DNA of 64,000 bases from Ensifer sp. IC3342 (lineage in GTDB: Bacteria; Pseudomonadota; Alphaproteobacteria; Rhizobiales; Rhizobiaceae), in contig NZ_JADYVE010000001.1 of NCBI RefSeq assembly GCF_020193655.1, forward strand, positions 310,001 through 374,000. Reading direction: 5' to 3'. The notes beneath the pieces were generated by a model, which worked only from the letters and a program-made list of their open reading frames with translations, ran no database searches and had not been told where the DNA came from. How positions within the stretch are numbered: the first letter of the stretch is position 1; the number at the start of each line of letters is the position of its first letter. Of this stretch, positions 1 through 64,000 are shown one piece after another. The position numbers and the translations under genes are program-made.

Positions 1-66
1 CCAACAGCAACGCTCGGCGATTGTTCCCGCGGACAGCCCCCCGGACGCCGAAGTTCGGATCGCGGC

Positions 67-94
67 TTGCATTTCAGCGGAAAATCCGTATAAG
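67..94 (+). promoter_or_regulatory. Candidate sigma-70 promoter for the rpsF operon
   Basis: TTGCAT at 67-72 and TATAAG at 89-94 are separated by 16 bases, a good match to the rhizobial housekeeping promoter (CTTGAC / CTATAT type). It lies about 225 bases before rpsF, so the transcript would carry a long structured leader. The start site is inferred, not seen. Confidence 0.5.
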
Positions 95-136
95 CGCGCT
101 GTTCGAAACACCCGGTCTTCTGGCTGGTGGCTGAAC

Positions 137-191
137 GGAGGGCCGGTTTCCGCGTTGGAAGCCGCCAGGAATGCAAGGCATTCCGGCCTCC
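137..191 (+). ncRNA. Structured 5' leader of rpsF, predicted three-way junction
   Basis: Bases 137-144 pair with 185-191 (one bulged G) and enclose two perfect hairpins: 145-151 with 157-163 (one G-U pair) and 168-174 with 178-184. A further 6-bp hairpin lies at 235-249 (loop CTC). In many bacteria the rpsF mRNA leader is bound by the S6:S18 complex for feedback control. Whether this is that motif, a lineage-specific replacement or a plain structured leader cannot be settled here. Confidence 0.5.
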
Positions 192-317
192 CGTGTCTCC
201 GCTCTCGACCGTCTCGATACAACACTTTCTTGCCGGCCGCCTCGCGGCCCTTAAGAACAGTCGTTGAGGCTTAGCCGCCGAGGTCCGGGCTGATTAACGC
301 AAGAAAGGCAAGCCACA

Positions 318-764
318 ATGGCTCTTTATGAACACGTATTCCTTGCCCGGCAGGATATCACGCCGCAGCAGGTCGATGCCCTCGTCGAGCAGTACAAGGG
401 CGTCATCGAAGCGAACGGCGGCAAAGTCGGTCGCGTCGAGAACTGGGGCCTGAAGTCCCTCACCTACCGCATCAAGAAAAACCGCAAGGCTCATTACGTC
501 CTGATGGACATCGATGCTCCGGCACCGGCCGTCCACGAAGTCGAGCGCCAGATGCGCATCAACGAAGACGTCCTGCGCTACATGACGATCGCCGTCGAAA
601 AGCACGAAGAAGGCCCGTCCGCGATGATGCAGAAGCGTGATCGCGACGATCGTCCGCGCGGCGAAGGCCGTGGCCCGCGTGAAGGCGGTTTCGACCGTGG
701 CCCGCGTCCGGACCGTGGCGACCGTGAAGACCGTCCGCGCCGTCCGCGTGAAGACCGCGCGTAA
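318..764 (+). CDS. rpsF: 30S ribosomal protein S6
   Basis: A 148-residue protein opening [13 protein letters not shown], the standard alphaproteobacterial S6 start. S6 binds the central domain of 16S rRNA together with S18. Residues 1 to about 95 form the ribosomal fold. The last roughly 45 residues are a low-complexity tail of Arg, Asp, Gly and Pro ([11 protein letters not shown] and similar), longer than in E. coli S6 and probably disordered. A purine-rich AAAGG sits before the ATG at 318. It is first in an operon with rpsR 24 bases downstream. Confidence 0.98.
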
Positions 765-788
765 CCCGAAGCTTAGGAGATAAAAACA

Positions 789-1037
789 ATGGCTGAAGTT
801 TCTTCCGCTCCGGTACGCCGTCCGTTCCACCGTCGCCGCAAGACCTGCCCCTTCTCGGGCGCGAACGCGCCGCGGATCGACTACAAGGACATCCGTCTCC
901 TGCAGCGCTACATTTCCGAGCGCGGCAAGATCGTTCCGTCCCGCATCACGGCCGTTTCCCAGAAGAAGCAGCGCGAACTCGCCCAGGCGATCAAGCGTGC
1001 GCGCTTCCTCGGCCTGCTGCCCTACGTCGTATCGTAA
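789..1037 (+). CDS. rpsR: 30S ribosomal protein S18
   Basis: An 82-residue basic protein, the usual size for alphaproteobacterial S18, with the conserved stretches [19 protein letters not shown] and [14 protein letters not shown]. It binds the 16S platform as a heterodimer with S6, encoded just upstream. A strong AGGAGA (775-780) precedes the ATG at 789. It is cotranscribed with rpsF, and a hairpin follows at 1050-1076. Confidence 0.98.
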
Positions 1038-1049
1038 GGCGAACTGACT

Positions 1050-1076
1050 TTCCGTCAGTCGGTTGACTCGACGGAA
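1050..1076 (+). terminator. Hairpin after rpsR, possible attenuator or processing site
   Basis: TTCCGTC (1050-1056) pairs with GACGGAA (1070-1076), and inside it AGTC pairs with GACT around a GGTT loop. No T-run follows, so it is not a classical terminator. As rplI lies downstream in the same operon, partial termination or transcript protection is possible. Confidence 0.4.
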
Positions 1077-1231
1077 GCTGACTCCGAGGCAAGGCGTCTA
1101 CTTACGGCAAGTGCCTTGCCTCTCTCCCCTCCGCGGTGGGCGCGGATCGGAACCGGCGCATGCGCCAAAATCCCATGTTGGGGCCGAAGCTCGACGGCGA
1201 CCCCTAACTGCGTTGAAGCAGGACAGCGAAC

Positions 1232-2185
1232 GTGAACATCTGGAACAGGACATCGCTGATCACCGGCGCGCTTGCCGGCATTACCGCCGCCCTTCTGTCG
1301 ATGGGCGCGAATACGCAGTCGTCCTTTGCGATCGTTCTCTACGCGGCTTCCGCACTGCCTATCCTGATTGCCGGCCTCGGTTGGGGCAACGCAGCGGCGA
1401 TCGTCGCGATCGTCGTTGCCGGCGCGACTGCCGCCACGCTCGTTTCCTCCTATTTCGCGCTGCTGATCCTGCTCGTGACGCTTGTTCCGGCCGGCTGGCT
1501 CAGTCATCTCGCAAACCTTGCTCGCCCGGCCTCCGAACTCGGCGGCCCGGAAGGGGCGCTTGCCTGGTATCCGTTGTCTGACATCCTCGGCCATCTCGCC
1601 GGGCTCGTTACCGTCGGCATGATCATCGTCGGCTACATCGTCGGTTACGATTCCAGCGTCTCGGACCAGATGATCGACATGGTGATCGAGGCGGTAAAGG
1701 CGCAGGAGCCGCTCTACAATCCGGATGCCGCAGCAATTGCCCAGATCAAGTCGATGTTCACACTCGCGCTGCCGCTCGTGCAGGGCGCAATCTGGGTGCT
1801 GATGCTGTTTGCCGCCTATTACCTCGCGACCCGGATCGTCCAGATGTCCGGAGGGTCGCTGCGTCCGCGCGAAGACATTCCGTCGTCGTTGAGAATGCCT
1901 CGCAATGCCATTTTCGCGTTTCTCGCCGGCCTGGTCCTCGCTTTTGTCGGCGGAGCGTCGGCGGCCGTCGGCGCTCTCATTTGCGGCACGTTCGGCGCAG
2001 GCTTCCTGCTCTCGGGCTTTGCCTCATTCCATTTCCGCACACGTGGCAAGTCCTGGCGGCTTCCCGTTCTGTGGATCGCCTACCTGTCGGTGCTCGTCTT
2101 CACGATCCCGGCTGTGTTCTTCCTCCTGTCTGGCTTGACCGACACGCGACGCACCATCGCGGTCACGCCGACGGGAAAAAACTGA
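1232..2185 (+). CDS. DUF2232 (YybS-like) membrane protein
   Basis: A 317-residue polytopic membrane protein with GTG start at 1232 (CAGGA upstream). Hydrophobic segments fall around residues 8-30, 35-60, 65-90, 125-150, 180-200, 225-260 and 285-305, so six to eight helices are likely. Its position between rpsR and rplI is typical of rhizobia, where this slot holds a DUF2232 family protein. The family has no established biochemical role, and I see no catalytic motif. The gene is in the same direction as its neighbours, with 35 bases to rplI, so it is probably cotranscribed with the ribosomal genes. Confidence 0.8.
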   Translation: MNIWNRTSLITGALAGITAALLSMGANTQSSFAIVLYAASALPILIAGLGWGNAAAIVAIVVAGATAATLVSSYFALLILLVTLVPAGWLSHLANLARPASELGGPEGALAWYPLSDILGHLAGLVTVGMIIVGYIVGYDSSVSDQMIDMVIEAVKAQEPLYNPDAAAIAQIKSMFTLALPLVQGAIWVLMLFAAYYLATRIVQMSGGSLRPREDIPSSLRMPRNAIFAFLAGLVLAFVGGASAAVGALICGTFGAGFLLSGFASFHFRTRGKSWRLPVLWIAYLSVLVFTIPAVFFLLSGLTDTRRTIAVTPTGKN

Positions 2186-2220
2186 CCAACGAAACAACGA
2201 CAAACTGAAAGGAAATCGAA

Positions 2221-2796
2221 ATGGAAGTCATTCTCCTCGAACGCATCGCCAAGCTCGGCCAGATGGGCGAAACCGTAAAGGTTCGCGACGGCTTCGCACG
2301 CAACTACCTGCTGCCGCTCGGCAAGGCGCTGCGCGCCAACGCCGCCAACAAGGCACGTTTCGAAGCCGAGCGCACAACGCTCGAAGCCCGCAACCTCGAG
2401 CGCAAGTCCGAAGCCCAGAAGGTCGCAGACAAGCTCGACGGCAAGTCCTTCATCATCGTCCGCTCCGCTGGTGAAACCGGCCAGCTCTACGGCTCGGTTG
2501 CCGCCCGTGACATCGTCGAGACGCTTGCTGCCGAAGGCTTCAACATCAACCGCAACCAGGTCGACCTCAACCACCCGATCAAGTCCATCGGCCTGCACAA
2601 GGTGACGCTGCACCTGCACGCGGAAGTCGAGATCGGCGTTGAAATCAACGTTGCCCGTTCGGCCGAAGAAGCCGAGCGCCAGGCCAAGGGTGAAAGCCTG
2701 ACGTCTGCTGACGCCATCTACGGCGTCGACGAAGACGCCCTGAAGCCGGAAGACTTCTTCAACCCGGAAGCTGAGTTCGAAGCTGAAGAAGAATAA
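2221..2796 (+). CDS. rplI: 50S ribosomal protein L9
   Basis: A 191-residue protein starting [17 protein letters not shown] with the L9 N-terminal signature ([15 protein letters not shown]: [17 protein letters not shown]) at about residues 20-36. A long connecting helix and a C-terminal domain follow. The C-terminus is an acidic extension of roughly 40 residues ([11 protein letters not shown] and a Glu-rich end), longer than the about 149-residue E. coli L9, as is common in alphaproteobacteria. AAAGGAAA lies just before the ATG. A strong terminator at 2821 closes the operon. Confidence 0.98.
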
Positions 2797-2820
2797 GCTT
2801 CGAAGCAGACCTGAATTGAG

Positions 2821-2850
2821 GGCCCGGATCCTGCGATCCGGGCCTTTTCA
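2821..2850 (+). terminator. Rho-independent terminator after rplI
   Basis: GGCCCGGATC (2821-2830), loop CTGC, then the exact complement GATCCGGGCC (2835-2844), followed by TTTTCATTT. A perfect 10-bp GC-rich stem with a T-run ends the rpsF-rpsR-DUF2232-rplI operon. Confidence 0.93.
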
Positions 2851-3168
2851 TTTGCGCGAGAGTCTTACTGCGGACGAGAGTGTTCCTGCGGATGCTTTGC
2901 GCGCGTGCCGGCTCGGGCGCTCGACTGCGCTTCACAAAAGACGTTTGAGCGCGAATCAGATACCTTTCGCCCGGTTCGCAGCGTCAATCGCCGCGATCGC
3001 ATTTTCGCCGTTTGTGACGCGTGCCTGTGGAACAGTCGAACAACGGGCAAAGACCGCGAGCGTGGTTGCATGGTTCACGACTGTTGCACGGCAGCACTTG
3101 ACCCGCAGGACAGTAGGCAGCAAACCGGATAGCTCACATACCCTATACACGCGGAAATGGAACGATCG
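2851..3168. other. Intergenic region before dnaB
   Basis: About 318 bases between the rplI terminator and dnaB. It should hold the dnaB promoter, but I could not find a convincing pair: TTGACC at 3098-3103 has no good -10 box at 17 bases, and TATACA at 3143 has only a weak -35. No RNA gene or repeat is visible, and the short open frames lack ribosome-binding sites. Confidence 0.5.
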
Positions 3169-4668
3169 ATGAACGACGCAGCGCGCAAGCTCGCCCCCTT
3201 GGCCAAGGATCAGGCGGACCAGCACTATCGCGAAGCGCCGAACAATCTCGAAGCTGAGCAGGCGCTGCTTGGCGCAATCCTGGTCAACAACGATGCGTTC
3301 TACCGGGTGTCCGATTTCCTGAAGCCGGTGCATCTGTTCGAGCCGTTGCACCGTCGCATCTTCGAGGTCGCCGGCGAGATCATCCGCATGGGCAAGACCG
3401 CCAATCCGGTCACGATCAAGACCTTCCTCAAGGCGGACGAAAAAGTCGGCGACCTGACTGTTGCCCAATATCTCGCGCGCCTTGCCGCCGAGGCCGTTTC
3501 GATCATCAATGCCGAGGATTACGGCCGTGCCATCTACGATCTTGCGCTGCGGCGTTCGCTGATCACCATCGGCGAGGACATGGTCAACATCGCCTATGAC
3601 GCGCCGCTCGACATGCCGCCCCAGAGCCAGATCGAGGACGCGGAGCGGCGCCTTTTCGAGCTTGCCGAAACAGGACGCTATGATGGCGGCTTCCAGTCAT
3701 TCAGCGACGCTGTGACGCTCGCCATCGACATGGCTGCGACCGCGAAGGATAGGGACGGCCATCTCTCCGGCATTTCGACGGGTATCCATTCGCTCGATGG
3801 AAAGATGGGCGGCCTGCAGCGCTCGGACCTGATCATCCTCGCCGGTCGCCCAGGCATGGGCAAGACATCGCTCGCGACCAACATCGCCTACAACATCGCC
3901 GCCGCTTACGAGCCGGAGGTGCAACCGGACGGCTCCTTCAAGGCAAAGAACGGCGGTGTCGTCGGCTTCTATTCGCTCGAAATGTCGTCCGAGCAGCTCG
4001 CCACGCGTATCATCTCCGAGCAGACCGAGGTTTCGTCCTCGAAGATCCGCCGCGGCGACATTTCGGAAGCCGATTTCGAGAAGCTCGTCGCCTGCTCGAT
4101 GATGATGCAGAAGGTGCCGCTCTATATCGACCAGACCGGTGGCATTTCGATCGCCCAACTCGCGGCGCGCGCACGTCGCCTCAAGCGTCAGCGCGGTCTC
4201 GACGTGCTCGTCGTCGACTACGTCCAGCTCATGACCGGTTCGAAGAAGGCAGGCGACAACCGTGTGCAGGAAATCACTGAAATCACCACCGGCCTTAAGG
4301 CACTCGGCAAGGAACTGAACGTGCCGATCATCGCGCTCTCACAGCTCTCGCGCGCCGTGGAAAGCCGTGAGGACAAGCGCCCGCAGCTCTCGGACCTGCG
4401 CGAATCGGGATCGATCGAGCAGGACGCCGACGTGGTGCTCTTCGTGTTCCGCGAGGAATACTACGTGAAGAACATGGAGCCGCGCGACGAACTCGATCCG
4501 AAGTACGAAGAGTGGAAGATGCAGATGGACAAGGTCAAGGGCACGGCCGACGTGATCATCGCCAAGCAGCGCCACGGACCGACCGGCACGGTGAAGCTCG
4601 CCTTCCAATCCGAATACACACGCTTTTCGGACCTGGCGGATCCGTCCTTCACACAGTACGAGCACTGA
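3169..4668 (+). CDS. dnaB: Replicative DNA helicase DnaB
   Basis: 499 residues from the ATG at 3169 (MNDAARKL); an in-frame ATG at 3157 adds four residues and cannot be excluded. The N-terminal domain (EAEQALLGAIL near 25-35) mediates hexamer formation and primase contact. The C-terminal RecA-like ATPase shows Walker A (GRPGMGKTSLA), the EMSSEQLATR stretch, Walker B (VLVVDYVQLM) and the arginine-finger region near SGSIEQDADVV. DnaB unwinds the lagging-strand template ahead of the fork. It stands alone behind the ribosomal operon, an order often kept in rhizobia. No intein insertion is present. Confidence 0.97.
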   Translation: MNDAARKLAPLAKDQADQHYREAPNNLEAEQALLGAILVNNDAFYRVSDFLKPVHLFEPLHRRIFEVAGEIIRMGKTANPVTIKTFLKADEKVGDLTVAQYLARLAAEAVSIINAEDYGRAIYDLALRRSLITIGEDMVNIAYDAPLDMPPQSQIEDAERRLFELAETGRYDGGFQSFSDAVTLAIDMAATAKDRDGHLSGISTGIHSLDGKMGGLQRSDLIILAGRPGMGKTSLATNIAYNIAAAYEPEVQPDGSFKAKNGGVVGFYSLEMSSEQLATRIISEQTEVSSSKIRRGDISEADFEKLVACSMMMQKVPLYIDQTGGISIAQLAARARRLKRQRGLDVLVVDYVQLMTGSKKAGDNRVQEITEITTGLKALGKELNVPIIALSQLSRAVESREDKRPQLSDLRESGSIEQDADVVLFVFREEYYVKNMEPRDELDPKYEEWKMQMDKVKGTADVIIAKQRHGPTGTVKLAFQSEYTRFSDLADPSFTQYEH

Positions 4669-4699
4669 ACCGCGGCTGTTCGCCACGCGTGAATTGCAC

Positions 4700-4860
4700 A
4701 CCTCGCTGTCGCGACCTTCTCCCCGTCTTGACAGCGAGAAGGGGGCAAGCTGCACGCTCCCAGCCTCTTCGTCCTGCTTGGGTGAAGAGGGAGCATAGGT
4801 GGCGCCGCGAGTCCCTTCTCCCCGTGGCCACGGGGAGAAGGTCGCGGCAGCGGGATGAGG
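4700..4860. repeat. Palindromic intergenic repeats (CCTTCTCCCC type)
   Basis: This lies between the convergent dnaB and azlD genes. A perfect 14-bp palindrome without loop occupies 814-841 of the 4 kb block (4814-4841). A related copy of CCTTCTCCCCGT begins at about 4714 and pairs with GAGAAGG near 4736-4742. The tail GTCGCGGCAGCGGGATGAGG follows the second copy. The pattern resembles dispersed palindromes I know from rhizobial intergenic DNA; family assignment is from memory. Confidence 0.7.
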
Positions 4861-4907
4861 GGCGAAAATCGGCTGACCGGATCACGTTCAATCCTGGCAC
4901 CAGCCGC

Positions 4908-5210
4908 TCACGCTCCAATCGTCGCTCTCGCAACGGCCACAACGAAGACCCCGGTGGCTACCGCCGCGAGCAGCGGCAGCCTTGTTGCGGCGAGCGCAGT
5001 CGCGAGCACCGCAAGAGTCTCGGCCGGTCCGGTGAGCGCCGTCGGGGCGATGACGGCTATCAGGACAGCTGGCGGGATGGCTTCCAATGCCCTTCTTTGC
5101 TGCGGTCCGATCGTCACGAAACGGATGAGCAGCAGGCCGCTGACGCGTGTCAGCACTGTCGCTGCGGCCATCGCCAGGATCGCGAGGAAAACGTTCGGAT
5201 CGACTGTCAT
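4908..5210 (-). CDS. azlD: AzlD family branched-chain amino acid exporter subunit
   Basis: A 100-residue protein (start MTVDPNVFLAILAMAAATVL) with four hydrophobic segments, the size and pattern of the AzlD family. AzlD is the small partner of AzlC, and the pair exports branched-chain amino acids or analogues in the characterised cases (B. subtilis AzlCD, C. glutamicum BrnFE). The start overlaps the azlC stop by four bases (ATGA), which indicates translational coupling. The substrate here is not known. Confidence 0.85.
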   Translation of the reverse strand: MTVDPNVFLAILAMAAATVLTRVSGLLLIRFVTIGPQQRRALEAIPPAVLIAVIAPTALTGPAETLAVLATALAATRLPLLAAVATGVFVVAVARATIGA

Positions 5211-5935
5211 GCACAGGCCTCTCGGCACTGATCGATGACAAGCGTTGCAACGACGCCGGCAACAGCCCCCGCGGCGATGTACCAGACCCCGAGAAGCAAT
5301 TGGTGGGTCAGCACTGCTGCCGCCGCGCTTGCCGCGAGCACGGCGCCGGTCTCCCGCCCTTTCCAAAATCCCATCAGCAGAACGACGAAGACCGCCGGAA
5401 AGGCAAAGTCGAGGCCGATTGCCTTCGGGTCGCCAAGGAAAGCGCCGGCGACCGAGCCCGCGAGGCTGGTCAAAACCCACACGAAGTAGAAAGGCACCGC
5501 AAGACCGGCATACCAGGCGGGCGACAGGCGCGTCTGTGCCACCCGAGTCTCGGCCATTGCCCAGATTTCATCGGCAAGCAACAGCATTGCGGCGTATTTC
5601 GCCGGGCCGGAAAAGGCGGGCATCTTGGCGCCGATCGAGGCGCTCATCAGCACATGCCGGATATTGACGAGCAACGCCGAAAAACCGAGCGCGCCCCAGG
5701 ACGCCGGATGACTCCAGATGTCCATGGCGACGAACTGCGAGCCGCCGGCAAAGACCAAGGCGCTCATCAGCGTCACTTCGAGGCCGGACAGGCCCTTGCT
5801 CGCCGCAACGGCACCGAAGACAAGGCCGATCGGCATAACGGCAATAATGAGCGGCGCCATGGCCCTGACGCCACCGGCAAACTCTCGAAAAACATCCTTT
5901 GTGTTCACGCCCTTCACTCCGCATTCCAATTGCAT
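5207..5935 (-). CDS. azlC: AzlC family branched-chain amino acid exporter subunit
   Basis: About 242 residues; the large subunit of an AzlCD-type exporter. Conserved features include FREFAGGVRAMAPLIIAV near the N-terminus, GLSGLEVTLMSALVFAGGSQF and a LLADEIWA segment, with seven to eight predicted helices. The start is uncertain: the ATG at 5935 has a poor ribosome-binding site, and GTG codons at 5917 or 5908 just downstream are alternatives. Longer forms would run into the upstream regulator gene. It overlaps azlD by four bases. The AraC-type gene immediately upstream on the same strand may regulate or be cotranscribed with it. Confidence 0.85.
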   Translation of the reverse strand: MQLECGVKGVNTKDVFREFAGGVRAMAPLIIAVMPIGLVFGAVAASKGLSGLEVTLMSALVFAGGSQFVAMDIWSHPASWGALGFSALLVNIRHVLMSASIGAKMPAFSGPAKYAAMLLLADEIWAMAETRVAQTRLSPAWYAGLAVPFYFVWVLTSLAGSVAGAFLGDPKAIGLDFAFPAVFVVLLMGFWKGRETGAVLAASAAAAVLTHQLLLGVWYIAAGAVAGVVATLVIDQCREACA

Positions 5936-5981
5936 CAACGCAATAAATGCGAAGAAGGCGGTGCGTCTTGAACGAAAGTGA

Positions 5982-6839
5982 TCAGCCAGCTCGGAACGCG
6001 CCCGGAGTGACGCCGGTTCTTGCTTTGAAGTGGCGCGTGAAATGCGCCTGATCGGCAAAGCCGCAATGATAGGCGGTGTCGACCGCCGACCAGCCCTGCC
6101 GCAGGAGCGTCTTTGCTTCGCGCACGCGCTTATCGGTCAAGAAGGCGTGCGGGGTAATGTGGAATTTCTTGCGGAATGCGCGGATCAGATGCGCACGGCT
6201 GAGCCCGGCCACATCGGCAAGCTCGTCGAGGCCAAGGTCGCGGGAATAGTTGGCGATCAGATAGTCTCTGGCACGATGCACGGCCGAAGGCTCGCGCGTC
6301 TCCACGGGAAGGATGATGGCGCTGCCGTGACGCTGGAACAGCTTGGCCAGGAAGCCGAACATTCCCTCGTCCGCCTCCAGGGCGCCCGCCTTTCCCTCGA
6401 GGGCCCTGTGGGCGCGATGGAAGGCAACGGCAAGCTCCGGATCACGGAGCAGCAGTCGCGAGAAGCAGGGTGTTCCTCTGAAGGCGCGACCGGTGACGTC
6501 CTCGATGACATCGACGAGCAGGTCCACGGACGGATAGATCATGCGGTATCGGTAACCATCGAGACCCGGGTGCCCGTCGTGAATCTCGTCGGGATTGATG
6601 AGATAGAGATCGCCGGGGCCGGTCTGCGATCGTTCGCCCTTGATCGTGCTGATCTGCGAGCCCGCCTCGATTGCGCCGATGCTGAAGGTGTCATGGGCAT
6701 GGGGCGCAAACTCATGGGTGATGAAGGTGGCGCTCAGGCATTCCATACCCTTAAACCGCGCATCACGCCAAAAGCGTGTCTGCTCGGCACCCTTGAGCGG
6801 CATGGCCTCGATGGCCTCTTCCTGCGAGATCGTCTGCAT
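5982..6839 (-). CDS. AraC family transcriptional regulator
   Basis: 285 residues from ATG 6839 (MQTISQEEAIEAM). The N-terminal half is a cupin-like effector domain (ATFITHEFAPHAHDTFSIG, GDLYLINPDEIHDGHP), typical of AraC regulators with an AraC_binding domain. The C-terminal roughly 95 residues hold two helix-turn-helix motifs (LDELADVAGLSRAHLIRAF; TAYHCGFADQAHFTRHFK). The gene lies 46 bases upstream of azlC on the same strand, and AraC regulators with this architecture often accompany AzlCD exporters, so control of that export is the likely job. It is divergent from alr. Confidence 0.9.
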   Translation of the reverse strand: MQTISQEEAIEAMPLKGAEQTRFWRDARFKGMECLSATFITHEFAPHAHDTFSIGAIEAGSQISTIKGERSQTGPGDLYLINPDEIHDGHPGLDGYRYRMIYPSVDLLVDVIEDVTGRAFRGTPCFSRLLLRDPELAVAFHRAHRALEGKAGALEADEGMFGFLAKLFQRHGSAIILPVETREPSAVHRARDYLIANYSRDLGLDELADVAGLSRAHLIRAFRKKFHITPHAFLTDKRVREAKTLLRQGWSAVDTAYHCGFADQAHFTRHFKARTGVTPGAFRAG

Positions 6840-6987
6840 CGCGCAAAGGTTAGCGGCATCATCATTGCGCGTCTTGCACAAAAGTGCTCGTGACGTCCGG
6901 CCGACGCACCGCCGACGGCAGCGGATCGTTTGCGGCCATCGCCGCCAGGATGTATTGCTGCTGTATCGTCCACTCAGAGCTTCCGGT

Positions 6988-8127
6988 ATGCACGACCCAG
7001 AATTCCTCTCCGCCTCGAACAGGCTCACCATCGACCTCGCGGCGCTGGCCGACAATTGGCGCGCCATGAACGAGCGCTCCGGCACGGCTTGCGCGGCTGC
7101 CGTTCTCAAGGCGGATGCCTATGGGCTTGGCATCGCGCAGGCGGCCCCTGCCCTTTACGCCGCTGGTGCACGCGACTTCTTCGTCGCCAACGCGGAAGAA
7201 GGCGCGGAGCTCCGTCCGTTGGTTCCGGATGGGCGCATCTACATTCTGGCCGGCATGTGGCCCGGCAATGAGGAACTTTTCTTCGACAATGATCTCGTGC
7301 CGATCATCAACTCGGAGGAACAACTCGCCGTCTTCATGGCGGCGCTTTCCGAACGCGGGGACCATCCTTGCGTGCTTCACGTCGACACCGGCATGAACCG
7401 GCTCGGGCTGTCGGTCGAGGAAGCCGTCGCGCTTGCCAACGACCCCGCGCGTCCGGCAAGCTTTTCACCCGTGTTGATCATGAGCCATCTTGCCTGCGGC
7501 GATGATCCAAAACATCCGATGAATCTCTACCAGCTCGAGCGCTTCCGTGAGGCGGTCGCCGCCTTCGAGGGCGTCCCGGCGAGCCTTGCGAATTCCGGCG
7601 GTGTTTTCCTCGGCAAGGACTACCATTTCGATCTTACCCGTCCCGGAATCGCTGTTTATGGCGGCGAGGCGGTGAACGGCGCGATCAACCCGATGAAGCC
7701 GGTGGTGACTGCCGAAGCGCGCATCATCCAGGTGCGCACGGTCCCCTCCGGCGCCACGGCGAGCTACGGCGCTTCGGCTCGTTTCGCCCGCGAGAGCCGC
7801 ATCGCAACGGTCGCGATCGGCTACGCCGATGGGTATCACCGTTCGGTATCCGGCGGCGGTGTGACGCTCAGGCAGGCGATGCCCTCGGGCGCCTATGGCT
7901 TCCTGCATGGCAGGAAGGTGCCGCATGTTGGCCGGGTCACCATGGACCTCAGCCTGTTCGACGTCACCGACCTGCCGGAAACGGCCGTGCGCGCCGGCGA
8001 CTATATCGAGCTCTTCGGCCGCAACGTCGCGATAGACGACGTCGCGCGCGCCGGCGGAACGATCGGTTACGAGCTGCTGACGAGCCTTGGGCATCGCTAT
8101 TATCGAAGCTATGTCGGCAGTGCTTGA
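6988..8127 (+). CDS. alr: Alanine racemase
   Basis: 379 residues. Fold-type III PLP enzyme interconverting L- and D-alanine for peptidoglycan. The PLP lysine is K41 in AVLKADAYGLG. The C-terminal domain carries the second catalytic tyrosine in TASYGASARF and the GYADGYHRS and GRVTMDLS stretches. The ATG at 6988 was chosen because it begins at the family N-terminus; the open frame extends far upstream into the divergent regulator. The ribosome-binding site is weak (CAGAGC). About 145 bases separate it from radA. Confidence 0.94.
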   Translation: MHDPEFLSASNRLTIDLAALADNWRAMNERSGTACAAAVLKADAYGLGIAQAAPALYAAGARDFFVANAEEGAELRPLVPDGRIYILAGMWPGNEELFFDNDLVPIINSEEQLAVFMAALSERGDHPCVLHVDTGMNRLGLSVEEAVALANDPARPASFSPVLIMSHLACGDDPKHPMNLYQLERFREAVAAFEGVPASLANSGGVFLGKDYHFDLTRPGIAVYGGEAVNGAINPMKPVVTAEARIIQVRTVPSGATASYGASARFARESRIATVAIGYADGYHRSVSGGGVTLRQAMPSGAYGFLHGRKVPHVGRVTMDLSLFDVTDLPETAVRAGDYIELFGRNVAIDDVARAGGTIGYELLTSLGHRYYRSYVGSA

Positions 8128-8272
8128 ACGCCGGACCTCGCTGCTTCAACGGACAGTCGTCGAAAAACGCCCTTTCAGACCGCATTTCGCGGCATTATGT
8201 GAACAGCGGCGGTGATTCTCCCAATCGCGGCCATATTCACGCAGCCTCCCGCATATCCGAAAGCTAGTCTCG

Positions 8273-9679
8273 ATGGCGAAAGCCCGCACCCAGTTCATCT
8301 GCCAAAATTGCGGCACGGTCCATTCCCGCTGGGCGGGCAAGTGCGATGGCTGCGGCGAGTGGAACACGATCATTGAGGAAGACCCGACCGCCGGCATCGG
8401 CGGCGGTCCGTCGCGCGCGCCGAAGAAGGGGCGGCCCGTCGCGCTCACCACCCTTTCCGGCGAGATCGAGGACGCGCCCCGTATCGAGACTGGCATATCC
8501 GAACTCGACCGCGTCACTGGCGGCGGCTTCGTGCGCGGCTCGGCTTTGCTCGTCGGTGGCGATCCCGGCATTGGCAAGTCGACCGTGCTGATGCAGGCGG
8601 CGGCGGCCCTTTCCCGCCGCAAGCATCGCGTCATTTATGTCTCGGGCGAGGAGGCAGTCGCCCAGGTGCGTCTGCGCGCCCAGCGGCTCGGGGCAGCGGA
8701 CAGCGACGTGCTTCTTGCGGCCGAGACCAATGTCGAGGACATCCTGGCGACGCTCGCCGACGGCAAGCGCCCCGACCTCGTCATCATCGATTCGATCCAG
8801 ACGCTCTGGAGCGACATCGTCGATTCTGCGCCCGGGACCGTGACCCAGGTACGGACCGGCGTCCAGGCGATGATCCGCTTCGCCAAGCAGACCGGGACGG
8901 CGGTCGTGCTCGTCGGCCATGTGACGAAGGAGGGCCAGATCGCCGGCCCGCGTGTCGTCGAGCACATGGTCGATGCCGTGCTCTATTTCGAAGGCGATCG
9001 CGGGCATCACTATCGTATCCTCCGGACCGTTAAGAACCGCTTCGGTCCGACCGACGAGATCGGCGTGTTCGAGATGTCGGACAGGGGCCTGCGCGAAGTC
9101 GCCAATCCTTCGGAGCTGTTTCTCGGAGAGCGCAACGAGAAGTCACCGGGGGCCGCGGTCTTCGCCGGCATGGAAGGAACCCGGCCGGTGCTGGTGGAAG
9201 TGCAGGCGCTCGTCGCGCCGACCTCGCTCGGAACACCGCGCCGTGCAGTCGTCGGCTGGGATTCCGCCCGCCTCTCGATGATCCTGGCCGTGCTTGAAGC
9301 CCATTGCGGCGTTCGCCTAGGGCAACACGATGTTTATCTCAATATTGCCGGCGGTTATCGCATTTCCGAGCCTGCCGCCGACCTTGCGGTCGCTTCCGCG
9401 CTGGTTTCATCGCTTGCCGGGCTTGCCCTTCCGGCCGATTGCGTCTATTTCGGCGAAGTCAGCTTGTCGGGAGCTATCCGGCCGGTTGCGCATACCGCCC
9501 AACGTCTCAAGGAAGCCGAGAAGCTCGGTTTCTCCCAGGCCGTATTGCCGTCTGCATCGACCGAGCTGCCGAAGAACGGCAACGGCCGGTGGAGCGAAAT
9601 GGAGAGCCTGCCGGATCTCGTGGCGCGTATCGCCGGATCGCGCAGCGCTCTGAGGCCGACGGAAGGCGAAGACGAATGA
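8273..9679 (+). CDS. radA: DNA repair protein RadA
   Basis: 468 residues. An N-terminal C4 zinc finger (C10, C13, C24, C27), RecA-like ATPase core with Walker A GGDPGIGKST (95-104), the RadA-specific KNRFG motif around residue 250, and a C-terminal Lon-protease-like domain. RadA drives branch migration of recombination intermediates. All hallmark residues are intact. It is followed by cvpA on the same strand with a 144-base gap. Confidence 0.96.
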   Translation: MAKARTQFICQNCGTVHSRWAGKCDGCGEWNTIIEEDPTAGIGGGPSRAPKKGRPVALTTLSGEIEDAPRIETGISELDRVTGGGFVRGSALLVGGDPGIGKSTVLMQAAAALSRRKHRVIYVSGEEAVAQVRLRAQRLGAADSDVLLAAETNVEDILATLADGKRPDLVIIDSIQTLWSDIVDSAPGTVTQVRTGVQAMIRFAKQTGTAVVLVGHVTKEGQIAGPRVVEHMVDAVLYFEGDRGHHYRILRTVKNRFGPTDEIGVFEMSDRGLREVANPSELFLGERNEKSPGAAVFAGMEGTRPVLVEVQALVAPTSLGTPRRAVVGWDSARLSMILAVLEAHCGVRLGQHDVYLNIAGGYRISEPAADLAVASALVSSLAGLALPADCVYFGEVSLSGAIRPVAHTAQRLKEAEKLGFSQAVLPSASTELPKNGNGRWSEMESLPDLVARIAGSRSALRPTEGEDE

Positions 9680-9823
9680 CCTCGGCGGGGATCGGCAAGA
9701 GCATCCGCAGAAGTGCGCCTTGACAATTGGTCGTGGAAAGACGCTCTGAGCGCGTGCAGACAGGATCGACGGCGGATAAGCTTGGTGTGGCCCGGATCAA
9801 GACGGGGTCGGAGTAAGGACAAC

Positions 9824-10420
9824 ATGCCCATTACAATTCTCGATGGTATCGTTCTCGGCGTTGCGCTGTTTTCGGCCATCCTCGCCATGGTCCGCGGGTT
9901 CTCGCGCGAGGTCCTGTCGGTCGCGAGTTGGGTCGGCGCGGCAGTGGCCGCCTATTTCCTCTATCCCTACTTGCTGCCCTACGCCTCGCAATACACCAGC
10001 AGTGACACGGTCGCGATGATCGGCTCGGCTGCCGTCGTCTTCCTGGTGGCGCTGATCGTCATTTCCTTCATCACGATGCGGATCGCCGATTTCATCATCG
10101 ACAGCCGCATCGGCGCGCTCGACCGGACTCTGGGCTTCCTATTCGGCGCCGCCCGCGGCATCCTGCTTGTCGTCGTCGCCATGCTGTTCTTCAACTGGCT
10201 GGTGGCACCGCAACAGCAGCCGATCTGGGTGACCCAGGCGAAATCGAAACCGCTGCTCGACAATCTCGGCAACAAGCTGATTGCACTTTTGCCGGAAGAG
10301 GCCGACGCCACTATCCTCGACCGCTTGCGCGGCAAGGACACCACGGGCGAAGGCGAACCCGAAACCCCTCCGGGCGCGACCGAACAGCCGCCCGTCGAGG
10401 ATGGGCCGACGAACGGCTGA
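9824..10420 (+). CDS. cvpA: CvpA family membrane protein
   Basis: 198 residues, ATG at 9824 preceded by GTAAGGA. The N-terminal 150 residues contain four hydrophobic segments and the family pattern MVRGFSREVLSVASW and ALDRTLGFLFGAARG. The C-terminus is an acidic Pro/Glu tail. CvpA was named from colicin V production in E. coli and is linked to envelope homeostasis; the molecular role is unclear. Being next to purF matches the classical cvpA-purF arrangement, although here a terminator-like hairpin separates them. Confidence 0.92.
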   Translation: MPITILDGIVLGVALFSAILAMVRGFSREVLSVASWVGAAVAAYFLYPYLLPYASQYTSSDTVAMIGSAAVVFLVALIVISFITMRIADFIIDSRIGALDRTLGFLFGAARGILLVVVAMLFFNWLVAPQQQPIWVTQAKSKPLLDNLGNKLIALLPEEADATILDRLRGKDTTGEGEPETPPGATEQPPVEDGPTNG

Positions 10421-10438
10421 GACAGGACATCAGTTTGC

Positions 10439-10470
10439 GACAAGGCCCGCTGCGCGGGCTTTGTCCATTT
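10439..10470 (+). terminator. Terminator-like hairpin between cvpA and purF
   Basis: A 12-bp stem (10439-10450 with 10454-10465, one G-T pair) around a TGC loop, followed by CATTT. Strong stem with a weak T-tract; likely ends the cvpA transcript. Confidence 0.7.
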
Positions 10471-10568
10471 GGAAATAACGCTTGCTGCCGTTTTCGGTTA
10501 AGATCGCTTGAAGACGGGCAGCCTGATCACGATATGCGCACCGGCATGGAGCAAAAGGCGAACTTGTG

Positions 10569-12059
10569 ATGACTGATCTCAGATCCAGTGAAATCCACGA
10601 CGAACTCGATGGCGACACCCTGCACGAGGAATGCGGAGTTTTCGGCATTCTGGGGCATCCGGATGCAGCCACCCTGACGGCACTTGGATTGCACGCGCTC
10701 CAGCATCGCGGCCAGGAAGCGGCCGGTATCGTCACCTTCGACGGCAAGCAGTTCTATACCGAAAAGCGCATGGGTCTCGTCGGAGACCACTATACCGACC
10801 CCGCCACGCTGGCCAAGCTGCCCGGTTATATTTCCATCGGACACACGCGGTACTCGACGACCGGCGAGGTCGCGCTGCGCAATGTTCAGCCGCTCTTTGC
10901 CGAGCTCGAAGTCGGCGGCATCGCTATCGCCCATAACGGCAACTTCACCAACGGGCTGACGCTGCGCCGCCAGTTGATTGCCGACGGTGCGATATGTCAG
11001 TCTACCTCCGACACCGAAGTTGTCCTTCACCTCATTGCCCGCTCCAAGCAGAGCTCCTCCTCCGATCGCTTCATCGACGCCATCCGCCAGATGGAAGGCG
11101 GCTATTCAATGCTCGCGATGACGCGCACCAAGCTGATTGCCGCACGCGATCCGATCGGTATCCGCCCCCTCGTCATGGGCGAACTCGACGGCAAACCGAT
11201 CTTCTGCTCGGAAACCTGCGCTCTCGACATCATTGGCGCCAAGTACATCCGTGATATCGAGAACGGCGAAGTGGTCATTTGCGAGATCCAGCCGGACGGC
11301 TCGATCTCGATCGATACGCGCAAGCCCGAGGCACGGCAGCCGGAACGACTCTGCCTCTTCGAATATGTCTACTTCGCCCGCCCGGATTCGGTCGTCGGCG
11401 GTCGCAGCGTCTACGTGGCGCGCAAGAACATGGGCGTCAATCTTGCCAAGGAATCGCCGGTCGAGGCGGATGTGGTCGTTCCTGTGCCCGACGGCGGCAC
11501 TCCGGCCGCGCTCGGCTATGCACAGCAGAGCGGCATTCCCTTCGAATACGGCATCATCCGCAACCACTATGTCGGACGGACCTTCATCGAGCCGACGCAG
11601 CAGATCCGGGCGTTCGGCGTCAAGCTGAAGCATTCGGCCAACCGTGCCATGATCAAGGATAAGCGCGTGGTACTCGTCGATGATTCTATCGTGCGCGGGA
11701 CGACGTCGGTCAAGATCGTGCAGATGATCCGCGATGCCGGTGCACGCGAAGTGCATATCCGGGTTGCCAGCCCGATGATCTTCCATCCGGACTTCTATGG
11801 CATCGATACGCCGGACCGCGACAAGTTGCTCGCCAACCAGCATTCCGATCTCGGGTCCATGTGCCGCTTCATCGGTGCCGACTCGCTCGAGTTCCTGTCG
11901 ATCGACGGGCTCTACCGGGCTGTCGGCGGTGCGCCCCGCGACCCGCAAGCTCCGCAATTCACCGATCACTATTTCACCGGTGACTACCCGACGCGCCTGC
12001 TCGATCAGGAAGGCGCCAGCAACGTCCGCAAACTCTCGGTTCTCGCCAGCAACGGATAA
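10569..12059 (+). CDS. purF: Amidophosphoribosyltransferase
   Basis: 496 residues from ATG 10569; the preceding GTG at 10566 is also possible. It catalyses the first committed step of purine synthesis, PRPP plus glutamine to phosphoribosylamine. A short propeptide is followed by the catalytic Cys22 in EECGVFGILG, the N-terminal nucleophile of the glutaminase domain. The PRPP-binding motif VVLVDDSIVRGTT lies in the C-terminal domain. The SDR gene follows after 10 bases and is probably cotranscribed. Confidence 0.97.
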   Translation: MTDLRSSEIHDELDGDTLHEECGVFGILGHPDAATLTALGLHALQHRGQEAAGIVTFDGKQFYTEKRMGLVGDHYTDPATLAKLPGYISIGHTRYSTTGEVALRNVQPLFAELEVGGIAIAHNGNFTNGLTLRRQLIADGAICQSTSDTEVVLHLIARSKQSSSSDRFIDAIRQMEGGYSMLAMTRTKLIAARDPIGIRPLVMGELDGKPIFCSETCALDIIGAKYIRDIENGEVVICEIQPDGSISIDTRKPEARQPERLCLFEYVYFARPDSVVGGRSVYVARKNMGVNLAKESPVEADVVVPVPDGGTPAALGYAQQSGIPFEYGIIRNHYVGRTFIEPTQQIRAFGVKLKHSANRAMIKDKRVVLVDDSIVRGTTSVKIVQMIRDAGAREVHIRVASPMIFHPDFYGIDTPDRDKLLANQHSDLGSMCRFIGADSLEFLSIDGLYRAVGGAPRDPQAPQFTDHYFTGDYPTRLLDQEGASNVRKLSVLASNG

Positions 12060-12069
12060 AAGACAACAA

Positions 12070-12810
12070 ATGACGCCCAATCTGAAAGACCGGGTCGCCC
12101 TGGTCACCGGCGCATCGCGCGGTATCGGCTATTTCACCGCCCTCGAACTTGCCAAGGCTGGCGCGCACGTCATCGCCTGCGCGCGCACAGTCGGCGGCCT
12201 CGAAGAACTGGACGATGCCATCAAAGCGGTCGGCGGCTCCGCGACACTCGTCCCCTTCGACCTCGCGGACATGGCGGCAATCGACAAGCTTGGAGGAGCA
12301 ATCCACGAGCGCTGGGGCAAACTCGATATCCTCGTTGCCAATGCGGGCGTGCTCGGCACGATTTCGCCGATCGGCCATGTCGAGGCCAAGGTGTTCGAAA
12401 AGGTGATGACCATCAACGTCACCGCGACCTGGCGGCTGATCCGGTCGGTCGAGCCGCTGCTCGTTAAATCCGACGCGGGCCGTGCGCTTGTTATCTCATC
12501 GGGCGCTGCGCACAAGTGCCGGCCGTTCTGGGGGCCCTACTCTGCTTCCAAGGCCGCTGTAGAAGCACTGGCACGCACCTGGGCGCACGAAACCCAACGG
12601 CTGCCACTGCGCATTCTCAGCGTCGATCCGGGGCCGACGCGCACCGCAATGCGGGCCCAGGCGATGCCCGGCGAAGATCCGATGACCGTGCCGCATCCAT
12701 CCGAAGTCGCGGCGGCGCTGATGCCGCTCGTCGGTCCTGAGCAGACGGAGACCGGCAAGCTCTTCATCGTGCGCGAAAACAAGATCGTCGACTATCGGAT
12801 GCCGGAGTGA
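12070..12810 (+). CDS. SDR family NAD(P)-dependent oxidoreductase
   Basis: 246 residues, classical short-chain dehydrogenase. The cofactor motif TGASRGIG is at residues 13-20 or so, NAG in LVANAGVLG, the catalytic Ser in VISSGAAH and the Y-x3-K in YSASKAAVEAL. The substrate is not deducible. It lies 10 bases behind purF, an arrangement seen in other rhizobia, but no purine role follows from the sequence. Confidence 0.92.
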   Translation: MTPNLKDRVALVTGASRGIGYFTALELAKAGAHVIACARTVGGLEELDDAIKAVGGSATLVPFDLADMAAIDKLGGAIHERWGKLDILVANAGVLGTISPIGHVEAKVFEKVMTINVTATWRLIRSVEPLLVKSDAGRALVISSGAAHKCRPFWGPYSASKAAVEALARTWAHETQRLPLRILSVDPGPTRTAMRAQAMPGEDPMTVPHPSEVAAALMPLVGPEQTETGKLFIVRENKIVDYRMPE

Positions 12811-12890
12811 GCAACCGGGCTCTGCCCCCTGCCCTGAGGTGACCAGGGTCCTCGTGGAGAAAGCAGACCGCAAAGCAATATCTTCTCTTT

Positions 12891-12915
12891 GGAACCTTCG
12901 GCAGCGGCGCCGGTT
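12891..12915 (+). promoter_or_regulatory. Candidate EcfG/RpoE2 promoter before the ZIP-like gene
   Basis: GGAAC (12891-12895), 16 bases, then GGTT (12912-12915). This fits the ECF general-stress consensus GGAAC-N16/17-CGTT except for one base in the -10 box. It points toward the ZIP-like gene about 160 bases downstream. Confidence 0.5.
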
Positions 12916-13074
12916 GCGTTCATGTGAAGAGGCGCGACCATGTTGATGGATTAAATCTGGCCGGGGGCTACTGTGGGTGGTGCCTTCGTCCTCTGAAGCG
13001 CAAACGGGGAAGATTGGCAGGCTTGACGAGCGTCCGCCGGAAGACAAGGTCGCCTGAACCTTTCCTGGCTGGTG

Positions 13075-13854
13075 ATGAACAATGATCTGCTGATTACGCT
13101 GGGAGTCGCCTCTGCCGCGGCTCTCGCGTCGCCGATGGGCGGGCTGATCGCGATCTCGATCAGGCCGTCCAGCCTGGTGGTTTCGATCACCGTCGGCTTC
13201 GCAGCCGGCGTTCTGCTCGGCACTTTCGCGTTTGAAATGATGCCAAAGTCCCTGGAACTGGCGAGCGTCCCGCTCGTCGTCACCGGATTTCTGCTCGGAT
13301 TGGCTCTCGTCTATACTCTCGACCTCTACGTCAATCGCTGGCAAATGGCAGGACCGGAAGCGGATCAAAAGCGTGCGGTCGAGCGCTTGCACCGGCGCTG
13401 GAAGCCGCTCGGCGGCAATGTTGCCGTGCTGGCCGGTGGCACGAGTGCGGAAGAACTGATCGAAGGTATGGCGATCGGCGTCGGCGCGGTCTTCGAGCCT
13501 GGCGTGGCGCTGATCGTGGGCCTGGCCATCTGTATCGACAACCTCAGCGAGGGCATGAGCATCGGCGAATTGATCCTCGACGAGGAGCAGAAGGGCGCGA
13601 ACCGGCAAATACTCGGGTGGACCTCGCTCATCGGCCTCTCTTTGTTCGTTTCGGCTGTGGCCGGATGGTTCTTTCTGAAGGGGCTTTCGGAAACGGTCTT
13701 GGGTTTCCTTTTTGCGATGGGAGCAGGCGGCATGTTCTACCTCACCATGACCGACCTTGTGCCCGAGGCAGAGTCGCATCAGTTCCAGCAGTCCTCGGCG
13801 ATTGCCAATGCCGTCGGCTTCCTGCTGATGATGGCGCTTGCGGAACTGATCTGA
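13075..13854 (+). CDS. ZIP-like membrane protein with altered metal-binding motifs
   Basis: 259 residues from ATG 13075 (a GTG at 13072 is in frame). Eight hydrophobic segments and a charged cytoplasmic loop (about 85-112) match the ZIP (Zrt/Irt-like) transporter layout. The two metal-site helices are recognisable but changed: AGGTSAEELIEGMAIG (120-135) where the family has HN-x-x-D/E, and AICIDNLSEGMSIG (151-164) where it has HN-x-PEG. Both motif histidines are absent (Ser/Asp instead). Either transport specificity has shifted or it is not a zinc transporter. A candidate stress promoter lies upstream; it is convergent with the next gene. Confidence 0.75.
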   Translation: MNNDLLITLGVASAAALASPMGGLIAISIRPSSLVVSITVGFAAGVLLGTFAFEMMPKSLELASVPLVVTGFLLGLALVYTLDLYVNRWQMAGPEADQKRAVERLHRRWKPLGGNVAVLAGGTSAEELIEGMAIGVGAVFEPGVALIVGLAICIDNLSEGMSIGELILDEEQKGANRQILGWTSLIGLSLFVSAVAGWFFLKGLSETVLGFLFAMGAGGMFYLTMTDLVPEAESHQFQQSSAIANAVGFLLMMALAELI

Positions 13855-13868
13855 TTGGGCCATGCATT

Positions 13869-16412
13869 TCAGACAATAGCCCGGTCCCATCCGCCATAGT
13901 GCTCCTCACTGCGCGTCCCGCGCGGCAAGCTGAGCGCGATCAGCGCCAACCCGATCGCGATGTCAGCGAATGCGGCGACCATGCCACCCCCAGCGAGCAA
14001 AAATGGCGATGCCACAACCCATGCACCAAGCGCGACGTTCAGGAAGCGCACCGGGCGGACGACCTCCGCCATCGCCGTGACCGCGACCATGATGACGGTG
14101 CAGCCGACGACGTGATCGCTGTAATAGAGAGGCGGATCACTCCCGAAGACGAGCGGTGTCGCCATCAATATCGTGCCGAGCAGAACGCTCGCCACGAGCG
14201 TCCAGGGGAAATTCACGCCGCCCGTGATGAATTCCTTCAGCAGTTGGGAGGCGGGACGGTCGAGGTCGGGTCCTGGCGTCTGGTTTTCCGAAAGCGCGGG
14301 GCCGCCCATCCAGAATGTCCGCCAAAACGGCTCGCCAGCCCTCTTCGCCCGCCACAGATACTGGATCGTCGCCAACACCTCGTCGACCGAATAGGGGATC
14401 AGCGCGACGGTGACCGCTGCCTGGACGATGCAGAGCGTGCAAAGCGCGCCGATCAGCGGCGGCTGGATAATGATGAACGAGACGCTGACCGCACCTAGCG
14501 GGACGATCAACAAACCGAACAGCAGCACCATCCAAGGCATGGTGCGCCATCGGCGGCGGTCACCGATCGCGCCGGCAAGAATGTCGAGCACATAGGCAAA
14601 GGCGCCGAGCCCGGCATCGGCGATCGGGAAGCCCTTCGACACCCACGACGTGACGACGGCCTCGCTGCCATTGCGGACTGGGGCCCCGCCCGGCCCGAAG
14701 AACGGATCCCATAAGCCGTCAATATGCCCCATCTGATAGGCGGCGAGGTAGCGCGAGACGAACAGACCGACGAAGGCGAGCGCCACGATCGGGATACGCT
14801 GGGTGAATGAGGACGGCGAGTAGCTCCAGCCGAGTGGGCGGTCGTCGTCCGCCGCCAGCGCCCGCCTGCTGATGCCCGGGGTCGGCGGGGTCATAACGGC
14901 GAAAACCGGGATCAGCATGCCGGTGAGCGTGTCAATCGCATAGGCGGCGGCACTTGTCGTCCAGAAGACGAGCGGGGCGAACATGATCCAAACGCCGAGA
15001 GCCGTCGTGATCCACTGCCCCCAGGACCAACGGCGATACATCCCGAACAGCGCGAATGCGACGACGAGCAGTCCGGACACGATCTCGCTCACACCGAGAC
15101 GCGCATTGCGGATATCGGCTTCAGCAATTTCGTGCCCTAGCGCGGGAGGCAGCGGCGCGCCAACGGGATCAAAAAGGCCGAGCGTCATCGCCGAGGCGAC
15201 AAGCCACAGGCCCAGCGCGACGTTCGACAGCGGCGCCCAGAGCGTACGCAGTCGGTGTTGCTCCACGGCAGCCTCAACCTCTTCGTCGCTGCGCTCCAGC
15301 GGTTGCTCGAGCCTCTTCTCGGCCTGCTCGATCTCCGGCTCAGAGGCGGCTACCGCAGAAGGTTCCAGCTTGTTCTTCGCGTACCAATCGGTCGGGTCTT
15401 CCTTCAGCCGTGCGATCATTTCCGGCAGCGTGTCTGCAAGGCTATGTTTGGGCTTCCAGTCGAGCAGGCTTCGGGCGCGGGAAATGTCGATCTCGTAGTG
15501 ATCGTCCGAATTCTCGATCATCCAGGGTTTGATGTCCGTCTCCTGGTCGAGCACCTCTGTTTGTACGCATGCCCCCGTCTTGGCGAGGCCCTTGGGCAGG
15601 ACGAGCGTACGCCAGTGCTCGCCATGGATAAGCTCACCGAAGCGTTTCTGCAGATTCCCATAGGACAGGGTTTCTTCCTCGCCGATCAGCATCACGCTTT
15701 CGTCCGGCAATTCGCCGCGCCGGTCGACGGTGCGCACAAGGACTTCAACCAAATCGTCTTTGTGCAGGTAGGGCTGCCCTGCCCCAAGATCACCACTGAA
15801 AAAGTAGGCTGTGGGGAGTCGCTCGAAGATGCGGGCGATCTGTTGCGCGATGAATGTGGCGCGGCAGTCCTCGTCGTAGACGCCGGCAAGCCGGAGGATC
15901 ACCGTCTTGATCCTGCCGCGCTCTTTCGCAATCAATGCCTCGGTTTCGGCCTTCGACTTCGGATAGGCCCAGGACGGTTCGAGCGGAGAGCCCTCGTCGA
16001 TCGGCACGCCTTTCTCGGGACTCGGAGCGTGCACCAGCAGCGTGCTTGCGAAGACGAACTGCTCTGTCTCCAGGTCTTGCAGCGCGGCGAGCAGCCGGCG
16101 GGTCCCTTGCACATTGACGGCATCATACTTCGGATTGCTCTTGCCGGTCGTGTCGTAATATGCGGCGAGATGGATAACCGAGACCAAGTGGCCGCCGCTG
16201 CGCTCACCCAAGGCCTCTACGGCCGCCTTCACGCTGTCATCGGAGGTAAGGTCTATCTCGATCGTCTCGAAACTGTCGGAAGGTCCTTTAGGAGCGGCCA
16301 GGTCGAAGCCGATCACACGGTATGAATCTCGCAAGCCACGGGCGACCGCTTGGCCAAGAAAACCGCTCGAGCCGGTGATGAGAATGGTCGGTTGATTTGT
16401 CTCTTTCGGCAT
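13869..16412 (-). CDS. Epimerase–SPW repeat–VKOR-like fusion membrane protein
   Basis: 847 residues from ATG 16412 (AAAGGCG upstream). Residues 8 to about 345 are an extended SDR/NAD-dependent epimerase: TGSSGFLG (13-20), Y150-x3-K154. After a charged Glu/Gln-rich linker (about 355-390) come SPW-type membrane pairs (391-510; WAPLSNVALGLWLVAS, TTALGVWIMFAPLVF). A vitamin K epoxide reductase-like segment follows (about 550-700; GLWDPFFGPG, ADAGLGAFAYVLD, and the CTLC redox pair at 658-661), then a second SPW pair (740-835). The other cysteine pair found in VKOR enzymes is not present. Inference: a stress-related envelope redox or nucleotide-sugar protein; function unknown. An EcfG-type promoter lies directly upstream. 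Confidence 0.8.
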   Translation of the reverse strand: MPKETNQPTILITGSSGFLGQAVARGLRDSYRVIGFDLAAPKGPSDSFETIEIDLTSDDSVKAAVEALGERSGGHLVSVIHLAAYYDTTGKSNPKYDAVNVQGTRRLLAALQDLETEQFVFASTLLVHAPSPEKGVPIDEGSPLEPSWAYPKSKAETEALIAKERGRIKTVILRLAGVYDEDCRATFIAQQIARIFERLPTAYFFSGDLGAGQPYLHKDDLVEVLVRTVDRRGELPDESVMLIGEEETLSYGNLQKRFGELIHGEHWRTLVLPKGLAKTGACVQTEVLDQETDIKPWMIENSDDHYEIDISRARSLLDWKPKHSLADTLPEMIARLKEDPTDWYAKNKLEPSAVAASEPEIEQAEKRLEQPLERSDEEVEAAVEQHRLRTLWAPLSNVALGLWLVASAMTLGLFDPVGAPLPPALGHEIAEADIRNARLGVSEIVSGLLVVAFALFGMYRRWSWGQWITTALGVWIMFAPLVFWTTSAAAYAIDTLTGMLIPVFAVMTPPTPGISRRALAADDDRPLGWSYSPSSFTQRIPIVALAFVGLFVSRYLAAYQMGHIDGLWDPFFGPGGAPVRNGSEAVVTSWVSKGFPIADAGLGAFAYVLDILAGAIGDRRRWRTMPWMVLLFGLLIVPLGAVSVSFIIIQPPLIGALCTLCIVQAAVTVALIPYSVDEVLATIQYLWRAKRAGEPFWRTFWMGGPALSENQTPGPDLDRPASQLLKEFITGGVNFPWTLVASVLLGTILMATPLVFGSDPPLYYSDHVVGCTVIMVAVTAMAEVVRPVRFLNVALGAWVVASPFLLAGGGMVAAFADIAIGLALIALSLPRGTRSEEHYGGWDRAIV

Positions 16413-16441
16413 ATCGACGCCTTTGCGGGAGGCTCTTCGCA

Positions 16442-16467
16442 AACGTCGGTTCGAACGGGAATGTTCC
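16442..16467 (-). promoter_or_regulatory. EcfG/RpoE2-type promoter before the fusion gene
   Basis: On the minus strand: GGAAC (16467-16463), 17 bases, CGTT (16445-16442). A full match to the GGAAC-N16/17-CGTT general-stress consensus, about 30 bases before the start codon at 16412. The -35 side abuts a partial mosaic repeat. Confidence 0.72.
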
Positions 16468-16490
16468 GATTTAGGGAAACATGCAGTAGC
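16468..16490 (+). repeat. Partial copy (right half) of the ~107-bp mosaic repeat
   Basis: CGATTTAGGGAAACATGCAGTAG-like end of the element seen complete at 18268-18375. It directly adjoins the promoter of the fusion gene. Confidence 0.7.
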
Positions 16491-16620
16491 CCTCTTCCCG
16501 CGGGCGGGAAGAGGCAATCACCGCATTGTAGCTCGCCTCCGGCGGAACATTGCTGCGAGTTCCGTTCGCTCGCTTGCAGGGAGGCGCCGGCAGGCGGATG
16601 CGGATGAGGGTACACCCAAC
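16491..16620. repeat. Palindrome plus downstream repeat between pssA and fusion gene
   Basis: An 11-bp perfect inverted repeat (16491-16501 with 16504-16514, CCTCTTCCCGC and its complement) is followed by GC-rich sequence ending in GGATGAGGGT. This is the same style of element as at 4700-4860 and probably also terminates the pssA transcript. Confidence 0.55.
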
Positions 16621-16644
16621 AGCCAAATGCGTTCGGGAATCCGC

Positions 16645-17526
16645 TTACGCGCCGCTCTCGTCGTTGTCGCCGGGCAGTCCATCGCCGCCGTGCGCCGGGT
16701 GCGCCGGCCAGTCGCCATATTTGCGCTGCCAGGAGCGGGCGCCGAACGGCAAGCTGATCAGATAGGCGAGCGCCGTCACCACCATCGTTTCCCACGTATA
16801 GGTCATCAGCGTCGCGACATAGAAGACGACGACGAGAATGGCCGGGAGCACGAGATCGCGGCGCAGGCGGTTCTCCGACTTGCCGGACCAGACCGGCAGG
16901 CGGCTGACCAGAAGGAAGGCAATCAGCACCGTATAGGCGGAAGCGATGAGCGCAAACAGCCGCTCCGGCGCAAGGCCGAGCAGACCGAGATAGACCGGCA
17001 GCAGCACCAGCATGGCGCCGGCAGGTGCTGGAACACCGACGAAATATTCCGACTGCCACGATGCCTTGACCTGGCGCTCGGCCATGACGTTGAAGCGGGC
17101 CAGGCGCAATCCTGTGGCAATCGCGTAGATCAATGCCGCGATCCAGCCGATCGACCGCGCCTGGTCAAGCACAAACACATAAAGAACCAGCGCCGGGGCG
17201 ACGCCGAAATTGATGATGTCTGCGAGCGAATCCATCTGGCCGCCGAAGCTGGACGTCGCCTTGAGCAGGCGGGCGACCCGTCCGTCGATACCGTCCAGAA
17301 ACGCTGCAAACAGCACCATCGCGACTGCCAGTTCGACACGGTTCTCGAAAGCGAGCCGGATGCCGGACAGGCCGGCGCAAATCGCCAGCACGGTGATCAT
17401 ATTGGGGATCATCAGCCGCAGCGGAATTTCGCGCAGACGCGGCCCGCGCGCCTTGTCGTTCGATCCATCCACCTCCGCGGCCGTTTGCACTGCTTCCGTC
17501 GGCTTTTCGGGCTGGGGCTCTTCCAT
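16645..17526 (-). CDS. pssA: CDP-diacylglycerol–serine O-phosphatidyltransferase
   Basis: 293 residues. Integral membrane enzyme making phosphatidylserine from CDP-diacylglycerol and serine. The CDP-alcohol phosphatidyltransferase signature D-G-x2-A-R-x8-G-x3-D-x3-D is complete in DGRVARLLKATSSFGGQMD and the following SLAD. About eight helices; a hydrophilic N-terminus of about 30 residues. It lies 9 bases behind psd on the same strand, so the two steps to phosphatidylethanolamine are encoded together. Confidence 0.95.
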   Translation of the reverse strand: MEEPQPEKPTEAVQTAAEVDGSNDKARGPRLREIPLRLMIPNMITVLAICAGLSGIRLAFENRVELAVAMVLFAAFLDGIDGRVARLLKATSSFGGQMDSLADIINFGVAPALVLYVFVLDQARSIGWIAALIYAIATGLRLARFNVMAERQVKASWQSEYFVGVPAPAGAMLVLLPVYLGLLGLAPERLFALIASAYTVLIAFLLVSRLPVWSGKSENRLRRDLVLPAILVVVFYVATLMTYTWETMVVTALAYLISLPFGARSWQRKYGDWPAHPAHGGDGLPGDNDESGA

Positions 17527-17535
17527 GACGGCTCC

Positions 17536-18234
17536 TTATGCGCGGCGGCTGACCACTGGCCCCTTCGCGGAGCCGAACTCAGCAAGCACCGTTTCGCCGG
17601 CGACGGCGGTCTGGCCGACGCTGACGCGCGGCTCGGCTCCCTCTGGCAGAAACACATCAAGCCGGGAGCCGAACCGGATGAGGCCAAAGCGCTCGCCCGC
17701 TTCGAGAGGCGCATTTTGCGCGGTCCAGCAGAGAATGCGCCGAGCGACCAGGCCGGCAATCTGGACCACGCCGATTTCGCCGTGCTTTGTCTCGATGACG
17801 AGGCCATTGCGTTCGTTTTCGTGGCTGGCCTTGTCGAGCTCGGCGTTTACGAACCTGCCGGTTCGATAGGCGATGCGGCGCACGGTTCCACTCATCGGGG
17901 CGCGGTTCACATGGCAATTGAAGACATTCATGAAAACCGAGATGCGCAGCATGGGCGTCGACCCCAGGCCCAATTCATCCGGCGGGGTCACCACGGCGAT
18001 CGAGGAGACGCGGCCGTCGGCTGGGCTGATCACGAGGTCATCGTCGATCGGGGTCATGCGTTCGGGATCCCGGAAGAAGTAGGCGCACCACGCGGTCAGG
18101 AGGAAGCCGATCCACATCAGCGGTTCCCACAGCAAGCCGAGCGCCAGCGACACAACGAAGAAGATCGCAATGAAGCGGTAACCTTCCTTGTGCACCGGAA
18201 CGAGCGTGTTACGCACCGTGTTGACCAAGCTCAT
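17536..18234 (-). CDS. psd: Phosphatidylserine decarboxylase proenzyme
   Basis: 232 residues, the short membrane-anchored form typical of alphaproteobacteria. It converts phosphatidylserine to phosphatidylethanolamine using a pyruvoyl group formed by self-cleavage. The cleavage site is the G-S of [11 protein letters not shown] near the C-terminus. SPADGRV and [11 protein letters not shown] are further family blocks. Two hydrophobic segments at residues 20-50 form the membrane anchor. It is first of a psd-pssA operon; upstream is the mosaic repeat. Confidence 0.95.
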
Positions 18235-18267
18235 GAACTCTACTCCAGATTTGACTTGGAAGGTGAT

Positions 18268-18375
18268 CTACAGCGCCGCTCGTCCAATCAGACGCGCAAA
18301 GGACGCGGTAGCACTTTGAATTGCCGCATGTTTTATCCCTAAATCGGCGACGATTTACGGAAACATGCAGTAGCG
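18268..18375 (+). repeat. Full ~107-bp mosaic palindromic repeat (RIME-like), copy A
   Basis: It begins CTACAGCGCCGC and ends AAACATGCAGTAG. Two palindromic modules: the first around GACGCGCAAAGGACG, the second around CCCTAAATCGGCGACGATTT. It aligns over its whole length with the reverse complement of 61668-61775. It resembles the Rhizobium-specific intergenic mosaic elements; name from memory. It lies upstream of psd and downstream of the ABC exporter gene. Confidence 0.85.
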
Positions 18376-18444
18376 CGAAATCCGGACTCCGGCAACGTCG
18401 AAGCGGCAACAATCAGCGTCAAATGCCGCGCTCGCCACCGATCG

Positions 18445-20337
18445 TCAAGCAGCCGGCTGGCCGCGGTCGATGATGCCCAGATCGTCGCTCTCGCGCACCC
18501 GCTTCAACTGCTCTTCCGCCTGTGTCGCCTCGCGCTGGCGGCTCCACATGGAAGCGTAAAGGCCATCGCGATCGATCAGTTCCCCATGGGTACCGCGCTC
18601 GGCGATCACGCCATCCTTGAGCACGATGATCTCGTCGGCATGGATGACCGTCGACAGGCGGTGGGCGATGACGAGCGTCGTGCGGTTGCGGGACACGACA
18701 TCCAGTGCCGCCTGAATTTCCTGTTCCGTCTTGGTATCGAGCGCGGATGTCGCCTCGTCGAGAATCAGGATCGGCGGCTCCTTCAGGATCGTGCGCGCGA
18801 TCGCCACGCGCTGTTTCTCGCCACCTGAAAGTTTCAGCCCGCGTTCGCCGACCATGGCCCGGAAACCTTCCGGAAGGCCGCGGATGAAATCGGCGATCTG
18901 CGCCGCCTCGGCAGCCGCCTCGACCTCAGAGTCGGACGCCTCGATGCGACCGTAACGGATGTTATAGGCGATCGTATCGTTGAAGAGCACCGTGTCCTGC
19001 GGGACCATGCCGATCACCGCGCGCAAGCTTTTCTGCGTCACGTCGCGAACGTCCTGTCCGTCGACGGTGATCAATCCCCCCTGGACATCGTAGAAGCGGT
19101 AAAGCAGCCGCGACAATGTCGACTTGCCTGCCCCGGACGGTCCAACGACCGCAACCGTCTTGCCGGCGGGAACGTCGAAGGAAATCCCTTTGAGGATTGG
19201 GCGAGCGGGATCGTAGGCGAAATGCACGTCCCTGAAGGAGATCGCGCCCTTGCCGATCATCAGTTCCTTCGCGTCCGGCTGATCGACCACCTCTGCCTGA
19301 ACATCGAGCAGATCGAACATGTGCTCGATATCGGTCAGGCCCTGGCGGATTTCGCGATAGACAAAACCGATGAAATTCAGGGGGACGGCAAGTTGGATCA
19401 GCATGGCGTTGACGAAGACGAAATCACCGATCGTCTGATCGCCGCGCTGCACGGCGAGCGCCGATATCGTCATCATCACTGCGGTCCCCGCGCCGAAGAT
19501 CAGCGCCTGACCGAAGTTCAGCCAGCCGAGCGAAGTCCAAACCTGGGTCGCGGCGCGCTCGTAACGCTCCATCGACTTGTCGAAGCGCTTCGCCTCCATC
19601 TCTTCGTTGCCGAAATATTTGACGGTCTCGAAGTTAAGGAGCGAGTCGATCGCTTTGGTGTTCGCGTCGGTATCGCTATCGTTCATCGACCGGCGAATAG
19701 CGATGCGCCAGTCGCTGGCGCGCACCGTGAACCAGATGTAGAGCCAAACCGTCACGGCCGTCACGAAGAGATAGCTGAAGCCGTAGCCCCACCAGAAAAT
19801 CACGGCCGTCAGTAGGAATTCTATGAGCGTCGGCACGCTGTTCAGGATGGTAAACCGGACGATGGTCTCGATGCCCTTGGTTCCGCGCTCGATAATACGC
19901 GAAAGCCCGCCCGTGCGCCGCTCGAGATGAAAGCGGAGCGAGAGCCGATGCATGTGGACGAAGGTCCTGTAGGCAAGCTGCCGCACCGCATGCTGGCCGA
20001 CGCTCGCAAAGAGCGCGTCACGCAGCTGGTTCAGGCCCGCCTGCAGGAGACGCGCCAGGTTGTAGGCAAGCACCAGCATGACCGCGCCCGTCAGGAATTG
20101 CGGCAACGAGGCCAGCGCTTCCGGCCTGCTGTTGAGGGCGTCGGTGGCCCACTTGAAGAAATAGGGAACGAGAATAAGGACGACCTTGGCGACCACCAGG
20201 ATCACAGTCGCCCAGACGACCCGCATTTTCAGATCCGCGCGATCGGCCGGCCACATATAGGGCCAGAGGTTCGCGATGGTCTCCAACGGATTGCTCGTGT
20301 TGGCGGAAACCGTCTTTTTCTGGTTCTGGGGTGCCAC
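18445..20337 (-). CDS. Atm1-type (ABCB7/HMT1-like) ABC exporter
   Basis: 630 residues, GTG start at 20337. One polypeptide with six transmembrane helices (about residues 40-340) and an ATPase domain: Walker A GPSGAGKST near 410, signature LSGGEKQR, Walker B LILDEATSALD, and IAHRLST. Family blocks such as SLRFHLERRTGGLSRIIERG and DSLLNFETVKYFGNE are diagnostic of the Atm1 subfamily. In mitochondria and Novosphingobium these export glutathione-linked compounds and metal-thiol complexes. The gene stands alone between repeats. Confidence 0.93.
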   Translation of the reverse strand: MAPQNQKKTVSANTSNPLETIANLWPYMWPADRADLKMRVVWATVILVVAKVVLILVPYFFKWATDALNSRPEALASLPQFLTGAVMLVLAYNLARLLQAGLNQLRDALFASVGQHAVRQLAYRTFVHMHRLSLRFHLERRTGGLSRIIERGTKGIETIVRFTILNSVPTLIEFLLTAVIFWWGYGFSYLFVTAVTVWLYIWFTVRASDWRIAIRRSMNDSDTDANTKAIDSLLNFETVKYFGNEEMEAKRFDKSMERYERAATQVWTSLGWLNFGQALIFGAGTAVMMTISALAVQRGDQTIGDFVFVNAMLIQLAVPLNFIGFVYREIRQGLTDIEHMFDLLDVQAEVVDQPDAKELMIGKGAISFRDVHFAYDPARPILKGISFDVPAGKTVAVVGPSGAGKSTLSRLLYRFYDVQGGLITVDGQDVRDVTQKSLRAVIGMVPQDTVLFNDTIAYNIRYGRIEASDSEVEAAAEAAQIADFIRGLPEGFRAMVGERGLKLSGGEKQRVAIARTILKEPPILILDEATSALDTKTEQEIQAALDVVSRNRTTLVIAHRLSTVIHADEIIVLKDGVIAERGTHGELIDRDGLYASMWSRQREATQAEEQLKRVRESDDLGIIDRGQPAA

Positions 20338-20359
20338 GTCTCAGTCCGCTTTCAGTTCT

Positions 20360-20404
20360 GCTGCAGCGTCCTTTGTGCGTCTGAAAAGATGCACGGCGCT
20401 GGAG
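20360..20404 (-). repeat. Half mosaic repeat, copy C
   Basis: Reverse complement of the first module of copy A (CAGCGCC...CTTTTCAGACGCACAAAGGACGCTG). It sits in the leader of the ABC exporter gene. Confidence 0.65.
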
Positions 20405-20414
20405 ATCGTCAATG

Positions 20415-20446
20415 AAAAGCGGCGCCTTTTGCAGACGCCGCGTTTT
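20415..20446 (-). terminator. Bidirectional terminator-like hairpin
   Basis: AAAA-GCGGCG (20415-20424) with CGCCGC-G-TTTT (20436-20446) around an 11-base loop. Read on the minus strand it follows the LysM gene stop at 20503 by about 57 bases, with a T-run. Confidence 0.65.
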
Positions 20447-20502
20447 CTGACAGATAGGTCCGCATGCTTCTCGCCGCAATGGAATTGCCGGCAAAAGGCG
20501 GA

Positions 20503-22227
20503 CTATTCTTCGTGCTTCACGTGCTTGCGGTGCATTTCCCGCGATTCGTCTTCGGACATCGCCTCGTCGGGAACACCGAAAACCTGGCCTGGACGGATCA
20601 AGTCGGGATTTTCGATCTGTTCCCGGTTGGCAAGATAGATCGTCGTATAGCGAACCCCTGCCCCGTAGACCCGGCGCGAAATCTGCCAGAGCGTGTCGCC
20701 ACGGCGGATGATGACCGAAGTCGTGCTCTGCTTGAGCGGAGCCTGCTCGATCGTCGCGGGTTGCCCGGGTGTGTCGACCGGTACCGCTGCCGCTGCGTGT
20801 TCGGAAGCCGGCGCTGCGGCAGCACTGCCGGTGCCTTCGGCCACCGGCGGCACCGCCGCCTTGGCGGCGTCCGCCGTCGTCGTGGCCCCAGGCTCAACAA
20901 CGGCCTCAGCGACAGCACTCGGCCGGGTCAGCACAGAGCCGACAGTTGCCTCGACCTTTGCCAGCGCCGCCGCGACACTCGCCGGGTCCTGCTTTGACGA
21001 CTTGAGCGCGGTGAGTGCATCAGCCGCGGCTTTTGATGCTTCGGCGGCAGCGGTCGCCACCGCCTCGTTTGCGTTGTCCGCCGGTTTGAAGTCAGCGAGC
21101 GACTTCAGCGCGAACTCCGTGGCGGAACGGGCCGCCGCAAGCTGCTCGGCGGTGGGGCGTTTGCCATCAGCGAAAAGTCCCCTCAGCAAGGCAACCGCCT
21201 TGCTCGCCTCGCTCCGCAAGCGATCAAGCCCGTTGCTCGCCGCCTCCGACTGCGAGCCCGCGACGGCTGCCACCTGACTGCCTGCCGGCCGGTCGAAGGG
21301 TACCGATGCGCGCATCGCCACCTTGCCACCGTCCTCGTTCAGCATGTCGGCCCGGATGATGTGGCTGCCGACAGCCAGATCGATCGTGCCGTCGACGACG
21401 AATTTACCCTTGTCGTCGGCCTTCATCTCGCCGACGAACTTATCGTCGGCATAGATGCGCACCAGCGCGCCAGGCTTGGCGTTGCCGGCAACGTACATCG
21501 TCCCGCCCTCGATCTCGACGGCGGTAACCTGAAGACCCGGAACGCCAGCGGGTTTGGCCGGCGTCTCGGGCGTGCCCGCAGGCTCACCGCCTTGCGCATT
21601 CGGCTGAACAGCAACGTCCGCAGGCTTTGCATCGACCTCAGGCGTGGTGATCAGGCGGCTCGCTTCGCCAGGCTTGGACACCATTGCCAGCAACTGGCCG
21701 TCCGAGTCCTTCGGGACGGAGACCGTCGCCACTTCTTCGGACGTTTTGGTTGCGCCACCTTGACCGACGCTGCGCAGCGTCAGTTGGTGGTCGCCGGCAA
21801 CAAGCGGCTTGTCAAAGACGGCGGCGAAATCGCCGGCGGCACCGACGTCCGCCGTGCCGATAACGGTATTGCCGCTGAGAATTTCGAGTTTGGTGCCGGG
21901 CTGGGCGCGTCCCGCGATGACGGTTGATCCATCGGGCTCGACGCGAAGGATGTCGAAGCCCGGAACCATCCAATTCGCAGGATTGGACGCGTCGGCGGTC
22001 GCCTTGTTCGCGGCATCCAGCGCAGCCGCCTGACCTTCCGGTGCGGCCGGGGCGGTTTCGACCTTGACCGCCGACTTCGTCTCGGCCGGCTGGCCGCCAC
22101 TGGCGGTCGGCTGTGCCGCCTGTTCCTTGTCGTTGTCACGCAGGTTCGGCTGGACCACGAAAACCATCAAGGCGGTCGCGGCTGCCAAGACGCTCAGCGC
22201 CACCCAACCGGCTTTGTTTTTCATCAT
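20503..22227 (-). CDS. Exported or anchored LysM-domain protein
   Basis: 574 residues from ATG 22227, chosen because GGAGAG lies six bases before it; the frame also opens slightly upstream. An N-terminal hydrophobic helix (about 6-27) anchors or exports it. Two Ig-like repeats are visible (about 85-150 and 230-300; both with the pattern VAG-x-A-x-PG and a G-D-F/G-K-F turn). A long Ala-rich helical linker follows (about 320-500), then a C-terminal LysM peptidoglycan-binding domain (RGDTLWQISRRVYG to VFGVP, about 507-555). Likely periplasmic; a cell-wall organising role is inferred. No enzyme domain is seen. Confidence 0.85.
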   Translation of the reverse strand: MMKNKAGWVALSVLAAATALMVFVVQPNLRDNDKEQAAQPTASGGQPAETKSAVKVETAPAAPEGQAAALDAANKATADASNPANWMVPGFDILRVEPDGSTVIAGRAQPGTKLEILSGNTVIGTADVGAAGDFAAVFDKPLVAGDHQLTLRSVGQGGATKTSEEVATVSVPKDSDGQLLAMVSKPGEASRLITTPEVDAKPADVAVQPNAQGGEPAGTPETPAKPAGVPGLQVTAVEIEGGTMYVAGNAKPGALVRIYADDKFVGEMKADDKGKFVVDGTIDLAVGSHIIRADMLNEDGGKVAMRASVPFDRPAGSQVAAVAGSQSEAASNGLDRLRSEASKAVALLRGLFADGKRPTAEQLAAARSATEFALKSLADFKPADNANEAVATAAAEASKAAADALTALKSSKQDPASVAAALAKVEATVGSVLTRPSAVAEAVVEPGATTTADAAKAAVPPVAEGTGSAAAAPASEHAAAAVPVDTPGQPATIEQAPLKQSTTSVIIRRGDTLWQISRRVYGAGVRYTTIYLANREQIENPDLIRPGQVFGVPDEAMSEDESREMHRKHVKHEE

Positions 22228-22463
22228 GCTACTCTCCACACGGGGCGGAGCAATACAACGCTCCGCGCATGTCCCCTTTTATCGGCCCGCGGCGCGGACA
22301 TTTTTTGCCATTATAGCGCAACAGCCGCCCACCCGTCCTAAGTCTTCAACGTATTACTGAAATTGCTAACGTTTCCTATAGTTTCATACAAGCTCCCAAG
22401 TCTCGTGCGGGCCTTATTGCCGCTGCTTTTTCCCTCATTTTTCTTGACCGATGCTGCGCTGCA

Positions 22464-23096
22464 ATGTCTTTTGCCTCCATGACCAAACAAAACACCCCGA
22501 TTCGATCAATCTGCGTCTATTGCGGTTCTCAGCCAGGACGGGATGCGGCCCACATACAGGCCGGTCGCACACTGGGAAAATCGATCGCCGATCATGGCCT
22601 GCGCCTCGTCTATGGCGGAGGCACGCGCGGCATCATGGGCGCGGTGGCAAGCGGCGTGCTTTCGGCAGGTGGCGAGGTTACCGGCATCATTCCGGAATTC
22701 CTCATGGACAAGGAGGCAACCCGCCATTCACTGGGACAGCTCAACGAACTCGTTGTCACCGCCGACATGCATGAGCGCAAGCACAAGATGTTCGAGCGTT
22801 CCGATGCATTCGTAGCGCTGCCGGGCGGCATCGGCACGCTTGAGGAAATCGTCGAAATCATGACCTGGGCCCAACTCGGCCGCCACAGGAAGCCGATGGT
22901 CTTCGGCAACATCAACAGCTTCTGGAACCCGATGCTGGAACTGTTGCAGCATATGCGCGATCAGGGATTCGTACACACGGCCCATCTCGTCCAGCCATTG
23001 GTGATCGACCGGGCAGAAGACATCGTCCCGGCAATTCTCGCCTCGGCCGCCGCGATGGGTCGCGAGGGCGAGACAGAGATCATTTCCAAACTGTAG
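22464..23096 (+). CDS. LOG family (TIGR00730) protein, cytokinin-type phosphoribohydrolase
   Basis: 210 residues with the LOG signatures GGGTRGIMGA (51-60) and PGGIGTLEE (120-128). Characterised members cleave cytokinin nucleotide 5'-monophosphates or purine nucleotides to base and ribose 5-phosphate. Start ATG 22464; ATG 22479 (MTKQN) is an alternative. It is divergent from the LysM gene, with a 236-base gap holding a TATAGT -10 candidate near 22376. In a plant symbiont, cytokinin release is a possible side role, but general nucleotide turnover is equally likely. Confidence 0.9.
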   Translation: MSFASMTKQNTPIRSICVYCGSQPGRDAAHIQAGRTLGKSIADHGLRLVYGGGTRGIMGAVASGVLSAGGEVTGIIPEFLMDKEATRHSLGQLNELVVTADMHERKHKMFERSDAFVALPGGIGTLEEIVEIMTWAQLGRHRKPMVFGNINSFWNPMLELLQHMRDQGFVHTAHLVQPLVIDRAEDIVPAILASAAAMGREGETEIISKL

Positions 23097-23097
23097 A

Positions 23098-23145
23098 AGC
23101 GCCGCGGTCGATCACCGTTGCGCGCCCGAAAAGACGCGCGGCGCT
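23098..23145. terminator. Repeat-derived hairpin between convergent LOG and rarD genes
   Basis: AGCGCCGCG (23098-23106) pairs with CGCGGCGCT (23137-23145). The right part (CGAAAAGACGCGCGGCGCT) resembles the first module of the mosaic repeat. It probably serves as a shared terminator. Confidence 0.55.
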
Positions 23146-23148
23146 ATT

Positions 23149-24087
23149 CTACTCAGCCGGAGCCGGCTGTGCCGTGCGACGGGCTCTGCTTTCGGCAAGC
23201 ATCGCACCGGAATAGACAACGAGCGCGGCCCAGATCAGCGCAAAGGCGATGAGTTTCGCCGTCCCGAAAGGCTCGTGGAAGACGAAGACCGCGATAACGA
23301 AGATCATCGTCGGAGCGATATACTGCATGATGCCGATGGTGGAGAGCCGTAAGAGCTTCGCGCCATTGGCATAGATCATCAGCGGCACGGCCGTGACGAC
23401 GCCGCAGGAGAGCAGCCACAGGACATCAGCAACACCGGTATCACCAAAATGGCCCTGGCCGGTGGCTTCGAGCCAAAGGATGTAGCCAAGTGCCGGAATA
23501 CTGAGCAGCAGCACCTCCAGGAAGAAGCCCTGGTTCGGTCCGATTGGCAGCGTCTTGCGGAAGAAGGCGTAGAAACCCCAGGAGATGCAAAGCCCTATTG
23601 AGACCCACGGCAGGCCGCCGGCATCAAACGCGAGCACGGCAACGGCGATAGCGGCGAGCGCGATCGCTACCATTTGTGCCGCGTTCGGCCTTTCCTTGAG
23701 GAGAACGGCCCCGAGGAAGATCGAAAACAGCGGATTGATATAATAGCCAAGCGCAGTCTCGATTGCGCGGCCGGCACCGATCGCCCAGACATAGATGCCC
23801 CAGTTGATCGTGATGAGCACGGCGGTCAGTGTCGCCATTCTCAGCATGCTCGGGGACCTGAGCGCCGTCTTCAGCTCTTGCGTGCGACCGAGCCACAACA
23901 ACACGAGGCCTGCAAGCGGCACCGACCAGACGATGCGATGAGCGACGACTTCCGGCGCCGGGATGTGCGCCACCGCCTTCATGAAGAAGGGCAGGAACCC
24001 CCAGAGCAGATAGGCGGAAAGCGCGAAGGCGAACCCCTTGGCGGAATCGGTATTTTCGGCGGGGATCTTGGCGTTGGGCTCGGCCAT
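23149..24087 (-). CDS. rarD: RarD family EamA-type permease
   Basis: 312 residues with ten predicted helices and two EamA halves. RarD hallmarks: AYLLWGFLPFFMKAV near the start, VVAHRIVWSVPL, NWGIYVWA, ALGYYINPLF and YIAPTMIFVIAVF. Named after chloramphenicol sensitivity in Pseudomonas; the substrate is unknown and members of the drug/metabolite superfamily export amino acids and other metabolites. Stands alone. Confidence 0.9.
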   Translation of the reverse strand: MAEPNAKIPAENTDSAKGFAFALSAYLLWGFLPFFMKAVAHIPAPEVVAHRIVWSVPLAGLVLLWLGRTQELKTALRSPSMLRMATLTAVLITINWGIYVWAIGAGRAIETALGYYINPLFSIFLGAVLLKERPNAAQMVAIALAAIAVAVLAFDAGGLPWVSIGLCISWGFYAFFRKTLPIGPNQGFFLEVLLLSIPALGYILWLEATGQGHFGDTGVADVLWLLSCGVVTAVPLMIYANGAKLLRLSTIGIMQYIAPTMIFVIAVFVFHEPFGTAKLIAFALIWAALVVYSGAMLAESRARRTAQPAPAE

Positions 24088-24278
24088 GGCTTGGTTCCTG
24101 ACATCTCGGACGCGGCAAAATTGGCGCGGCGGCAGTCCTTATCGACGGCATGGTCAACGGACCGATGCCTCCTCACCGTCGCGTCCTACTCCAATGCGCG
24201 GTAATGCACCAATTCATTTCCGTGAATGAAGAGTGAGACTCTCTGATCGAAGCGCGGAAACTCAGCACTCCCCGAAGA

Positions 24279-25895
24279 TCATTCGGCCGCAATTAATCCG
24301 ATCTGATCGCGGTTCTTAAGCAACTTGTAGACGATGCTGTCCATAAGGGCCTGGAAGGACGCATCAATGATGTTGTCGGAAACACCAACCGTCCACCAGC
24401 GCGCGCCGGTGCGGTCGGTCGATTCGATGAGGACGCGCGTGATCGCCTCGGTACCGCCATTGAGGATACGCACCTTGTAGTCTGCAAGCTCGAGATCGAC
24501 GATTTCCGACTGGTATTTGCCGAGATCCTTGCGCAAAGCAAGGTCGAGCGCATTGACCGGGCCATGGCCTTCGGCAACGGACATCATAACTTCCCCGTCG
24601 ACGACGACCTTCACCACTGCTTCCGAGACGGTCTTCAAGTTGCCGTTCGCATCGAAGCGTCGTTCGACCATCACGCGGAAGCTCTCGACATGGAAGAAAT
24701 CGGGCACGGTCCCGAGGATGCGGCTTGCGAGCAGGGCAAAACTCGCGTCCGCGCCCTCGTAGGCGTAGCCCGTGGCCTCGCGCTCCTTGACGATGGTGAT
24801 CAGCTTGTCGAGCCTCGGATCCTCCTTGGCGACGTTGATGCCGCGACGCTTGAGCGCGTTGATGAAATTTGCCTTGCCGCCCTGGTCCGAGACCATGACC
24901 TTGCGCAGATTGCCGACGCTTTCGGGCGCCACATGCTCGTAGGTTTTGGGGTCCTTCAACAGGGCTGACGCGTGGATCCCCGCCTTGGTTGCAAAGGCCG
25001 ATGCGCCGACATAGGGCGCCTGCGGATCAGGTGAGCGGTTCAAAAGCTCGTCGAATGCATGGGCGAGCGTCGTCAATTCCTGCAGTTTTTCCGAATCGAC
25101 ACCGGTTTCGAAGCGGCTCGAATAGGTTTCCTTCAGCGCCAGCGTCGCGATCAGTGTCACCAGATTGGCATTGCCGCAGCGTTCGCCGATGCCATTCAGC
25201 GTACCCTGGATCTGGCGGACGCCGGCCTCCACGGCGGCGAGCGAATTCGCCACCGCCTGGCCGGTGTCATTATGGGCATGGATGCCGAGATGGGCGCCGG
25301 GCACGCCTCCGGCGATTACGGCACCAACGATTTCGCGCACCTCCGGCGGTTGTGTGCCGCCATTCGTGTCGCACAGCACGACCCAGCGTGCTCCCGCCTC
25401 GAGCGCCGTCCTGGCACAGGCAAGCGCGTAGGCCGGGTTTGCCTTGTAGCCATCAAAGAAATGCTCGCAATCGACCATGGCCTCACGGCCGGAGGCGACA
25501 ACGGCCTCGACCGAGGCGCGGATATTGTCGAGGTTCTCCTCGTTCGAGCAGCCGAGCGCTACCTCGACATGGTAGTCCCAGCTCTTGGCAACGAGACAGA
25601 TCGCATCGCTCTTGGCATCGAGCAAGGCGCGCAAGCCCGGGTCGTTGGAGGCGGAGATGCCGGCACGCTTGGTCATGCCGAACGCCACGAACGAAGCCTT
25701 CTGCGTGCGCGTCCGCTTGAAGAACTCCGTATCCGTCGGGTTGGCGCCCGGGTAGCCCCCTTCGACATAGTCCATGCCGAACTCGTCCAGCATGGTCGCA
25801 ATCGCAATCTTGTCCTCGACGGAAAAATCGATGCCGGGCGTCTGCTGCCCGTCCCGAAGCGTAGTGTCGAAGAGATAGATGCGTTCCCTGGTCAT
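24279..25895 (-). CDS. cimA: Citramalate synthase
   Basis: 538 residues, the length of the TIGR00977 branch rather than LeuA. It condenses pyruvate and acetyl-CoA to (R)-citramalate, giving a threonine-independent route to isoleucine. The HMGL-type catalytic domain shows LFDTTLRDGQQTPG (8-21), GGYPGANPTD, the HAHNDTGQAVANS metal motif and GTLNGIGERCGNANL. The C-terminal roughly 150 residues are the LeuA-type allosteric domain. An isopropylmalate-synthase relative of other specificity is a less likely alternative. Confidence 0.88.
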   Translation of the reverse strand: MTRERIYLFDTTLRDGQQTPGIDFSVEDKIAIATMLDEFGMDYVEGGYPGANPTDTEFFKRTRTQKASFVAFGMTKRAGISASNDPGLRALLDAKSDAICLVAKSWDYHVEVALGCSNEENLDNIRASVEAVVASGREAMVDCEHFFDGYKANPAYALACARTALEAGARWVVLCDTNGGTQPPEVREIVGAVIAGGVPGAHLGIHAHNDTGQAVANSLAAVEAGVRQIQGTLNGIGERCGNANLVTLIATLALKETYSSRFETGVDSEKLQELTTLAHAFDELLNRSPDPQAPYVGASAFATKAGIHASALLKDPKTYEHVAPESVGNLRKVMVSDQGGKANFINALKRRGINVAKEDPRLDKLITIVKEREATGYAYEGADASFALLASRILGTVPDFFHVESFRVMVERRFDANGNLKTVSEAVVKVVVDGEVMMSVAEGHGPVNALDLALRKDLGKYQSEIVDLELADYKVRILNGGTEAITRVLIESTDRTGARWWTVGVSDNIIDASFQALMDSIVYKLLKNRDQIGLIAAE

Positions 25896-25962
25896 GGCTC
25901 AGTTCCAACGTGCTAATAAGTCAGCGCGGAATGCCTGCGAAAAACCGCAGACGCTTTCCGTA

Positions 25963-27418
<1,456 letters not shown>

Positions 27419-27422
<4 letters not shown>

Positions 27423-27898
27423 GACTTCCAAGCCCCTCCCGCCGGCCATTGATCCGTCTCGTGGTCGGGGTGCTGGAAGGAGATGATCTGTTCCTGTCGG
27501 GCGTAATAGTCCGGATCCTCGTGCACCGGCTGCTCGAAAATCGTTTCGACCCAGGGCAGCCTCGAGGCGTAATTGACCTGGATCTTCGGAGCGAGGTCGG
27601 AACGATCATCAAAGGCGCCGATCGCGATTTCGAGGCCGCCCGGATGCCGATAGGTCAGCGGCGTGCCGCATTTCGGGCAGAAGCCGCGATCGATATTGAC
27701 GGAAGACTGGAAGTAGCTCGGTTCGTCGCGGGTCCACTCGACCCCATCCTTCGGGGCCGTGACGAGTGCCGAAAAGAACGACCCGAACTGCTTTTGGCAC
27801 ATGCGGCAGTGGCAGATCGACGGGCGGCCAAGCTTTCCATGGATGCGAAAGCGTACGGCTCCGCATTGGCATCCTCCTGTTCGTACAGCATCGGTCAT
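27419..27898 (-). CDS. GFA-family zinc protein, paralogue 2
   Basis: 159 residues. GGCQCGAVRF, CHCRMCQK and CPKCGTPL give the zinc sites. It ends with FQHPDHETDQW, the shared tail motif. ATGA overlaps with both adjacent genes point to tight translational coupling. Substrate unknown; it differs enough from its neighbours (for example FGSFFSALV instead of SGNFYLPLV) that the copies are old, not a recent tandem duplication. Confidence 0.88.
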
Positions 27899-28377
27899 CG
27901 CTTTGCCTCCGGTGACCAGGTTTCAGTGTCATGATCGGGGTGCTGATAGGAAACGAGATCGGCGAGGAACGAGCCCGCCGCCAAATCCGCCACGGTGTCT
28001 TCGCCCGGGAGTTCGTGCACCCGGTCGACATAGGGCAGCTTTGCCTCGATACCCCACTGGATCGTCGGGACGATGCCTTGAGGCCTGTCGAAGGCCGCGA
28101 TCGCCAGTGCCATGCCATCCGGCGCCTCATAGGTTAGCGGCGTGCCGCAATCACCGCAGAAGCCGCGCCAGACGGCGTTCGACGACTGGAAGCGCCTGCG
28201 CTCGCCGCGCGTCCATGTGACCTTCGCTCCGCGCACGGAGACGAGCGGCAGATAGAAGTTTCCGCTGGCCTTCTGGCACATGCGGCAATGGCAGACCGAG
28301 GCGTCGCCGAGCTCTCCCTCGACGCGAAAGCGGATCGCGCCACATTGGCATCCGCCAGTATGGATCTCGTCCGTCAT
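27895..28377 (-). CDS. GFA-family zinc protein, paralogue 1
   Basis: 160 residues. First GFA gene of the run. Zinc motifs GGCQCGAIRF, CHCRMCQK and CGDCGTPL are complete, and YQHPDHDTETW ends the domain. A GAGGAGCGTG-like ribosome site precedes the ATG. It starts 49 bases behind the cysS stop, so the run may be read through from cysS. Confidence 0.88.
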   Translation of the reverse strand: MTDEIHTGGCQCGAIRFRVEGELGDASVCHCRMCQKASGNFYLPLVSVRGAKVTWTRGERRRFQSSNAVWRGFCGDCGTPLTYEAPDGMALAIAAFDRPQGIVPTIQWGIEAKLPYVDRVHELPGEDTVADLAAGSFLADLVSYQHPDHDTETWSPEAKR

Positions 28378-28426
28378 GTCACGCTCCTCTTCCTTCCGCC
28401 GGGATCGTCCCCTGTTGCCGGCTAGT

Positions 28427-29827
28427 TCACGCCTGAGACCGTTTAACCTCCCAGGTCGTCACCCGTTCGCCGGTTTCCGGGTCCTTGCCGTCCTTGAGTT
28501 GGATTCCCCGTGCCTGAAGATCGTCGCGAATGCTGTCAGCTTCAGCGAAGTTCTTCGCCTTGATGAGTTCGAGACGGGCACGCACGCGCTCGTCGATCTC
28601 ATGCACGACTGCCTCGTCGAGTTCGATTTCCTTCGGCACAACGCCGAGCAAAGCTGCACTTGCGGCGAAAACGCCCACCTGACGCGAATCGACGGATGCC
28701 TTCTGGGCAAGCGCATGCAGTGCCTGGACCGCGGCGACGGTGTTGAGGTCATCCGCAAGCGCCGCGACAATCGCAGGATCCGGTTCGCCGACTGCGTCTC
28801 CCGGCACAGGCCATTTTGACAGCAGGTGCTCGGCCTCCTCAAGGCGCTTGATGGAGAAATCGATCGGCTCGCGATAGTGAGTCATCAGCATTGCAAGCCG
28901 CAAGACCTCGCCTGGCCATTTGCGCCCGCCGAACTTCTCGGTGTGGAGGAGTTCGTAGATCGTGACGAAATTGCCCTCGGACTTCGACATCTTGCGGCCC
29001 TCGACCTGCAGGAAGCCATTGTGCATCCAGACGTTCGCCATCACGTCGGTACCGTGGGCGCAACGCGACTGGGCGATTTCGTTTTCATGATGCGGGAAGA
29101 TCAGATCCAGCCCGCCTCCGTGAATGTCGAACACTTCGCCGAGATAACGTCCGCTCATCGCCGAGCATTCGATGTGCCAGCCCGGGCGGCCGCGTCCCCA
29201 GGGGCTCTCCCAGCCAGGCTCATCGTCCTCGGAAAGCTTCCAGAGCACGAAATCGCCGGGATTTTTCTTGTGGGCGTCGACCGCAATGCGGGCTCCAGCC
29301 TGCTGTTCATCGAGGTTGCGCTTCGAAAGCTGGCCATAGTCGGCCATCGATTTCGTGTCGAACAGCACTTCTCCGGCGGCTTGATAGGCATGTCCCTTCG
29401 CGATCAGCTTCTCAATGAGCTCGATCATCTGGGCGATATTCTCGGTGGCGCGCGGCTGCACGTCAGGGTCGAGGCAGCCGAGCGCCGTGGCATCCTCCAG
29501 AAACTGCGTCTCGGTTTTCTCTGTCACGCGGCGGATCGCCTCGTTCAGCGAGAGCCCCGGGTAATCGCGCAGCGCCCGTGCGTTGATCTTGTCGTCGACG
29601 TCGGTAATGTTACGGGCATAGGTGACATGATTGGCGCCATAGATGTGGCGCAGCAGCCGAAAAAGAACGTCGAAGACGATAGTCGGGCGCGCGTTGCCGA
29701 TATGGGCATAGTCGTAAACCGTGGGGCCGCAGACATACATACGGACGTTCCCCGGATCGATGGGCCGGAAATCGGCCTTCTCCCGCGTCAGTGTGTTGTA
29801 CAGCTTCAAAGTCGGCATAGCGCCCAT
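28427..29827 (-). CDS. cysS: Cysteine–tRNA ligase
   Basis: 466 residues, ATG 29827 preceded by GGAGA six bases away. Class I synthetase with HIGN ([12 protein letters not shown]), KMSKS ([11 protein letters not shown]) and zinc ligands in [18 protein letters not shown] and HHENEIAQS. It charges tRNA-Cys. All catalytic elements are intact. Confidence 0.97.
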
Positions 29828-30245
29828 CCCAAATCTCCAAGCCTGAATGCAACCGTCGGAATATACAGCGTCCGGGCGGCCCGCACGTTTGTCATCTTGG
29901 ATTTCGGGAGACGAAAACGGTCAGGCCAGCGGTCGCTAGCGAATAATCTTCCGGCAAATAATGCAGATAACCGTTTTCATGGCGACACTTATCGCGCTTC
30001 ACACCACGCCGGTCAAGAGGTCAACCACAGGCAAGCAACGACCGGCATCATCGAATAATGGCGGCCATGGTTTTGTCATCATTTGGCTTATCTGGATCGT
30101 CGCAACGGGAAGGAGATTCGCGATTGCAGATTGGCCTCTGCATCCGAGCCCTGTTTCCGAAGAAACAAGGAGGAGCTTTGTTTTCGCGCATAACGGGAAA
30201 ACAAAGTGTTTCCGGCAAGGGACTGCATCAAGGAGAGAATGCAAA
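29828..30245. other. Intergenic region with two adjacent hairpins
   Basis: 418 bases between divergent cysS and a small gene. Two hairpins lie at its end: 30150-30170 (loop CGAA, one bulge, its 3' arm covering AAGG of an AAGGAGG sequence) and 30176-30206 (perfect 10-bp arms CTTTGTTTTC and complement, 11-base loop). A short frame at 30058-30249 ends in a GTGA overlap with the next gene, but lacks a convincing start. No RNA gene is recognised. Confidence 0.5.
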
Positions 30246-30392
30246 GTGAAGGCCGCCAAGATCACCGAAACGAAACCGCCCGTCGCCGATCTCGTAACAA
30301 TGTACCGGCCGCTTGGCCTGAAGGCCGTGCTCGCCGCCGCGCTCCAGGTCAAGGTCAAGCCGGCAGGCAAGCTCGTCAAGCGCACCGCCTGA
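30246..30392 (+). CDS. Small basic protein of unknown function
   Basis: 48 residues from GTG 30246, with AGGAGAG eight bases upstream deciding the start. The product (VKAAKITETKPPVADLV, then a Leu/Ala-rich helix ALKAVLAAALQ-like, then a Lys-rich end) is basic and has no known motif. The reading frame is preferred over the ATG at 30239, which sits only one base from the ribosome site. Unrecognised; could be a rhizobia-specific small protein. Confidence 0.5.
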   Translation: MKAAKITETKPPVADLVTMYRPLGLKAVLAAALQVKVKPAGKLVKRTA

Positions 30393-30415
30393 AACCCCGC
30401 TAACGCGGCACTTCG

Positions 30416-31195
30416 CTAAAACAGGGACATCTGCCTGTCGTCGCCGTTCCGGTCGTCAGCGCGATTCCGGCTTGCTGTTTCCGGCGACCCGACAGGGACG
30501 ACTTCTTCCTGGAGTTCAGGTCCGGTATTGGCAACCTTGTTGACCTTGTCGGATACAGGGATCGCCTCGAAATAGTCGTCTGGAGCCGGCATCATGAGAT
30601 CGGCGACTTCGCGCGGTTCCTGCGTCTTGCAATCCAGCCAGCGGGCAAAGTCCTCCGGCTGGATCACGACCGGCATACGATCGTGGATATGCCGAATCGG
30701 CTTGTTTGCACCAATGGTGAGGATCGCTGCCGTATCGACCTCCGAGCCGTCTGCTGAAGACCACGTCTCCATAAGGCCGGCAAAGGCGACGATCCCACCC
30801 CTCTTCGGTCGCACCCAGTAGGCCTGGGAAGCTTCGCCGCTGCCTCTTGCCGGACGGTGCCACTCGTAGAAGCCGGAAGCCGGCACCAGAATGCGGCGAT
30901 GCCGCATCGCCGCGCGGAAGGCAGCCTTTCCGACCGCCGATTCTGAACGGGCATTAATAAGCAGAGGGAACTTGCGTGGATCCTTCACCCAGCCGGGCGT
31001 GAAGCCCCAGCGAACAAGCATAGTCTTGCGCTCCGGCAGGTTGCTGCCCGGCTTCGCGCGATCCGAGGCGACGACAACGATGATCGGCTGCGTTGGCGCG
31101 ATGTTGTAGCGCGCCGGGAAGTCCTCCGCCTCCAGCAGGCCAAACAGTTCCATCAGTTCTTTCGGCGTCGCTGTCAGCGCAAATCGTCCGCACAT
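30416..31195 (-). CDS. SRAP domain protein (HMCES/YedK family)
   Basis: 259 residues from ATG 31195. Mature Cys2 of MCGRFALT crosslinks to abasic sites in single-stranded DNA; the supporting residues are Asn in LINARSE, Glu in SGFYEWHRP and His in HDRMPVV. YNIAPTQP is the other family block. It shields abasic sites during replication and SOS. The C-terminal 40 residues are a polar tail unlike the core. It is divergent from the Nudix gene. Confidence 0.93.
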   Translation of the reverse strand: MCGRFALTATPKELMELFGLLEAEDFPARYNIAPTQPIIVVVASDRAKPGSNLPERKTMLVRWGFTPGWVKDPRKFPLLINARSESAVGKAAFRAAMRHRRILVPASGFYEWHRPARGSGEASQAYWVRPKRGGIVAFAGLMETWSSADGSEVDTAAILTIGANKPIRHIHDRMPVVIQPEDFARWLDCKTQEPREVADLMMPAPDDYFEAIPVSDKVNKVANTGPELQEEVVPVGSPETASRNRADDRNGDDRQMSLF

Positions 31196-31256
31196 GACAC
31201 GGATGTGGCACTTCACGTAGGATGGGTCAACGATTCAACGCCATTTTGATTCTGCG

Positions 31257-31727
31257 ATGCAAAAGCAGCCCCAACTCGCGTCCTCCGCCATCCTAGAACG
31301 GGACGGGCGCTTTCTCCTCGTCCGGCGCGCCAACCCGCCGTCGGCCGACATGTACGCCTTTCCCGGCGGCCGGGCAGAGCCGGGCGAGACGCCAGCGGAC
31401 ACTGCGCTGCGCGAACTTGCCGAGGAGACCGGCATCAGCGGCCGCGACCCGGTGCTCTTCGAAACCTATGACCTGCCGGGAAAGGAATCGGAGGGGCGGC
31501 ATTTCCTGCTTTCGGTCTTCAGGGTCAAGGCGGATAGCGACGCCGTCGCGATCGCCAACGATGACGCGGCAGGCGTCGGCTGGTTTACCCCTGAGGAAAT
31601 CTTCGAACTGCCGATTCCCGAGAGCGTTCGCCAATGCGTGGAAAGACTGTCGGGGCTCCGGCCGACGCGTCCTGCAAGCGACGTTTGCCATAAAACCGAC
31701 GCTGATTCGGATTTGATGGGATCATGA
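31257..31727 (+). CDS. Nudix hydrolase
   Basis: 156 residues. Complete Nudix box at 37-60 (GGRAEPGETPADT then ALRELAEETGI), so an active pyrophosphatase on a nucleoside diphosphate derivative is expected; the exact substrate cannot be read. FPGGR precedes the box. It overlaps the next gene by four bases (ATGA). Confidence 0.9.
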   Translation: MQKQPQLASSAILERDGRFLLVRRANPPSADMYAFPGGRAEPGETPADTALRELAEETGISGRDPVLFETYDLPGKESEGRHFLLSVFRVKADSDAVAIANDDAAGVGWFTPEEIFELPIPESVRQCVERLSGLRPTRPASDVCHKTDADSDLMGS

Positions 31728-32161
31728 CCAGCGCCCAGCCCATTCTCCGACTTGCCTTGACCGGCGCCCTCCTCGCCTTCGCTGTCGGCGCCGCCGCTCA
31801 GCAAGAAGAGATGCCGCAACCGGAAAAGGCGGCGCCTCCTGTGGCTGCCGAAAACGCAACGCCCTACGACCAGCGATTGATTCGCCTCGCCGAAATTCTC
31901 GGATCGGTCCATTATCTGCGCAATCTCTGCCTTAAGGCCGAGGAGGACACGTGGCGTCGTTCGACACAGGAATTGATCGACAAGGAGACGGCCGACGAAC
32001 CGAAGCGGCGCGAGCGCCTGACCGCCGCCTTCAACCGTGGGTATCGAACCTTCGCATCCGTCTATACGACTTGCACCGAACCTGCCACGCTCGCCGAGCA
32101 GCGATACCGTGCCGAAGGTGCAACACTTGCGTCAGAAATCGTCGCCCGCTTTGGAAATTAG
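31724..32161 (+). CDS. TIGR02301 family exported protein
   Basis: 145 residues with a signal peptide (hydrophobic 8-24, AAA cleavage region) and a mature domain with YDQRLIRLAEILGSVHYLRNLC and FNRGYRTFASVYTTC. Two conserved cysteines suggest a periplasmic disulfide. The family is restricted largely to alphaproteobacteria and has no known function. Translationally coupled to the Nudix gene. Confidence 0.8.
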   Translation: MTSAQPILRLALTGALLAFAVGAAAQQEEMPQPEKAAPPVAAENATPYDQRLIRLAEILGSVHYLRNLCLKAEEDTWRRSTQELIDKETADEPKRRERLTAAFNRGYRTFASVYTTCTEPATLAEQRYRAEGATLASEIVARFGN

Positions 32162-32321
32162 GGATAAATTAACCTCTTTTTCCGGGACCCCGTGTCGTTT
32201 CGGGAAAAGGCTGCTAAGTTTGTTAAGAGAGCAGTAAGAAGTCACCGGCCTCTCCGCCCCGTTCAGTTGCGGTTCAGCGGAACGTCGTTAGGTTGAGCCA
32301 AGTGCACGTATTGGAAGTCGC

Positions 32322-32591
32322 ATGGAACGAATGATGGAACCAAGCCTGACCGACATCGACGACATGATCGTCCACGAGAAAATGCAGGCGGCCCTTGAAC
32401 ATCAGAACGAGGCCTGGGCGGACGGCATGGCTGACGGTATCGAGCCGGAGATCATCGCCGATGCCGCGATCGCGCTGGCCATGCGGGAAACCATCCGTCT
32501 CCATGGCGAAGAAGGTGCCGAAGCGATGTTGAATTCGCTTCGCGAGCGAATGCTGGCCGGAGAATTCTCGCCGCAGCGGACAATCCAATAA
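32322..32591 (+). CDS. Small acidic conserved hypothetical protein
   Basis: 89 residues, helical and acidic (MIVHEKMQAALEHQNEAW, DGIEPEIIADAAIALAMRETI). No signal peptide or membrane segment. ATG 32322; ATG 32334 (MEPSL) is possible. It lies 16 bases before the next exported protein gene, so likely cotranscribed. Not recognised. Confidence 0.65.
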   Translation: MERMMEPSLTDIDDMIVHEKMQAALEHQNEAWADGMADGIEPEIIADAAIALAMRETIRLHGEEGAEAMLNSLRERMLAGEFSPQRTIQ

Positions 32592-32607
32592 TATCGGGAC
32601 TGCCTCA

Positions 32608-33360
32608 ATGAGACGGAACCTTGCAAACCGGGTTTCCTCGGTTCGCCTTGCTACGCTGCTTTTGGCCGGTGTAGCTGCGTGCACGCCGCTCATGGCTGCT
32701 CCCACGTTTGCGCTCAGCGAGCTTCAAGGGGTTCCTGGCCCGATTGCCAGCGATCAGAACAGGGCGCCCTCCGACCAGCCTGAACAGGTTGAGCCAGAGG
32801 AGAAGGCGCCTCTCGAAATACCGATGCCTGACCCATTGGTCGACAATGCTGCGGCGAAGGATGACGAAATCGAGGCCCCGCAAATCGTTGAGCCGATCGA
32901 GGTGCTGACGGATGTCTCCAAGATTCCGGCGCCCGTTGCCCGCATGCGTCAACTGATCGTCGAAGCCGCTGCCTCGGGCGACATCGAAAGGTTGCGGCCA
33001 CTGCTCGGCAAGGGACCGACCCAAACGCAGGTGACGGGCGTCAACAGCGACGAGGACCCGGTGACGACACTCAAGGGTCTTTCCGGCGACCAGGACGGCG
33101 TCGAAATCCTGGCGATCCTTCTCGACGTTTTATCGACCGGTTTCGTTCTCGCTGACAAGGGCACGCCGGAAGAAGCCTATGTGTGGCCCTACTTTGCCGA
33201 GAAGCCGTTGTCTTCGCTGACGGCGCCCGAAAAGGTGGATCTGTTCCGCCTCGTCACGGCCGGCGACTTCGCCGGCATGGAAGAATTCGGCAGCTATAAC
33301 TTCTACCGCGTCGGCATCACGCCCGACGGCCGGTGGAAATTCTTCGTCGCCGGCGACTGA
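32608..33360 (+). CDS. Exported protein of unknown function
   Basis: 250 residues with an N-terminal signal segment (about 12-32, LATLLLAGVAACTPLMAA). It is followed by a Pro/Glu-rich spacer (40-95) and a compact C-terminal domain that carries AYVWPYFAEKPLSSL, EKVDLFRLVTAGDF and GITPDGRWKFFVAGD. AACTP is not a good lipobox, so soluble periplasmic location is favoured. I do not recognise the fold. Confidence 0.75.
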   Translation: MRRNLANRVSSVRLATLLLAGVAACTPLMAAPTFALSELQGVPGPIASDQNRAPSDQPEQVEPEEKAPLEIPMPDPLVDNAAAKDDEIEAPQIVEPIEVLTDVSKIPAPVARMRQLIVEAAASGDIERLRPLLGKGPTQTQVTGVNSDEDPVTTLKGLSGDQDGVEILAILLDVLSTGFVLADKGTPEEAYVWPYFAEKPLSSLTAPEKVDLFRLVTAGDFAGMEEFGSYNFYRVGITPDGRWKFFVAGD

Positions 33361-33469
33361 GCGATCCGGCGACCCGGAGCGGAACTCTTTCTCGCCCTGT
33401 TCCGGCGGTACGCTTGCCGATGGCCTGAGAACATCCTACCTCTTCGACAAAGAGAACAGGATTCGAACC

Positions 33470-34318
33470 ATGTCAAAGGTTTGCCTCAATGACCGCGCGA
33501 TCGTCAGCGCCTCCGGGAAGGACGCCGAAAATCTTCTGCAAAGCCTGATCACCACCGACATTGGCGGGCTCGGCGTCGATGAAGCACGCCCTGGCGCCTT
33601 GCTGACGCCGCAGGGCAAGATCCTGTTCGACTTTCTGATTTCCCGTGATGGCGACGCTCTCCGGCTGGAGACGACAAGTGACCAGGCCGAGCCGCTGCTG
33701 AAGCGGCTGACCATGTATAAATTGCGCTCTGCCGTGGACCTCTCGCTGCGGTCGCCAGCGCCGGTCACGATCGTATTCGGCGAAGAGCCGCCGGAGGGAG
33801 GGTATCGCGACCAGCGATTTGAAAAGGCCGGGCTTTCCGTTTTCCGTCTTTATCGCGAAATGGAGGGTGCGGACGCGACCGTGGCCGATCTCGAGCAGTT
33901 GAGAATCGCGGGTGGCATTGCCGTTTCGGGCGCCGACTTCGCCTTGCAGGATGCCTTTCCGCACGATGTGCTGATGGACCTCAATGGCGGGCTCTCCTTC
34001 CGGAAGGGCTGCTATGTCGGCCAGGAGGTCGTTTCCCGCATGCAGCATCGCGCCACAGCCCGCCGTCGCGTCGTGATCGTTACCGGCGAAGCGCCGCTGC
34101 CGCCGACGGGTGCGAGCATCTCCGTCAATGGCCGATCGATTGGTGCGCTCGGCACCGTACGGGATAAGGCGGCTCTCGCCATCGTCCGCATCGACAAGGC
34201 CGGCGAAGCGATCGCCAAGGGGGACGCCATTCTCGCCGGAGACGTGCCCGTGACGTTGACCCTGCCCGGTTGGACCGGTCTTTCGTTCCCGACCGAGGCG
34301 GACGAGGCAAGCGCATGA
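33470..34318 (+). CDS. ygfZ: YgfZ/GcvT folate-binding protein
   Basis: 282 residues with the YgfZ signature KGCYVGQEVVSRM near residue 180 and the N-terminal LLQSLITTDIGGL. Relatives use tetrahydrofolate to support iron-sulfur cluster enzymes. AACAGGATT precedes the ATG. It starts a run of four genes, overlapping the next by four bases (ATGA at 34315). Confidence 0.92.
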   Translation: MSKVCLNDRAIVSASGKDAENLLQSLITTDIGGLGVDEARPGALLTPQGKILFDFLISRDGDALRLETTSDQAEPLLKRLTMYKLRSAVDLSLRSPAPVTIVFGEEPPEGGYRDQRFEKAGLSVFRLYREMEGADATVADLEQLRIAGGIAVSGADFALQDAFPHDVLMDLNGGLSFRKGCYVGQEVVSRMQHRATARRRVVIVTGEAPLPPTGASISVNGRSIGALGTVRDKAALAIVRIDKAGEAIAKGDAILAGDVPVTLTLPGWTGLSFPTEADEASA

Positions 34319-34923
34319 TGAATGCGAGAGCCTGGCAGCGCATGCTTTCCGGCCGGCGGCTCGATCTGCTCGACCCCTCGCCGCTCGACGTCGAGCTTTC
34401 CGATATTGCCCACGGCCTTGCCCGCGTCGCGCGCTGGAACGGCCAGACGTCGGGCGATCACGCTTTTTCCGTCGCCCAGCACAGTCTGATCGTCGAGGAT
34501 ATCTTCCGTCGGACCAACCGCTGCAATGCGGACGAATGCTTGATGGCTCTCCTTCACGACGCCCCCGAATATGTCATCGGCGACATGATCTCACCGTTCA
34601 AAGCGGTCGTCGGCGGTGGTTATAAGACCGTGGAAAAGCGGCTCGAAAGCGCCGTACACCTGCGCTTCGGCTTGCCGCCTCATACGCCCAAGGAACTCAA
34701 GGAGCGGATCAAGAAGGCCGATCGCATTGCCGCCTATTTCGAGGCGACCGAGCTTGCCGGTTTCTCGGCGGAAGAGGCCCGCAAGTTCTTCGGCCAACCG
34801 CGGGGCATTACGCGGGAGACCCTGCTGATTGATCCGCTGCCAGCGGTCGAGGCGCAGAGGCTCTTCGCCGAACGGTTCAAGACGCTCGAGGGGGAACGAA
34901 CCATGGCAAAGGCGGAAGCCTGA
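34315..34923 (+). CDS. HD domain phosphohydrolase (YfbR-like)
   Basis: 202 residues. Metal ligands occur in FSVAQHSLIV, LLHDAPEYVIGD and IKKADRIAAYFEA, the pattern of YfbR-like 5'-deoxynucleotidases. The stop TGA is directly followed by the ATG of the next gene. Substrate inferred only from similarity. Confidence 0.87.
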   Translation: MMNARAWQRMLSGRRLDLLDPSPLDVELSDIAHGLARVARWNGQTSGDHAFSVAQHSLIVEDIFRRTNRCNADECLMALLHDAPEYVIGDMISPFKAVVGGGYKTVEKRLESAVHLRFGLPPHTPKELKERIKKADRIAAYFEATELAGFSAEEARKFFGQPRGITRETLLIDPLPAVEAQRLFAERFKTLEGERTMAKAEA

Positions 34924-35463
34924 ATGACCGGCATTGTCGTCTCGCCGCTTGCGCGCATCGCGGAAATGGCCGTTCGCCATGGTTGCCGCGAAATGGTGAG
35001 TCTGCTTGCCAAGGGGCAGGATTTTCACCGTCCCGCCGTCATCGACCGAGCGAAACACCTGACGATCGGTGTCAACGACATCAGCTTTGCGGGAACGGGC
35101 GACCTGATTGCACCGCAGGAGGAACACGTCCGGCGGATCATTGATTTTGCCCGCAACTGGAACCGCACCCGGCCGCTCCTCATCCATTGCTGGATGGGCG
35201 TTTCCCGCTCGCCGGCAGCGGCATTGATCGCGGCGCTGGCGGTCGAGCCGGACCAGGACGATGCCACGCTCGCAGCGCGCCTGCGCCACGCCTCGCCATA
35301 TGCTACGCCCAACGCGCGACTGGTGGAGATCGGCGACGAGGCGCTGTCGCGAAAGGGCCGGCTCGTAGCTGCCGTGCGATCCATCGGCCGCGGCGCCGAC
35401 GCCGATGGCAATGCGCCATTCATGCTCCCCACTCGAGCGGAGAGTACGCGGCATGCCGACTGA
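34924..35463 (+). CDS. Dual-specificity/tyrosine-phosphatase-like protein
   Basis: 179 residues with the C-x5-R signature LIHCWMGVSRSPAAA; Cys89 and Arg95 are catalytic. Core layout fits a small cysteine phosphatase; the general acid could be Asp in GVNDISF. It starts directly after the HD gene stop and its end overlaps the next start by 11 bases. Target unknown. Confidence 0.87.
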   Translation: MTGIVVSPLARIAEMAVRHGCREMVSLLAKGQDFHRPAVIDRAKHLTIGVNDISFAGTGDLIAPQEEHVRRIIDFARNWNRTRPLLIHCWMGVSRSPAAALIAALAVEPDQDDATLAARLRHASPYATPNARLVEIGDEALSRKGRLVAAVRSIGRGADADGNAPFMLPTRAESTRHAD

Positions 35464-36433
35464 CGTGGCTGCAATCACGGTCGAGATCGGCCTCAATGCG
35501 GCGATCGTCGCTGTCGTCAACCGCAGCCCGCATATCCTCGCCGTCAGCGAGGCAGACGGCGACGCGCGTGACAGCCTGCCCTTCGGTCCGTTCGATCCGA
35601 CGCGTCACCGCACCTTCGAAACAGGCCTGCGCGACCGCGTCGAAAAACGAATTGCGCTCAGGCTCGGATATATCGAACAGCTCTACACCTTCGGCGACCG
35701 CGGTCGCCAGCGGCTGCCCGGCGAGGAAGGCAAGCACATGGTCTCCGTCGGTTATCTGGCGCTGACGCGCACCGACCACGAGAACAACGAGCGGTTGGCC
35801 GAGGCCGGCGCTCACTGGCGAGACTGGTACGGCTATTTGCCATGGGAGGATTGGCGGCGGGGGCGTCCCGCCCTCCTTGATCAGGTGATCCTGCCGGCCC
35901 TCGCCCGTTGGGAAAACGGCCCACCCTATGACGAACGATCGGCTTCCGCCGCGCAGCGTCGCTCCCGCATTCGGCTCGCCTTCGGCCTTGACGATTTCCC
36001 CTGGGACGAGGAGCGCGTGCTCGAACGCTACGAACTGCTTTACGAGGCCGGCCTTGTGCGCGAGGCGGTGATCGACGGGCATTGCCGCAATCTCGACAAT
36101 CCGGCCATCGGCTTGGCGATGCGCCACGATCACCGTCGCATCGTCGCGACGGCCGTCGCCAGATTGCGCGGCAAGATCAAGTACCGGCCGGTAGTGTTTG
36201 AGCTGATGCCACCGGAATTCACCTTAACTGATCTGCAGGCAACCGTCGAAGCGATCTCTGGCCGCCACTTGCACAAGCAGAACTTCCGACGTCTGGTGGA
36301 AGGCGCGGAACTCGTCGAGCCGACCGGCGGAACGCTTGCCTCCACCGGCGGGCGGCCGGCCGCGCTCTTCCGCTTCCGTCGCCAGATTCTCGACGAGCGG
36401 CCTGCGCCCGGCCTGAAAGTCGGCGGGCGATAA
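35453..36433 (+). CDS. nadQ: NadQ/NrtR-like regulator: Nudix-like domain plus winged helix
   Basis: 326 residues from ATG 35453. Residues 1-150 are a Nudix-like fold whose catalytic box is degenerate (HRTFETGLRDRVEKRIALRLGY), followed by IEQLYTFGDRG, a hallmark of NAD-regulator Nudix proteins. Residues about 240-310 form a winged helix (KYRPVVFELMPPEFTL, HLHKQNFRRLVEGAELVEPTG). From memory, NadQ of Rhizobiales (COG4111) represses nadABC. Here the nad operon starts 4.4 kb away with a perfect palindromic operator, which supports the assignment. A generic NrtR is the alternative. Confidence 0.75.
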   Translation: MPTDVAAITVEIGLNAAIVAVVNRSPHILAVSEADGDARDSLPFGPFDPTRHRTFETGLRDRVEKRIALRLGYIEQLYTFGDRGRQRLPGEEGKHMVSVGYLALTRTDHENNERLAEAGAHWRDWYGYLPWEDWRRGRPALLDQVILPALARWENGPPYDERSASAAQRRSRIRLAFGLDDFPWDEERVLERYELLYEAGLVREAVIDGHCRNLDNPAIGLAMRHDHRRIVATAVARLRGKIKYRPVVFELMPPEFTLTDLQATVEAISGRHLHKQNFRRLVEGAELVEPTGGTLASTGGRPAALFRFRRQILDERPAPGLKVGGR

Positions 36434-36445
36434 AAAACGACAGAC

Positions 36446-36976
36446 CTACTGGATGACGGCACAGGCCAGCCGGTCACCCGCATCACCCGCCGGTTGGCTG
36501 CGATTGTCATCCGAACGCGCATGGATCATCAGGGCGCGTCCGCGAATGGCGGTGCCCTTGTCGTCAAGAGTGACGAAGCTGTTGAATATCTGCGCGCGCA
36601 GGGTCCCGTCGGCGCCGACATATTGGTTCGGCATATCGCCGGCATGCGGACCTTTTGTCGCCAGGAATCCGTGCTCGGCGTTCGCATCCTCGCCCGCAAA
36701 ATGGTTGCCCGCCGACTCGAAGCCGCCCGCCGGGTCGCAGCTTCCGACTTCGTGAACGTGGAAGGCAACCCAGGTGTCCTTTGGCAGGCCCTTGACCTCC
36801 ATCTCGATAAGCACCCCTTTTCCGGCCGCGGTCAGCGCAGCCCGGCCTGTCTCCTTGCCATCCTTGCCGATGAAATTCGCGACAGCGGTCTGCGACGACT
36901 CCTGCGCAGACGCGATCGCAGGCACAGTGGCTGCCGCACCGATGGCCAGCGCAACTACAGCTAATATTCTCATCAT
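36446..36976 (-). CDS. sodC: Periplasmic Cu/Zn superoxide dismutase
   Basis: 176 residues from ATG 36976 (GAAGGA upstream; 36973 possible). Signal peptide ends near ASAQ (24). Copper ligands in FHVHEVGSC and MIHARSDD, bridging His in GNHF, zinc ligands in EHGF and GPHAGD. The two cysteines (GSC and ACAVI) form the subunit disulfide. It detoxifies periplasmic superoxide. It is convergent with nadQ (12-base gap) and has a perfect EcfG-type promoter. Confidence 0.95.
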   Translation of the reverse strand: MMRILAVVALAIGAAATVPAIASAQESSQTAVANFIGKDGKETGRAALTAAGKGVLIEMEVKGLPKDTWVAFHVHEVGSCDPAGGFESAGNHFAGEDANAEHGFLATKGPHAGDMPNQYVGADGTLRAQIFNSFVTLDDKGTAIRGRALMIHARSDDNRSQPAGDAGDRLACAVIQ

Positions 36977-37013
36977 CACCAAAATCCTTCCTCGCTCACG
37001 GCACAGAGAAACC

Positions 37014-37038
37014 AACGCGCGGGTGGTAATGTCGTTCC
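37014..37038 (-). promoter_or_regulatory. EcfG/RpoE2-type promoter of sodC
   Basis: Minus strand: GGAAC (37038-37034), 16 bases, CGTT (37017-37014), an exact match to the general-stress consensus and about 38 bases before the start codon. Confidence 0.8.
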
Positions 37039-37169
37039 ACGCGAGCGCGGAAGAGTTGTGGTCGGTGATTTCGGCGCATGCGCGCGCCCGGCGGCCAAAC
37101 TGCGCGCTAACTTTTTGAACTTACGCAATTCCGGACGGGGAAACCGTTACACACTTTTCCTGGAATTGC

Positions 37170-38087
37170 TCAGATTGTCACGTCGAGCCCGATATCGAGC
37201 GTCGGCGCCGCCATGGTGATCTTCGATGTGGAGATGTAATCGACGCCGGTCTCGGCGATTGCCCGGATCGTGTCGATCTTGACGTTACCCGATGCTTCGA
37301 GCCGCGTGCGGCGCGGGTCGGCGGCATAGTCGCCCGGGCTAAGCCGCCAATGTGCCGCATTGACTGCAACGGCCTCGCGCAGCAAATCCGGTCCCATATT
37401 GTCGAGCAGGATCACATCCGGTGCAGCAGTCAGTGCCTCGCGCATCTGCGCAAGCTCGTCGACCTCGACCTCCACCTTGACGAGATGGCCGCAATAGGCG
37501 CGTGCGGCACGAATGGCGTCGGCAACACCGCCGGATACAGCGATGTGGTTGTCCTTGATCAGCACAGCGTCATCCAGGCCATAGCGATGGTTGGAGCCCC
37601 CGCCGAGACGGACGGCGTATTTCTCCAGGGCACGCAGGCCGGGGATGGTCTTGCGCGTGCAGCAGACCTTGGCGGCGGTATGCGCGATCTCATCGGCGAA
37701 TTTCGCCGTGTAGCTGGCGATCCCGGAGAGATGCATGAGGAAATTGAGCGCGACGCGCTCGGCGGACAGCAAGCCCCTTGCGCGACCGGATATCCGCGCA
37801 ATGGTGGTGCCGGCCGCGACGCGATCACCGTCTGCAGCGAGCGCGTCGAAGCGGATCGACGGATCAATCAGCCGAAATGCCGTTCTTGCCAGTTCCAGCC
37901 CGACGATCACACCAGCATCTCGGACGCGCATGTCCGCCGATGCCGTCACATCCGGACCGATCGTCGATAGAGTCGTGATATCGCCGGCGCGGCCGAGATC
38001 TTCCAGGAGAGCGGCCCTCACCTGGTCCTCGACCATAAGGGCGGGCAGTTCCGGGCACAGCGCGGCAGTCATGGGCGCGGCAGTCAT
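37170..38087 (-). CDS. nadC: Nicotinate-nucleotide diphosphorylase (quinolinate PRTase)
   Basis: 305 residues. Converts quinolinate and PRPP to nicotinate mononucleotide. Family blocks: LLEDLGRAGDITT, LLSAERVALNFLMHLSGIAS, TRKTIPGLRALEKYAV, GGGSNHRYGLDD, DNMGPD and GVDYISTSKIT. Last gene of nadA-nadB-nadC. A possible terminator (arms GCAATTCC at 37124 and GGAATTGC at about 37157) follows. Confidence 0.96.
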   Translation of the reverse strand: MTAAPMTAALCPELPALMVEDQVRAALLEDLGRAGDITTLSTIGPDVTASADMRVRDAGVIVGLELARTAFRLIDPSIRFDALAADGDRVAAGTTIARISGRARGLLSAERVALNFLMHLSGIASYTAKFADEIAHTAAKVCCTRKTIPGLRALEKYAVRLGGGSNHRYGLDDAVLIKDNHIAVSGGVADAIRAARAYCGHLVKVEVEVDELAQMREALTAAPDVILLDNMGPDLLREAVAVNAAHWRLSPGDYAADPRRTRLEASGNVKIDTIRAIAETGVDYISTSKITMAAPTLDIGLDVTI

Positions 38088-38147
38088 GGGCTTGGCTCCT
38101 GCATCTGTCGGGATGTCGTCATAGCGCTTGCAGACACCGGGCTGGCG

Positions 38148-39746
38148 TCACGCGGGCTCGGTTTCGGCCACTTCCGCGGCGAGACGCTCGGCCTGCGCCA
38201 GCGTCAGGTACGTGCGCCGCTGCCATTCGGGGCGCTCGGACGGGCAGTCGGCACGGAAATGGCCACCGCGGCTCTCAGTGCGCTGAAGGGCCGCGACGGC
38301 GATGAGCTTGGCGGTGGTGATGATATTTGCGAAGCGCAGGCGGTTGTTGGCGCGCTCCAGCGCAGCAATCTCGCGGATCGCGCGCGTCAGGCTTTCGCGC
38401 GTGCGGATAACGCCGACGCAGTCGCTCATCAGGCTCCGCAGGATCTTGAACGGTGGGCTGTCCTCGACCGTTACCGGATCGTCGCTCTCGCCAGCGTTGT
38501 CACCCCATTCGGTGAGCTTCGGCGCCGGCAAGGTACCCTTGATGTTTTCCGCAATGCGCGCGGCGAAGACGACTGCCTCGAGCAACGAGTTGGAAGCCAG
38601 ACGGTTGGCGCCGTGAACGCCGGTCGAGGTCACCTCGCCCGCTGCCCAGAGACCATCGATCGAAGTGCGGCCCTGTCCGTCGGTCAGCACCCCGCCCATG
38701 TGATAATGAACCGCCGGAACGACCGGGATTGGCTGCGTCACCGGATCGATTCCCGCTGCATGGCACGAGGCATAAACGGTGGGAAACATCTCCGGGAAAT
38801 GCTTGCCGACCGCCTTGGTGCAATCGAGGAAGGCGCCACGTCCGGCCTGCACCTCGGCGAAAACGCCACGCGAGACGATATCCCGCGGCGCGAGCTCGCC
38901 GTCGGGATGAATATCGAGCATGAAACGGTGACCTGCGGAATTGACAAGCACGGCGCCGTCACCACGCAGGGCCTCCGTAGCCAATGGCGCAGGGTCCTTG
39001 CCGATATTGATCGCAGTCGGATGGAACTGGACGAATTCCGGATCAGCGATGATGGCGCCCGCCCGCGCAGCCATGCCGACACCCTGGCCGCAAGCCTCCC
39101 ACGGGTTGGTGGTGACGGCGTAAAGATGCCCGATGCCACCGGAGCACAGCACCACGGCGCGCGCCGGGAAGGAAACGCGGGTCTTCGATTGACCGGCATC
39201 CGGCCTTGCGACGACACCGGAGATGAAGCGCCCCTCACGCACCAGTTCCTCGACCACATAGCCTTCGATGATGCGGATGGACGGAGTCCTGCGCACGGCG
39301 GCGATCAACGCTTCCATGATCGCCTTGCCGGCCATGTCGCCCCTGACGCGAACGATGCGCCGCTCGGAATGCGCCGCCTCGCGCGAAAGCAGGAGCTTGC
39401 CTTCAAGATCCCGGTCGAAGGGCACGCCGTATTCGAGCAGGTCGTGAATGCGCGCCGGCCCCTCGGCAACCATCATCCGTGTCATTTTCTGGTCGACGAT
39501 GCCGGCACCGGCAGTGACCGTATCCACGACGTGCTTTTCGAACGTGTCACCCGGGCTCATCGCGGCAGCGATGCCACCTTGCGCCCAGGCAGACGATGCG
39601 CCGTGGCCGATCGGGGCGGCGGCAAGGATCGTCACGGGACGCGGCGCCAGCTTCAGTGCGCAGAAGAGCCCGGCAAGCCCGCCGCCGACGATGACGATGT
39701 CATCGATGCCGTTGAAAGATTGCGGGCGAAAATGGTCTTTCAGCAT
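38148..39746 (-). CDS. nadB: L-aspartate oxidase
   Basis: 532 residues. FAD enzyme oxidising aspartate to iminoaspartate. FAD motif [17 protein letters not shown] (17-33), [11 protein letters not shown], the active region [12 protein letters not shown] and the C-terminal FAD segment [16 protein letters not shown]. All family landmarks are intact. 58 bases after nadA and 60 before nadC. Confidence 0.96.
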
Positions 39747-39804
39747 GGTTCGGCAGCTCCTCCAACCGCATGCATGGGCGCCGGGCTACAGGCCCGGACA
39801 TCGA

Positions 39805-40884
39805 TTACTGCTTGAGGTTCACCATGCGCTCAACCGCAAGGCGTGCGCGACCGGCGATCGCCGGGTCGACCAGAACCTCTTCCGTCATGGTGAGCAGGCT
39901 GTCGAGGATCTTCGGCAGCGTGATGCGCTTCATGTGCGGACACAGATTGCACGGCTTGACGAAATTAACGCCCTCGACTTCCGCCTGGATATTGGAAGCC
40001 ATGGAGCATTCGGTGACGAGAAGTACCCTTTGCGGCTGCTTGTCCTTGACGTAGTTGATCATGCCCGACGTGGACCCGGAGAAATCGCAAACGGCGATGA
40101 CATCGGGGTGGCACTCCGGATGGCCGATGATCTCGATGCCCGGATTTGCCTCCTTATATGCGAGGAGTTCCGCCGCGGTGAAGCGTTCATGGACCTCGCA
40201 ATGGCCCTTCCAGGTGAGGATCTTCTTGTTCGTCTGACGCGCGACATTCATCGCGAGATATTCGTCGGGAATGCAGAGGACGGTGTCGGACTCCAGGCTC
40301 TCGACGACCGCCAGCACGTTGGACGATGTGCAGCAGATGTCGGTCTCCGCCTTCACTTCGGCCGAGGTGTTGACGTAGGTAACGACCGGCACGCCGGGGT
40401 AACGCTCCTTGAGCAAGCGTACATCCGCGCCGGTGATCGATTCGGACAACGAGCAACCCGCCTTGGCGTCCGGGATCAGCACGGTCTTTTCCGGATTGAG
40501 GAGCTTCGAGGTCTCGGCCATGAAATGCACGCCGCACTGGACGATGATTTCGGCGTCGACCTTGGTGGCGTCGCGCGCGAGCTGCAGTGAATCCCCGACT
40601 ATGTCGGCGACGCAATGGAAGATATCGGGCGTCTGGTAGTTATGCGCCAGAATGACGGCGTTGCGCTCCTTCTTCAGCCGGTTAATCGCATGAACATAGG
40701 GCGCGTAGGCGGGCCATTCGATCGCCGGGATGAAGTCCTTGACCTTCTCGTAGAGATGCGCGGTTTCGCGGGCGATCGCCGGCGTATAGGCAAGGTCCGG
40801 CTTTTCGATGACACCGAAACGCGCGGCCGCGCTGACGAATGCCGGGGCTGGCGCTGCGTCCGCGCGAAGGTCAAGATTGGTCAT
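39805..40884 (-). CDS. nadA: Quinolinate synthase
   Basis: 359 residues, the first gene of the operon. [4Fe-4S] enzyme condensing iminoaspartate with dihydroxyacetone phosphate. The three cluster cysteines are in [17 protein letters not shown] and CNLCPHM. ILAHNYQ and HPECHPDV are further active-site blocks. GGAGAGGAGAG lies before the ATG, and the upstream palindrome overlaps its promoter. Confidence 0.97.
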
Positions 40885-40916
40885 CGTCTCTCCTCTCCCG
40901 CCGTTTCCGGCAGTTT

Positions 40917-40950
40917 CTAATTATGCTCAGATTGAGCATAATTAGGTCAA
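40917..40950 (-). promoter_or_regulatory. nadABC operator palindrome and overlapping promoter
   Basis: Perfect inverted repeat of 13-base arms (CTAATTATGCTCA at 40917-40929, complement at 40933-40945) around GAT. On the minus strand TTGACC (40950-40945) and CATAAT (40925-40920) form a promoter with 19-base spacing, so a bound repressor would block it. A NadQ-type protein at 35453 is the likely ligand-binding partner. Confidence 0.85.
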
Positions 40951-41010
40951 AACAAAAGCGGCGAAGCCGCGGCGACTGATTTAGAAAGTTTTGTGACAGA
41001 TTTCAAGGAG

Positions 41011-41033
41011 GATGCGCCCATTTCGGGCGCATC
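41011..41033 (-). terminator. Hairpin terminator after the MFS gene
   Basis: GATGCGCCC (41011-41019) pairs with GGGCGCATC (41025-41033), loop of five bases. Located 12 bases after the MFS stop on the minus strand, insulating the nadA promoter. Weak T-run. Confidence 0.6.
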
Positions 41034-41045
41034 GTATCGTGTCGG

Positions 41046-42284
41046 TCAAGCCATCGCCGGTCTTGCGACGCCGCGCTCCTCGATCGGCCAGTGGACGATG
41101 GCCGCAAAAACGCCGAGCGCGACACCCAACCACCAGACCGGATCATAGGAACTGAAGCGGTCGTAAAGATAGCCGCCCATCCAGACACCGAGGAAGGAAC
41201 CGATCTGGTGGGAAAGGAAGACGATGCCGCCAAGCAGGCCAAGATGTCTCGTTCCAAACATGATCGCCACGAGACCATTGGTCGGCGGCACGGTCGACAG
41301 CCATAGCAAGCCCATGACAATGGCGAAGATGATGACCGAAGTCGGCGACTGCGGCAGCAGCAGGAAGGCCGTAACAGCGACCGATCGGGCAAGATAGATC
41401 AGCGCCAGGAAATAGGGCTTCGAATAGCGCTGTCCGATGATGCCGGCCGAGAACGACCCGATGATGTTGAAAAAACCGATCAGCGCAAGCGCAATTACCG
41501 CATAACGGGCATCGATGCCGATGTCGCCGATATAGGCGGGGAAATGGGCGGTGATGAAGGCAACCTGATAGCCACAAACGAAGAAGCCCGAAACCAGCAG
41601 CAAATAGCTTCTATGCCCCATTGCCTCCCTCAGTGCCTCGCCAACCGTCTGCTTGTAAAGCGTTTCCGACTGGCGACCGGAGGACGCATTGCCGCGCAAG
41701 GGAATTGCGACAAGCGGAACGAGCAGCATCAGCACGCCGAGATAGACTAGGCTGTCGGACCAGCCAAAGGCGGAGATCAGTCCCTGGCTGAGCGGCGCGA
41801 ACAGGAACATGCCGGCCGAGCCCGCAGCCGTGCCGATGCCGAAGGCGAGCGAACGCTGCTCCGGCGCGACATTGCGGGCAAATGCGGAAAGCACGATGCC
41901 GAAGGAACCGGACGCAACGCCGAGACCGACGAGCACACCGCCGCCGACATGCAGCCAGATCGGCGCATTGGCAAAGGCCATGATGACGAGACCCGCCGCG
42001 TAAACAAGGCCGGACAGCGCCAGTACGCGCCAGGTGCCGAACTTGTCGGCTATTGCCCCGAAGAACGGCTGGCCAAGCCCCCAGCAGAGATTCTGGAGCG
42101 CCATCGCGAGGCCGAACGTCGTTCGATCCCACCCCGTGTCGGCAAGCATCGGCAACTGGAAGAAACCCATGGCGGAGCGCGGACCGAAGGTGAGCATCGC
42201 GATCACGGAACCGGCTGCGATGATCAGCCATGGCAGGCCGCTGCGCTCGGAAACATCGGTTGCGGTGGCAGAAACAGCGGACAT
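41046..42284 (-). CDS. MFS transporter
   Basis: 412 residues, twelve predicted helices. N-terminal GPRSAMGFFQLPMLADTGW and the loop 2-3 motif GAIADKFGTWRV mark a major facilitator; an OFA-like or monocarboxylate-type member is the nearest guess. Its transcription is in the same direction as nadABC and its promoter region carries a degenerate copy of the nad operator core (42354-42367), so uptake or export of a pyridine precursor is possible but unproven. Confidence 0.85.
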   Translation of the reverse strand: MSAVSATATDVSERSGLPWLIIAAGSVIAMLTFGPRSAMGFFQLPMLADTGWDRTTFGLAMALQNLCWGLGQPFFGAIADKFGTWRVLALSGLVYAAGLVIMAFANAPIWLHVGGGVLVGLGVASGSFGIVLSAFARNVAPEQRSLAFGIGTAAGSAGMFLFAPLSQGLISAFGWSDSLVYLGVLMLLVPLVAIPLRGNASSGRQSETLYKQTVGEALREAMGHRSYLLLVSGFFVCGYQVAFITAHFPAYIGDIGIDARYAVIALALIGFFNIIGSFSAGIIGQRYSKPYFLALIYLARSVAVTAFLLLPQSPTSVIIFAIVMGLLWLSTVPPTNGLVAIMFGTRHLGLLGGIVFLSHQIGSFLGVWMGGYLYDRFSSYDPVWWLGVALGVFAAIVHWPIEERGVARPAMA

Positions 42285-42322
42285 GGACGAGCTCCGGTCG
42301 ATGAGGGGCCATAGCTATGGCA

Positions 42323-42370
42323 GCTCGAATTGATGAGGGCGCATGCTATGGCCATGCTCAAATTGAGGAA
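42323..42370 (-). promoter_or_regulatory. Degenerate nad-operator-like sites before the MFS gene
   Basis: ATGCTCA-AAT-TGAG (42354-42367) matches ATGCTCA-GAT-TGAG of the nad operator in its core but loses the right outer arm. A weaker version, GCTCGAATTGATGAG, lies at 42323-42337. Both are 40-85 bases before the start codon. Confidence 0.4.
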
Positions 42371-42449
42371 AGCCAATTAAATTGACGATGAGATCACAGG
42401 AATTGATGCTGCAGGGGCCGCGATAAAGGCGCCCCACATCGAACGTGCA

Positions 42450-43301
42450 TCATTGGGCGGCACGTAACTTCATCTGCCAGCGCTCGCTGCGCCGGCGGAC
42501 GACATTGACGTCGTCTCCAAGCTTAAGGGGGCCCTCCCCCCGCGGCACGGCGTTCCAACCGAAAAGAACACCCGCCACGCGCCGGTCGGCGGACATGCGT
42601 TTTTCCGCAAGACCGTGGATCGGATTGCCGCCAACCCTCTCGCCCGTCAGTTGGTCCTGCGTGGTCATAATGCATCTGGCGCAAGGTTTGACGAGATCAA
42701 AGGCGATGCCCGCGATTTCGAGACTTTCCCACCAATCCTCCTCCCAAGGGTCATCGCAATCGATCAGGATATTGGTGCGGAAACGCTCCATGCCGACTGG
42801 CTCCTGCCCCTTCTCGACCAGCGTGCGGTTGAGGTCGGCAAGCGACCCGGTCGTCGTAATGAGGATCGGAAAGCCATCGGCAAATCCGACCGGCGCTGCC
42901 GCACCCGCCCATTCGGCGCCGACGAAGCGCTCCGCTTCTTCGTCCATATGGACGAGCTTCACCGGTCGCCCGAACCAACCTGAAAGCACGTCATTGGCCC
43001 CATCGTCGGCCACCGCGGCGTCCACATCGCTCGACCAGACGCGGACACCGAGTCGATGGTCCGGATCGAAGCGCACGGACAGTTCATTGCCGTTCATTTT
43101 CAGGTGTACGCCGCCATCGATGTGCGCCGCTTCGACCTGTGCCAGCGCCTGCAACTCGCGTTGGGTAATGAACCGGCCATCCGGTTCGACCACCATAAAG
43201 CGCCGATCGCCGGCGAGCCCATCGAAATCGACTGTCACCATGGTTTGCGGAATGGCGCGGCCGCTCTTCAGGGGATGGATGTTAAGGCCGGTCACTTTCA
43301 T
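42450..43301 (-). CDS. MOSC domain protein (YcbX/mARC-like)
   Basis: 283 residues from ATG 43301 (GGGAAGA upstream). N-terminal MOSC beta-barrel (MKVTGLNIHPLKSGRAI, GDRRFMVVEPDGRFITQRE) and MOSC domain with the molybdenum-binding cysteine in VKPCARCIMTT. Unlike E. coli YcbX there is no C-terminal ferredoxin domain, so electrons must come from elsewhere. Likely reduces N-hydroxylated compounds. Confidence 0.87.
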   Translation of the reverse strand: MKVTGLNIHPLKSGRAIPQTMVTVDFDGLAGDRRFMVVEPDGRFITQRELQALAQVEAAHIDGGVHLKMNGNELSVRFDPDHRLGVRVWSSDVDAAVADDGANDVLSGWFGRPVKLVHMDEEAERFVGAEWAGAAAPVGFADGFPILITTTGSLADLNRTLVEKGQEPVGMERFRTNILIDCDDPWEEDWWESLEIAGIAFDLVKPCARCIMTTQDQLTGERVGGNPIHGLAEKRMSADRRVAGVLFGWNAVPRGEGPLKLGDDVNVVRRRSERWQMKLRAAQ

Positions 43302-43380
43302 GTCGATCTTCCCGAGCTCAGAAATTGATTCAGGCCGCTCGCAATCTGATTCACGGAGCGGCGCCAATGCGTTGAAAGAT

Positions 43381-44037
43381 TTAGATTTCATCAAGCAGCA
43401 TGGCAAGCACGCCACGCAGCCTTGCTTGCCGCTCCGTCGCCAGCCGACGCCCTGTCACCGTCTGGAAACCGTCCGCGAGATGAAAGAGCTTTGTCTCGAA
43501 GTGGTCGATCGCAAAGGCCCTGTCGTCGAGCGGCCGATTCTCGGCCAGCGGGTCGAGCGGATCGTAGAGCCCGCTGCCCATGCGTCCGGCGATGTAGAAA
43601 CAACGCGCCGCGCCCACCATGCCGATCGCGTCCAGCCTGTCGGCGTCCTGCAGAATTTTTGCCTCAGGCGTCTCGGGCGGCAAGTTGGCGGAAAAGCTGT
43701 GCGTGAGGATCGCGTGGGCGACGGGAGAAATATCCGCCGTGCGCCAGCCCAGCCCGTCGAGGATTTGCCATGCCTTCTCCGCGGCAAGCCGGGAAGCCTC
43801 GGCACGCTGCGGTGAATTCTTCTCGATCGAAACGCAATCGTGGAGCAGGACGGCGGCCGCGAGAATGCGCGTGTCGCTGCCCTCCTCGGCCTGTATGCGC
43901 ATGGCGTTTTTCCAGACGCGAATGAGATGCGACGCATCGTGCGAACCGTCGCCATCGGCAAAGGCATGCGGCAAGAGCTCCCTCGCAAGCTCGTCATGAG
44001 GCGCAAAGGCTGCGGCCAGTTCCGGAAGGCGTGTCAT
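43381..44037 (-). CDS. HD domain phosphohydrolase (YedJ-like)
   Basis: 218 residues. Metal ligands DASHLIRVWKNA, LLHDCVSIEKNSP and LQDADRLDAIGMVG define an HD fold of the YedJ type. Substrate unknown. It starts by an ATGA overlap at the end of the DUF2339 gene, so the two are translated together. Confidence 0.87.
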   Translation of the reverse strand: MTRLPELAAAFAPHDELARELLPHAFADGDGSHDASHLIRVWKNAMRIQAEEGSDTRILAAAVLLHDCVSIEKNSPQRAEASRLAAEKAWQILDGLGWRTADISPVAHAILTHSFSANLPPETPEAKILQDADRLDAIGMVGAARCFYIAGRMGSGLYDPLDPLAENRPLDDRAFAIDHFETKLFHLADGFQTVTGRRLATERQARLRGVLAMLLDEI

Positions 44038-46853
44038 GCGCGGCTTGTCCTTTCGCCTGACTCAGTCGCGGTTCCAGCAGCGTCGGGCCGGCCGCCGTTC
44101 CCCGTATTGGAGAGGATCTTCTGGTAGAAGAGGCCGATACCGATTAGCACGCCACCGAGGCCGATGAAGGACAGGGCGCGCAGGAAGCCTTCCAGATTCG
44201 ACATGTCGATAAGGAAGACCTTGAGCACGGCGATGAAGACGAGCACGGCCGAGGCAATGCGGATGCTCTTCGCATTGAAGCGTGAGCCAACGACCAGGAG
44301 CAGCACGCCGAGTACGAGCCAGACCACCGAATAGGTGTAGGTTTCCCCCTGGAGGAAGCCCTTCCAATCCGCGATATTCTCCCCTTGCCAGAAGCGGCGA
44401 ACGCTGAGGCTCGCCCAGGCAAAAGCGAGGACGGCACCGCTTACCGCAAGAGCGGCCACATAAGGCCAGGGGCGCTTGTCGCGTGCATACCAGGAGAGGC
44501 CTGCATAGGCGATGCCGGGCAACAGATAGCCGATGAAGAGCAGATCGAAGAACGGGATCCTCCCGAGCAGTTCGCCACTGAAATAGGGATTGAGGCCAAA
44601 AAGGTGCGCCGAAAGCACCGATAGCATCGAGAGCACGCCGAGCACCATGCCGCCGTAGCGGAACACCGGACTCGGCGACCTCGTGTCCAGGGTCATCAAG
44701 ATGCCGGACGCCCCGATTGCAAGCAGCGTATAGATGGACTGCTCCGCAAGCGTCGGAACGGAGCTGTCCAGGACGCCGCCATTCATTGCGTGACGAACAA
44801 GGATCGCCAGTGTGAGCAGCACGAAGAGGCTTGCGAGCGCCTGCAGTAGATTGCGCACGCGCGTCGCCGGCGACGCGCGAAGCAGATAGGCGGACGCCAC
44901 CAGCAGCAGCGCCGGAATGCCGTAGCCCGGCAGGAGGGCATTGAAGACTGGCGTCGTCGAGAGATTGCCGGCACCGACGATCGTCGGCTCCCAACCGATC
45001 CGCGTCAGAACTACCAGGGCAGATCCGACGGTTATCCAGGGCAGAACGGGCCACGAGCGAGCGCGTGTGGCGAAGGTGTATCCGGCGCCGAGAAGAGCGA
45101 CCGCAAGAGTAGTGACGAGGCCGTCCGTCCAGGCATGCAGACCGAGGACGAAGAGGCCAAAGGAGCCCGCAACCGACAGCCCGCCGGCGATATGCAAATC
45201 CCTCGTTTCGGCGCTTCGGCGGTATAACCACTCCACGAGTACAAGAAGAAACGAACCGCTGACGAAGGCTGCGAGCCCATGCGCCAGATCGAAGGCGAAT
45301 TTGCCCGTCATGAGGAAGGACATGGCCAAAAGCGCGTTTGGCACGATAGCGGCAATACCCGCCCACAGGATGGCAAACTGCGATTGTGTCTCAAGCCGCC
45401 TGGCGAGTACGAAGGAAGCCAAGAGGACGAAGACGGCCGACAGCATCATCGCGGTCAGCATCGCCGTGCTGCCGGAAACGGCGATCTCGGGCTGCGCGCG
45501 AGACGGATCGAGATAGGCAAGAACGTCGCTGAGCGCAGTCAGGCTCCACGTGCCGGCGATCGCGCCGAAGGCGGCGGAGAGAGCGGGATAAACCGCCGTT
45601 GCCCTCAGTGCGCCGACCACCGCAAGCGCTGCGATCACCGCGATAAATTCCTGGACCGGGAAATGCTCGACGGTGACGGCCGGGCTGATAAAGAGCAGTG
45701 CCAGAACCGTTGCCGCGATCGCGGCCGAAACGGTAACTGCCGCACGGGGCGGCGCGAACAGTCGCTCCCAAGGGCTGCCCGCGGTCGCAGCGGCACGTCC
45801 TTCCTCCGGCGCGCCTTGTATCCCCGCCGCTCGCTCGGCGGCGCCGGGCCAGATCAATCCGACACCTGCAAGCATCACCAACAGCGCGAAAGTGACCGGG
45901 GGAGCCTCGAAGGGCGTCACACCGACAACATAGGCGAGCCCCCAAAGGCCAAGCCCGGTATTGGCGAGCGTCGGCACAACGGTCCACTGGCGCAGGCGCG
46001 AAGCGCAGAGCGTCGCAAGCCAGGCAATCGAGAGGAAGCCGAACAGCACCCAGGGTCGAGGTTCTGCGCTCGATACAAACAAGGGTGTGAGCAAGGAGGC
46101 GAGAAGCCCGAGTCCGGCAAGCGCCTGGCCATGCAGCAGCGACAAAGCCACCGTCACCAGCGAAACCGTCGCCAGCAGTACGAAAGCAGTCGCCGTGCCG
46201 AAGAATCCGTAGATGCCATGGGCAGCATAGACGACACCGAACAGCGTGACGGCGCCGGCCGCCGTCAGCACACCCGGGATCATCGCATGACGGAACCTGT
46301 CGGCAATCGTCGGCACCGCACGACGACGGATCACTTCGCCGGCCACCCCAAGCACAAGACCGAAAGCCGCCGCGAGCGTCAGTCGAACGACGGGGCTCAG
46401 CAGCCCTGCATCGATCGAATATTGCACCAGGAAGTAGCCACCGAGCGCCAGCGCCAGGCCGCCGACCCAAACGGGCCATTGGCCGCCGATTCGGCTTTCG
46501 AGGCTTTCTGTCACGGGCGTCGGCGCCTCTGCGGCAACCTGCTCGTCCTGGTCCGCCTTCTCGGCCTTCTCCAGGTCTTGCGTCTCCCCGCCGAAGATTC
46601 GCGCGCCTTCTCGCGCCGCCCGCGACCAGGGACCATCCTTCCCTTCATCTTCGATGGCGATCGCTTCCGGCGCCTGCGCCTCGTCGGCCGCCAGCGAGGG
46701 AGCCGGTTCGGCCGCGGTCTGCCGCCCGCTCAAGCGAGCGATCTCGACCTTCAGCGAATTGATCTCGTTCTCCAGCCGCTCCGCGGTCTTTCGGCCGCCG
46801 AGAAAAGCGGCAAGCGCCATGGCAAAGGCAACAAAGGCAATGACTTCCAGCAT
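44034..46853 (-). CDS. DUF2339 polytopic membrane protein
   Basis: 939 residues from ATG 46853. An N-terminal helix (1-18) and short coiled coil (ERLENEINSLKVEIARL) are followed by an acidic linker, then more than 20 hydrophobic segments. SRIGGQWPVWVGGLALALGGYFLV begins the DUF2339 domain. The function of the family is unknown. The gene is divergent from phoX, and whether the shared intergenic Pho box also serves it cannot be told. Confidence 0.87.
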   Translation of the reverse strand: MLEVIAFVAFAMALAAFLGGRKTAERLENEINSLKVEIARLSGRQTAAEPAPSLAADEAQAPEAIAIEDEGKDGPWSRAAREGARIFGGETQDLEKAEKADQDEQVAAEAPTPVTESLESRIGGQWPVWVGGLALALGGYFLVQYSIDAGLLSPVVRLTLAAAFGLVLGVAGEVIRRRAVPTIADRFRHAMIPGVLTAAGAVTLFGVVYAAHGIYGFFGTATAFVLLATVSLVTVALSLLHGQALAGLGLLASLLTPLFVSSAEPRPWVLFGFLSIAWLATLCASRLRQWTVVPTLANTGLGLWGLAYVVGVTPFEAPPVTFALLVMLAGVGLIWPGAAERAAGIQGAPEEGRAAATAGSPWERLFAPPRAAVTVSAAIAATVLALLFISPAVTVEHFPVQEFIAVIAALAVVGALRATAVYPALSAAFGAIAGTWSLTALSDVLAYLDPSRAQPEIAVSGSTAMLTAMMLSAVFVLLASFVLARRLETQSQFAILWAGIAAIVPNALLAMSFLMTGKFAFDLAHGLAAFVSGSFLLVLVEWLYRRSAETRDLHIAGGLSVAGSFGLFVLGLHAWTDGLVTTLAVALLGAGYTFATRARSWPVLPWITVGSALVVLTRIGWEPTIVGAGNLSTTPVFNALLPGYGIPALLLVASAYLLRASPATRVRNLLQALASLFVLLTLAILVRHAMNGGVLDSSVPTLAEQSIYTLLAIGASGILMTLDTRSPSPVFRYGGMVLGVLSMLSVLSAHLFGLNPYFSGELLGRIPFFDLLFIGYLLPGIAYAGLSWYARDKRPWPYVAALAVSGAVLAFAWASLSVRRFWQGENIADWKGFLQGETYTYSVVWLVLGVLLLVVGSRFNAKSIRIASAVLVFIAVLKVFLIDMSNLEGFLRALSFIGLGGVLIGIGLFYQKILSNTGNGGRPDAAGTATESGERTSRA

Positions 46854-46956
46854 CTTTCCCCCTGGCCACAGTCTTCGCAGGCTGCTCGCGACCATACAGG
46901 TTTTCGCGCAAGCGCCAAATGCATTGACAGCGGGGCGCAGCAATCTCTTCACTGAA

Positions 46957-46974
46957 CTGTCGCGGAACTGTCAT
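46957..46974 (+). promoter_or_regulatory. Pho box before phoX
   Basis: CTGTCGC (46957-46963), GGAA, CTGTCAT (46968-46974): two direct repeats 11 bases apart as bound by PhoB. A third weaker unit TCTTCAC (46946-46952) keeps the same spacing. It lies about 75 bases before phoX. Confidence 0.82.
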
Positions 46975-47049
46975 GAACTTGCTGCTACAGCGGCAGGCGG
47001 ACGTCGCAGGAAAGGCGGCGGCTCTATCGTTCAATGAGGAGAACCGGCA

Positions 47050-49062
47050 ATGGACAAGTATCTCGCCTCAACGGAAGAAACCGAATTCAAGACACTGACG
47101 GAACGCAGGGAGGAACTGGAAGATATCGGCCAGAACTGTTCCACCAATCCGACCATGGGCGACATCATCAATCGCCGTTTCTCGCGCCGCTCCTTCATCG
47201 GCGGCTCTCTCGCCGTTGCCGCAATTTCGACGACGGTGAGCCCGCTCGCGCTGTTGACGGCCAATGAAGTGCGTGCTGACGACGCTTCGCGTTTCGACTT
47301 CACCGAAGTCGAGGCCGGCGTCGACGAAAACCATCACGTCGCCGATGGCTACGATGCCGATATCCTCCTGCGCTGGGGCGACAAGGTTTTCGCCGACAGC
47401 CCGGACTTCGACCCGAAGAACCAGACGGCTGCGGCACAGGAGAAGCTCTTCGGTTACAACAATGACTATGTCGGCTTTATCCCGCTCGAGGGCAGTCCGG
47501 ACCATGGTCTGCTGGTCGTCAACCACGAATACACCAACGCAGAACTGATGTTCCCGGCCTTCGCGTCGATCGTGAAGGAGAAGGTGACCAAGGACGGCAA
47601 GGAAGTCGAAGAGGAAAAGGTTACCCTTGGCGAATACACCAAGGACCTCGTCGACATCGAAATGGCCGCACACGGCGGCACGATCATCGAAATCCGCAAG
47701 GTGGACGGCAAGTGGCAGCCTGTGCTCGACGGCAAATACAACCGCCGCATCACGCTCAACACCGAAATGCAGCTTTCCGGGCCGGTCGCCGGCCATGATC
47801 GTGTGAAGACCCCGTCCGATCCGACCGGCAAAAAGGTCTTCGGCACGGTCAACAATTGCGCCGGCGGCGTCACCGCCTGGGGCACCTACATGATGGCCGA
47901 GGAAAACTTCAACGGCTATTTCGGCGGCGAGCTCGCCGATGACCATCCGGAGTTCAAGCAACTGAAGCGCCTGGGAGCACCGGGCGGACAATACGAGTGG
48001 TCGAAATTCTACGACCGATTCGACGTGTCGAAAGAGCCGACAGAGGCCAATCGCTTCGGCTGGATCGTCGAAGTGGATGCCCTCGACCCGACCTCCGTCC
48101 CGAAGAAGCGCACGGCGCTTGGCCGCTTCAAGCACGAGGGTTGCGAATCCATCGTCAACAAGGACGGGCGCGTCGTGCTCTATAGCGGCGACGACGAGCG
48201 CTATGACTATGTCTACAAATTCGTGACCAGGGGTACCTATAACCCGAATGATCGGGCTGCCAATATGGATCTCTTTGACGAAGGCACGCTCTATGTGGCG
48301 AAGTTCGATGAAGACGGCACCGTCACCTGGATGCCGCTCGTCCATGGCGAGGGACCGTTGACCGCCGAGAACGGCTTCGCTTCCCAGGCCGACGTGCTGA
48401 TCGATACCCGGCTTGCCGCCGACGCGCTCGGCGCGACCAAGATGGATCGCCCGGAAGACATCCAGCCCAACCCGAAGACCGGCAAGGTCTACGTGATGCT
48501 GACCAACAACACCAAGCGCAAGGCGGAAGAAATCAACGCCGCCAATCCGCGCGCCAAGAACGCCTTCGGCCACATCATCGAAATCACCGAAACCGATGGC
48601 GACTTCGCCTCGCTCAGCAGCCGTTGGGACGTGCTTTTGAAATGCGGCGATCCGAGCGTGGCCGAAGTCGGTGCGTCGTTCTCGACGGCAACGACCAAGA
48701 ACGGCTGGTTCGGCATGCCGGATAACTGCACGATCGACGCAGACGGCAGGCTCTGGGTTTCGACGGACGGCAACAGCGAAAAGGAAACCGGCCGCACCGA
48801 TGGCGTCTGGGCAATCGATACCGAGGGCGGAGCACGCGGAACCTCCAGGCTGTTCTTCCGCGTTCCGGTCGGCGCCGAGATGTGCGGACCCTGCTTCAAC
48901 CCGACATCCGACACGTTCTTCCTCGCCGTGCAGCACCCGGGTGACGCGGGGCTTGCCACCTACGAAACGCCGGCAACGCGTTGGCCGGACTTCAAGGACG
49001 ACATGCCGGTGCGTCCGGCCGTGGTGGCCGTTACCAAGCGCGGTGGCGGCCGGATCGGCTGA
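47050..49062 (+). CDS. phoX: PhoX family alkaline phosphatase
   Basis: 670 residues. Tat signal at 42-60 (SRRSFIG twin-arginine core and hydrophobic stretch). PhoX blocks include GLLVVNHEYTNAELMFP, GTVNNCAGGVTAWGTYMMAEEN, RPEDIQPNP and PDNCTIDADGRLWVSTDG, the calcium/iron site residues of this enzyme type. It releases phosphate from organic esters in the periplasm. AATGAGGAG precedes the start, and the upstream Pho box indicates induction by phosphate limitation. Confidence 0.95.
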   Translation: MDKYLASTEETEFKTLTERREELEDIGQNCSTNPTMGDIINRRFSRRSFIGGSLAVAAISTTVSPLALLTANEVRADDASRFDFTEVEAGVDENHHVADGYDADILLRWGDKVFADSPDFDPKNQTAAAQEKLFGYNNDYVGFIPLEGSPDHGLLVVNHEYTNAELMFPAFASIVKEKVTKDGKEVEEEKVTLGEYTKDLVDIEMAAHGGTIIEIRKVDGKWQPVLDGKYNRRITLNTEMQLSGPVAGHDRVKTPSDPTGKKVFGTVNNCAGGVTAWGTYMMAEENFNGYFGGELADDHPEFKQLKRLGAPGGQYEWSKFYDRFDVSKEPTEANRFGWIVEVDALDPTSVPKKRTALGRFKHEGCESIVNKDGRVVLYSGDDERYDYVYKFVTRGTYNPNDRAANMDLFDEGTLYVAKFDEDGTVTWMPLVHGEGPLTAENGFASQADVLIDTRLAADALGATKMDRPEDIQPNPKTGKVYVMLTNNTKRKAEEINAANPRAKNAFGHIIEITETDGDFASLSSRWDVLLKCGDPSVAEVGASFSTATTKNGWFGMPDNCTIDADGRLWVSTDGNSEKETGRTDGVWAIDTEGGARGTSRLFFRVPVGAEMCGPCFNPTSDTFFLAVQHPGDAGLATYETPATRWPDFKDDMPVRPAVVAVTKRGGGRIG

Positions 49063-49076
49063 CGCCCACAGGCAGC

Positions 49077-49100
49077 GGACGCCGCGAAAACGCGGCGTCC
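49077..49100. terminator. Shared terminator between phoX and recO
   Basis: GGACGCCGCG-AAAA-CGCGGCGTCC: a perfect 10-bp stem with a four-base loop between convergent genes. No long T-run on either strand. Confidence 0.72.
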
Positions 49101-49134
49101 GAACCCATCGTGGCAAGTCATCGATAGACCCCGA

Positions 49135-49884
49135 TCAGTCCGCAGACGGTGGAGAAGACTTCAATGCCTTCAGCGCCGCGTGCACAAACGCGTCACGGAC
49201 GGAAGCGGCATCAAGGCCGCGCGGCTCATAAACATGGCGGTTGAGAAAATAGGCGGTTAGCCGGAACGCCGCGGCGAGGCTGTCGTGGTCGGCTGCCTGG
49301 TGCCCGCCTGGAGACAGGAAATCCGGAAGGGCGAGCATGCGTTCGGCATAGCGCGCGCCCGCCTCCCGGCTGACGGCGCGGCCGGACTTGGGCGAGACAT
49401 AGACGAGATCCTGACGTGCGCCGGTCGCCGCGCATTCCGACAGGTCCAGGCCGAAGCCGAGGTCGTTCAAGACAGCGAGTTCGAAGCGCACGAACAGTTC
49501 CCCAGCATCCGCCGGATCCTGAAGGTGGTCGACGATGACGGCAAGCGCCTCGTATAGATGCGGGTGAGGATCGCGCTCCGGCAGCAGCCGCAACAGCGCA
49601 CCGAGGGCCTGGATGCCATAGACGGAGGTCGCCGCCTCCATCAGCCTTGCGGCGCGCAGTTGAAGCGGCTCAATCCGAAACTCCCCGAGATGCTCGTCCA
49701 ACCGCGCCCGCCAGGTCACTTCGACGGAGTTGCCGGACTGCAGCACCGGTTGCATCGCACGCGACCGGCCGGAGCGCACCAGGCCGAGATGCCGCCCGTG
49801 CGCGGCGGTCATGACTTCCGCGATGACAGAGCTTTCGCCATGCCGCCGGATGCCGAGTATGATGGCTTGATCGCTCCATTGCAT
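49135..49884 (-). CDS. recO: DNA repair protein RecO
   Basis: 249 residues from ATG 49884 ([17 protein letters not shown]). N-terminal OB fold, helical C-terminus with [36 protein letters not shown]. RecO helps load RecA on SSB-coated gaps with RecF/RecR. The zinc-finger cysteines found in some RecO proteins are not obvious here. Confidence 0.93.
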
Positions 49885-50107
49885 GGAACAGGCATACACC
49901 CGGGTCTGAAAGCGGATCAAGCACAGATGCTTGGCCCCCGGACGAGCCGACGGAGACGGCCATCACGCCACTGTCACCTTTTCGCGACACCGGGCAGCGG
50001 CCACATTTCTGCCCTTCTCTCGCCTCTTCTCGGACACTTTTGACGCTCAATCCGAACTGGTCGTTGCAATGCCCGAGTCCAAGAATTTGCAGTCAGCAGG
50101 ATCAACT

Positions 50108-50848
50108 ATGTGTGTGTCCCGGAACAGCGCCGGTAGCGCGGCGCGGCTCTTCGCCTTTTTCCTCGTTTCGTCCGTTCTCGCGGGCTGTGCGACCAGCGGC
50201 CAAAATGCCAAGCCGAAAGGACCGGATCCCTATTTCGTCGCAATGTACGGGCCGAAACCGGAGGAAAAGTTCCCGCTTGCGGCCACCGATATAAGCAAGG
50301 TCGAGCCTCGCTTTCTGCGCCAGCAGGTGGCCTATCCCACCTCGGAACCGCCGGGCACGATCGTTGTCGATACCCAGAATCGTTTCCTCTACCTCGTACA
50401 GGACGGCGGCATGGCGTTGCGCTATGGGATCGGTGTCGGCAAGGCGGGGCTGGAATTCCAGGGCGAGGCGCGTGTCGGACGCAAGGCCGAGTGGCCGCGC
50501 TGGACGCCGACGTCGGACATGGTCGCGCGCGAACCGGAACGCTATGGACCGCTCGCCGGCGGCATGGAACCGGGAATCCGCAACCCGCTTGGCCCGCGCG
50601 CGCTTTATCTTTACCAGGGCAACCGCGACACGCTGTTTCGCATCCACGGCACTACGGAGGCATGGTCGATCGGAAAGGCCGTTTCAAGCGGCTGCATCCG
50701 GCTTTTCAATCCGGACATCATCGATCTTTACAGTCGCGTGCCAACGGATACGCGCGTCGTCGTGCTGCAGTCGGAGCCGCCCATGAACGGACCACTCGGA
50801 GCGCCAATGTCGACGGTCGCGGATGAGGGACAGCCGCTTTCCATGTGA
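50108..50848 (+). CDS. L,D-transpeptidase lipoprotein (YkuD/ErfK family)
   Basis: 246 residues from ATG 50108 (CAGGA upstream; an in-frame ATG at 50087 or earlier cannot be excluded). Lipobox LAGC with Cys27. The YkuD domain carries IVVDTQNRFLYLVQ and the catalytic pair His180 (IHGTTEAWSIG) and Cys196 (SSGCIRLFNPDI). It forms 3-3 peptidoglycan crosslinks or links proteins to the wall. The domain is complete. Stand-alone gene. Confidence 0.92.
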   Translation: MCVSRNSAGSAARLFAFFLVSSVLAGCATSGQNAKPKGPDPYFVAMYGPKPEEKFPLAATDISKVEPRFLRQQVAYPTSEPPGTIVVDTQNRFLYLVQDGGMALRYGIGVGKAGLEFQGEARVGRKAEWPRWTPTSDMVAREPERYGPLAGGMEPGIRNPLGPRALYLYQGNRDTLFRIHGTTEAWSIGKAVSSGCIRLFNPDIIDLYSRVPTDTRVVVLQSEPPMNGPLGAPMSTVADEGQPLSM

Positions 50849-50897
50849 CGACAGGCATGTGATGGCTGGCCACGTGACGCGCATTTGACGCCCAGGC

Positions 50898-51260
50898 CTA
50901 CCAAGCATCCGGCTCCCGCACCAAGTGCACGATATTCGCGGGGTTCATGATCCAGCCCCCGCGAAAGCCTTCACCCAGTTCCTCGACCGCGTCGCAGCGA
51001 ACAGCTCCGTTCGCCGCGAGATGGTCGAGCGCCATCTCATGGTCGTTGGTGAAAAGCTCCAACCAGATTTCCGCCTGGCTGTAATTTGGTGCCTCGTCTA
51101 TCCAGAGACGATTTGGGCCGAGAACGAAGCCCTTGGCCGGCACTTTCTCGTCGAAAGGCGGAAGCCCGACGACGTCGCGGTAGAAGGCAATCACGGCTTC
51201 GTACTGATGGCTCGGGACTTTCATGGCGATGTTGAACCCGCCCTTGATCTCCGTCGGCAT
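50898..51260 (-). CDS. Glyoxalase/bleomycin-resistance-type protein
   Basis: 120 residues, one VOC-fold unit (AVIAFYRDVVGLPPF, IWLELFTNDHEMALDHL, GGWIMNPANIVHLV). No reliable metal ligands can be assigned. It lies 11 bases behind the SRPBCC gene, so cotranscribed under the ArsR-controlled promoter. Substrate unknown. Confidence 0.82.
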   Translation of the reverse strand: MPTEIKGGFNIAMKVPSHQYEAVIAFYRDVVGLPPFDEKVPAKGFVLGPNRLWIDEAPNYSQAEIWLELFTNDHEMALDHLAANGAVRCDAVEELGEGFRGGWIMNPANIVHLVREPDAW

Positions 51261-51271
51261 CGCATGCCCTC

Positions 51272-51754
51272 CTACGCCTGCGGCTCGAGCGCCGGGTTGC
51301 CCGAGAGTTCGCTGACGTAATAGCCCTCGCGCAAGTTGATGCCGTATTCGAGCCAGGCCTTCATGCAGGCGAGCATCTGCGACCAGCCTTCACAGTTCAT
51401 GTAGGAGCTTTTCTGCCCCTGCTCATTTTCCCGCCAACCGGTTTCGGCAATGGTGACCATTGTTGCGCCGTCATCGAGAGACTTGAAGCGCATCTCCACC
51501 TTTGTTCGATACGGCGCTTCGCCCTCGGCCACCTTGGCGTCCCAGCGGAATACGATTCTCTCATTCGGCTCGACGGTTTCCACCTCCACCGGCACCTCAC
51601 CCCACCAGGTCACGGTCGTGCCGGCGACCAATGGTGCGCTGACCCCGCCGAGCGTCACAAAATAGCGGCTGAGCTGATCCGGATTGACGACAGCGTCGAA
51701 CACCTCATCGACAGGACGGGCGATGCGACCATTCACGCGAAATTCCAAGGTCAT
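51272..51754 (-). CDS. SRPBCC (AHSA1-type) domain protein
   Basis: 160 residues. Start-like fold with VFDAVVNPDQLSRYFV, TVTWWGEVP, EPNERIVFRW and the C-terminal helix GWSQMLACMKAWLEYGINLREG. Genes of this family frequently sit divergent from an ArsR regulator, as here; ligand unknown. Confidence 0.87.
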   Translation of the reverse strand: MTLEFRVNGRIARPVDEVFDAVVNPDQLSRYFVTLGGVSAPLVAGTTVTWWGEVPVEVETVEPNERIVFRWDAKVAEGEAPYRTKVEMRFKSLDDGATMVTIAETGWRENEQGQKSSYMNCEGWSQMLACMKAWLEYGINLREGYYVSELSGNPALEPQA

Positions 51755-51787
51755 GTCTTCCTCCTCGTCATTGTGTCACGCAATGAT

Positions 51788-51807
51788 ATGTTATAAAAAT
51801 ATAACAT
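51788..51807. promoter_or_regulatory. ArsR operator palindrome
   Basis: ATGTTATA-AAAA-TATAACAT: perfect 8-base arms. It covers the start codon of the ArsR gene and the promoter-proximal region of the divergent SRPBCC gene, so one bound dimer could repress both. Confidence 0.75.
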
Positions 51808-52138
51808 GTCAACCGATTCGAAAGACGACGCCGTTTTCAAGGCACTGGCCAATGGCTTGCGCCGGCAGATGCTGGACGCCCTGAAAGTCGCGCCCCAGAC
51901 CACCGGCATGCTTTGCGAGCAATTCTCGCAGCTCGACCGCTGCACCGTGATGCAGCACCTGAAGGTCCTGGAGGATGCAGGCCTGATCCTCGTCCACCGC
52001 GAGGGACGCGAGCGATGGAACCATTTGAATGCGCTACCAATCCAGGCCATTCACGATCGCTGGATCAGCCAGTATGCAGGCCACGCCATGTCTGTTCTGA
52101 CCGCCTTGCGTCGCGGACTCGAAAGCCCGCGCGAGTGA
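51806..52138 (+). CDS. ArsR family transcriptional regulator
   Basis: 110 residues, winged helix with recognition helix [18 protein letters not shown] and wing [12 protein letters not shown]. It lacks the classical metal-sensing CxC pair, and fits the ArsR group paired with SRPBCC proteins. The ATG at 51806 overlaps the operator. No Shine-Dalgarno is evident, so its message may be nearly leaderless. Confidence 0.9.
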
Positions 52139-52208
52139 CGGATTCGACTTTCCATCGCTCTGCTTTCTTCGTATGAACGGTCCGACTATGCAATTTGGGG
52201 ATACCGTC

Positions 52209-53234
52209 GTGCGCTACCTCATTACCGGCACAGCAGGCTTCATCGGTTTTCACGTCGCAAAACGGCTGATCGACGAGGGCCACTTCGTGGTCGGCTTCGA
52301 TGGCATGACGCCCTATTATGACGTAACGCTCAAGGAGCGTCGCCACGGGATCCTGAAGCGCTCCAATGGCTTCAAGGCGGTGACGGCGATGCTCGAGGAC
52401 CGCGCGGCCCTCAACCAGGCTGCTGAACTTGCCGAGCCCGAGGTGATCATTCATCTCGCAGCGCAGGCGGGCGTTCGCTACAGCCTCGAAAATCCCAAGG
52501 CCTATGTCGACTCGAACCTCGTCGGCACTTGGAACATACTGGAACTTGCGCGCGCGATTGGCCCCAAACACCTGATGCTCGCCTCGACCTCCTCGATCTA
52601 CGGCGCCAACGAGAAGATTCCTTTTTCCGAGACGGACCGGGCGGACGAGCCGCTGACGCTCTATGCGGCAACGAAGAAATCGATGGAATTGATGGCGCAT
52701 AGCTACGCCCATCTCTACAAGGTGCCGACGACGGCGTTCCGCTTCTTCACGGTCTACGGTCCGTGGGGACGCCCGGACATGGCGCTGTTCAAGTTCGTGG
52801 ACGCGATTTACAACGATCGGCCGATCGACATCTACGGCCAGGGCCGGATGAGCCGGGATTTCACCTATATCGATGATCTCGTCGAAGGTATCCTCAGGCT
52901 TTCGCATGTTGCGCCGGCCGAGGAAAATCGCGTACCACCGGCAAAGGCGAAGGACACGCTCTCCCATCAGGCGCCGTTTCGCGTCGTCAATATCGGCGGC
53001 GGCCAGCCCGTCGAATTGATGACTTTCGTCGAAACGATCGAAAAGGCAGTCGGCCGGCCCGCCATCCGCAACATGCTTCCGATGCAACAGGGTGACGTTC
53101 CGCGCACCTACGCCTCGCCGGATCTGCTCGAAACGCTGACTGATTTCAAGCCGTCGATTTCGGTCGAGGAGGGCGTCGCGCGCTTTGCGGAATGGTATGA
53201 GCAATATTATCGTAAGACCGGCCAGGTCGCATGA
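52209..53234 (+). CDS. lpsL: UDP-glucuronate 4-epimerase
   Basis: 341 residues from GTG 52209 (GGGGA upstream); an ATG at 52188 is the alternative. Extended SDR with [16 protein letters not shown], catalytic Ser in STSSIYG, and Y-x3-K in [10 protein letters not shown]. It makes UDP-galacturonate from UDP-glucuronate, the product of the next gene. The lpsL-rkpK order is the one known from Sinorhizobium meliloti, where it serves LPS and K-antigen synthesis. Confidence 0.93.
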
Positions 53235-53370
53235 CCCGGTCAGCCAACGGGCTGCGGCAAAACCTCAGATCGGGCTTAAAATGGTCGCAAATAGGTCTAT
53301 TTCGCCTTTAATACATCGACTTATCTAACCGACATCCCCAAGAAAAACTCACCAAACAAAGGAAGAACCG

Positions 53371-54684
53371 ATGAAAATCACGATGATCGGCGCCGGCTAT
53401 GTCGGCCTTGTTTCGGGCGTCTGTTTTGCGGATTTTGGCCACGACGTGATCTGCCTCGACAAGGATGAGGGCAAGATCGAGGCGCTCAAGCAGGGGCAAA
53501 TCCCGATCTTCGAACCGGGCCTCGACCACCTTGTCGCCAGCAATGTCGCGTCGGGACGCCTGAATTTTACGACCGACCTCAAGTCCGCCGTCGCAGAAAG
53601 CGATGTGATCTTCATCGCGGTCGGCACGCCGTCGCGGCGCGGCGACGGGCATGCCGATCTCTCCTACGTCTATGCCGCCGCCCGGGAGATTGCGACCAAT
53701 CTCACCGGCTTCACCGTCGTCGTGACGAAGTCGACGGTTCCCGTCGGAACCGGTGACGAGGTCGAGCGCATCATCCGCGAAACCAATCCGGAAGCGGATG
53801 TCGCCGTGGTCTCCAATCCGGAGTTCCTGCGCGAGGGTGCAGCGATCGAGGATTTCAAGCGGCCGGACCGCATCGTCGTCGGCCTCAACGGCAATGATCA
53901 GCGGGCACGCGAAGTCATGACCGAGGTCTACCGCCCGCTCTACCTCAACCAGGCACCGCTTGTCTTTACCACCCGCCGCACCTCGGAGCTGATCAAGTAT
54001 GCCGGCAACGCCTTCCTGGCGATGAAGATTACCTTCATCAACGAAATGGCTGATCTGTGCGAAAAGGTCGGCGCCGATGTCCAGGATGTCGCCCGCGGCA
54101 TTGGCCTCGACGGCCGCATCGGCTCGAAGTTCCTGCACGCCGGGCCGGGCTATGGCGGCTCCTGCTTCCCCAAGGATACGCTGGCACTCGTCAAGACCGC
54201 CCAGGACCACGACAGCCCTGTTCGCCTCGTCGAGACGACCGTTGCGATTAACGACAACCGCAAGCGCGCGATGGGCCGCAAGGTGGTTGCCGCCGCAGGT
54301 GGCGATGTCCGCGGGCGCAAGGTCGCCGTCCTCGGCCTCACTTTCAAGCCGAACACGGACGACATGCGCGACAGCCCGGCGATCGCGATCGTACAGACCC
54401 TGCAGGATGTCGGCGCCAAGGTTGTCGGCTACGATCCGGAGGGGGTCGAGAATGCCCGCAAGGTGATCGACGGGATGGACTATGCGACCGACCCCTACGA
54501 TGCAGCGGCCGATGCCGACGCACTGGTCATCGTCACCGAGTGGAACGAATTCCGGGCGCTCGATTTCGCGCGGCTCAAGGCCGTGATGAAGACGCCGTTG
54601 CTCGTCGACCTGCGCAACATCTACCGCAAGGACGAAGTGACCAGACACGGGTTCAGCTATGCCAGCGTCGGCCGGCCGGATTGA
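53371..54684 (+). CDS. rkpK: UDP-glucose 6-dehydrogenase
   Basis: 437 residues. NAD motif GAGYVGLVSGVCFADFG, catalytic C265 in GGSCFPKDT, and GLTFKPNTDDMRDSPA in the C-terminal domain. It oxidises UDP-glucose to UDP-glucuronate for surface polysaccharides; in S. meliloti rkpK mutants have changed LPS and K antigen. AAAGGAAGA precedes the start. A long hairpin follows. Confidence 0.96.
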   Translation: MKITMIGAGYVGLVSGVCFADFGHDVICLDKDEGKIEALKQGQIPIFEPGLDHLVASNVASGRLNFTTDLKSAVAESDVIFIAVGTPSRRGDGHADLSYVYAAAREIATNLTGFTVVVTKSTVPVGTGDEVERIIRETNPEADVAVVSNPEFLREGAAIEDFKRPDRIVVGLNGNDQRAREVMTEVYRPLYLNQAPLVFTTRRTSELIKYAGNAFLAMKITFINEMADLCEKVGADVQDVARGIGLDGRIGSKFLHAGPGYGGSCFPKDTLALVKTAQDHDSPVRLVETTVAINDNRKRAMGRKVVAAAGGDVRGRKVAVLGLTFKPNTDDMRDSPAIAIVQTLQDVGAKVVGYDPEGVENARKVIDGMDYATDPYDAAADADALVIVTEWNEFRALDFARLKAVMKTPLLVDLRNIYRKDEVTRHGFSYASVGRPD

Positions 54685-54722
54685 CCGGTAAAATGCGTCC
54701 CGGAAAACTGGGATAGGCAAGT

Positions 54723-54763
54723 CTTTCACGTGACGGCAGATTTGTCATGCCGTCACGTGAAAG
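54723..54763. terminator. Long inverted repeat after rkpK
   Basis: 16-bp perfect arms (54723-54738 with 54748-54763; CTTTCACGTGACGGCA and complement) around nine bases. Between convergent genes, without a T-tract on either strand. A terminator or transcript-stabilising element. Confidence 0.65.
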
Positions 54764-54799
54764 TAGCTGCAAGGGGCTGTCAGGCGGCACTCTCCATCG

Positions 54800-55114
54800 T
54801 CACGCCTTCGGGCCCACCTGCGGCATCGGGTCCCAGCTTTTTCCTGCGAGAATGACGCAGCTTCGGCCCGAGACATCCGTCACGATCAGGGTCCAACTGC
54901 CGTTGTCAGCGGCAAAAACTTCCATGACAGCCTGCGGGTTTATCAATCCGATCGCTGCGGGCTTCTCGTCATATTTCTGCGCTAGAAACGCTATCACCTG
55001 GGATCGCTCGGCACAATTCGCGATCGCCTGCGAGTCCGCCGGATAGGGATGTGCCATCACTGCTACGGCCAATATGATGGCTCTCGTGAGGCCGCGGATC
55101 ACATTGCCTGCCAT
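54800..55114 (-). CDS. Small exported protein of unknown function
   Basis: 104 residues from ATG 55114, with a near-perfect AAAGGAGGTG before it. Signal peptide (GLTRAIILAVAVMAHPYPADSQA). Mature part of about 77 residues with two cysteines (NCAERSQV and RSCVIL), GLINPQAVMEVFAADNGSWTL and a closing WDPMPQVG. No family recognised. It is the first gene downstream of an exact EcfG-type promoter about 210 bases upstream, so probably a general-stress protein of the periplasm. Confidence 0.72.
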   Translation of the reverse strand: MAGNVIRGLTRAIILAVAVMAHPYPADSQAIANCAERSQVIAFLAQKYDEKPAAIGLINPQAVMEVFAADNGSWTLIVTDVSGRSCVILAGKSWDPMPQVGPKA

Positions 55115-55326
55115 GAGGCACCTCCTTTCGCCGGGGGCTCCCGGCGGAAGAGGGTTTCCGCTGACCTGTTCCGCCGTGGACCGGCATTCTATGGTCGACA
55201 CCTGCTCGCGACCCGAGACCGGTGTCGCCACGAGAGGAGTATGACGGAAAGCAGGTTATATTTCAATTATCTAATATATAGATCGTTCACCTGAAAGCCG
55301 CCATGCCAACAGTCGATTTTGGGAGA

Positions 55327-55351
55327 AACGATTGTTGGCACTAGCCGTTCC
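55327..55351 (-). promoter_or_regulatory. EcfG/RpoE2-type promoter before the small exported protein
   Basis: Minus strand: GGAAC (55351-55347), 16 bases, CGTT (55330-55327); exact consensus. It lies in the gap between tex and the small gene and points at the latter, leaving a leader of about 205 bases. Confidence 0.72.
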
Positions 55352-55361
55352 ACTTTCCCGA

Positions 55362-57665
55362 TCACTTTTGTTTCATCGCCGCCTGCAATGCGGCGCCAAG
55401 AGCGCCCTGGACGGGCGCTTGCGATCGTGACTGACGTTCGGCTGCATTGCGGGTGCCGCCACCATTCGATGCGGATCCCCTCGCCTCGCGCCCTCTGTCC
55501 GCGCCGCCGTCCTTGCGCATCGAGAGACTGATACGTTTGCGGGCAACGTCGACTTCGGTGACACGCACCTGCACGACATCGCCTGCCTTCACAACCTCAT
55601 GCGGGTCCTTGATGAAGCGGTCGGCCAGTTGCGACACATGGACAAGGCCGTCTTGATGTACGCCGATGTCGACGAACGCGCCGAAAGCGGCGACATTCGT
55701 GACGGTACCCTCGAGTTGCATCCCGACTTTCAGATCCTTGATATCATCGACGCCCTCGGCAAAGGTCGCCGTCTTGAAGCTCGGGCGCGGATCGCGGCCA
55801 GGCTTTTCCAGCTCTGCAAGGATATCCTTGACCGTCGGCAGGCCGAATCGATCGTCGACAAATGCGCGCGGATCGAGCTTCTTCAGAGCAGCGCTGTCGC
55901 CCATCAGTGACCGGACGTCGCGACCGCAAGCGGCGACGATCTTTTTCGCGACACCGTAGGCCTCCGGGTGCACCGAGGACGCATCGAGCGGCTCGGTTCC
56001 GTTCGGTATCCGCAGAAAGCCGGCACATTGCTCGAAGGTCCGGGCACCAAGACGCGATACCTTCAAAAGTTGCTGACGACTGGAAAAAGGCCCGGTCGCG
56101 TCACGGTGCGCGACGATCGCTTCCGCAGACGATTTGCCGAGACCAGATACGCGCGCCAGCAGCGATGCCGAGGCGGTGTTGAGATCGACGCCGACGGCGT
56201 TTACCGCATCTTCGACGACCGCGTCGAGCGAGCGGCTGAGTTTCGATTGGTCGACATCGTGCTGGTATTGACCGACACCAATTGATTTCGGCTCGATCTT
56301 GACGAGCTCGGCTAGCGGATCCTGCAATCTCCGGGCGATTGAAACAGCACCGCGCAGTGAGACGTCGAGCGTGGGAAATTCGGCCGCCGCCGTCTCGGAC
56401 GCGGAATATACCGATGCCCCTGCCTCGGAGACGATGACCTTTGTGGGTTTCGGCGCCGGGAGCTGCGCAAGCATGTCGGCCACAAGCTTCTCGGTTTCGC
56501 GGCTGCCGGTGCCGTTGCCGATGGCAATCAGTTCGACCTTGTGCTTGCGGATGAGCGACGCGAGCTCCGCCTGGGTGCCGCGAATGTCGTTCTTCGGCGG
56601 AAAAGGATAGACCGTTGTCGTGTCGAGCAACTTGCCGGTGCCGTCGACAACCGCGACCTTGACTCCGGTGCGGATGCCGGGATCAAGGCCCATCGTCGCG
56701 CGCGATCCGGCGGGCGCGGCAAGCAGCAGATCCTTGAGATTGCGCGCGAAGACGCGGATTGCCTCTTCTTCCGCCCGTTCCCGTAACTCACGCATCAGGT
56801 CCAGCGAGAGCGACATGGAAAGCTTGACGCGCCAGGTCCAGCCGATCACGTCCGCGAGCCACTTGTCGCCGGGCAGGTGCGCGCCGACGTTGTAGGCGGC
56901 CGCGATCATGCGCTCGACCGGTTTCATCGGCGAAACGTCGTCCTGGTCGACGACGATATCGACGGAGAGGATTTCCTCGTTCCAGCCGCGCAGCATCGCA
57001 AGCGCCCGATGGCCGGGCGTCGTTGCCCAGCGTTCGGAGTGATCGAAGTAGTCCGAGAATTTCGCACCCGCTTCCTGTTTGCCGTCGACCACTCTGGCGC
57101 GCAGGAAGGCCGCATCTTTCATGTAGTTGCGCAGACGGCCCAGAAGATCGGCATTTTCGGTCATGCCTTCGGCGATGATGTCGCGGGCGCCTTCGAGTGC
57201 CGCCTTGATGTCCGTTACATCGGCCGACAGGAACGCGCTGGCGCGGTCAGACGGTGCGACCGACCGATCGGCAAGAATCGCCTCCGCCAGTGGTCCAAGG
57301 CCCCGCTCCCTAGCAATCTCGGCTTTGGTACGCCGCTTCGGTTTGTAGGGCAGATAGATGTCCTCTAGCTCCGCCTTTGTGGCCGCAGAGGCGATCTTGC
57401 GTTCGAGCTCGTCGGTGAGCTTGTCCTGGCCGCGGATCGACTCGAGGATCGAGTTCCGACGCGCCTCGAGTTCACGCAGATAAGTGAGCCGCTCCGAAAG
57501 CAGGCGCAACTGCGTATCGTCGAGTCCGCCGGTGACCTCCTTGCGATAGCGGGCAATGAAAGGCACCGTTGCTCCCCCGTCGAGCAGATCGACGGCAGCG
57601 GCAACCTGCGCGGCGGTTGCCTTGATCTCGCTTGCGATGATGGCGGCAATGGGCTTTGCGGTCAT
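55362..57665 (-). CDS. tex: Tex family RNA-binding protein
   Basis: 767 residues from ATG 57665; the longer open frame upstream is not supported. The N-terminal Tex domain ([44 protein letters not shown]), a YqgF-like RNase H fold ([17 protein letters not shown]), helix-hairpin-helix ([15 protein letters not shown]) and a C-terminal S1 domain ([24 protein letters not shown]). Conserved and often linked to transcript stability or stress survival. A Ser/Gly/Arg-rich tail ends the protein. Confidence 0.95.
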
Positions 57666-57858
57666 TCTGCGTTCCGTATGCTGTTTCAGGGGCGGACCAT
57701 AGTGACGCAGACCATCAAGGCCAAGTGAAGGCCGATGCTCTCCTGGCCGAACTCCACAGGAGATCGCAGAGGATGTCTGCCGGTCACCGGAAGCACGGCT
57801 CCCCCTTCTCCCGGCCTGGACGAGAGGATCGGCAGGATGAGAGATAGTCCTAAGCCGG

Positions 57859-59115
57859 CTAGACCGCGACCAGTTCCAATCGCCGGCGGGTTCTCTCGAA
57901 TTCGAGCAGTTCGCGCTCCTTTTCAGCGATATAGTCCCGCGAAACCGGCACCGATCCCAGTGATGGCGAGAGCTGCAACTGGAAGACGAAGTGCTTGTCG
58001 TAAAGAAAGGCGGTTTCCGAGGCTGCGAGATAGAATTCCCACATCCGGAAGAAGCGTTCGTCGTAGAGCCTGACCGCCTCCTCCCGTTTCGCCACGAAGC
58101 GCTCACGCCAGGCTCTCAATGTCCAGGCGTAGTGCATCGGCAGAATCTCGATATCCTTGACGAGCAGCCGTGTGCTCTCAACAGGCGGCAGCACTTCGGA
58201 GAGAGCCGGGATGTACCCCCCGGGGAAGATGTATTTCTCGATCCAGGGATTGGTGGCCCAGGGTTTGTAGATCTGGCCGATGGAATGAAGCAGCATCACC
58301 CCTTCGGGCTTCAGCAGTTCCTTCATCTTGCGGAAAAAGTTGCCGTAGTTGCCGATGCCCACGTGCTCGAACATCCCGACCGAGACGATGCGGTCGAACT
58401 GCCGCCCCTGCATCGTGCGGTAGTCCTGAAGTTCGAAGCGCACGCGGTCGGCCAGTCCGCGTCGCGCTGCACGCTCGCGCGAAACCTTCAGTTGCTCTTC
58501 GCTCAGCGTGATACCGGTGACTTCGACGCCGGACGATTCGGCGAGATACATCGCCATGCCGCCCCAGCCGGAACCGACTTCGAGCACCTTCTGGCCGGGC
58601 TCGAGCAAGAGTTTCGCCGCGATGTGTCGCTTCTTGGCGCGCTGGGCCTCATCGAGCGAAATTCCCGGCGGATGGAAATAGGCGCAGGAATATTGCCAAT
58701 CCTCATCGAGGAAGAGATTGAAGAGCTTCCCGTCGAGATCGTAGTGATGGGCGACGTTGTGGCGATTGCGGTTGACGGGGAGCCGGCTCTTGAGTTGCTG
58801 ACGCAGCACGTGCAGCAGCGCCGCGATCGAATTGCGGAAGGTCGCGGCGTTTTCAAGGTCATTGCTCTTGGCAATGGACAGCACATCGAAAATATCGCCT
58901 TCCTCGACGAGGACGCGACCGTCCATATACATTTCACCGAATTTGAGGCCGGGGTCGCGCAGGATGGCTTTTTCAGCCTCAGCATCGGCGATCCTTATGG
59001 TGGCGGGCTTGCCCGTGCCATCCCCGAGGACCACCTCTTCGCCCGATGAGAAAATAACCGTCAGCTTGCCCTTTTGGACAAGACGGCGGAGCATGTTCAA
59101 CAATCCCGCATTCAT
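57859..59115 (-). CDS. cfa: Cyclopropane-fatty-acyl-phospholipid synthase family methyltransferase
   Basis: 418 residues. The N-terminal lipid-binding part ([17 protein letters not shown]) and a SAM domain with [10 protein letters not shown] (177-186), plus the CFA blocks [24 protein letters not shown], YSCAYF and GMFEHVG. It transfers a methylene group to unsaturated phospholipids. Rhizobia often have two such genes, so the exact role is inferred. Confidence 0.92.
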
Positions 59116-59490
59116 ATCCTACCTCAGCATCAGACCTACACGGATATAACGTCCTTCCGCACAGGAGACGCTCGGGCGGTTTGATCGGCTTTCGGAGGAT
59201 ATGCGTGCAGGCATGCACTTCAAGGAAACGGCGCCGACGCATCCTGAAAAGCGAGAACCGACCTGGCTGCAGCCCCACGGCTTCCGGCAGGCGGGGCGCC
59301 GCACACCGGGAATTTCGTCAGGCTGGCCCTACCGGGCTCCTATCCATCAGAACTTCCATTAACTTAGCGGCGTTCAACAGTTTATCAATGGGGTTCTTTG
59401 TGGCCCCTCAAAGCTCTGCTTCCTTAGTAAATTCGAAGAAGGCTGACTGCTGCGCGTATGCCGAAAGCGCCGGCGGGAGACCGCCGTCCA
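59116..59490. other. Intergenic region upstream of cfa
   Basis: 375 bases downstream of the reductase gene (59491) and upstream of cfa (same strand). It contains the probable cfa promoter, but I could not pick boxes with confidence. GTGCAGGCATGCAC (near 59208) is a short palindrome. No gene seen. Confidence 0.4.
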
Positions 59491-60489
59491 CTAACTGCCG
59501 AACACGCCGAGGCCGCGAAGACGGGTGCGATCGTGCGAGCGGTCGAAATCAAGCTCCGGTCCTGCCGGAACGATTCCGGTCGGATTGACATGGCGGAGGC
59601 CGTAGTAGCCACGTTTGATGTGATCGATGCGCACAGACTCGCGGATGCCCGGCCACTGATAGATTTCGCGCATATAGTTCGACAGCGACGGGTGGTCATC
59701 GATCCGGCGGATGTTGCACTTGAAGACGCCGCGATAGGCGGCATCGAAACGGATCAAGGTGACGAAAAGTCGAATATCCGCCTCGGTGAGATAGGCGCCG
59801 GCAAGATAGCGATTCTGAGCAAGATGCCGCTCAAGGTCGTCGAGCATGTCGAACAGACTGAAGACCGCTTCGTCATAAGCTTCCTGCGTCTTGGCGAAGC
59901 CGGCGCGATAGACGCCGTTATTGACGCGGGCATAGATCGGTTCGTTCCAACGATCGATCTCCGCGCGCAGGGCGGCGGGATAGAAATCCAGGCGATTACC
60001 GGTCAGGTGGTCGAATGCCGAATTAAGGATGCGAATGATGTCGGCCGATTCGTTGTTGACGATTCGGCCTTCCTTCATGTCCCACAGCACCGGCACCGAG
60101 ACCTTGCCGGTGTAATGCGGATCGCTCGCCGTGTAGAGCTGATGATGGTATCGAATCTCCCCGACACGCCCGCCGGCGTCGACAGGCTGGTCATAAGTCC
60201 AACCATCCTCATCCAGAACGGGTTCGGCGACCGTCAAGCCAACGATGGCTTCGAGGCCCTTGAGGTTGCGCATGGCGATCGTGCGGGAAGCCCAGGGACA
60301 CAGGTAAGAGACGAACAGCCGGTAGCGCCCTGTCTCGGCGGGCAGCGCCGGTTGCCCATCCGGGCCTGGCCGTCCGTCGGGCGTCACCCAGTTGTGGAAC
60401 CGGGTCGGTTCACGATGGAAGGCACCGTCCTTCATCTCGCTCACGGCGACGTCACCCTTGACCCATTTCCCATCGACGAGCTGCGGCAT
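59491..60489 (-). CDS. Glutathionyl-hydroquinone reductase (Xi-class GST)
   Basis: 332 residues, ATG 60489 preceded by CAGGAGG. Active Cys64 in LCPWASR and the GSH-HQR blocks SVPVLWDMKEGRIVNNESADI, NGVYRAGFAKTQEAYD and YLTEADIRLFVTLIRFD. It removes glutathione from glutathionyl-hydroquinones. An EcfG-type promoter lies 27 to 51 bases upstream. Confidence 0.92.
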   Translation of the reverse strand: MPQLVDGKWVKGDVAVSEMKDGAFHREPTRFHNWVTPDGRPGPDGQPALPAETGRYRLFVSYLCPWASRTIAMRNLKGLEAIVGLTVAEPVLDEDGWTYDQPVDAGGRVGEIRYHHQLYTASDPHYTGKVSVPVLWDMKEGRIVNNESADIIRILNSAFDHLTGNRLDFYPAALRAEIDRWNEPIYARVNNGVYRAGFAKTQEAYDEAVFSLFDMLDDLERHLAQNRYLAGAYLTEADIRLFVTLIRFDAAYRGVFKCNIRRIDDHPSLSNYMREIYQWPGIRESVRIDHIKRGYYGLRHVNPTGIVPAGPELDFDRSHDRTRLRGLGVFGS

Positions 60490-60515
60490 AAGAGTCCTCC
60501 TGCAGGCGTTGCCTA

Positions 60516-60540
60516 AACCGGCGCCGATGGCTTAGGTTCC
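60516..60540 (-). promoter_or_regulatory. EcfG/RpoE2-type promoter of the hydroquinone reductase
   Basis: Minus strand: GGAAC (60540-60536), 16 bases, GGTT (60519-60516). Differs from the consensus at one -10 base; identical to the variant before the ZIP-like gene. Confidence 0.62.
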
Positions 60541-60661
60541 ACAGGGTTGATTTCCGGTCAATTGCGCGCGGAGGTGACAGATCGTTCGCAATCCGTGCCT
60601 GCGTTCGCATCATCCTCAAGCCGCATTGCCGGGTGAAGCGGGCGTCAGAGGAGAAGTCACG

Positions 60662-61660
60662 ATGAAGAAGCTCATCGTTGCGGTGTTTGCCATTGTTGCC
60701 GCCCTCTGGTTTCTAAATACATCGATGCTGGTGACGCCGCCATCCGGCGCAGTGAAAATCCTTGCGCATCGCGGCATCCATCAGGTGTTCGAACCGACCG
60801 GAGTTGAAAACGATACGTGCACGGCCGAGCGGATCGAACCGCCACGCCACGCCTATCTCGAAAATACGATAGCCTCCATGCAAGCGGCTATGGACAGCGG
60901 CGCAGAGGTCGTGGAACTCGATGTCCACCTGACTCCGGATCGCGAATTTGCTGTGTTCCACGACTGGACGCTCGACTGCCGCACGGACGGAACGGGTGTG
61001 ACCGAGCAAACGCCAATGTCGAAACTGAAGACGCTCGACATCGGCTACGGCTACACCGCCGACGGCGGCAAGACCTTTCCCTTCCGCGGCCACGCGCAAG
61101 GCCAGATGCCGACCTTGACGGAAGTATTCACTGCCCTGCCCCAAGGCCGTTTCCTTATCAATTTCAAGAGCGAACGGCGGGCGGAAGGCGCGACATTGGC
61201 AGTTCTGTTGCGCGCTCATCCCGAATGGCGCAAATCCGTCTTCGGCGTCTATGGCGGCAGTGCGCCGACGCAGGAAACCCTGCGGCTAGTTCCTGACTTG
61301 CGGGGCTATGACAAGCAGTCAACGCTTGCTTGCCTTGGCCGCTATGCCGCCTATGGCTGGACCGGCATCGTACCGGAAGCTTGCCACGACACACTTGTCG
61401 TCGTGCCCGCCAATTACGCGCCGTTCCTTTGGGGCTGGCCCAACCGCTTTGCCGCGCGCATGAGAGATGCCGGAAGTGAGGTCATCCTGCTAGGGCGCTA
61501 TGGTGGCGGCGATTTTACCTCTGGCATCGACAGTGCCGACGACTTGGCGCTCGTTCCCAAGAATTTCGCCGGCTATGTCTGGACCAACCGGGCGGAGACG
61601 ATCGCCCCGCTTCTCGGGAAACGGATGGCGGCCACGAACAACCAAGCCAACCGCGAATAG
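60662..61660 (+). CDS. Glycerophosphodiester phosphodiesterase family protein
   Basis: 332 residues from ATG 60662 (GAGGAGAAG upstream). N-terminal membrane helix or signal (4-22), then ILAHRGIHQ, LENTIASMQAAMDSGAEVVELDVHLT and FHDWTLDCRTDGTG, the GDPD TIM-barrel metal and catalytic blocks. A GDPD-typical insertion around DTCTAERIEPP is unusual. Exported or periplasmic lipid-phosphodiester hydrolysis is inferred. Confidence 0.87.
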   Translation: MKKLIVAVFAIVAALWFLNTSMLVTPPSGAVKILAHRGIHQVFEPTGVENDTCTAERIEPPRHAYLENTIASMQAAMDSGAEVVELDVHLTPDREFAVFHDWTLDCRTDGTGVTEQTPMSKLKTLDIGYGYTADGGKTFPFRGHAQGQMPTLTEVFTALPQGRFLINFKSERRAEGATLAVLLRAHPEWRKSVFGVYGGSAPTQETLRLVPDLRGYDKQSTLACLGRYAAYGWTGIVPEACHDTLVVVPANYAPFLWGWPNRFAARMRDAGSEVILLGRYGGGDFTSGIDSADDLALVPKNFAGYVWTNRAETIAPLLGKRMAATNNQANRE

Positions 61661-61667
61661 CCGCAGC

Positions 61668-61775
61668 CTGCTTCATGTTTTCCTTAAATCGTCGCCGATT
61701 TAGGGACAAAAACATGCAGCAATTCACAGCGCTATAGCGTGCTTTGCGCGTCTGCCAAGACGCGCGGCGCTGTGG
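61668..61775 (-). repeat. Full ~107-bp mosaic palindromic repeat, copy B
   Basis: The reverse complement aligns end to end with copy A at 18268-18375, including CAGCGCCGCGCGTC, AGACGCGCAAAG, GAATTGCTGCATG and CCCTAAATCGGCGACGATTT. It lies between the convergent GDPD gene and era. Confidence 0.85.
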
Positions 61776-61779
61776 TCGG

Positions 61780-62709
61780 TCATCGCGGGAATTCAAGCCC
61801 CATTTCGCGGAAGCGCTCCGGATCGTCGCCCCAGTTCTCGCGCACTTTTACGAACAGAAAAAGGTGCACGGGTTGTTCGAGGATTTCAGAGATTTCCTTG
61901 CGCGCGGCGGTCGAGATCGCCTTGATCGCCTCTCCTCCCCTGCCGAGTGCGATCTTCTTCTGGCTCTCGCGCTCGACATAGATCACCTGCTCGATGCGCA
62001 CGGAACCGTCCTTGCGCTCCTCCCATTTCTCAGTCTCGACGTGGGAGGCATAGGGGAGTTCCTGATGCAGCCGAAGGAACAGTTTCTCGCGGGTGATCTC
62101 GGCGGCAAGCTGGCGCATCGGAAGATCCGAGATCTGATCCTCCGGATAGTACCAAGGCCCCTCCGGCAGCGCCTTCGCAAGATAGTCCATGACATCGTCG
62201 CAGCCGGAGCCGGAAAGCGCCGAGATCATGAAGGTGCGCTCGAACTTGACCATCTCGTTTGCCGACGCCGCAAGCTTCAGCAAATCTTCCGGACGCACCT
62301 GATCGATCTTGTTGAGCACCAGGATCTTCGGCTGAGGGACTTCCTTCAGGCCTTCGAGGATCGCCTCTGCGTCCCCCTTCAACCCGCGCTCGCTGTCGAT
62401 CAACAGCATGATCAGGTCGGCATCCTTGGCACCGCCCCAGGCGGTCGTCACCATAGCGCGGTCGAGCCGGCGCCGCGGCTTGAAGATCCCCGGTGTATCC
62501 ATGAAGACAATCTGCGCGTTGTCATGGATCGCGATGCCGCGCACGATGGCGCGCGTCGTCTGCACCTTGTGACTGACGATCGAGACTTTCGCGCCGACGA
62601 GGCGATTGACGAGAGTCGATTTACCGGCATTGGTGGCGCCGATCAGCGCCACGAAACCTGAGCGGGTCGGCACGCCGGCGGCGGCCGTATCATGTTCAAT
62701 ATCCGTCAT
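61780..62709 (-). CDS. era: GTPase Era
   Basis: 309 residues from ATG 62709 (8 bases after the rnc stop); a longer form overlapping rnc is less likely. GATNAGKST (24-32), FMDTPGIF and NKID give the G motifs; the C-terminal KH domain holds IEQVIYVERESQKKIALGRGGEAIK. It assists 16S rRNA maturation and 30S assembly. Last gene of the lepB-rnc-era run. Confidence 0.96.
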   Translation of the reverse strand: MTDIEHDTAAAGVPTRSGFVALIGATNAGKSTLVNRLVGAKVSIVSHKVQTTRAIVRGIAIHDNAQIVFMDTPGIFKPRRRLDRAMVTTAWGGAKDADLIMLLIDSERGLKGDAEAILEGLKEVPQPKILVLNKIDQVRPEDLLKLAASANEMVKFERTFMISALSGSGCDDVMDYLAKALPEGPWYYPEDQISDLPMRQLAAEITREKLFLRLHQELPYASHVETEKWEERKDGSVRIEQVIYVERESQKKIALGRGGEAIKAISTAARKEISEILEQPVHLFLFVKVRENWGDDPERFREMGLEFPR

Positions 62710-62717
62710 AGCTTCCG

Positions 62718-63437
62718 TCAATTTCCAGCAGATTTCTGCTGCCAAACCCCTTCACGCTCCAGCAATCGTGTCGCGGCAACCTGTTCGGCGCCGCGTTTGG
62801 AGCGGTCGGTTCCCGTCTCCGGTTGAAGACCCGCAACCTCGACCGTCACTGTGAAGCGTGGGTCGTGATCGGGGCCGGAGCGGTCATCCGTCCTGTATTT
62901 CGGCGCAACACCGAATTTGGCGTGCGCCCATTCCTGCAATTCAGTCTTCGCATCGCGACGGGCTCCGTCGGCGCTGGCCGCCCGGTCCGTCCAGTGAAGC
63001 AGCACGAAGCGGCGCGCCGCCTCCAGACCGCCGTCAAGATAGATTGCGGCAATCAGCGACTCTACCACATCGGCGCGCACATTCATCATGTGCTTGCCGG
63101 TGATCTTCTTCACGTCCGAACCGGTGCGGATGAACTCGTGCAGCGACAGATCGTCGGCGACCTTCGCGCAGCTTTCGGCGCTTACCAGTTGGTTCAGTCG
63201 GACGGAAAGTTCACCCTCGTTCGCGTCGCGAAAAGTCTGGAACAGAAGTTCGGCGACGCACAGGCCGAGGACCCGATCCCCCAAGAATTCGAGACGCTGG
63301 TAGTTGCTGCCTTTGGCGCTGCGGGCACTGGAATGCGTCAGCGCCCGGTCCAGGCGCTCTTTCTCGGAGAACTGATAACCGATCACGGCCTCGAGTCTCG
63401 CCCGATCCTCCGTGCTCAGCGATCGCCCCTTCATCAT
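62718..63437 (-). CDS. rnc: Ribonuclease III
   Basis: 239 residues from ATG 63437 (ATG 63434 also possible). RNase III signature YQRLEFLGDRVLGL with the metal-binding acidic residues, ADVVESLIAAIYLDGG, and a C-terminal double-stranded RNA-binding domain (DAKTELQEWAHAKFG to the C-terminus). It processes rRNA precursors and cuts structured RNA. The start overlaps the lepB stop. Confidence 0.96.
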   Translation of the reverse strand: MMKGRSLSTEDRARLEAVIGYQFSEKERLDRALTHSSARSAKGSNYQRLEFLGDRVLGLCVAELLFQTFRDANEGELSVRLNQLVSAESCAKVADDLSLHEFIRTGSDVKKITGKHMMNVRADVVESLIAAIYLDGGLEAARRFVLLHWTDRAASADGARRDAKTELQEWAHAKFGVAPKYRTDDRSGPDHDPRFTVTVEVAGLQPETGTDRSKRGAEQVAATRLLEREGVWQQKSAGN

Positions 63438-64000
63438 TCGACGACCTTGAACAGGCGGTCGTAACGCAGGTTTGCCGGCCATTTCCAGACCTCGCGGAAC
63501 GACGTGTCGTTGCCGAGAGAGAAGAAGATCAGGCTGGCCCGGCCCACCAGGTTCTCCGCCGGCACGAAGCCGACGTCGAAGCGGCTGTCGGCGGAATTGT
63601 CGCGGTTGTCGCCCATCATGAAATAGTGGCCCTCGGGGACGATGAACTCACGCGTGTTGTCGCCACGCGCATCCGGGAACTGGTCGAGCGTGTCGTAGGA
63701 AACGCCGTTGTCCATCGTCTCACGGTAGACCGGCACATCGCCGCCGGTGTCGTACTGGTCGTCGGCGCGGAATGCGCCGTCCGGGACGCGATCCACGGGC
63801 TTGTCGTTGACGTAGAGGATGCTGTTTCTCACCTGGATCCGGTCACCCGGGAGGCCGACGAGACGCTTGATGTAGTCGATGTCGGGATTCGGCGGAAAGC
63901 GGAAGACCACGATATCGCCGCGTTTCGGCTCGCTAGCGAAGATTCGCCCGCTAAAAAGATCAGGCGAGAACGGCAGCGAGTACTTCGAATAGCCGTAGGC
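63434..64000 (-). CDS. lepB: Signal peptidase I, 3' part (5' end outside window)
   Basis: The frame is open to the window edge, 188 residues visible. The catalytic Lys block YIKRLVGLPGD and the MGDNRDNSADSR motif are present; the catalytic Ser lies before the edge. Upstream, AYGYSKYSLPFS continues in frame. It removes signal peptides at the periplasmic membrane face. First gene of lepB-rnc-era. Confidence 0.95.
   Translation of the reverse strand, partial: AYGYSKYSLPFSPDLFSGRIFASEPKRGDIVVFRFPPNPDIDYIKRLVGLPGDRIQVRNSILYVNDKPVDRVPDGAFRADDQYDTGGDVPVYRETMDNGVSYDTLDQFPDARGDNTREFIVPEGHYFMMGDNRDNSADSRFDVGFVPAENLVGRASLIFFSLGNDTSFREVWKWPANLRYDRLFKVVE

Follow-up and report, generated by a model that had tools for sequence, protein, structure and literature searches.

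Organization of the fusion gene

The locus described here lies in a 64-kb stretch of DNA from the soil bacterium Ensifer sp. IC3342, referred to below as the window; all coordinates are window positions. A minus-strand gene encodes a protein that joins an extended SDR domain to two SPW units and a VKOR domain, with a promoter motif upstream and a convergent transporter gene beyond its stop codon. The features are as follows.

13869..16412, minus strand: whole coding sequence, SDR–SPW–VKOR–SPW, 847 aa, single ORF
16442..16467, minus strand: EcfG/RpoE2-type promoter motif GGAAC-N17-CGTT
15369..16391, minus strand: extended SDR (epimerase-fold) domain, residues 8-348
15240..15368, minus strand: linker, residues 349-391, cytosolic by topology prediction, not His/Met-rich in the window protein
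14898..15236, minus strand: SPW unit 1, residues 393-505, four helices in the model (Pfam SPW, E 4e-11)
14388..14792, minus strand: VKOR domain, residues 541-675 (Pfam, E 6e-22; VKOR structures occupy ranks 1-10 in the fold comparison)
14430..14441, minus strand: CTLC, residues 658-661, in VKOR helix 4 at its predicted periplasmic end
13926..14204, minus strand: SPW unit 2, residues 737-829 (Pfam SPW, E 2e-12)
13072..13854, plus strand: ZIP-family metal transporter gene (Pfam), convergent, 14 bases from the fusion gene stop

The extended-SDR, VKOR and both SPW regions each scored above their own Pfam cut-off in a profile search, confirming the single-polypeptide architecture of the original prediction. 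The SPW–VKOR–SPW part adopts a 12-helix membrane layout in the structural model, and the predicted topology is N-in, with 20 Lys and Arg in 156 residues assigned to the inside versus 2 in 84 assigned to the outside.

Distribution and phylogeny of the fusion

The fusion had been considered unusual, yet it is not rare. Of 33 genomes in the genus, 27 carried it in a single frame and complete or almost so; no split copy was present among the matches listed for these 33 genomes, and one genome carried two short fragments besides its whole copy. A scan of a genome collection recovered 499 stretches encoding a relative, from which we retained the best 80, whose matches cover almost the full length. 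Two protein searches, in which the 7996 most word-sharing candidates were scored, gave 2155 and 2546 relatives, and the best 120 of each were listed. At the level of the class, the VKOR profile matched 7/289 genomes. Five of the seven, the window's own included, had a frame of 837-893 aa, a fusion judging by its length; the frames of the remaining two (154 and 446 aa) both had the loop cysteine pair and CxxC, the 446 aa frame being a VKOR–thioredoxin protein.

Among the best 80 of the 499 loci, those sharing 69-91% identity with the window protein (Sinorhizobium, Mesorhizobium, Bradyrhizobium and others) were designated clade A, and the remainder, 43-51% identical, clade B. In a tree built from 86 rows of the C-terminal half, clade A formed one fully supported group, with 1.6 changes per column along its very long stem, and clade B was a grade between clade A and the unfused rows in this tree, which was rooted at the midpoint only. 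The six unfused rows grouped together, but on long branches flagged by the tree program.

Two copies were seen in Mesorhizobium camelthorni (L077 and L021, one in each clade), Mesorhizobium ventifaucium (L022 and L013, both clade A) and Nitratireductor luteus (L039 and L041, both clade B). The matched stretch was annotated in several pieces in the Sinorhizobium meliloti plasmid records CP130056 and CP130047, seemingly a broken copy or a sequencing error.

Conservation of the SDR domain

The SDR domain carries GxxGxxG at residues 14-20, D37, S123 and Y150-x3-K154. The family alignment comprised 198 rows (154 from clade A and 44 from clade B), 184 of them distinct, and Y150 and K154 were invariant in 198/198, so that the Y-x3-K motif is intact as predicted; the residues of the NAD site were likewise invariant or nearly so across the 198 rows. 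The accompanying description of the enzyme as nucleotide-sugar-type fared less well. In sugar epimerases such as E. coli GalE, an Asn and an Arg hold the nucleotide phosphates. At these positions the family has Gly177 (198/198 rows) and Gln213 (197/198 rows), which align with the Asn and Arg of structure 6wjb, named as a UDP-GlcNAc epimerase in a sister entry. Neither phosphate ligand of the NDP-sugar epimerases and dehydratases was found in the SDR domain in the 198-row alignment, and because both are replaced, the label 'sugar epimerase' is not well supported by the sequence of the fusion protein.

A VKOR fold without shuttle cysteines

The C-terminal part had been called VKOR-like, and this was borne out both by the profile (78.7 bits for the window protein against a Pfam cut-off of 27.5) and by comparison of the structural model, in which a four-helix VKOR fold spans approximately residues 534-688. 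The CTLC pair is intact, as stated originally: C658 and C661 were retained in 189 and 190 of the 198 rows, respectively, CxxC was present in 125/127 rows of a set of C-terminal sequences, and the motif was retained across the long stem of clade A. CTLC aligns with CLYC of a canonical VKOR–thioredoxin protein and is equivalent to the human Cys132 and Cys135 pair. The partner cysteine pair is also missing as predicted, with no loop cysteine in the window protein or in any of the 127 C-terminal rows, four of which have part of the loop missing. Five residues are fully conserved in VKORs according to PMC4555120, namely the loop cysteines (human Cys43 and Cys51), Ser57 and CxxC; three of the five are present here (S589, equivalent to Ser57, and the CxxC), and both loop cysteines are missing. 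S589 was found in 198/198 rows, and the position of Cys51 aligns with S583. Many further positions in the SPW–VKOR–SPW core are invariant.

The residue four positions after CxxC is A665 in the window protein, with Ala in 191 and Gly in 7 of 198 rows, so the usual quinone-stabilizing residue is absent. This residue is Tyr, Trp or Arg in the enzymes covered by PMC11208910, where most of the replacements tested lowered the activity of DsbB and VKOR and shifted both towards the reduced state in vivo, although a single human variant was tolerated, as was over-expression. The original prediction of a 'thiol-redox module' does not hold in the usual sense of the term: because both shuttle cysteines and the usual residue at CxxC+4 are absent, the label 'classical disulfide oxidase' is not well supported at the sequence level.

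In eight of the 44 clade B rows, CxxC is replaced by STPA (L065, L066, L070, L071, L072, L078, L080 and L081). These sequences form a subclade from Microvirga, Ramlibacter and Pacificimonas in which the core is otherwise preserved. Copper, SCO or GH15 genes lie near each of the eight, and the persistence of this context indicates that CxxC is not indispensable everywhere; the subclade offers a natural test of the importance of the cysteines.

An ordinary short VKOR (153 aa; L170:414-875, minus strand) carries the loop motif WCPIFGRGC. The fusion family has W-D/E-PFF at the same site when aligned by eye, with an acidic residue as if replacing the first shuttle cysteine.

Promoter motif and ZIP neighbour in clade A

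The promoter had been described as stress-controlled in appearance, and this is upheld by the conservation of an EcfG/RpoE2-type motif. Searching for GGAAC-N15-18-[CT]GTT within 250 bases upstream, with expectations from mononucleotide shuffles, we found the motif in 15/35 clade A loci (0.21 expected) and 3/44 clade B loci (0.34 expected). It lay 46-66 bases before the start in 14 of the 16 Sinorhizobium/Ensifer loci, the window included, with diverged spacers; weaker forms were seen in L007 (S. meliloti) and L008. Beyond these 16 loci, the motif was present in one of 19 clade A loci, further upstream. Since the 64-kb window itself holds six matches against 2.5 expected, a single match means little alone, and it is the conservation that constitutes the evidence. 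The fusion gene motif agrees with GGAAC-N16-CGTT, described for Rhizobium etli EcfG1 (PMC3892343) and for Sphingopyxis (PMC7083833), and with the GGAAC-N17-20-GTT described for S. melonis (PMC6599016). The motif suggests that the general stress sigma factor probably activates the Sinorhizobium gene.

A ZIP gene was found within ~5 kb in 6/36 clade A loci, all of them Sinorhizobium/Ensifer, and was adjacent and convergent in five; in L009 it lay >3 kb away on the other side of the fusion gene. The pair is also present in the pSymB copy of S. meliloti ml21. No dominant neighbour family was otherwise found in clade A.

Copper-resistance context of the relatives

Two features bearing on function, the copper-resistance context and the His/Met-rich tail of many relatives, had no place in the original prediction, and both point to metal stress. 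Flanks of ~5 kb on each side (less at contig ends) were searched at E 1e-8 with 36 reference proteins, mostly from annotated plasmid loci; CopA-D, the copper ATPase, the four-helix copper protein, DUF411, CusF and CueR were counted as core copper genes. Such genes lay near 29/45 clade B loci versus 1/39 control stretches (Fisher p 5e-10), where the references had been picked after copper genes were seen near plasmid copies, the loci come from the best 80 of 499 with same-genus loci related to one another, and the controls are mostly alphaproteobacterial chromosome stretches rather than matched islands. Clade A, processed by the same method, served as an inner control: core copper genes were found near 1/36 loci, no more than in the controls, and there were none at the window locus. 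The one clade A locus of the 36 that has a copper ATPase and a CueR-type regulator in its vicinity is that of Ensifer sp. IC4062 (L010, 1229-1762).

Adding CusAB, CDF, FTR1 and SCO raised the clade B count to 36/45, and a core copper gene was not seen within the ~5 kb flanks of 16/45. GH15 was nearby in 13/45 clade B loci versus 0/39 controls. The copper and GH15 counts were unchanged after removal of references derived from counted loci, and core copper genes occurred in one or more loci of 20 of the 30 genus-like groups (labelled by hand). CcdA was near 6/45 clade B loci versus 0/39 controls (p 0.02); TlpA (two loci) and DsbA-family proteins (one locus) were within chance among the same 45.

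The annotated plasmid loci outside clade A gave a similar picture, with copper genes by annotation in 14/17 (Cop, Cus, CueR, DUF411, four-helix copper-binding and copper/heavy-metal-ATPase); Aquibium (L094) was counted on the basis of DUF411, and the three without annotated copper genes were Sulfitobacter (L089), Microvirga (L097) and Sphingomonas paucimobilis (L099). Nine of the 17 had a GH15 or trehalase-like gene, the trehalase-like protein of Pontibacter actiniarum being MGH1/GH63-like by Pfam. The copper-associated relatives outside the window's clade span Proteobacteria, Bacteroidota, Nitrospirota and haloarchaea. An MGH1/GH63-like or GH15 glycoside hydrolase is encoded in the gene run of the core at L082:10704-12020, L084:5950-7890, L087:5238-6965 and L093:5899-7812, with a four-helix copper-binding protein in the neighbourhood of each.

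Ahead of the first helix, His and Met together accounted for a mean of 17.9% of linker residues in clade B (44 rows) versus 2.9% in clade A (154 rows). The corresponding means in the C-terminal protein set were 23.5% in 68 rows unlike the window protein and 2.8% in 17 window-like rows, 42 rows with <15 residues before the first helix being excluded; the linker of the unfused relatives was likewise His/Met-rich on average. The lack of both the copper context and the tail in the window's clade counts against a copper role for the window's own gene, which would follow from kinship and from a ZIP neighbour present only in Sinorhizobium/Ensifer.

Pairing of the core with SDR proteins

An SDR was fused to the core or encoded near it in 16/17 annotated non-clade-A plasmid loci: ten had an epimerase-type SDR fusion and six an SDR gene adjoining the core or one gene off. 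The exception among the 17 was Pontibacter akesuensis (L083), whose core has no SDR next to it. Pontibacter actiniarum encodes the halves as two adjacent genes separated by 35 bases, their products sharing 48% identity with the SDR half and 40% with the core, respectively. The neighbour of the core in haloarchaea and Nitrospirota, beside it or one gene away, is an SDR of a different, classical type, and two Cupriavidus loci have a classical SDR gene beside the fusion. In P0208 the core is itself fused to such a classical SDR, which shares 71% identity with the Cupriavidus gene; the same arrangement occurs in P0185, whose sequence begins inside the SDR. That one core is joined to two SDR types argues for a shared function. 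The link between the two halves implied by the original prediction is therefore sustained by the unsplit copies in the genus among the matches listed, the adjacent genes of P. actiniarum and the second type of fusion in P0208.

A candidate module for copper and redox stress

Taken as a whole, the original interpretation is partly supported: the VKOR match, CTLC, the missing loop pair, the stress-type motif and the link of the halves stand, and the nucleotide-sugar type and the usual thiol-redox module do not. We tentatively favour, at somewhat short of even chances, a membrane module derived from VKOR and coupled to an SDR, which acts in copper and redox stress and has been re-deployed in the rhizobial general stress response. 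This reading draws, at the level of sequence and model, on the domains, the predicted fold and topology, the conservation, the copper context of the relatives, the SDR pairing and the promoter motif.

The protein would be an inner-membrane oxidoreductase module of 12 helices that carries its NAD(P)-binding SDR at the cytosolic face, where the SDR may dock on the conserved face of the core formed by the GWSYSPS, RRWRTMPWM and HYGGWDR stretches. The periplasm-facing CTLC pair could be a redox or Cu(I)-liganding centre that accepts electrons from Cu(I) or a small reductant and relays them inward, with no need for the DsbA-like partner protein that ordinary VKORs serve. Metal binding, the direction of electron flow, the SDR substrate and stress induction are our inferences within this scheme. 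Many members of the SPW–VKOR–SPW family look like components of copper (metal and redox) tolerance systems; the putative metal-binding tail is missing from the window's clade, and the Sinorhizobium gene is probably under the control of the general stress sigma factor. We speculate further, as a bolder proposal that is rather unlikely to hold, that SPW–VKOR–SPW proteins are a bacterial and haloarchaeal class of metal-stress membrane oxidoreductases, in which the VKOR fold was converted from protein-disulfide chemistry to the handling of Cu(I), for instance by oxidizing it at CTLC. They would usually be partnered by an SDR that depends on NAD(P), and their recruitment to the rhizobial general stress response would be secondary.

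In line with the original prediction, the protein could instead be a DsbB/VKOR-type disulfide enzyme, in which CTLC would exchange directly with a small thiol or thioredoxin-like partner and feed the quinone pool, thereby linking disulfide state with the state of the SDR cofactor. The VKOR profile and fold, the conserved CTLC, the invariant S589 and the CcdA genes near some clade B loci are what such an enzyme would lead one to expect, but direct chemistry between NAD(P)H and a disulfide of this kind is not known in the absence of flavin. The C-terminal set is devoid of loop cysteines (part of the loop missing in four rows), CxxC is lost in one subclade, and CxxC+4 is Ala or Gly at a site where most of the replacements tested weakened DsbB/VKOR (PMC11208910), so that we regard this explanation as unlikely.

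Alternatively, the 12 helices could be an anchor and lipid-substrate funnel for a membrane-tethered epimerase or dehydratase whose substrate, under stress, would be a lipid or sugar of the envelope. This is decidedly unlikely given that G177 and Q213 replace the NDP-sugar phosphate ligands, that the core also occurs without the epimerase domain or with a classical SDR, and that the core has many invariant positions and mostly keeps its CxxC. A non-catalytic stress scaffold or permeability protein with both domains as relics would fit the 12-helix layout, the lack of a dominant neighbour family in clade A and the loss of CxxC in 8/44 clade B members, but is very unlikely in view of Y150 and K154 in every row and of a CxxC kept in 189-190/198, including across the long stem of clade A.

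VKOR and DsbB are textbook disulfide makers. The relatives studied here form a large side branch in Proteobacteria, Bacteroidota, Nitrospirota and archaea, in which CxxC is kept, the shuttle cysteines are dropped and copper-resistance neighbours are frequent; if the copper and redox stress reading is true, this branch would represent a new job for the VKOR fold and a missing part of copper tolerance. The fusion gene is also a candidate general-stress gene in rhizobia, where most RpoE2-dependent protein genes have no predicted function (PMC3616915).

Comparison with known systems

The gigPABT genes of Cupriavidus metallidurans are copper-resistance accessory genes of unknown function, and GigT has been suggested to oxidize periplasmic Cu(I) and deliver electrons to the quinol pool (PMC10304878). 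Like the relatives of the fusion, GigT is a copper-linked membrane protein; it is loosely DoxX-like with three or four spans, and SDR, VKOR and SPW do not come up in the passages of that paper describing it. With the EcfG/RpoE2 general stress regulon the gene shares the GGAAC-N16/17-CGTT motif, here mainly in the Sinorhizobium/Ensifer part of clade A.

The fusion differs from the extended SDRs (GalE, UDP-sugar epimerases and dehydratases) in having Gly177 and Gln213 for the phosphate-binding Asn and Arg, and in the 12 membrane helices that follow the SDR domain. It shares with the VKOR family (PF07884; Synechococcus VKOR 3kp9/4nv5, human VKOR 6wv3) the fold at ~residues 534-688, CxxC at the periplasmic end of helix 4 and the Ser57 equivalent, and with the ordinary 153 aa VKOR a W-x-P-x-F loop motif (by eye). 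In contrast to that family, it has no loop cysteines, with Asp/Glu569 at the first loop-cysteine site of the 153 aa protein (by eye), and has Ala/Gly at CxxC+4. When aligned by eye, the position of human Asn80 is Asp in the fusion family. The core is SDR-fused, without a thioredoxin domain, and is flanked by two SPW units. Both units score above the Pfam cut-off, as in SPW repeat proteins (PF03779), and differ from these in enclosing a VKOR domain.
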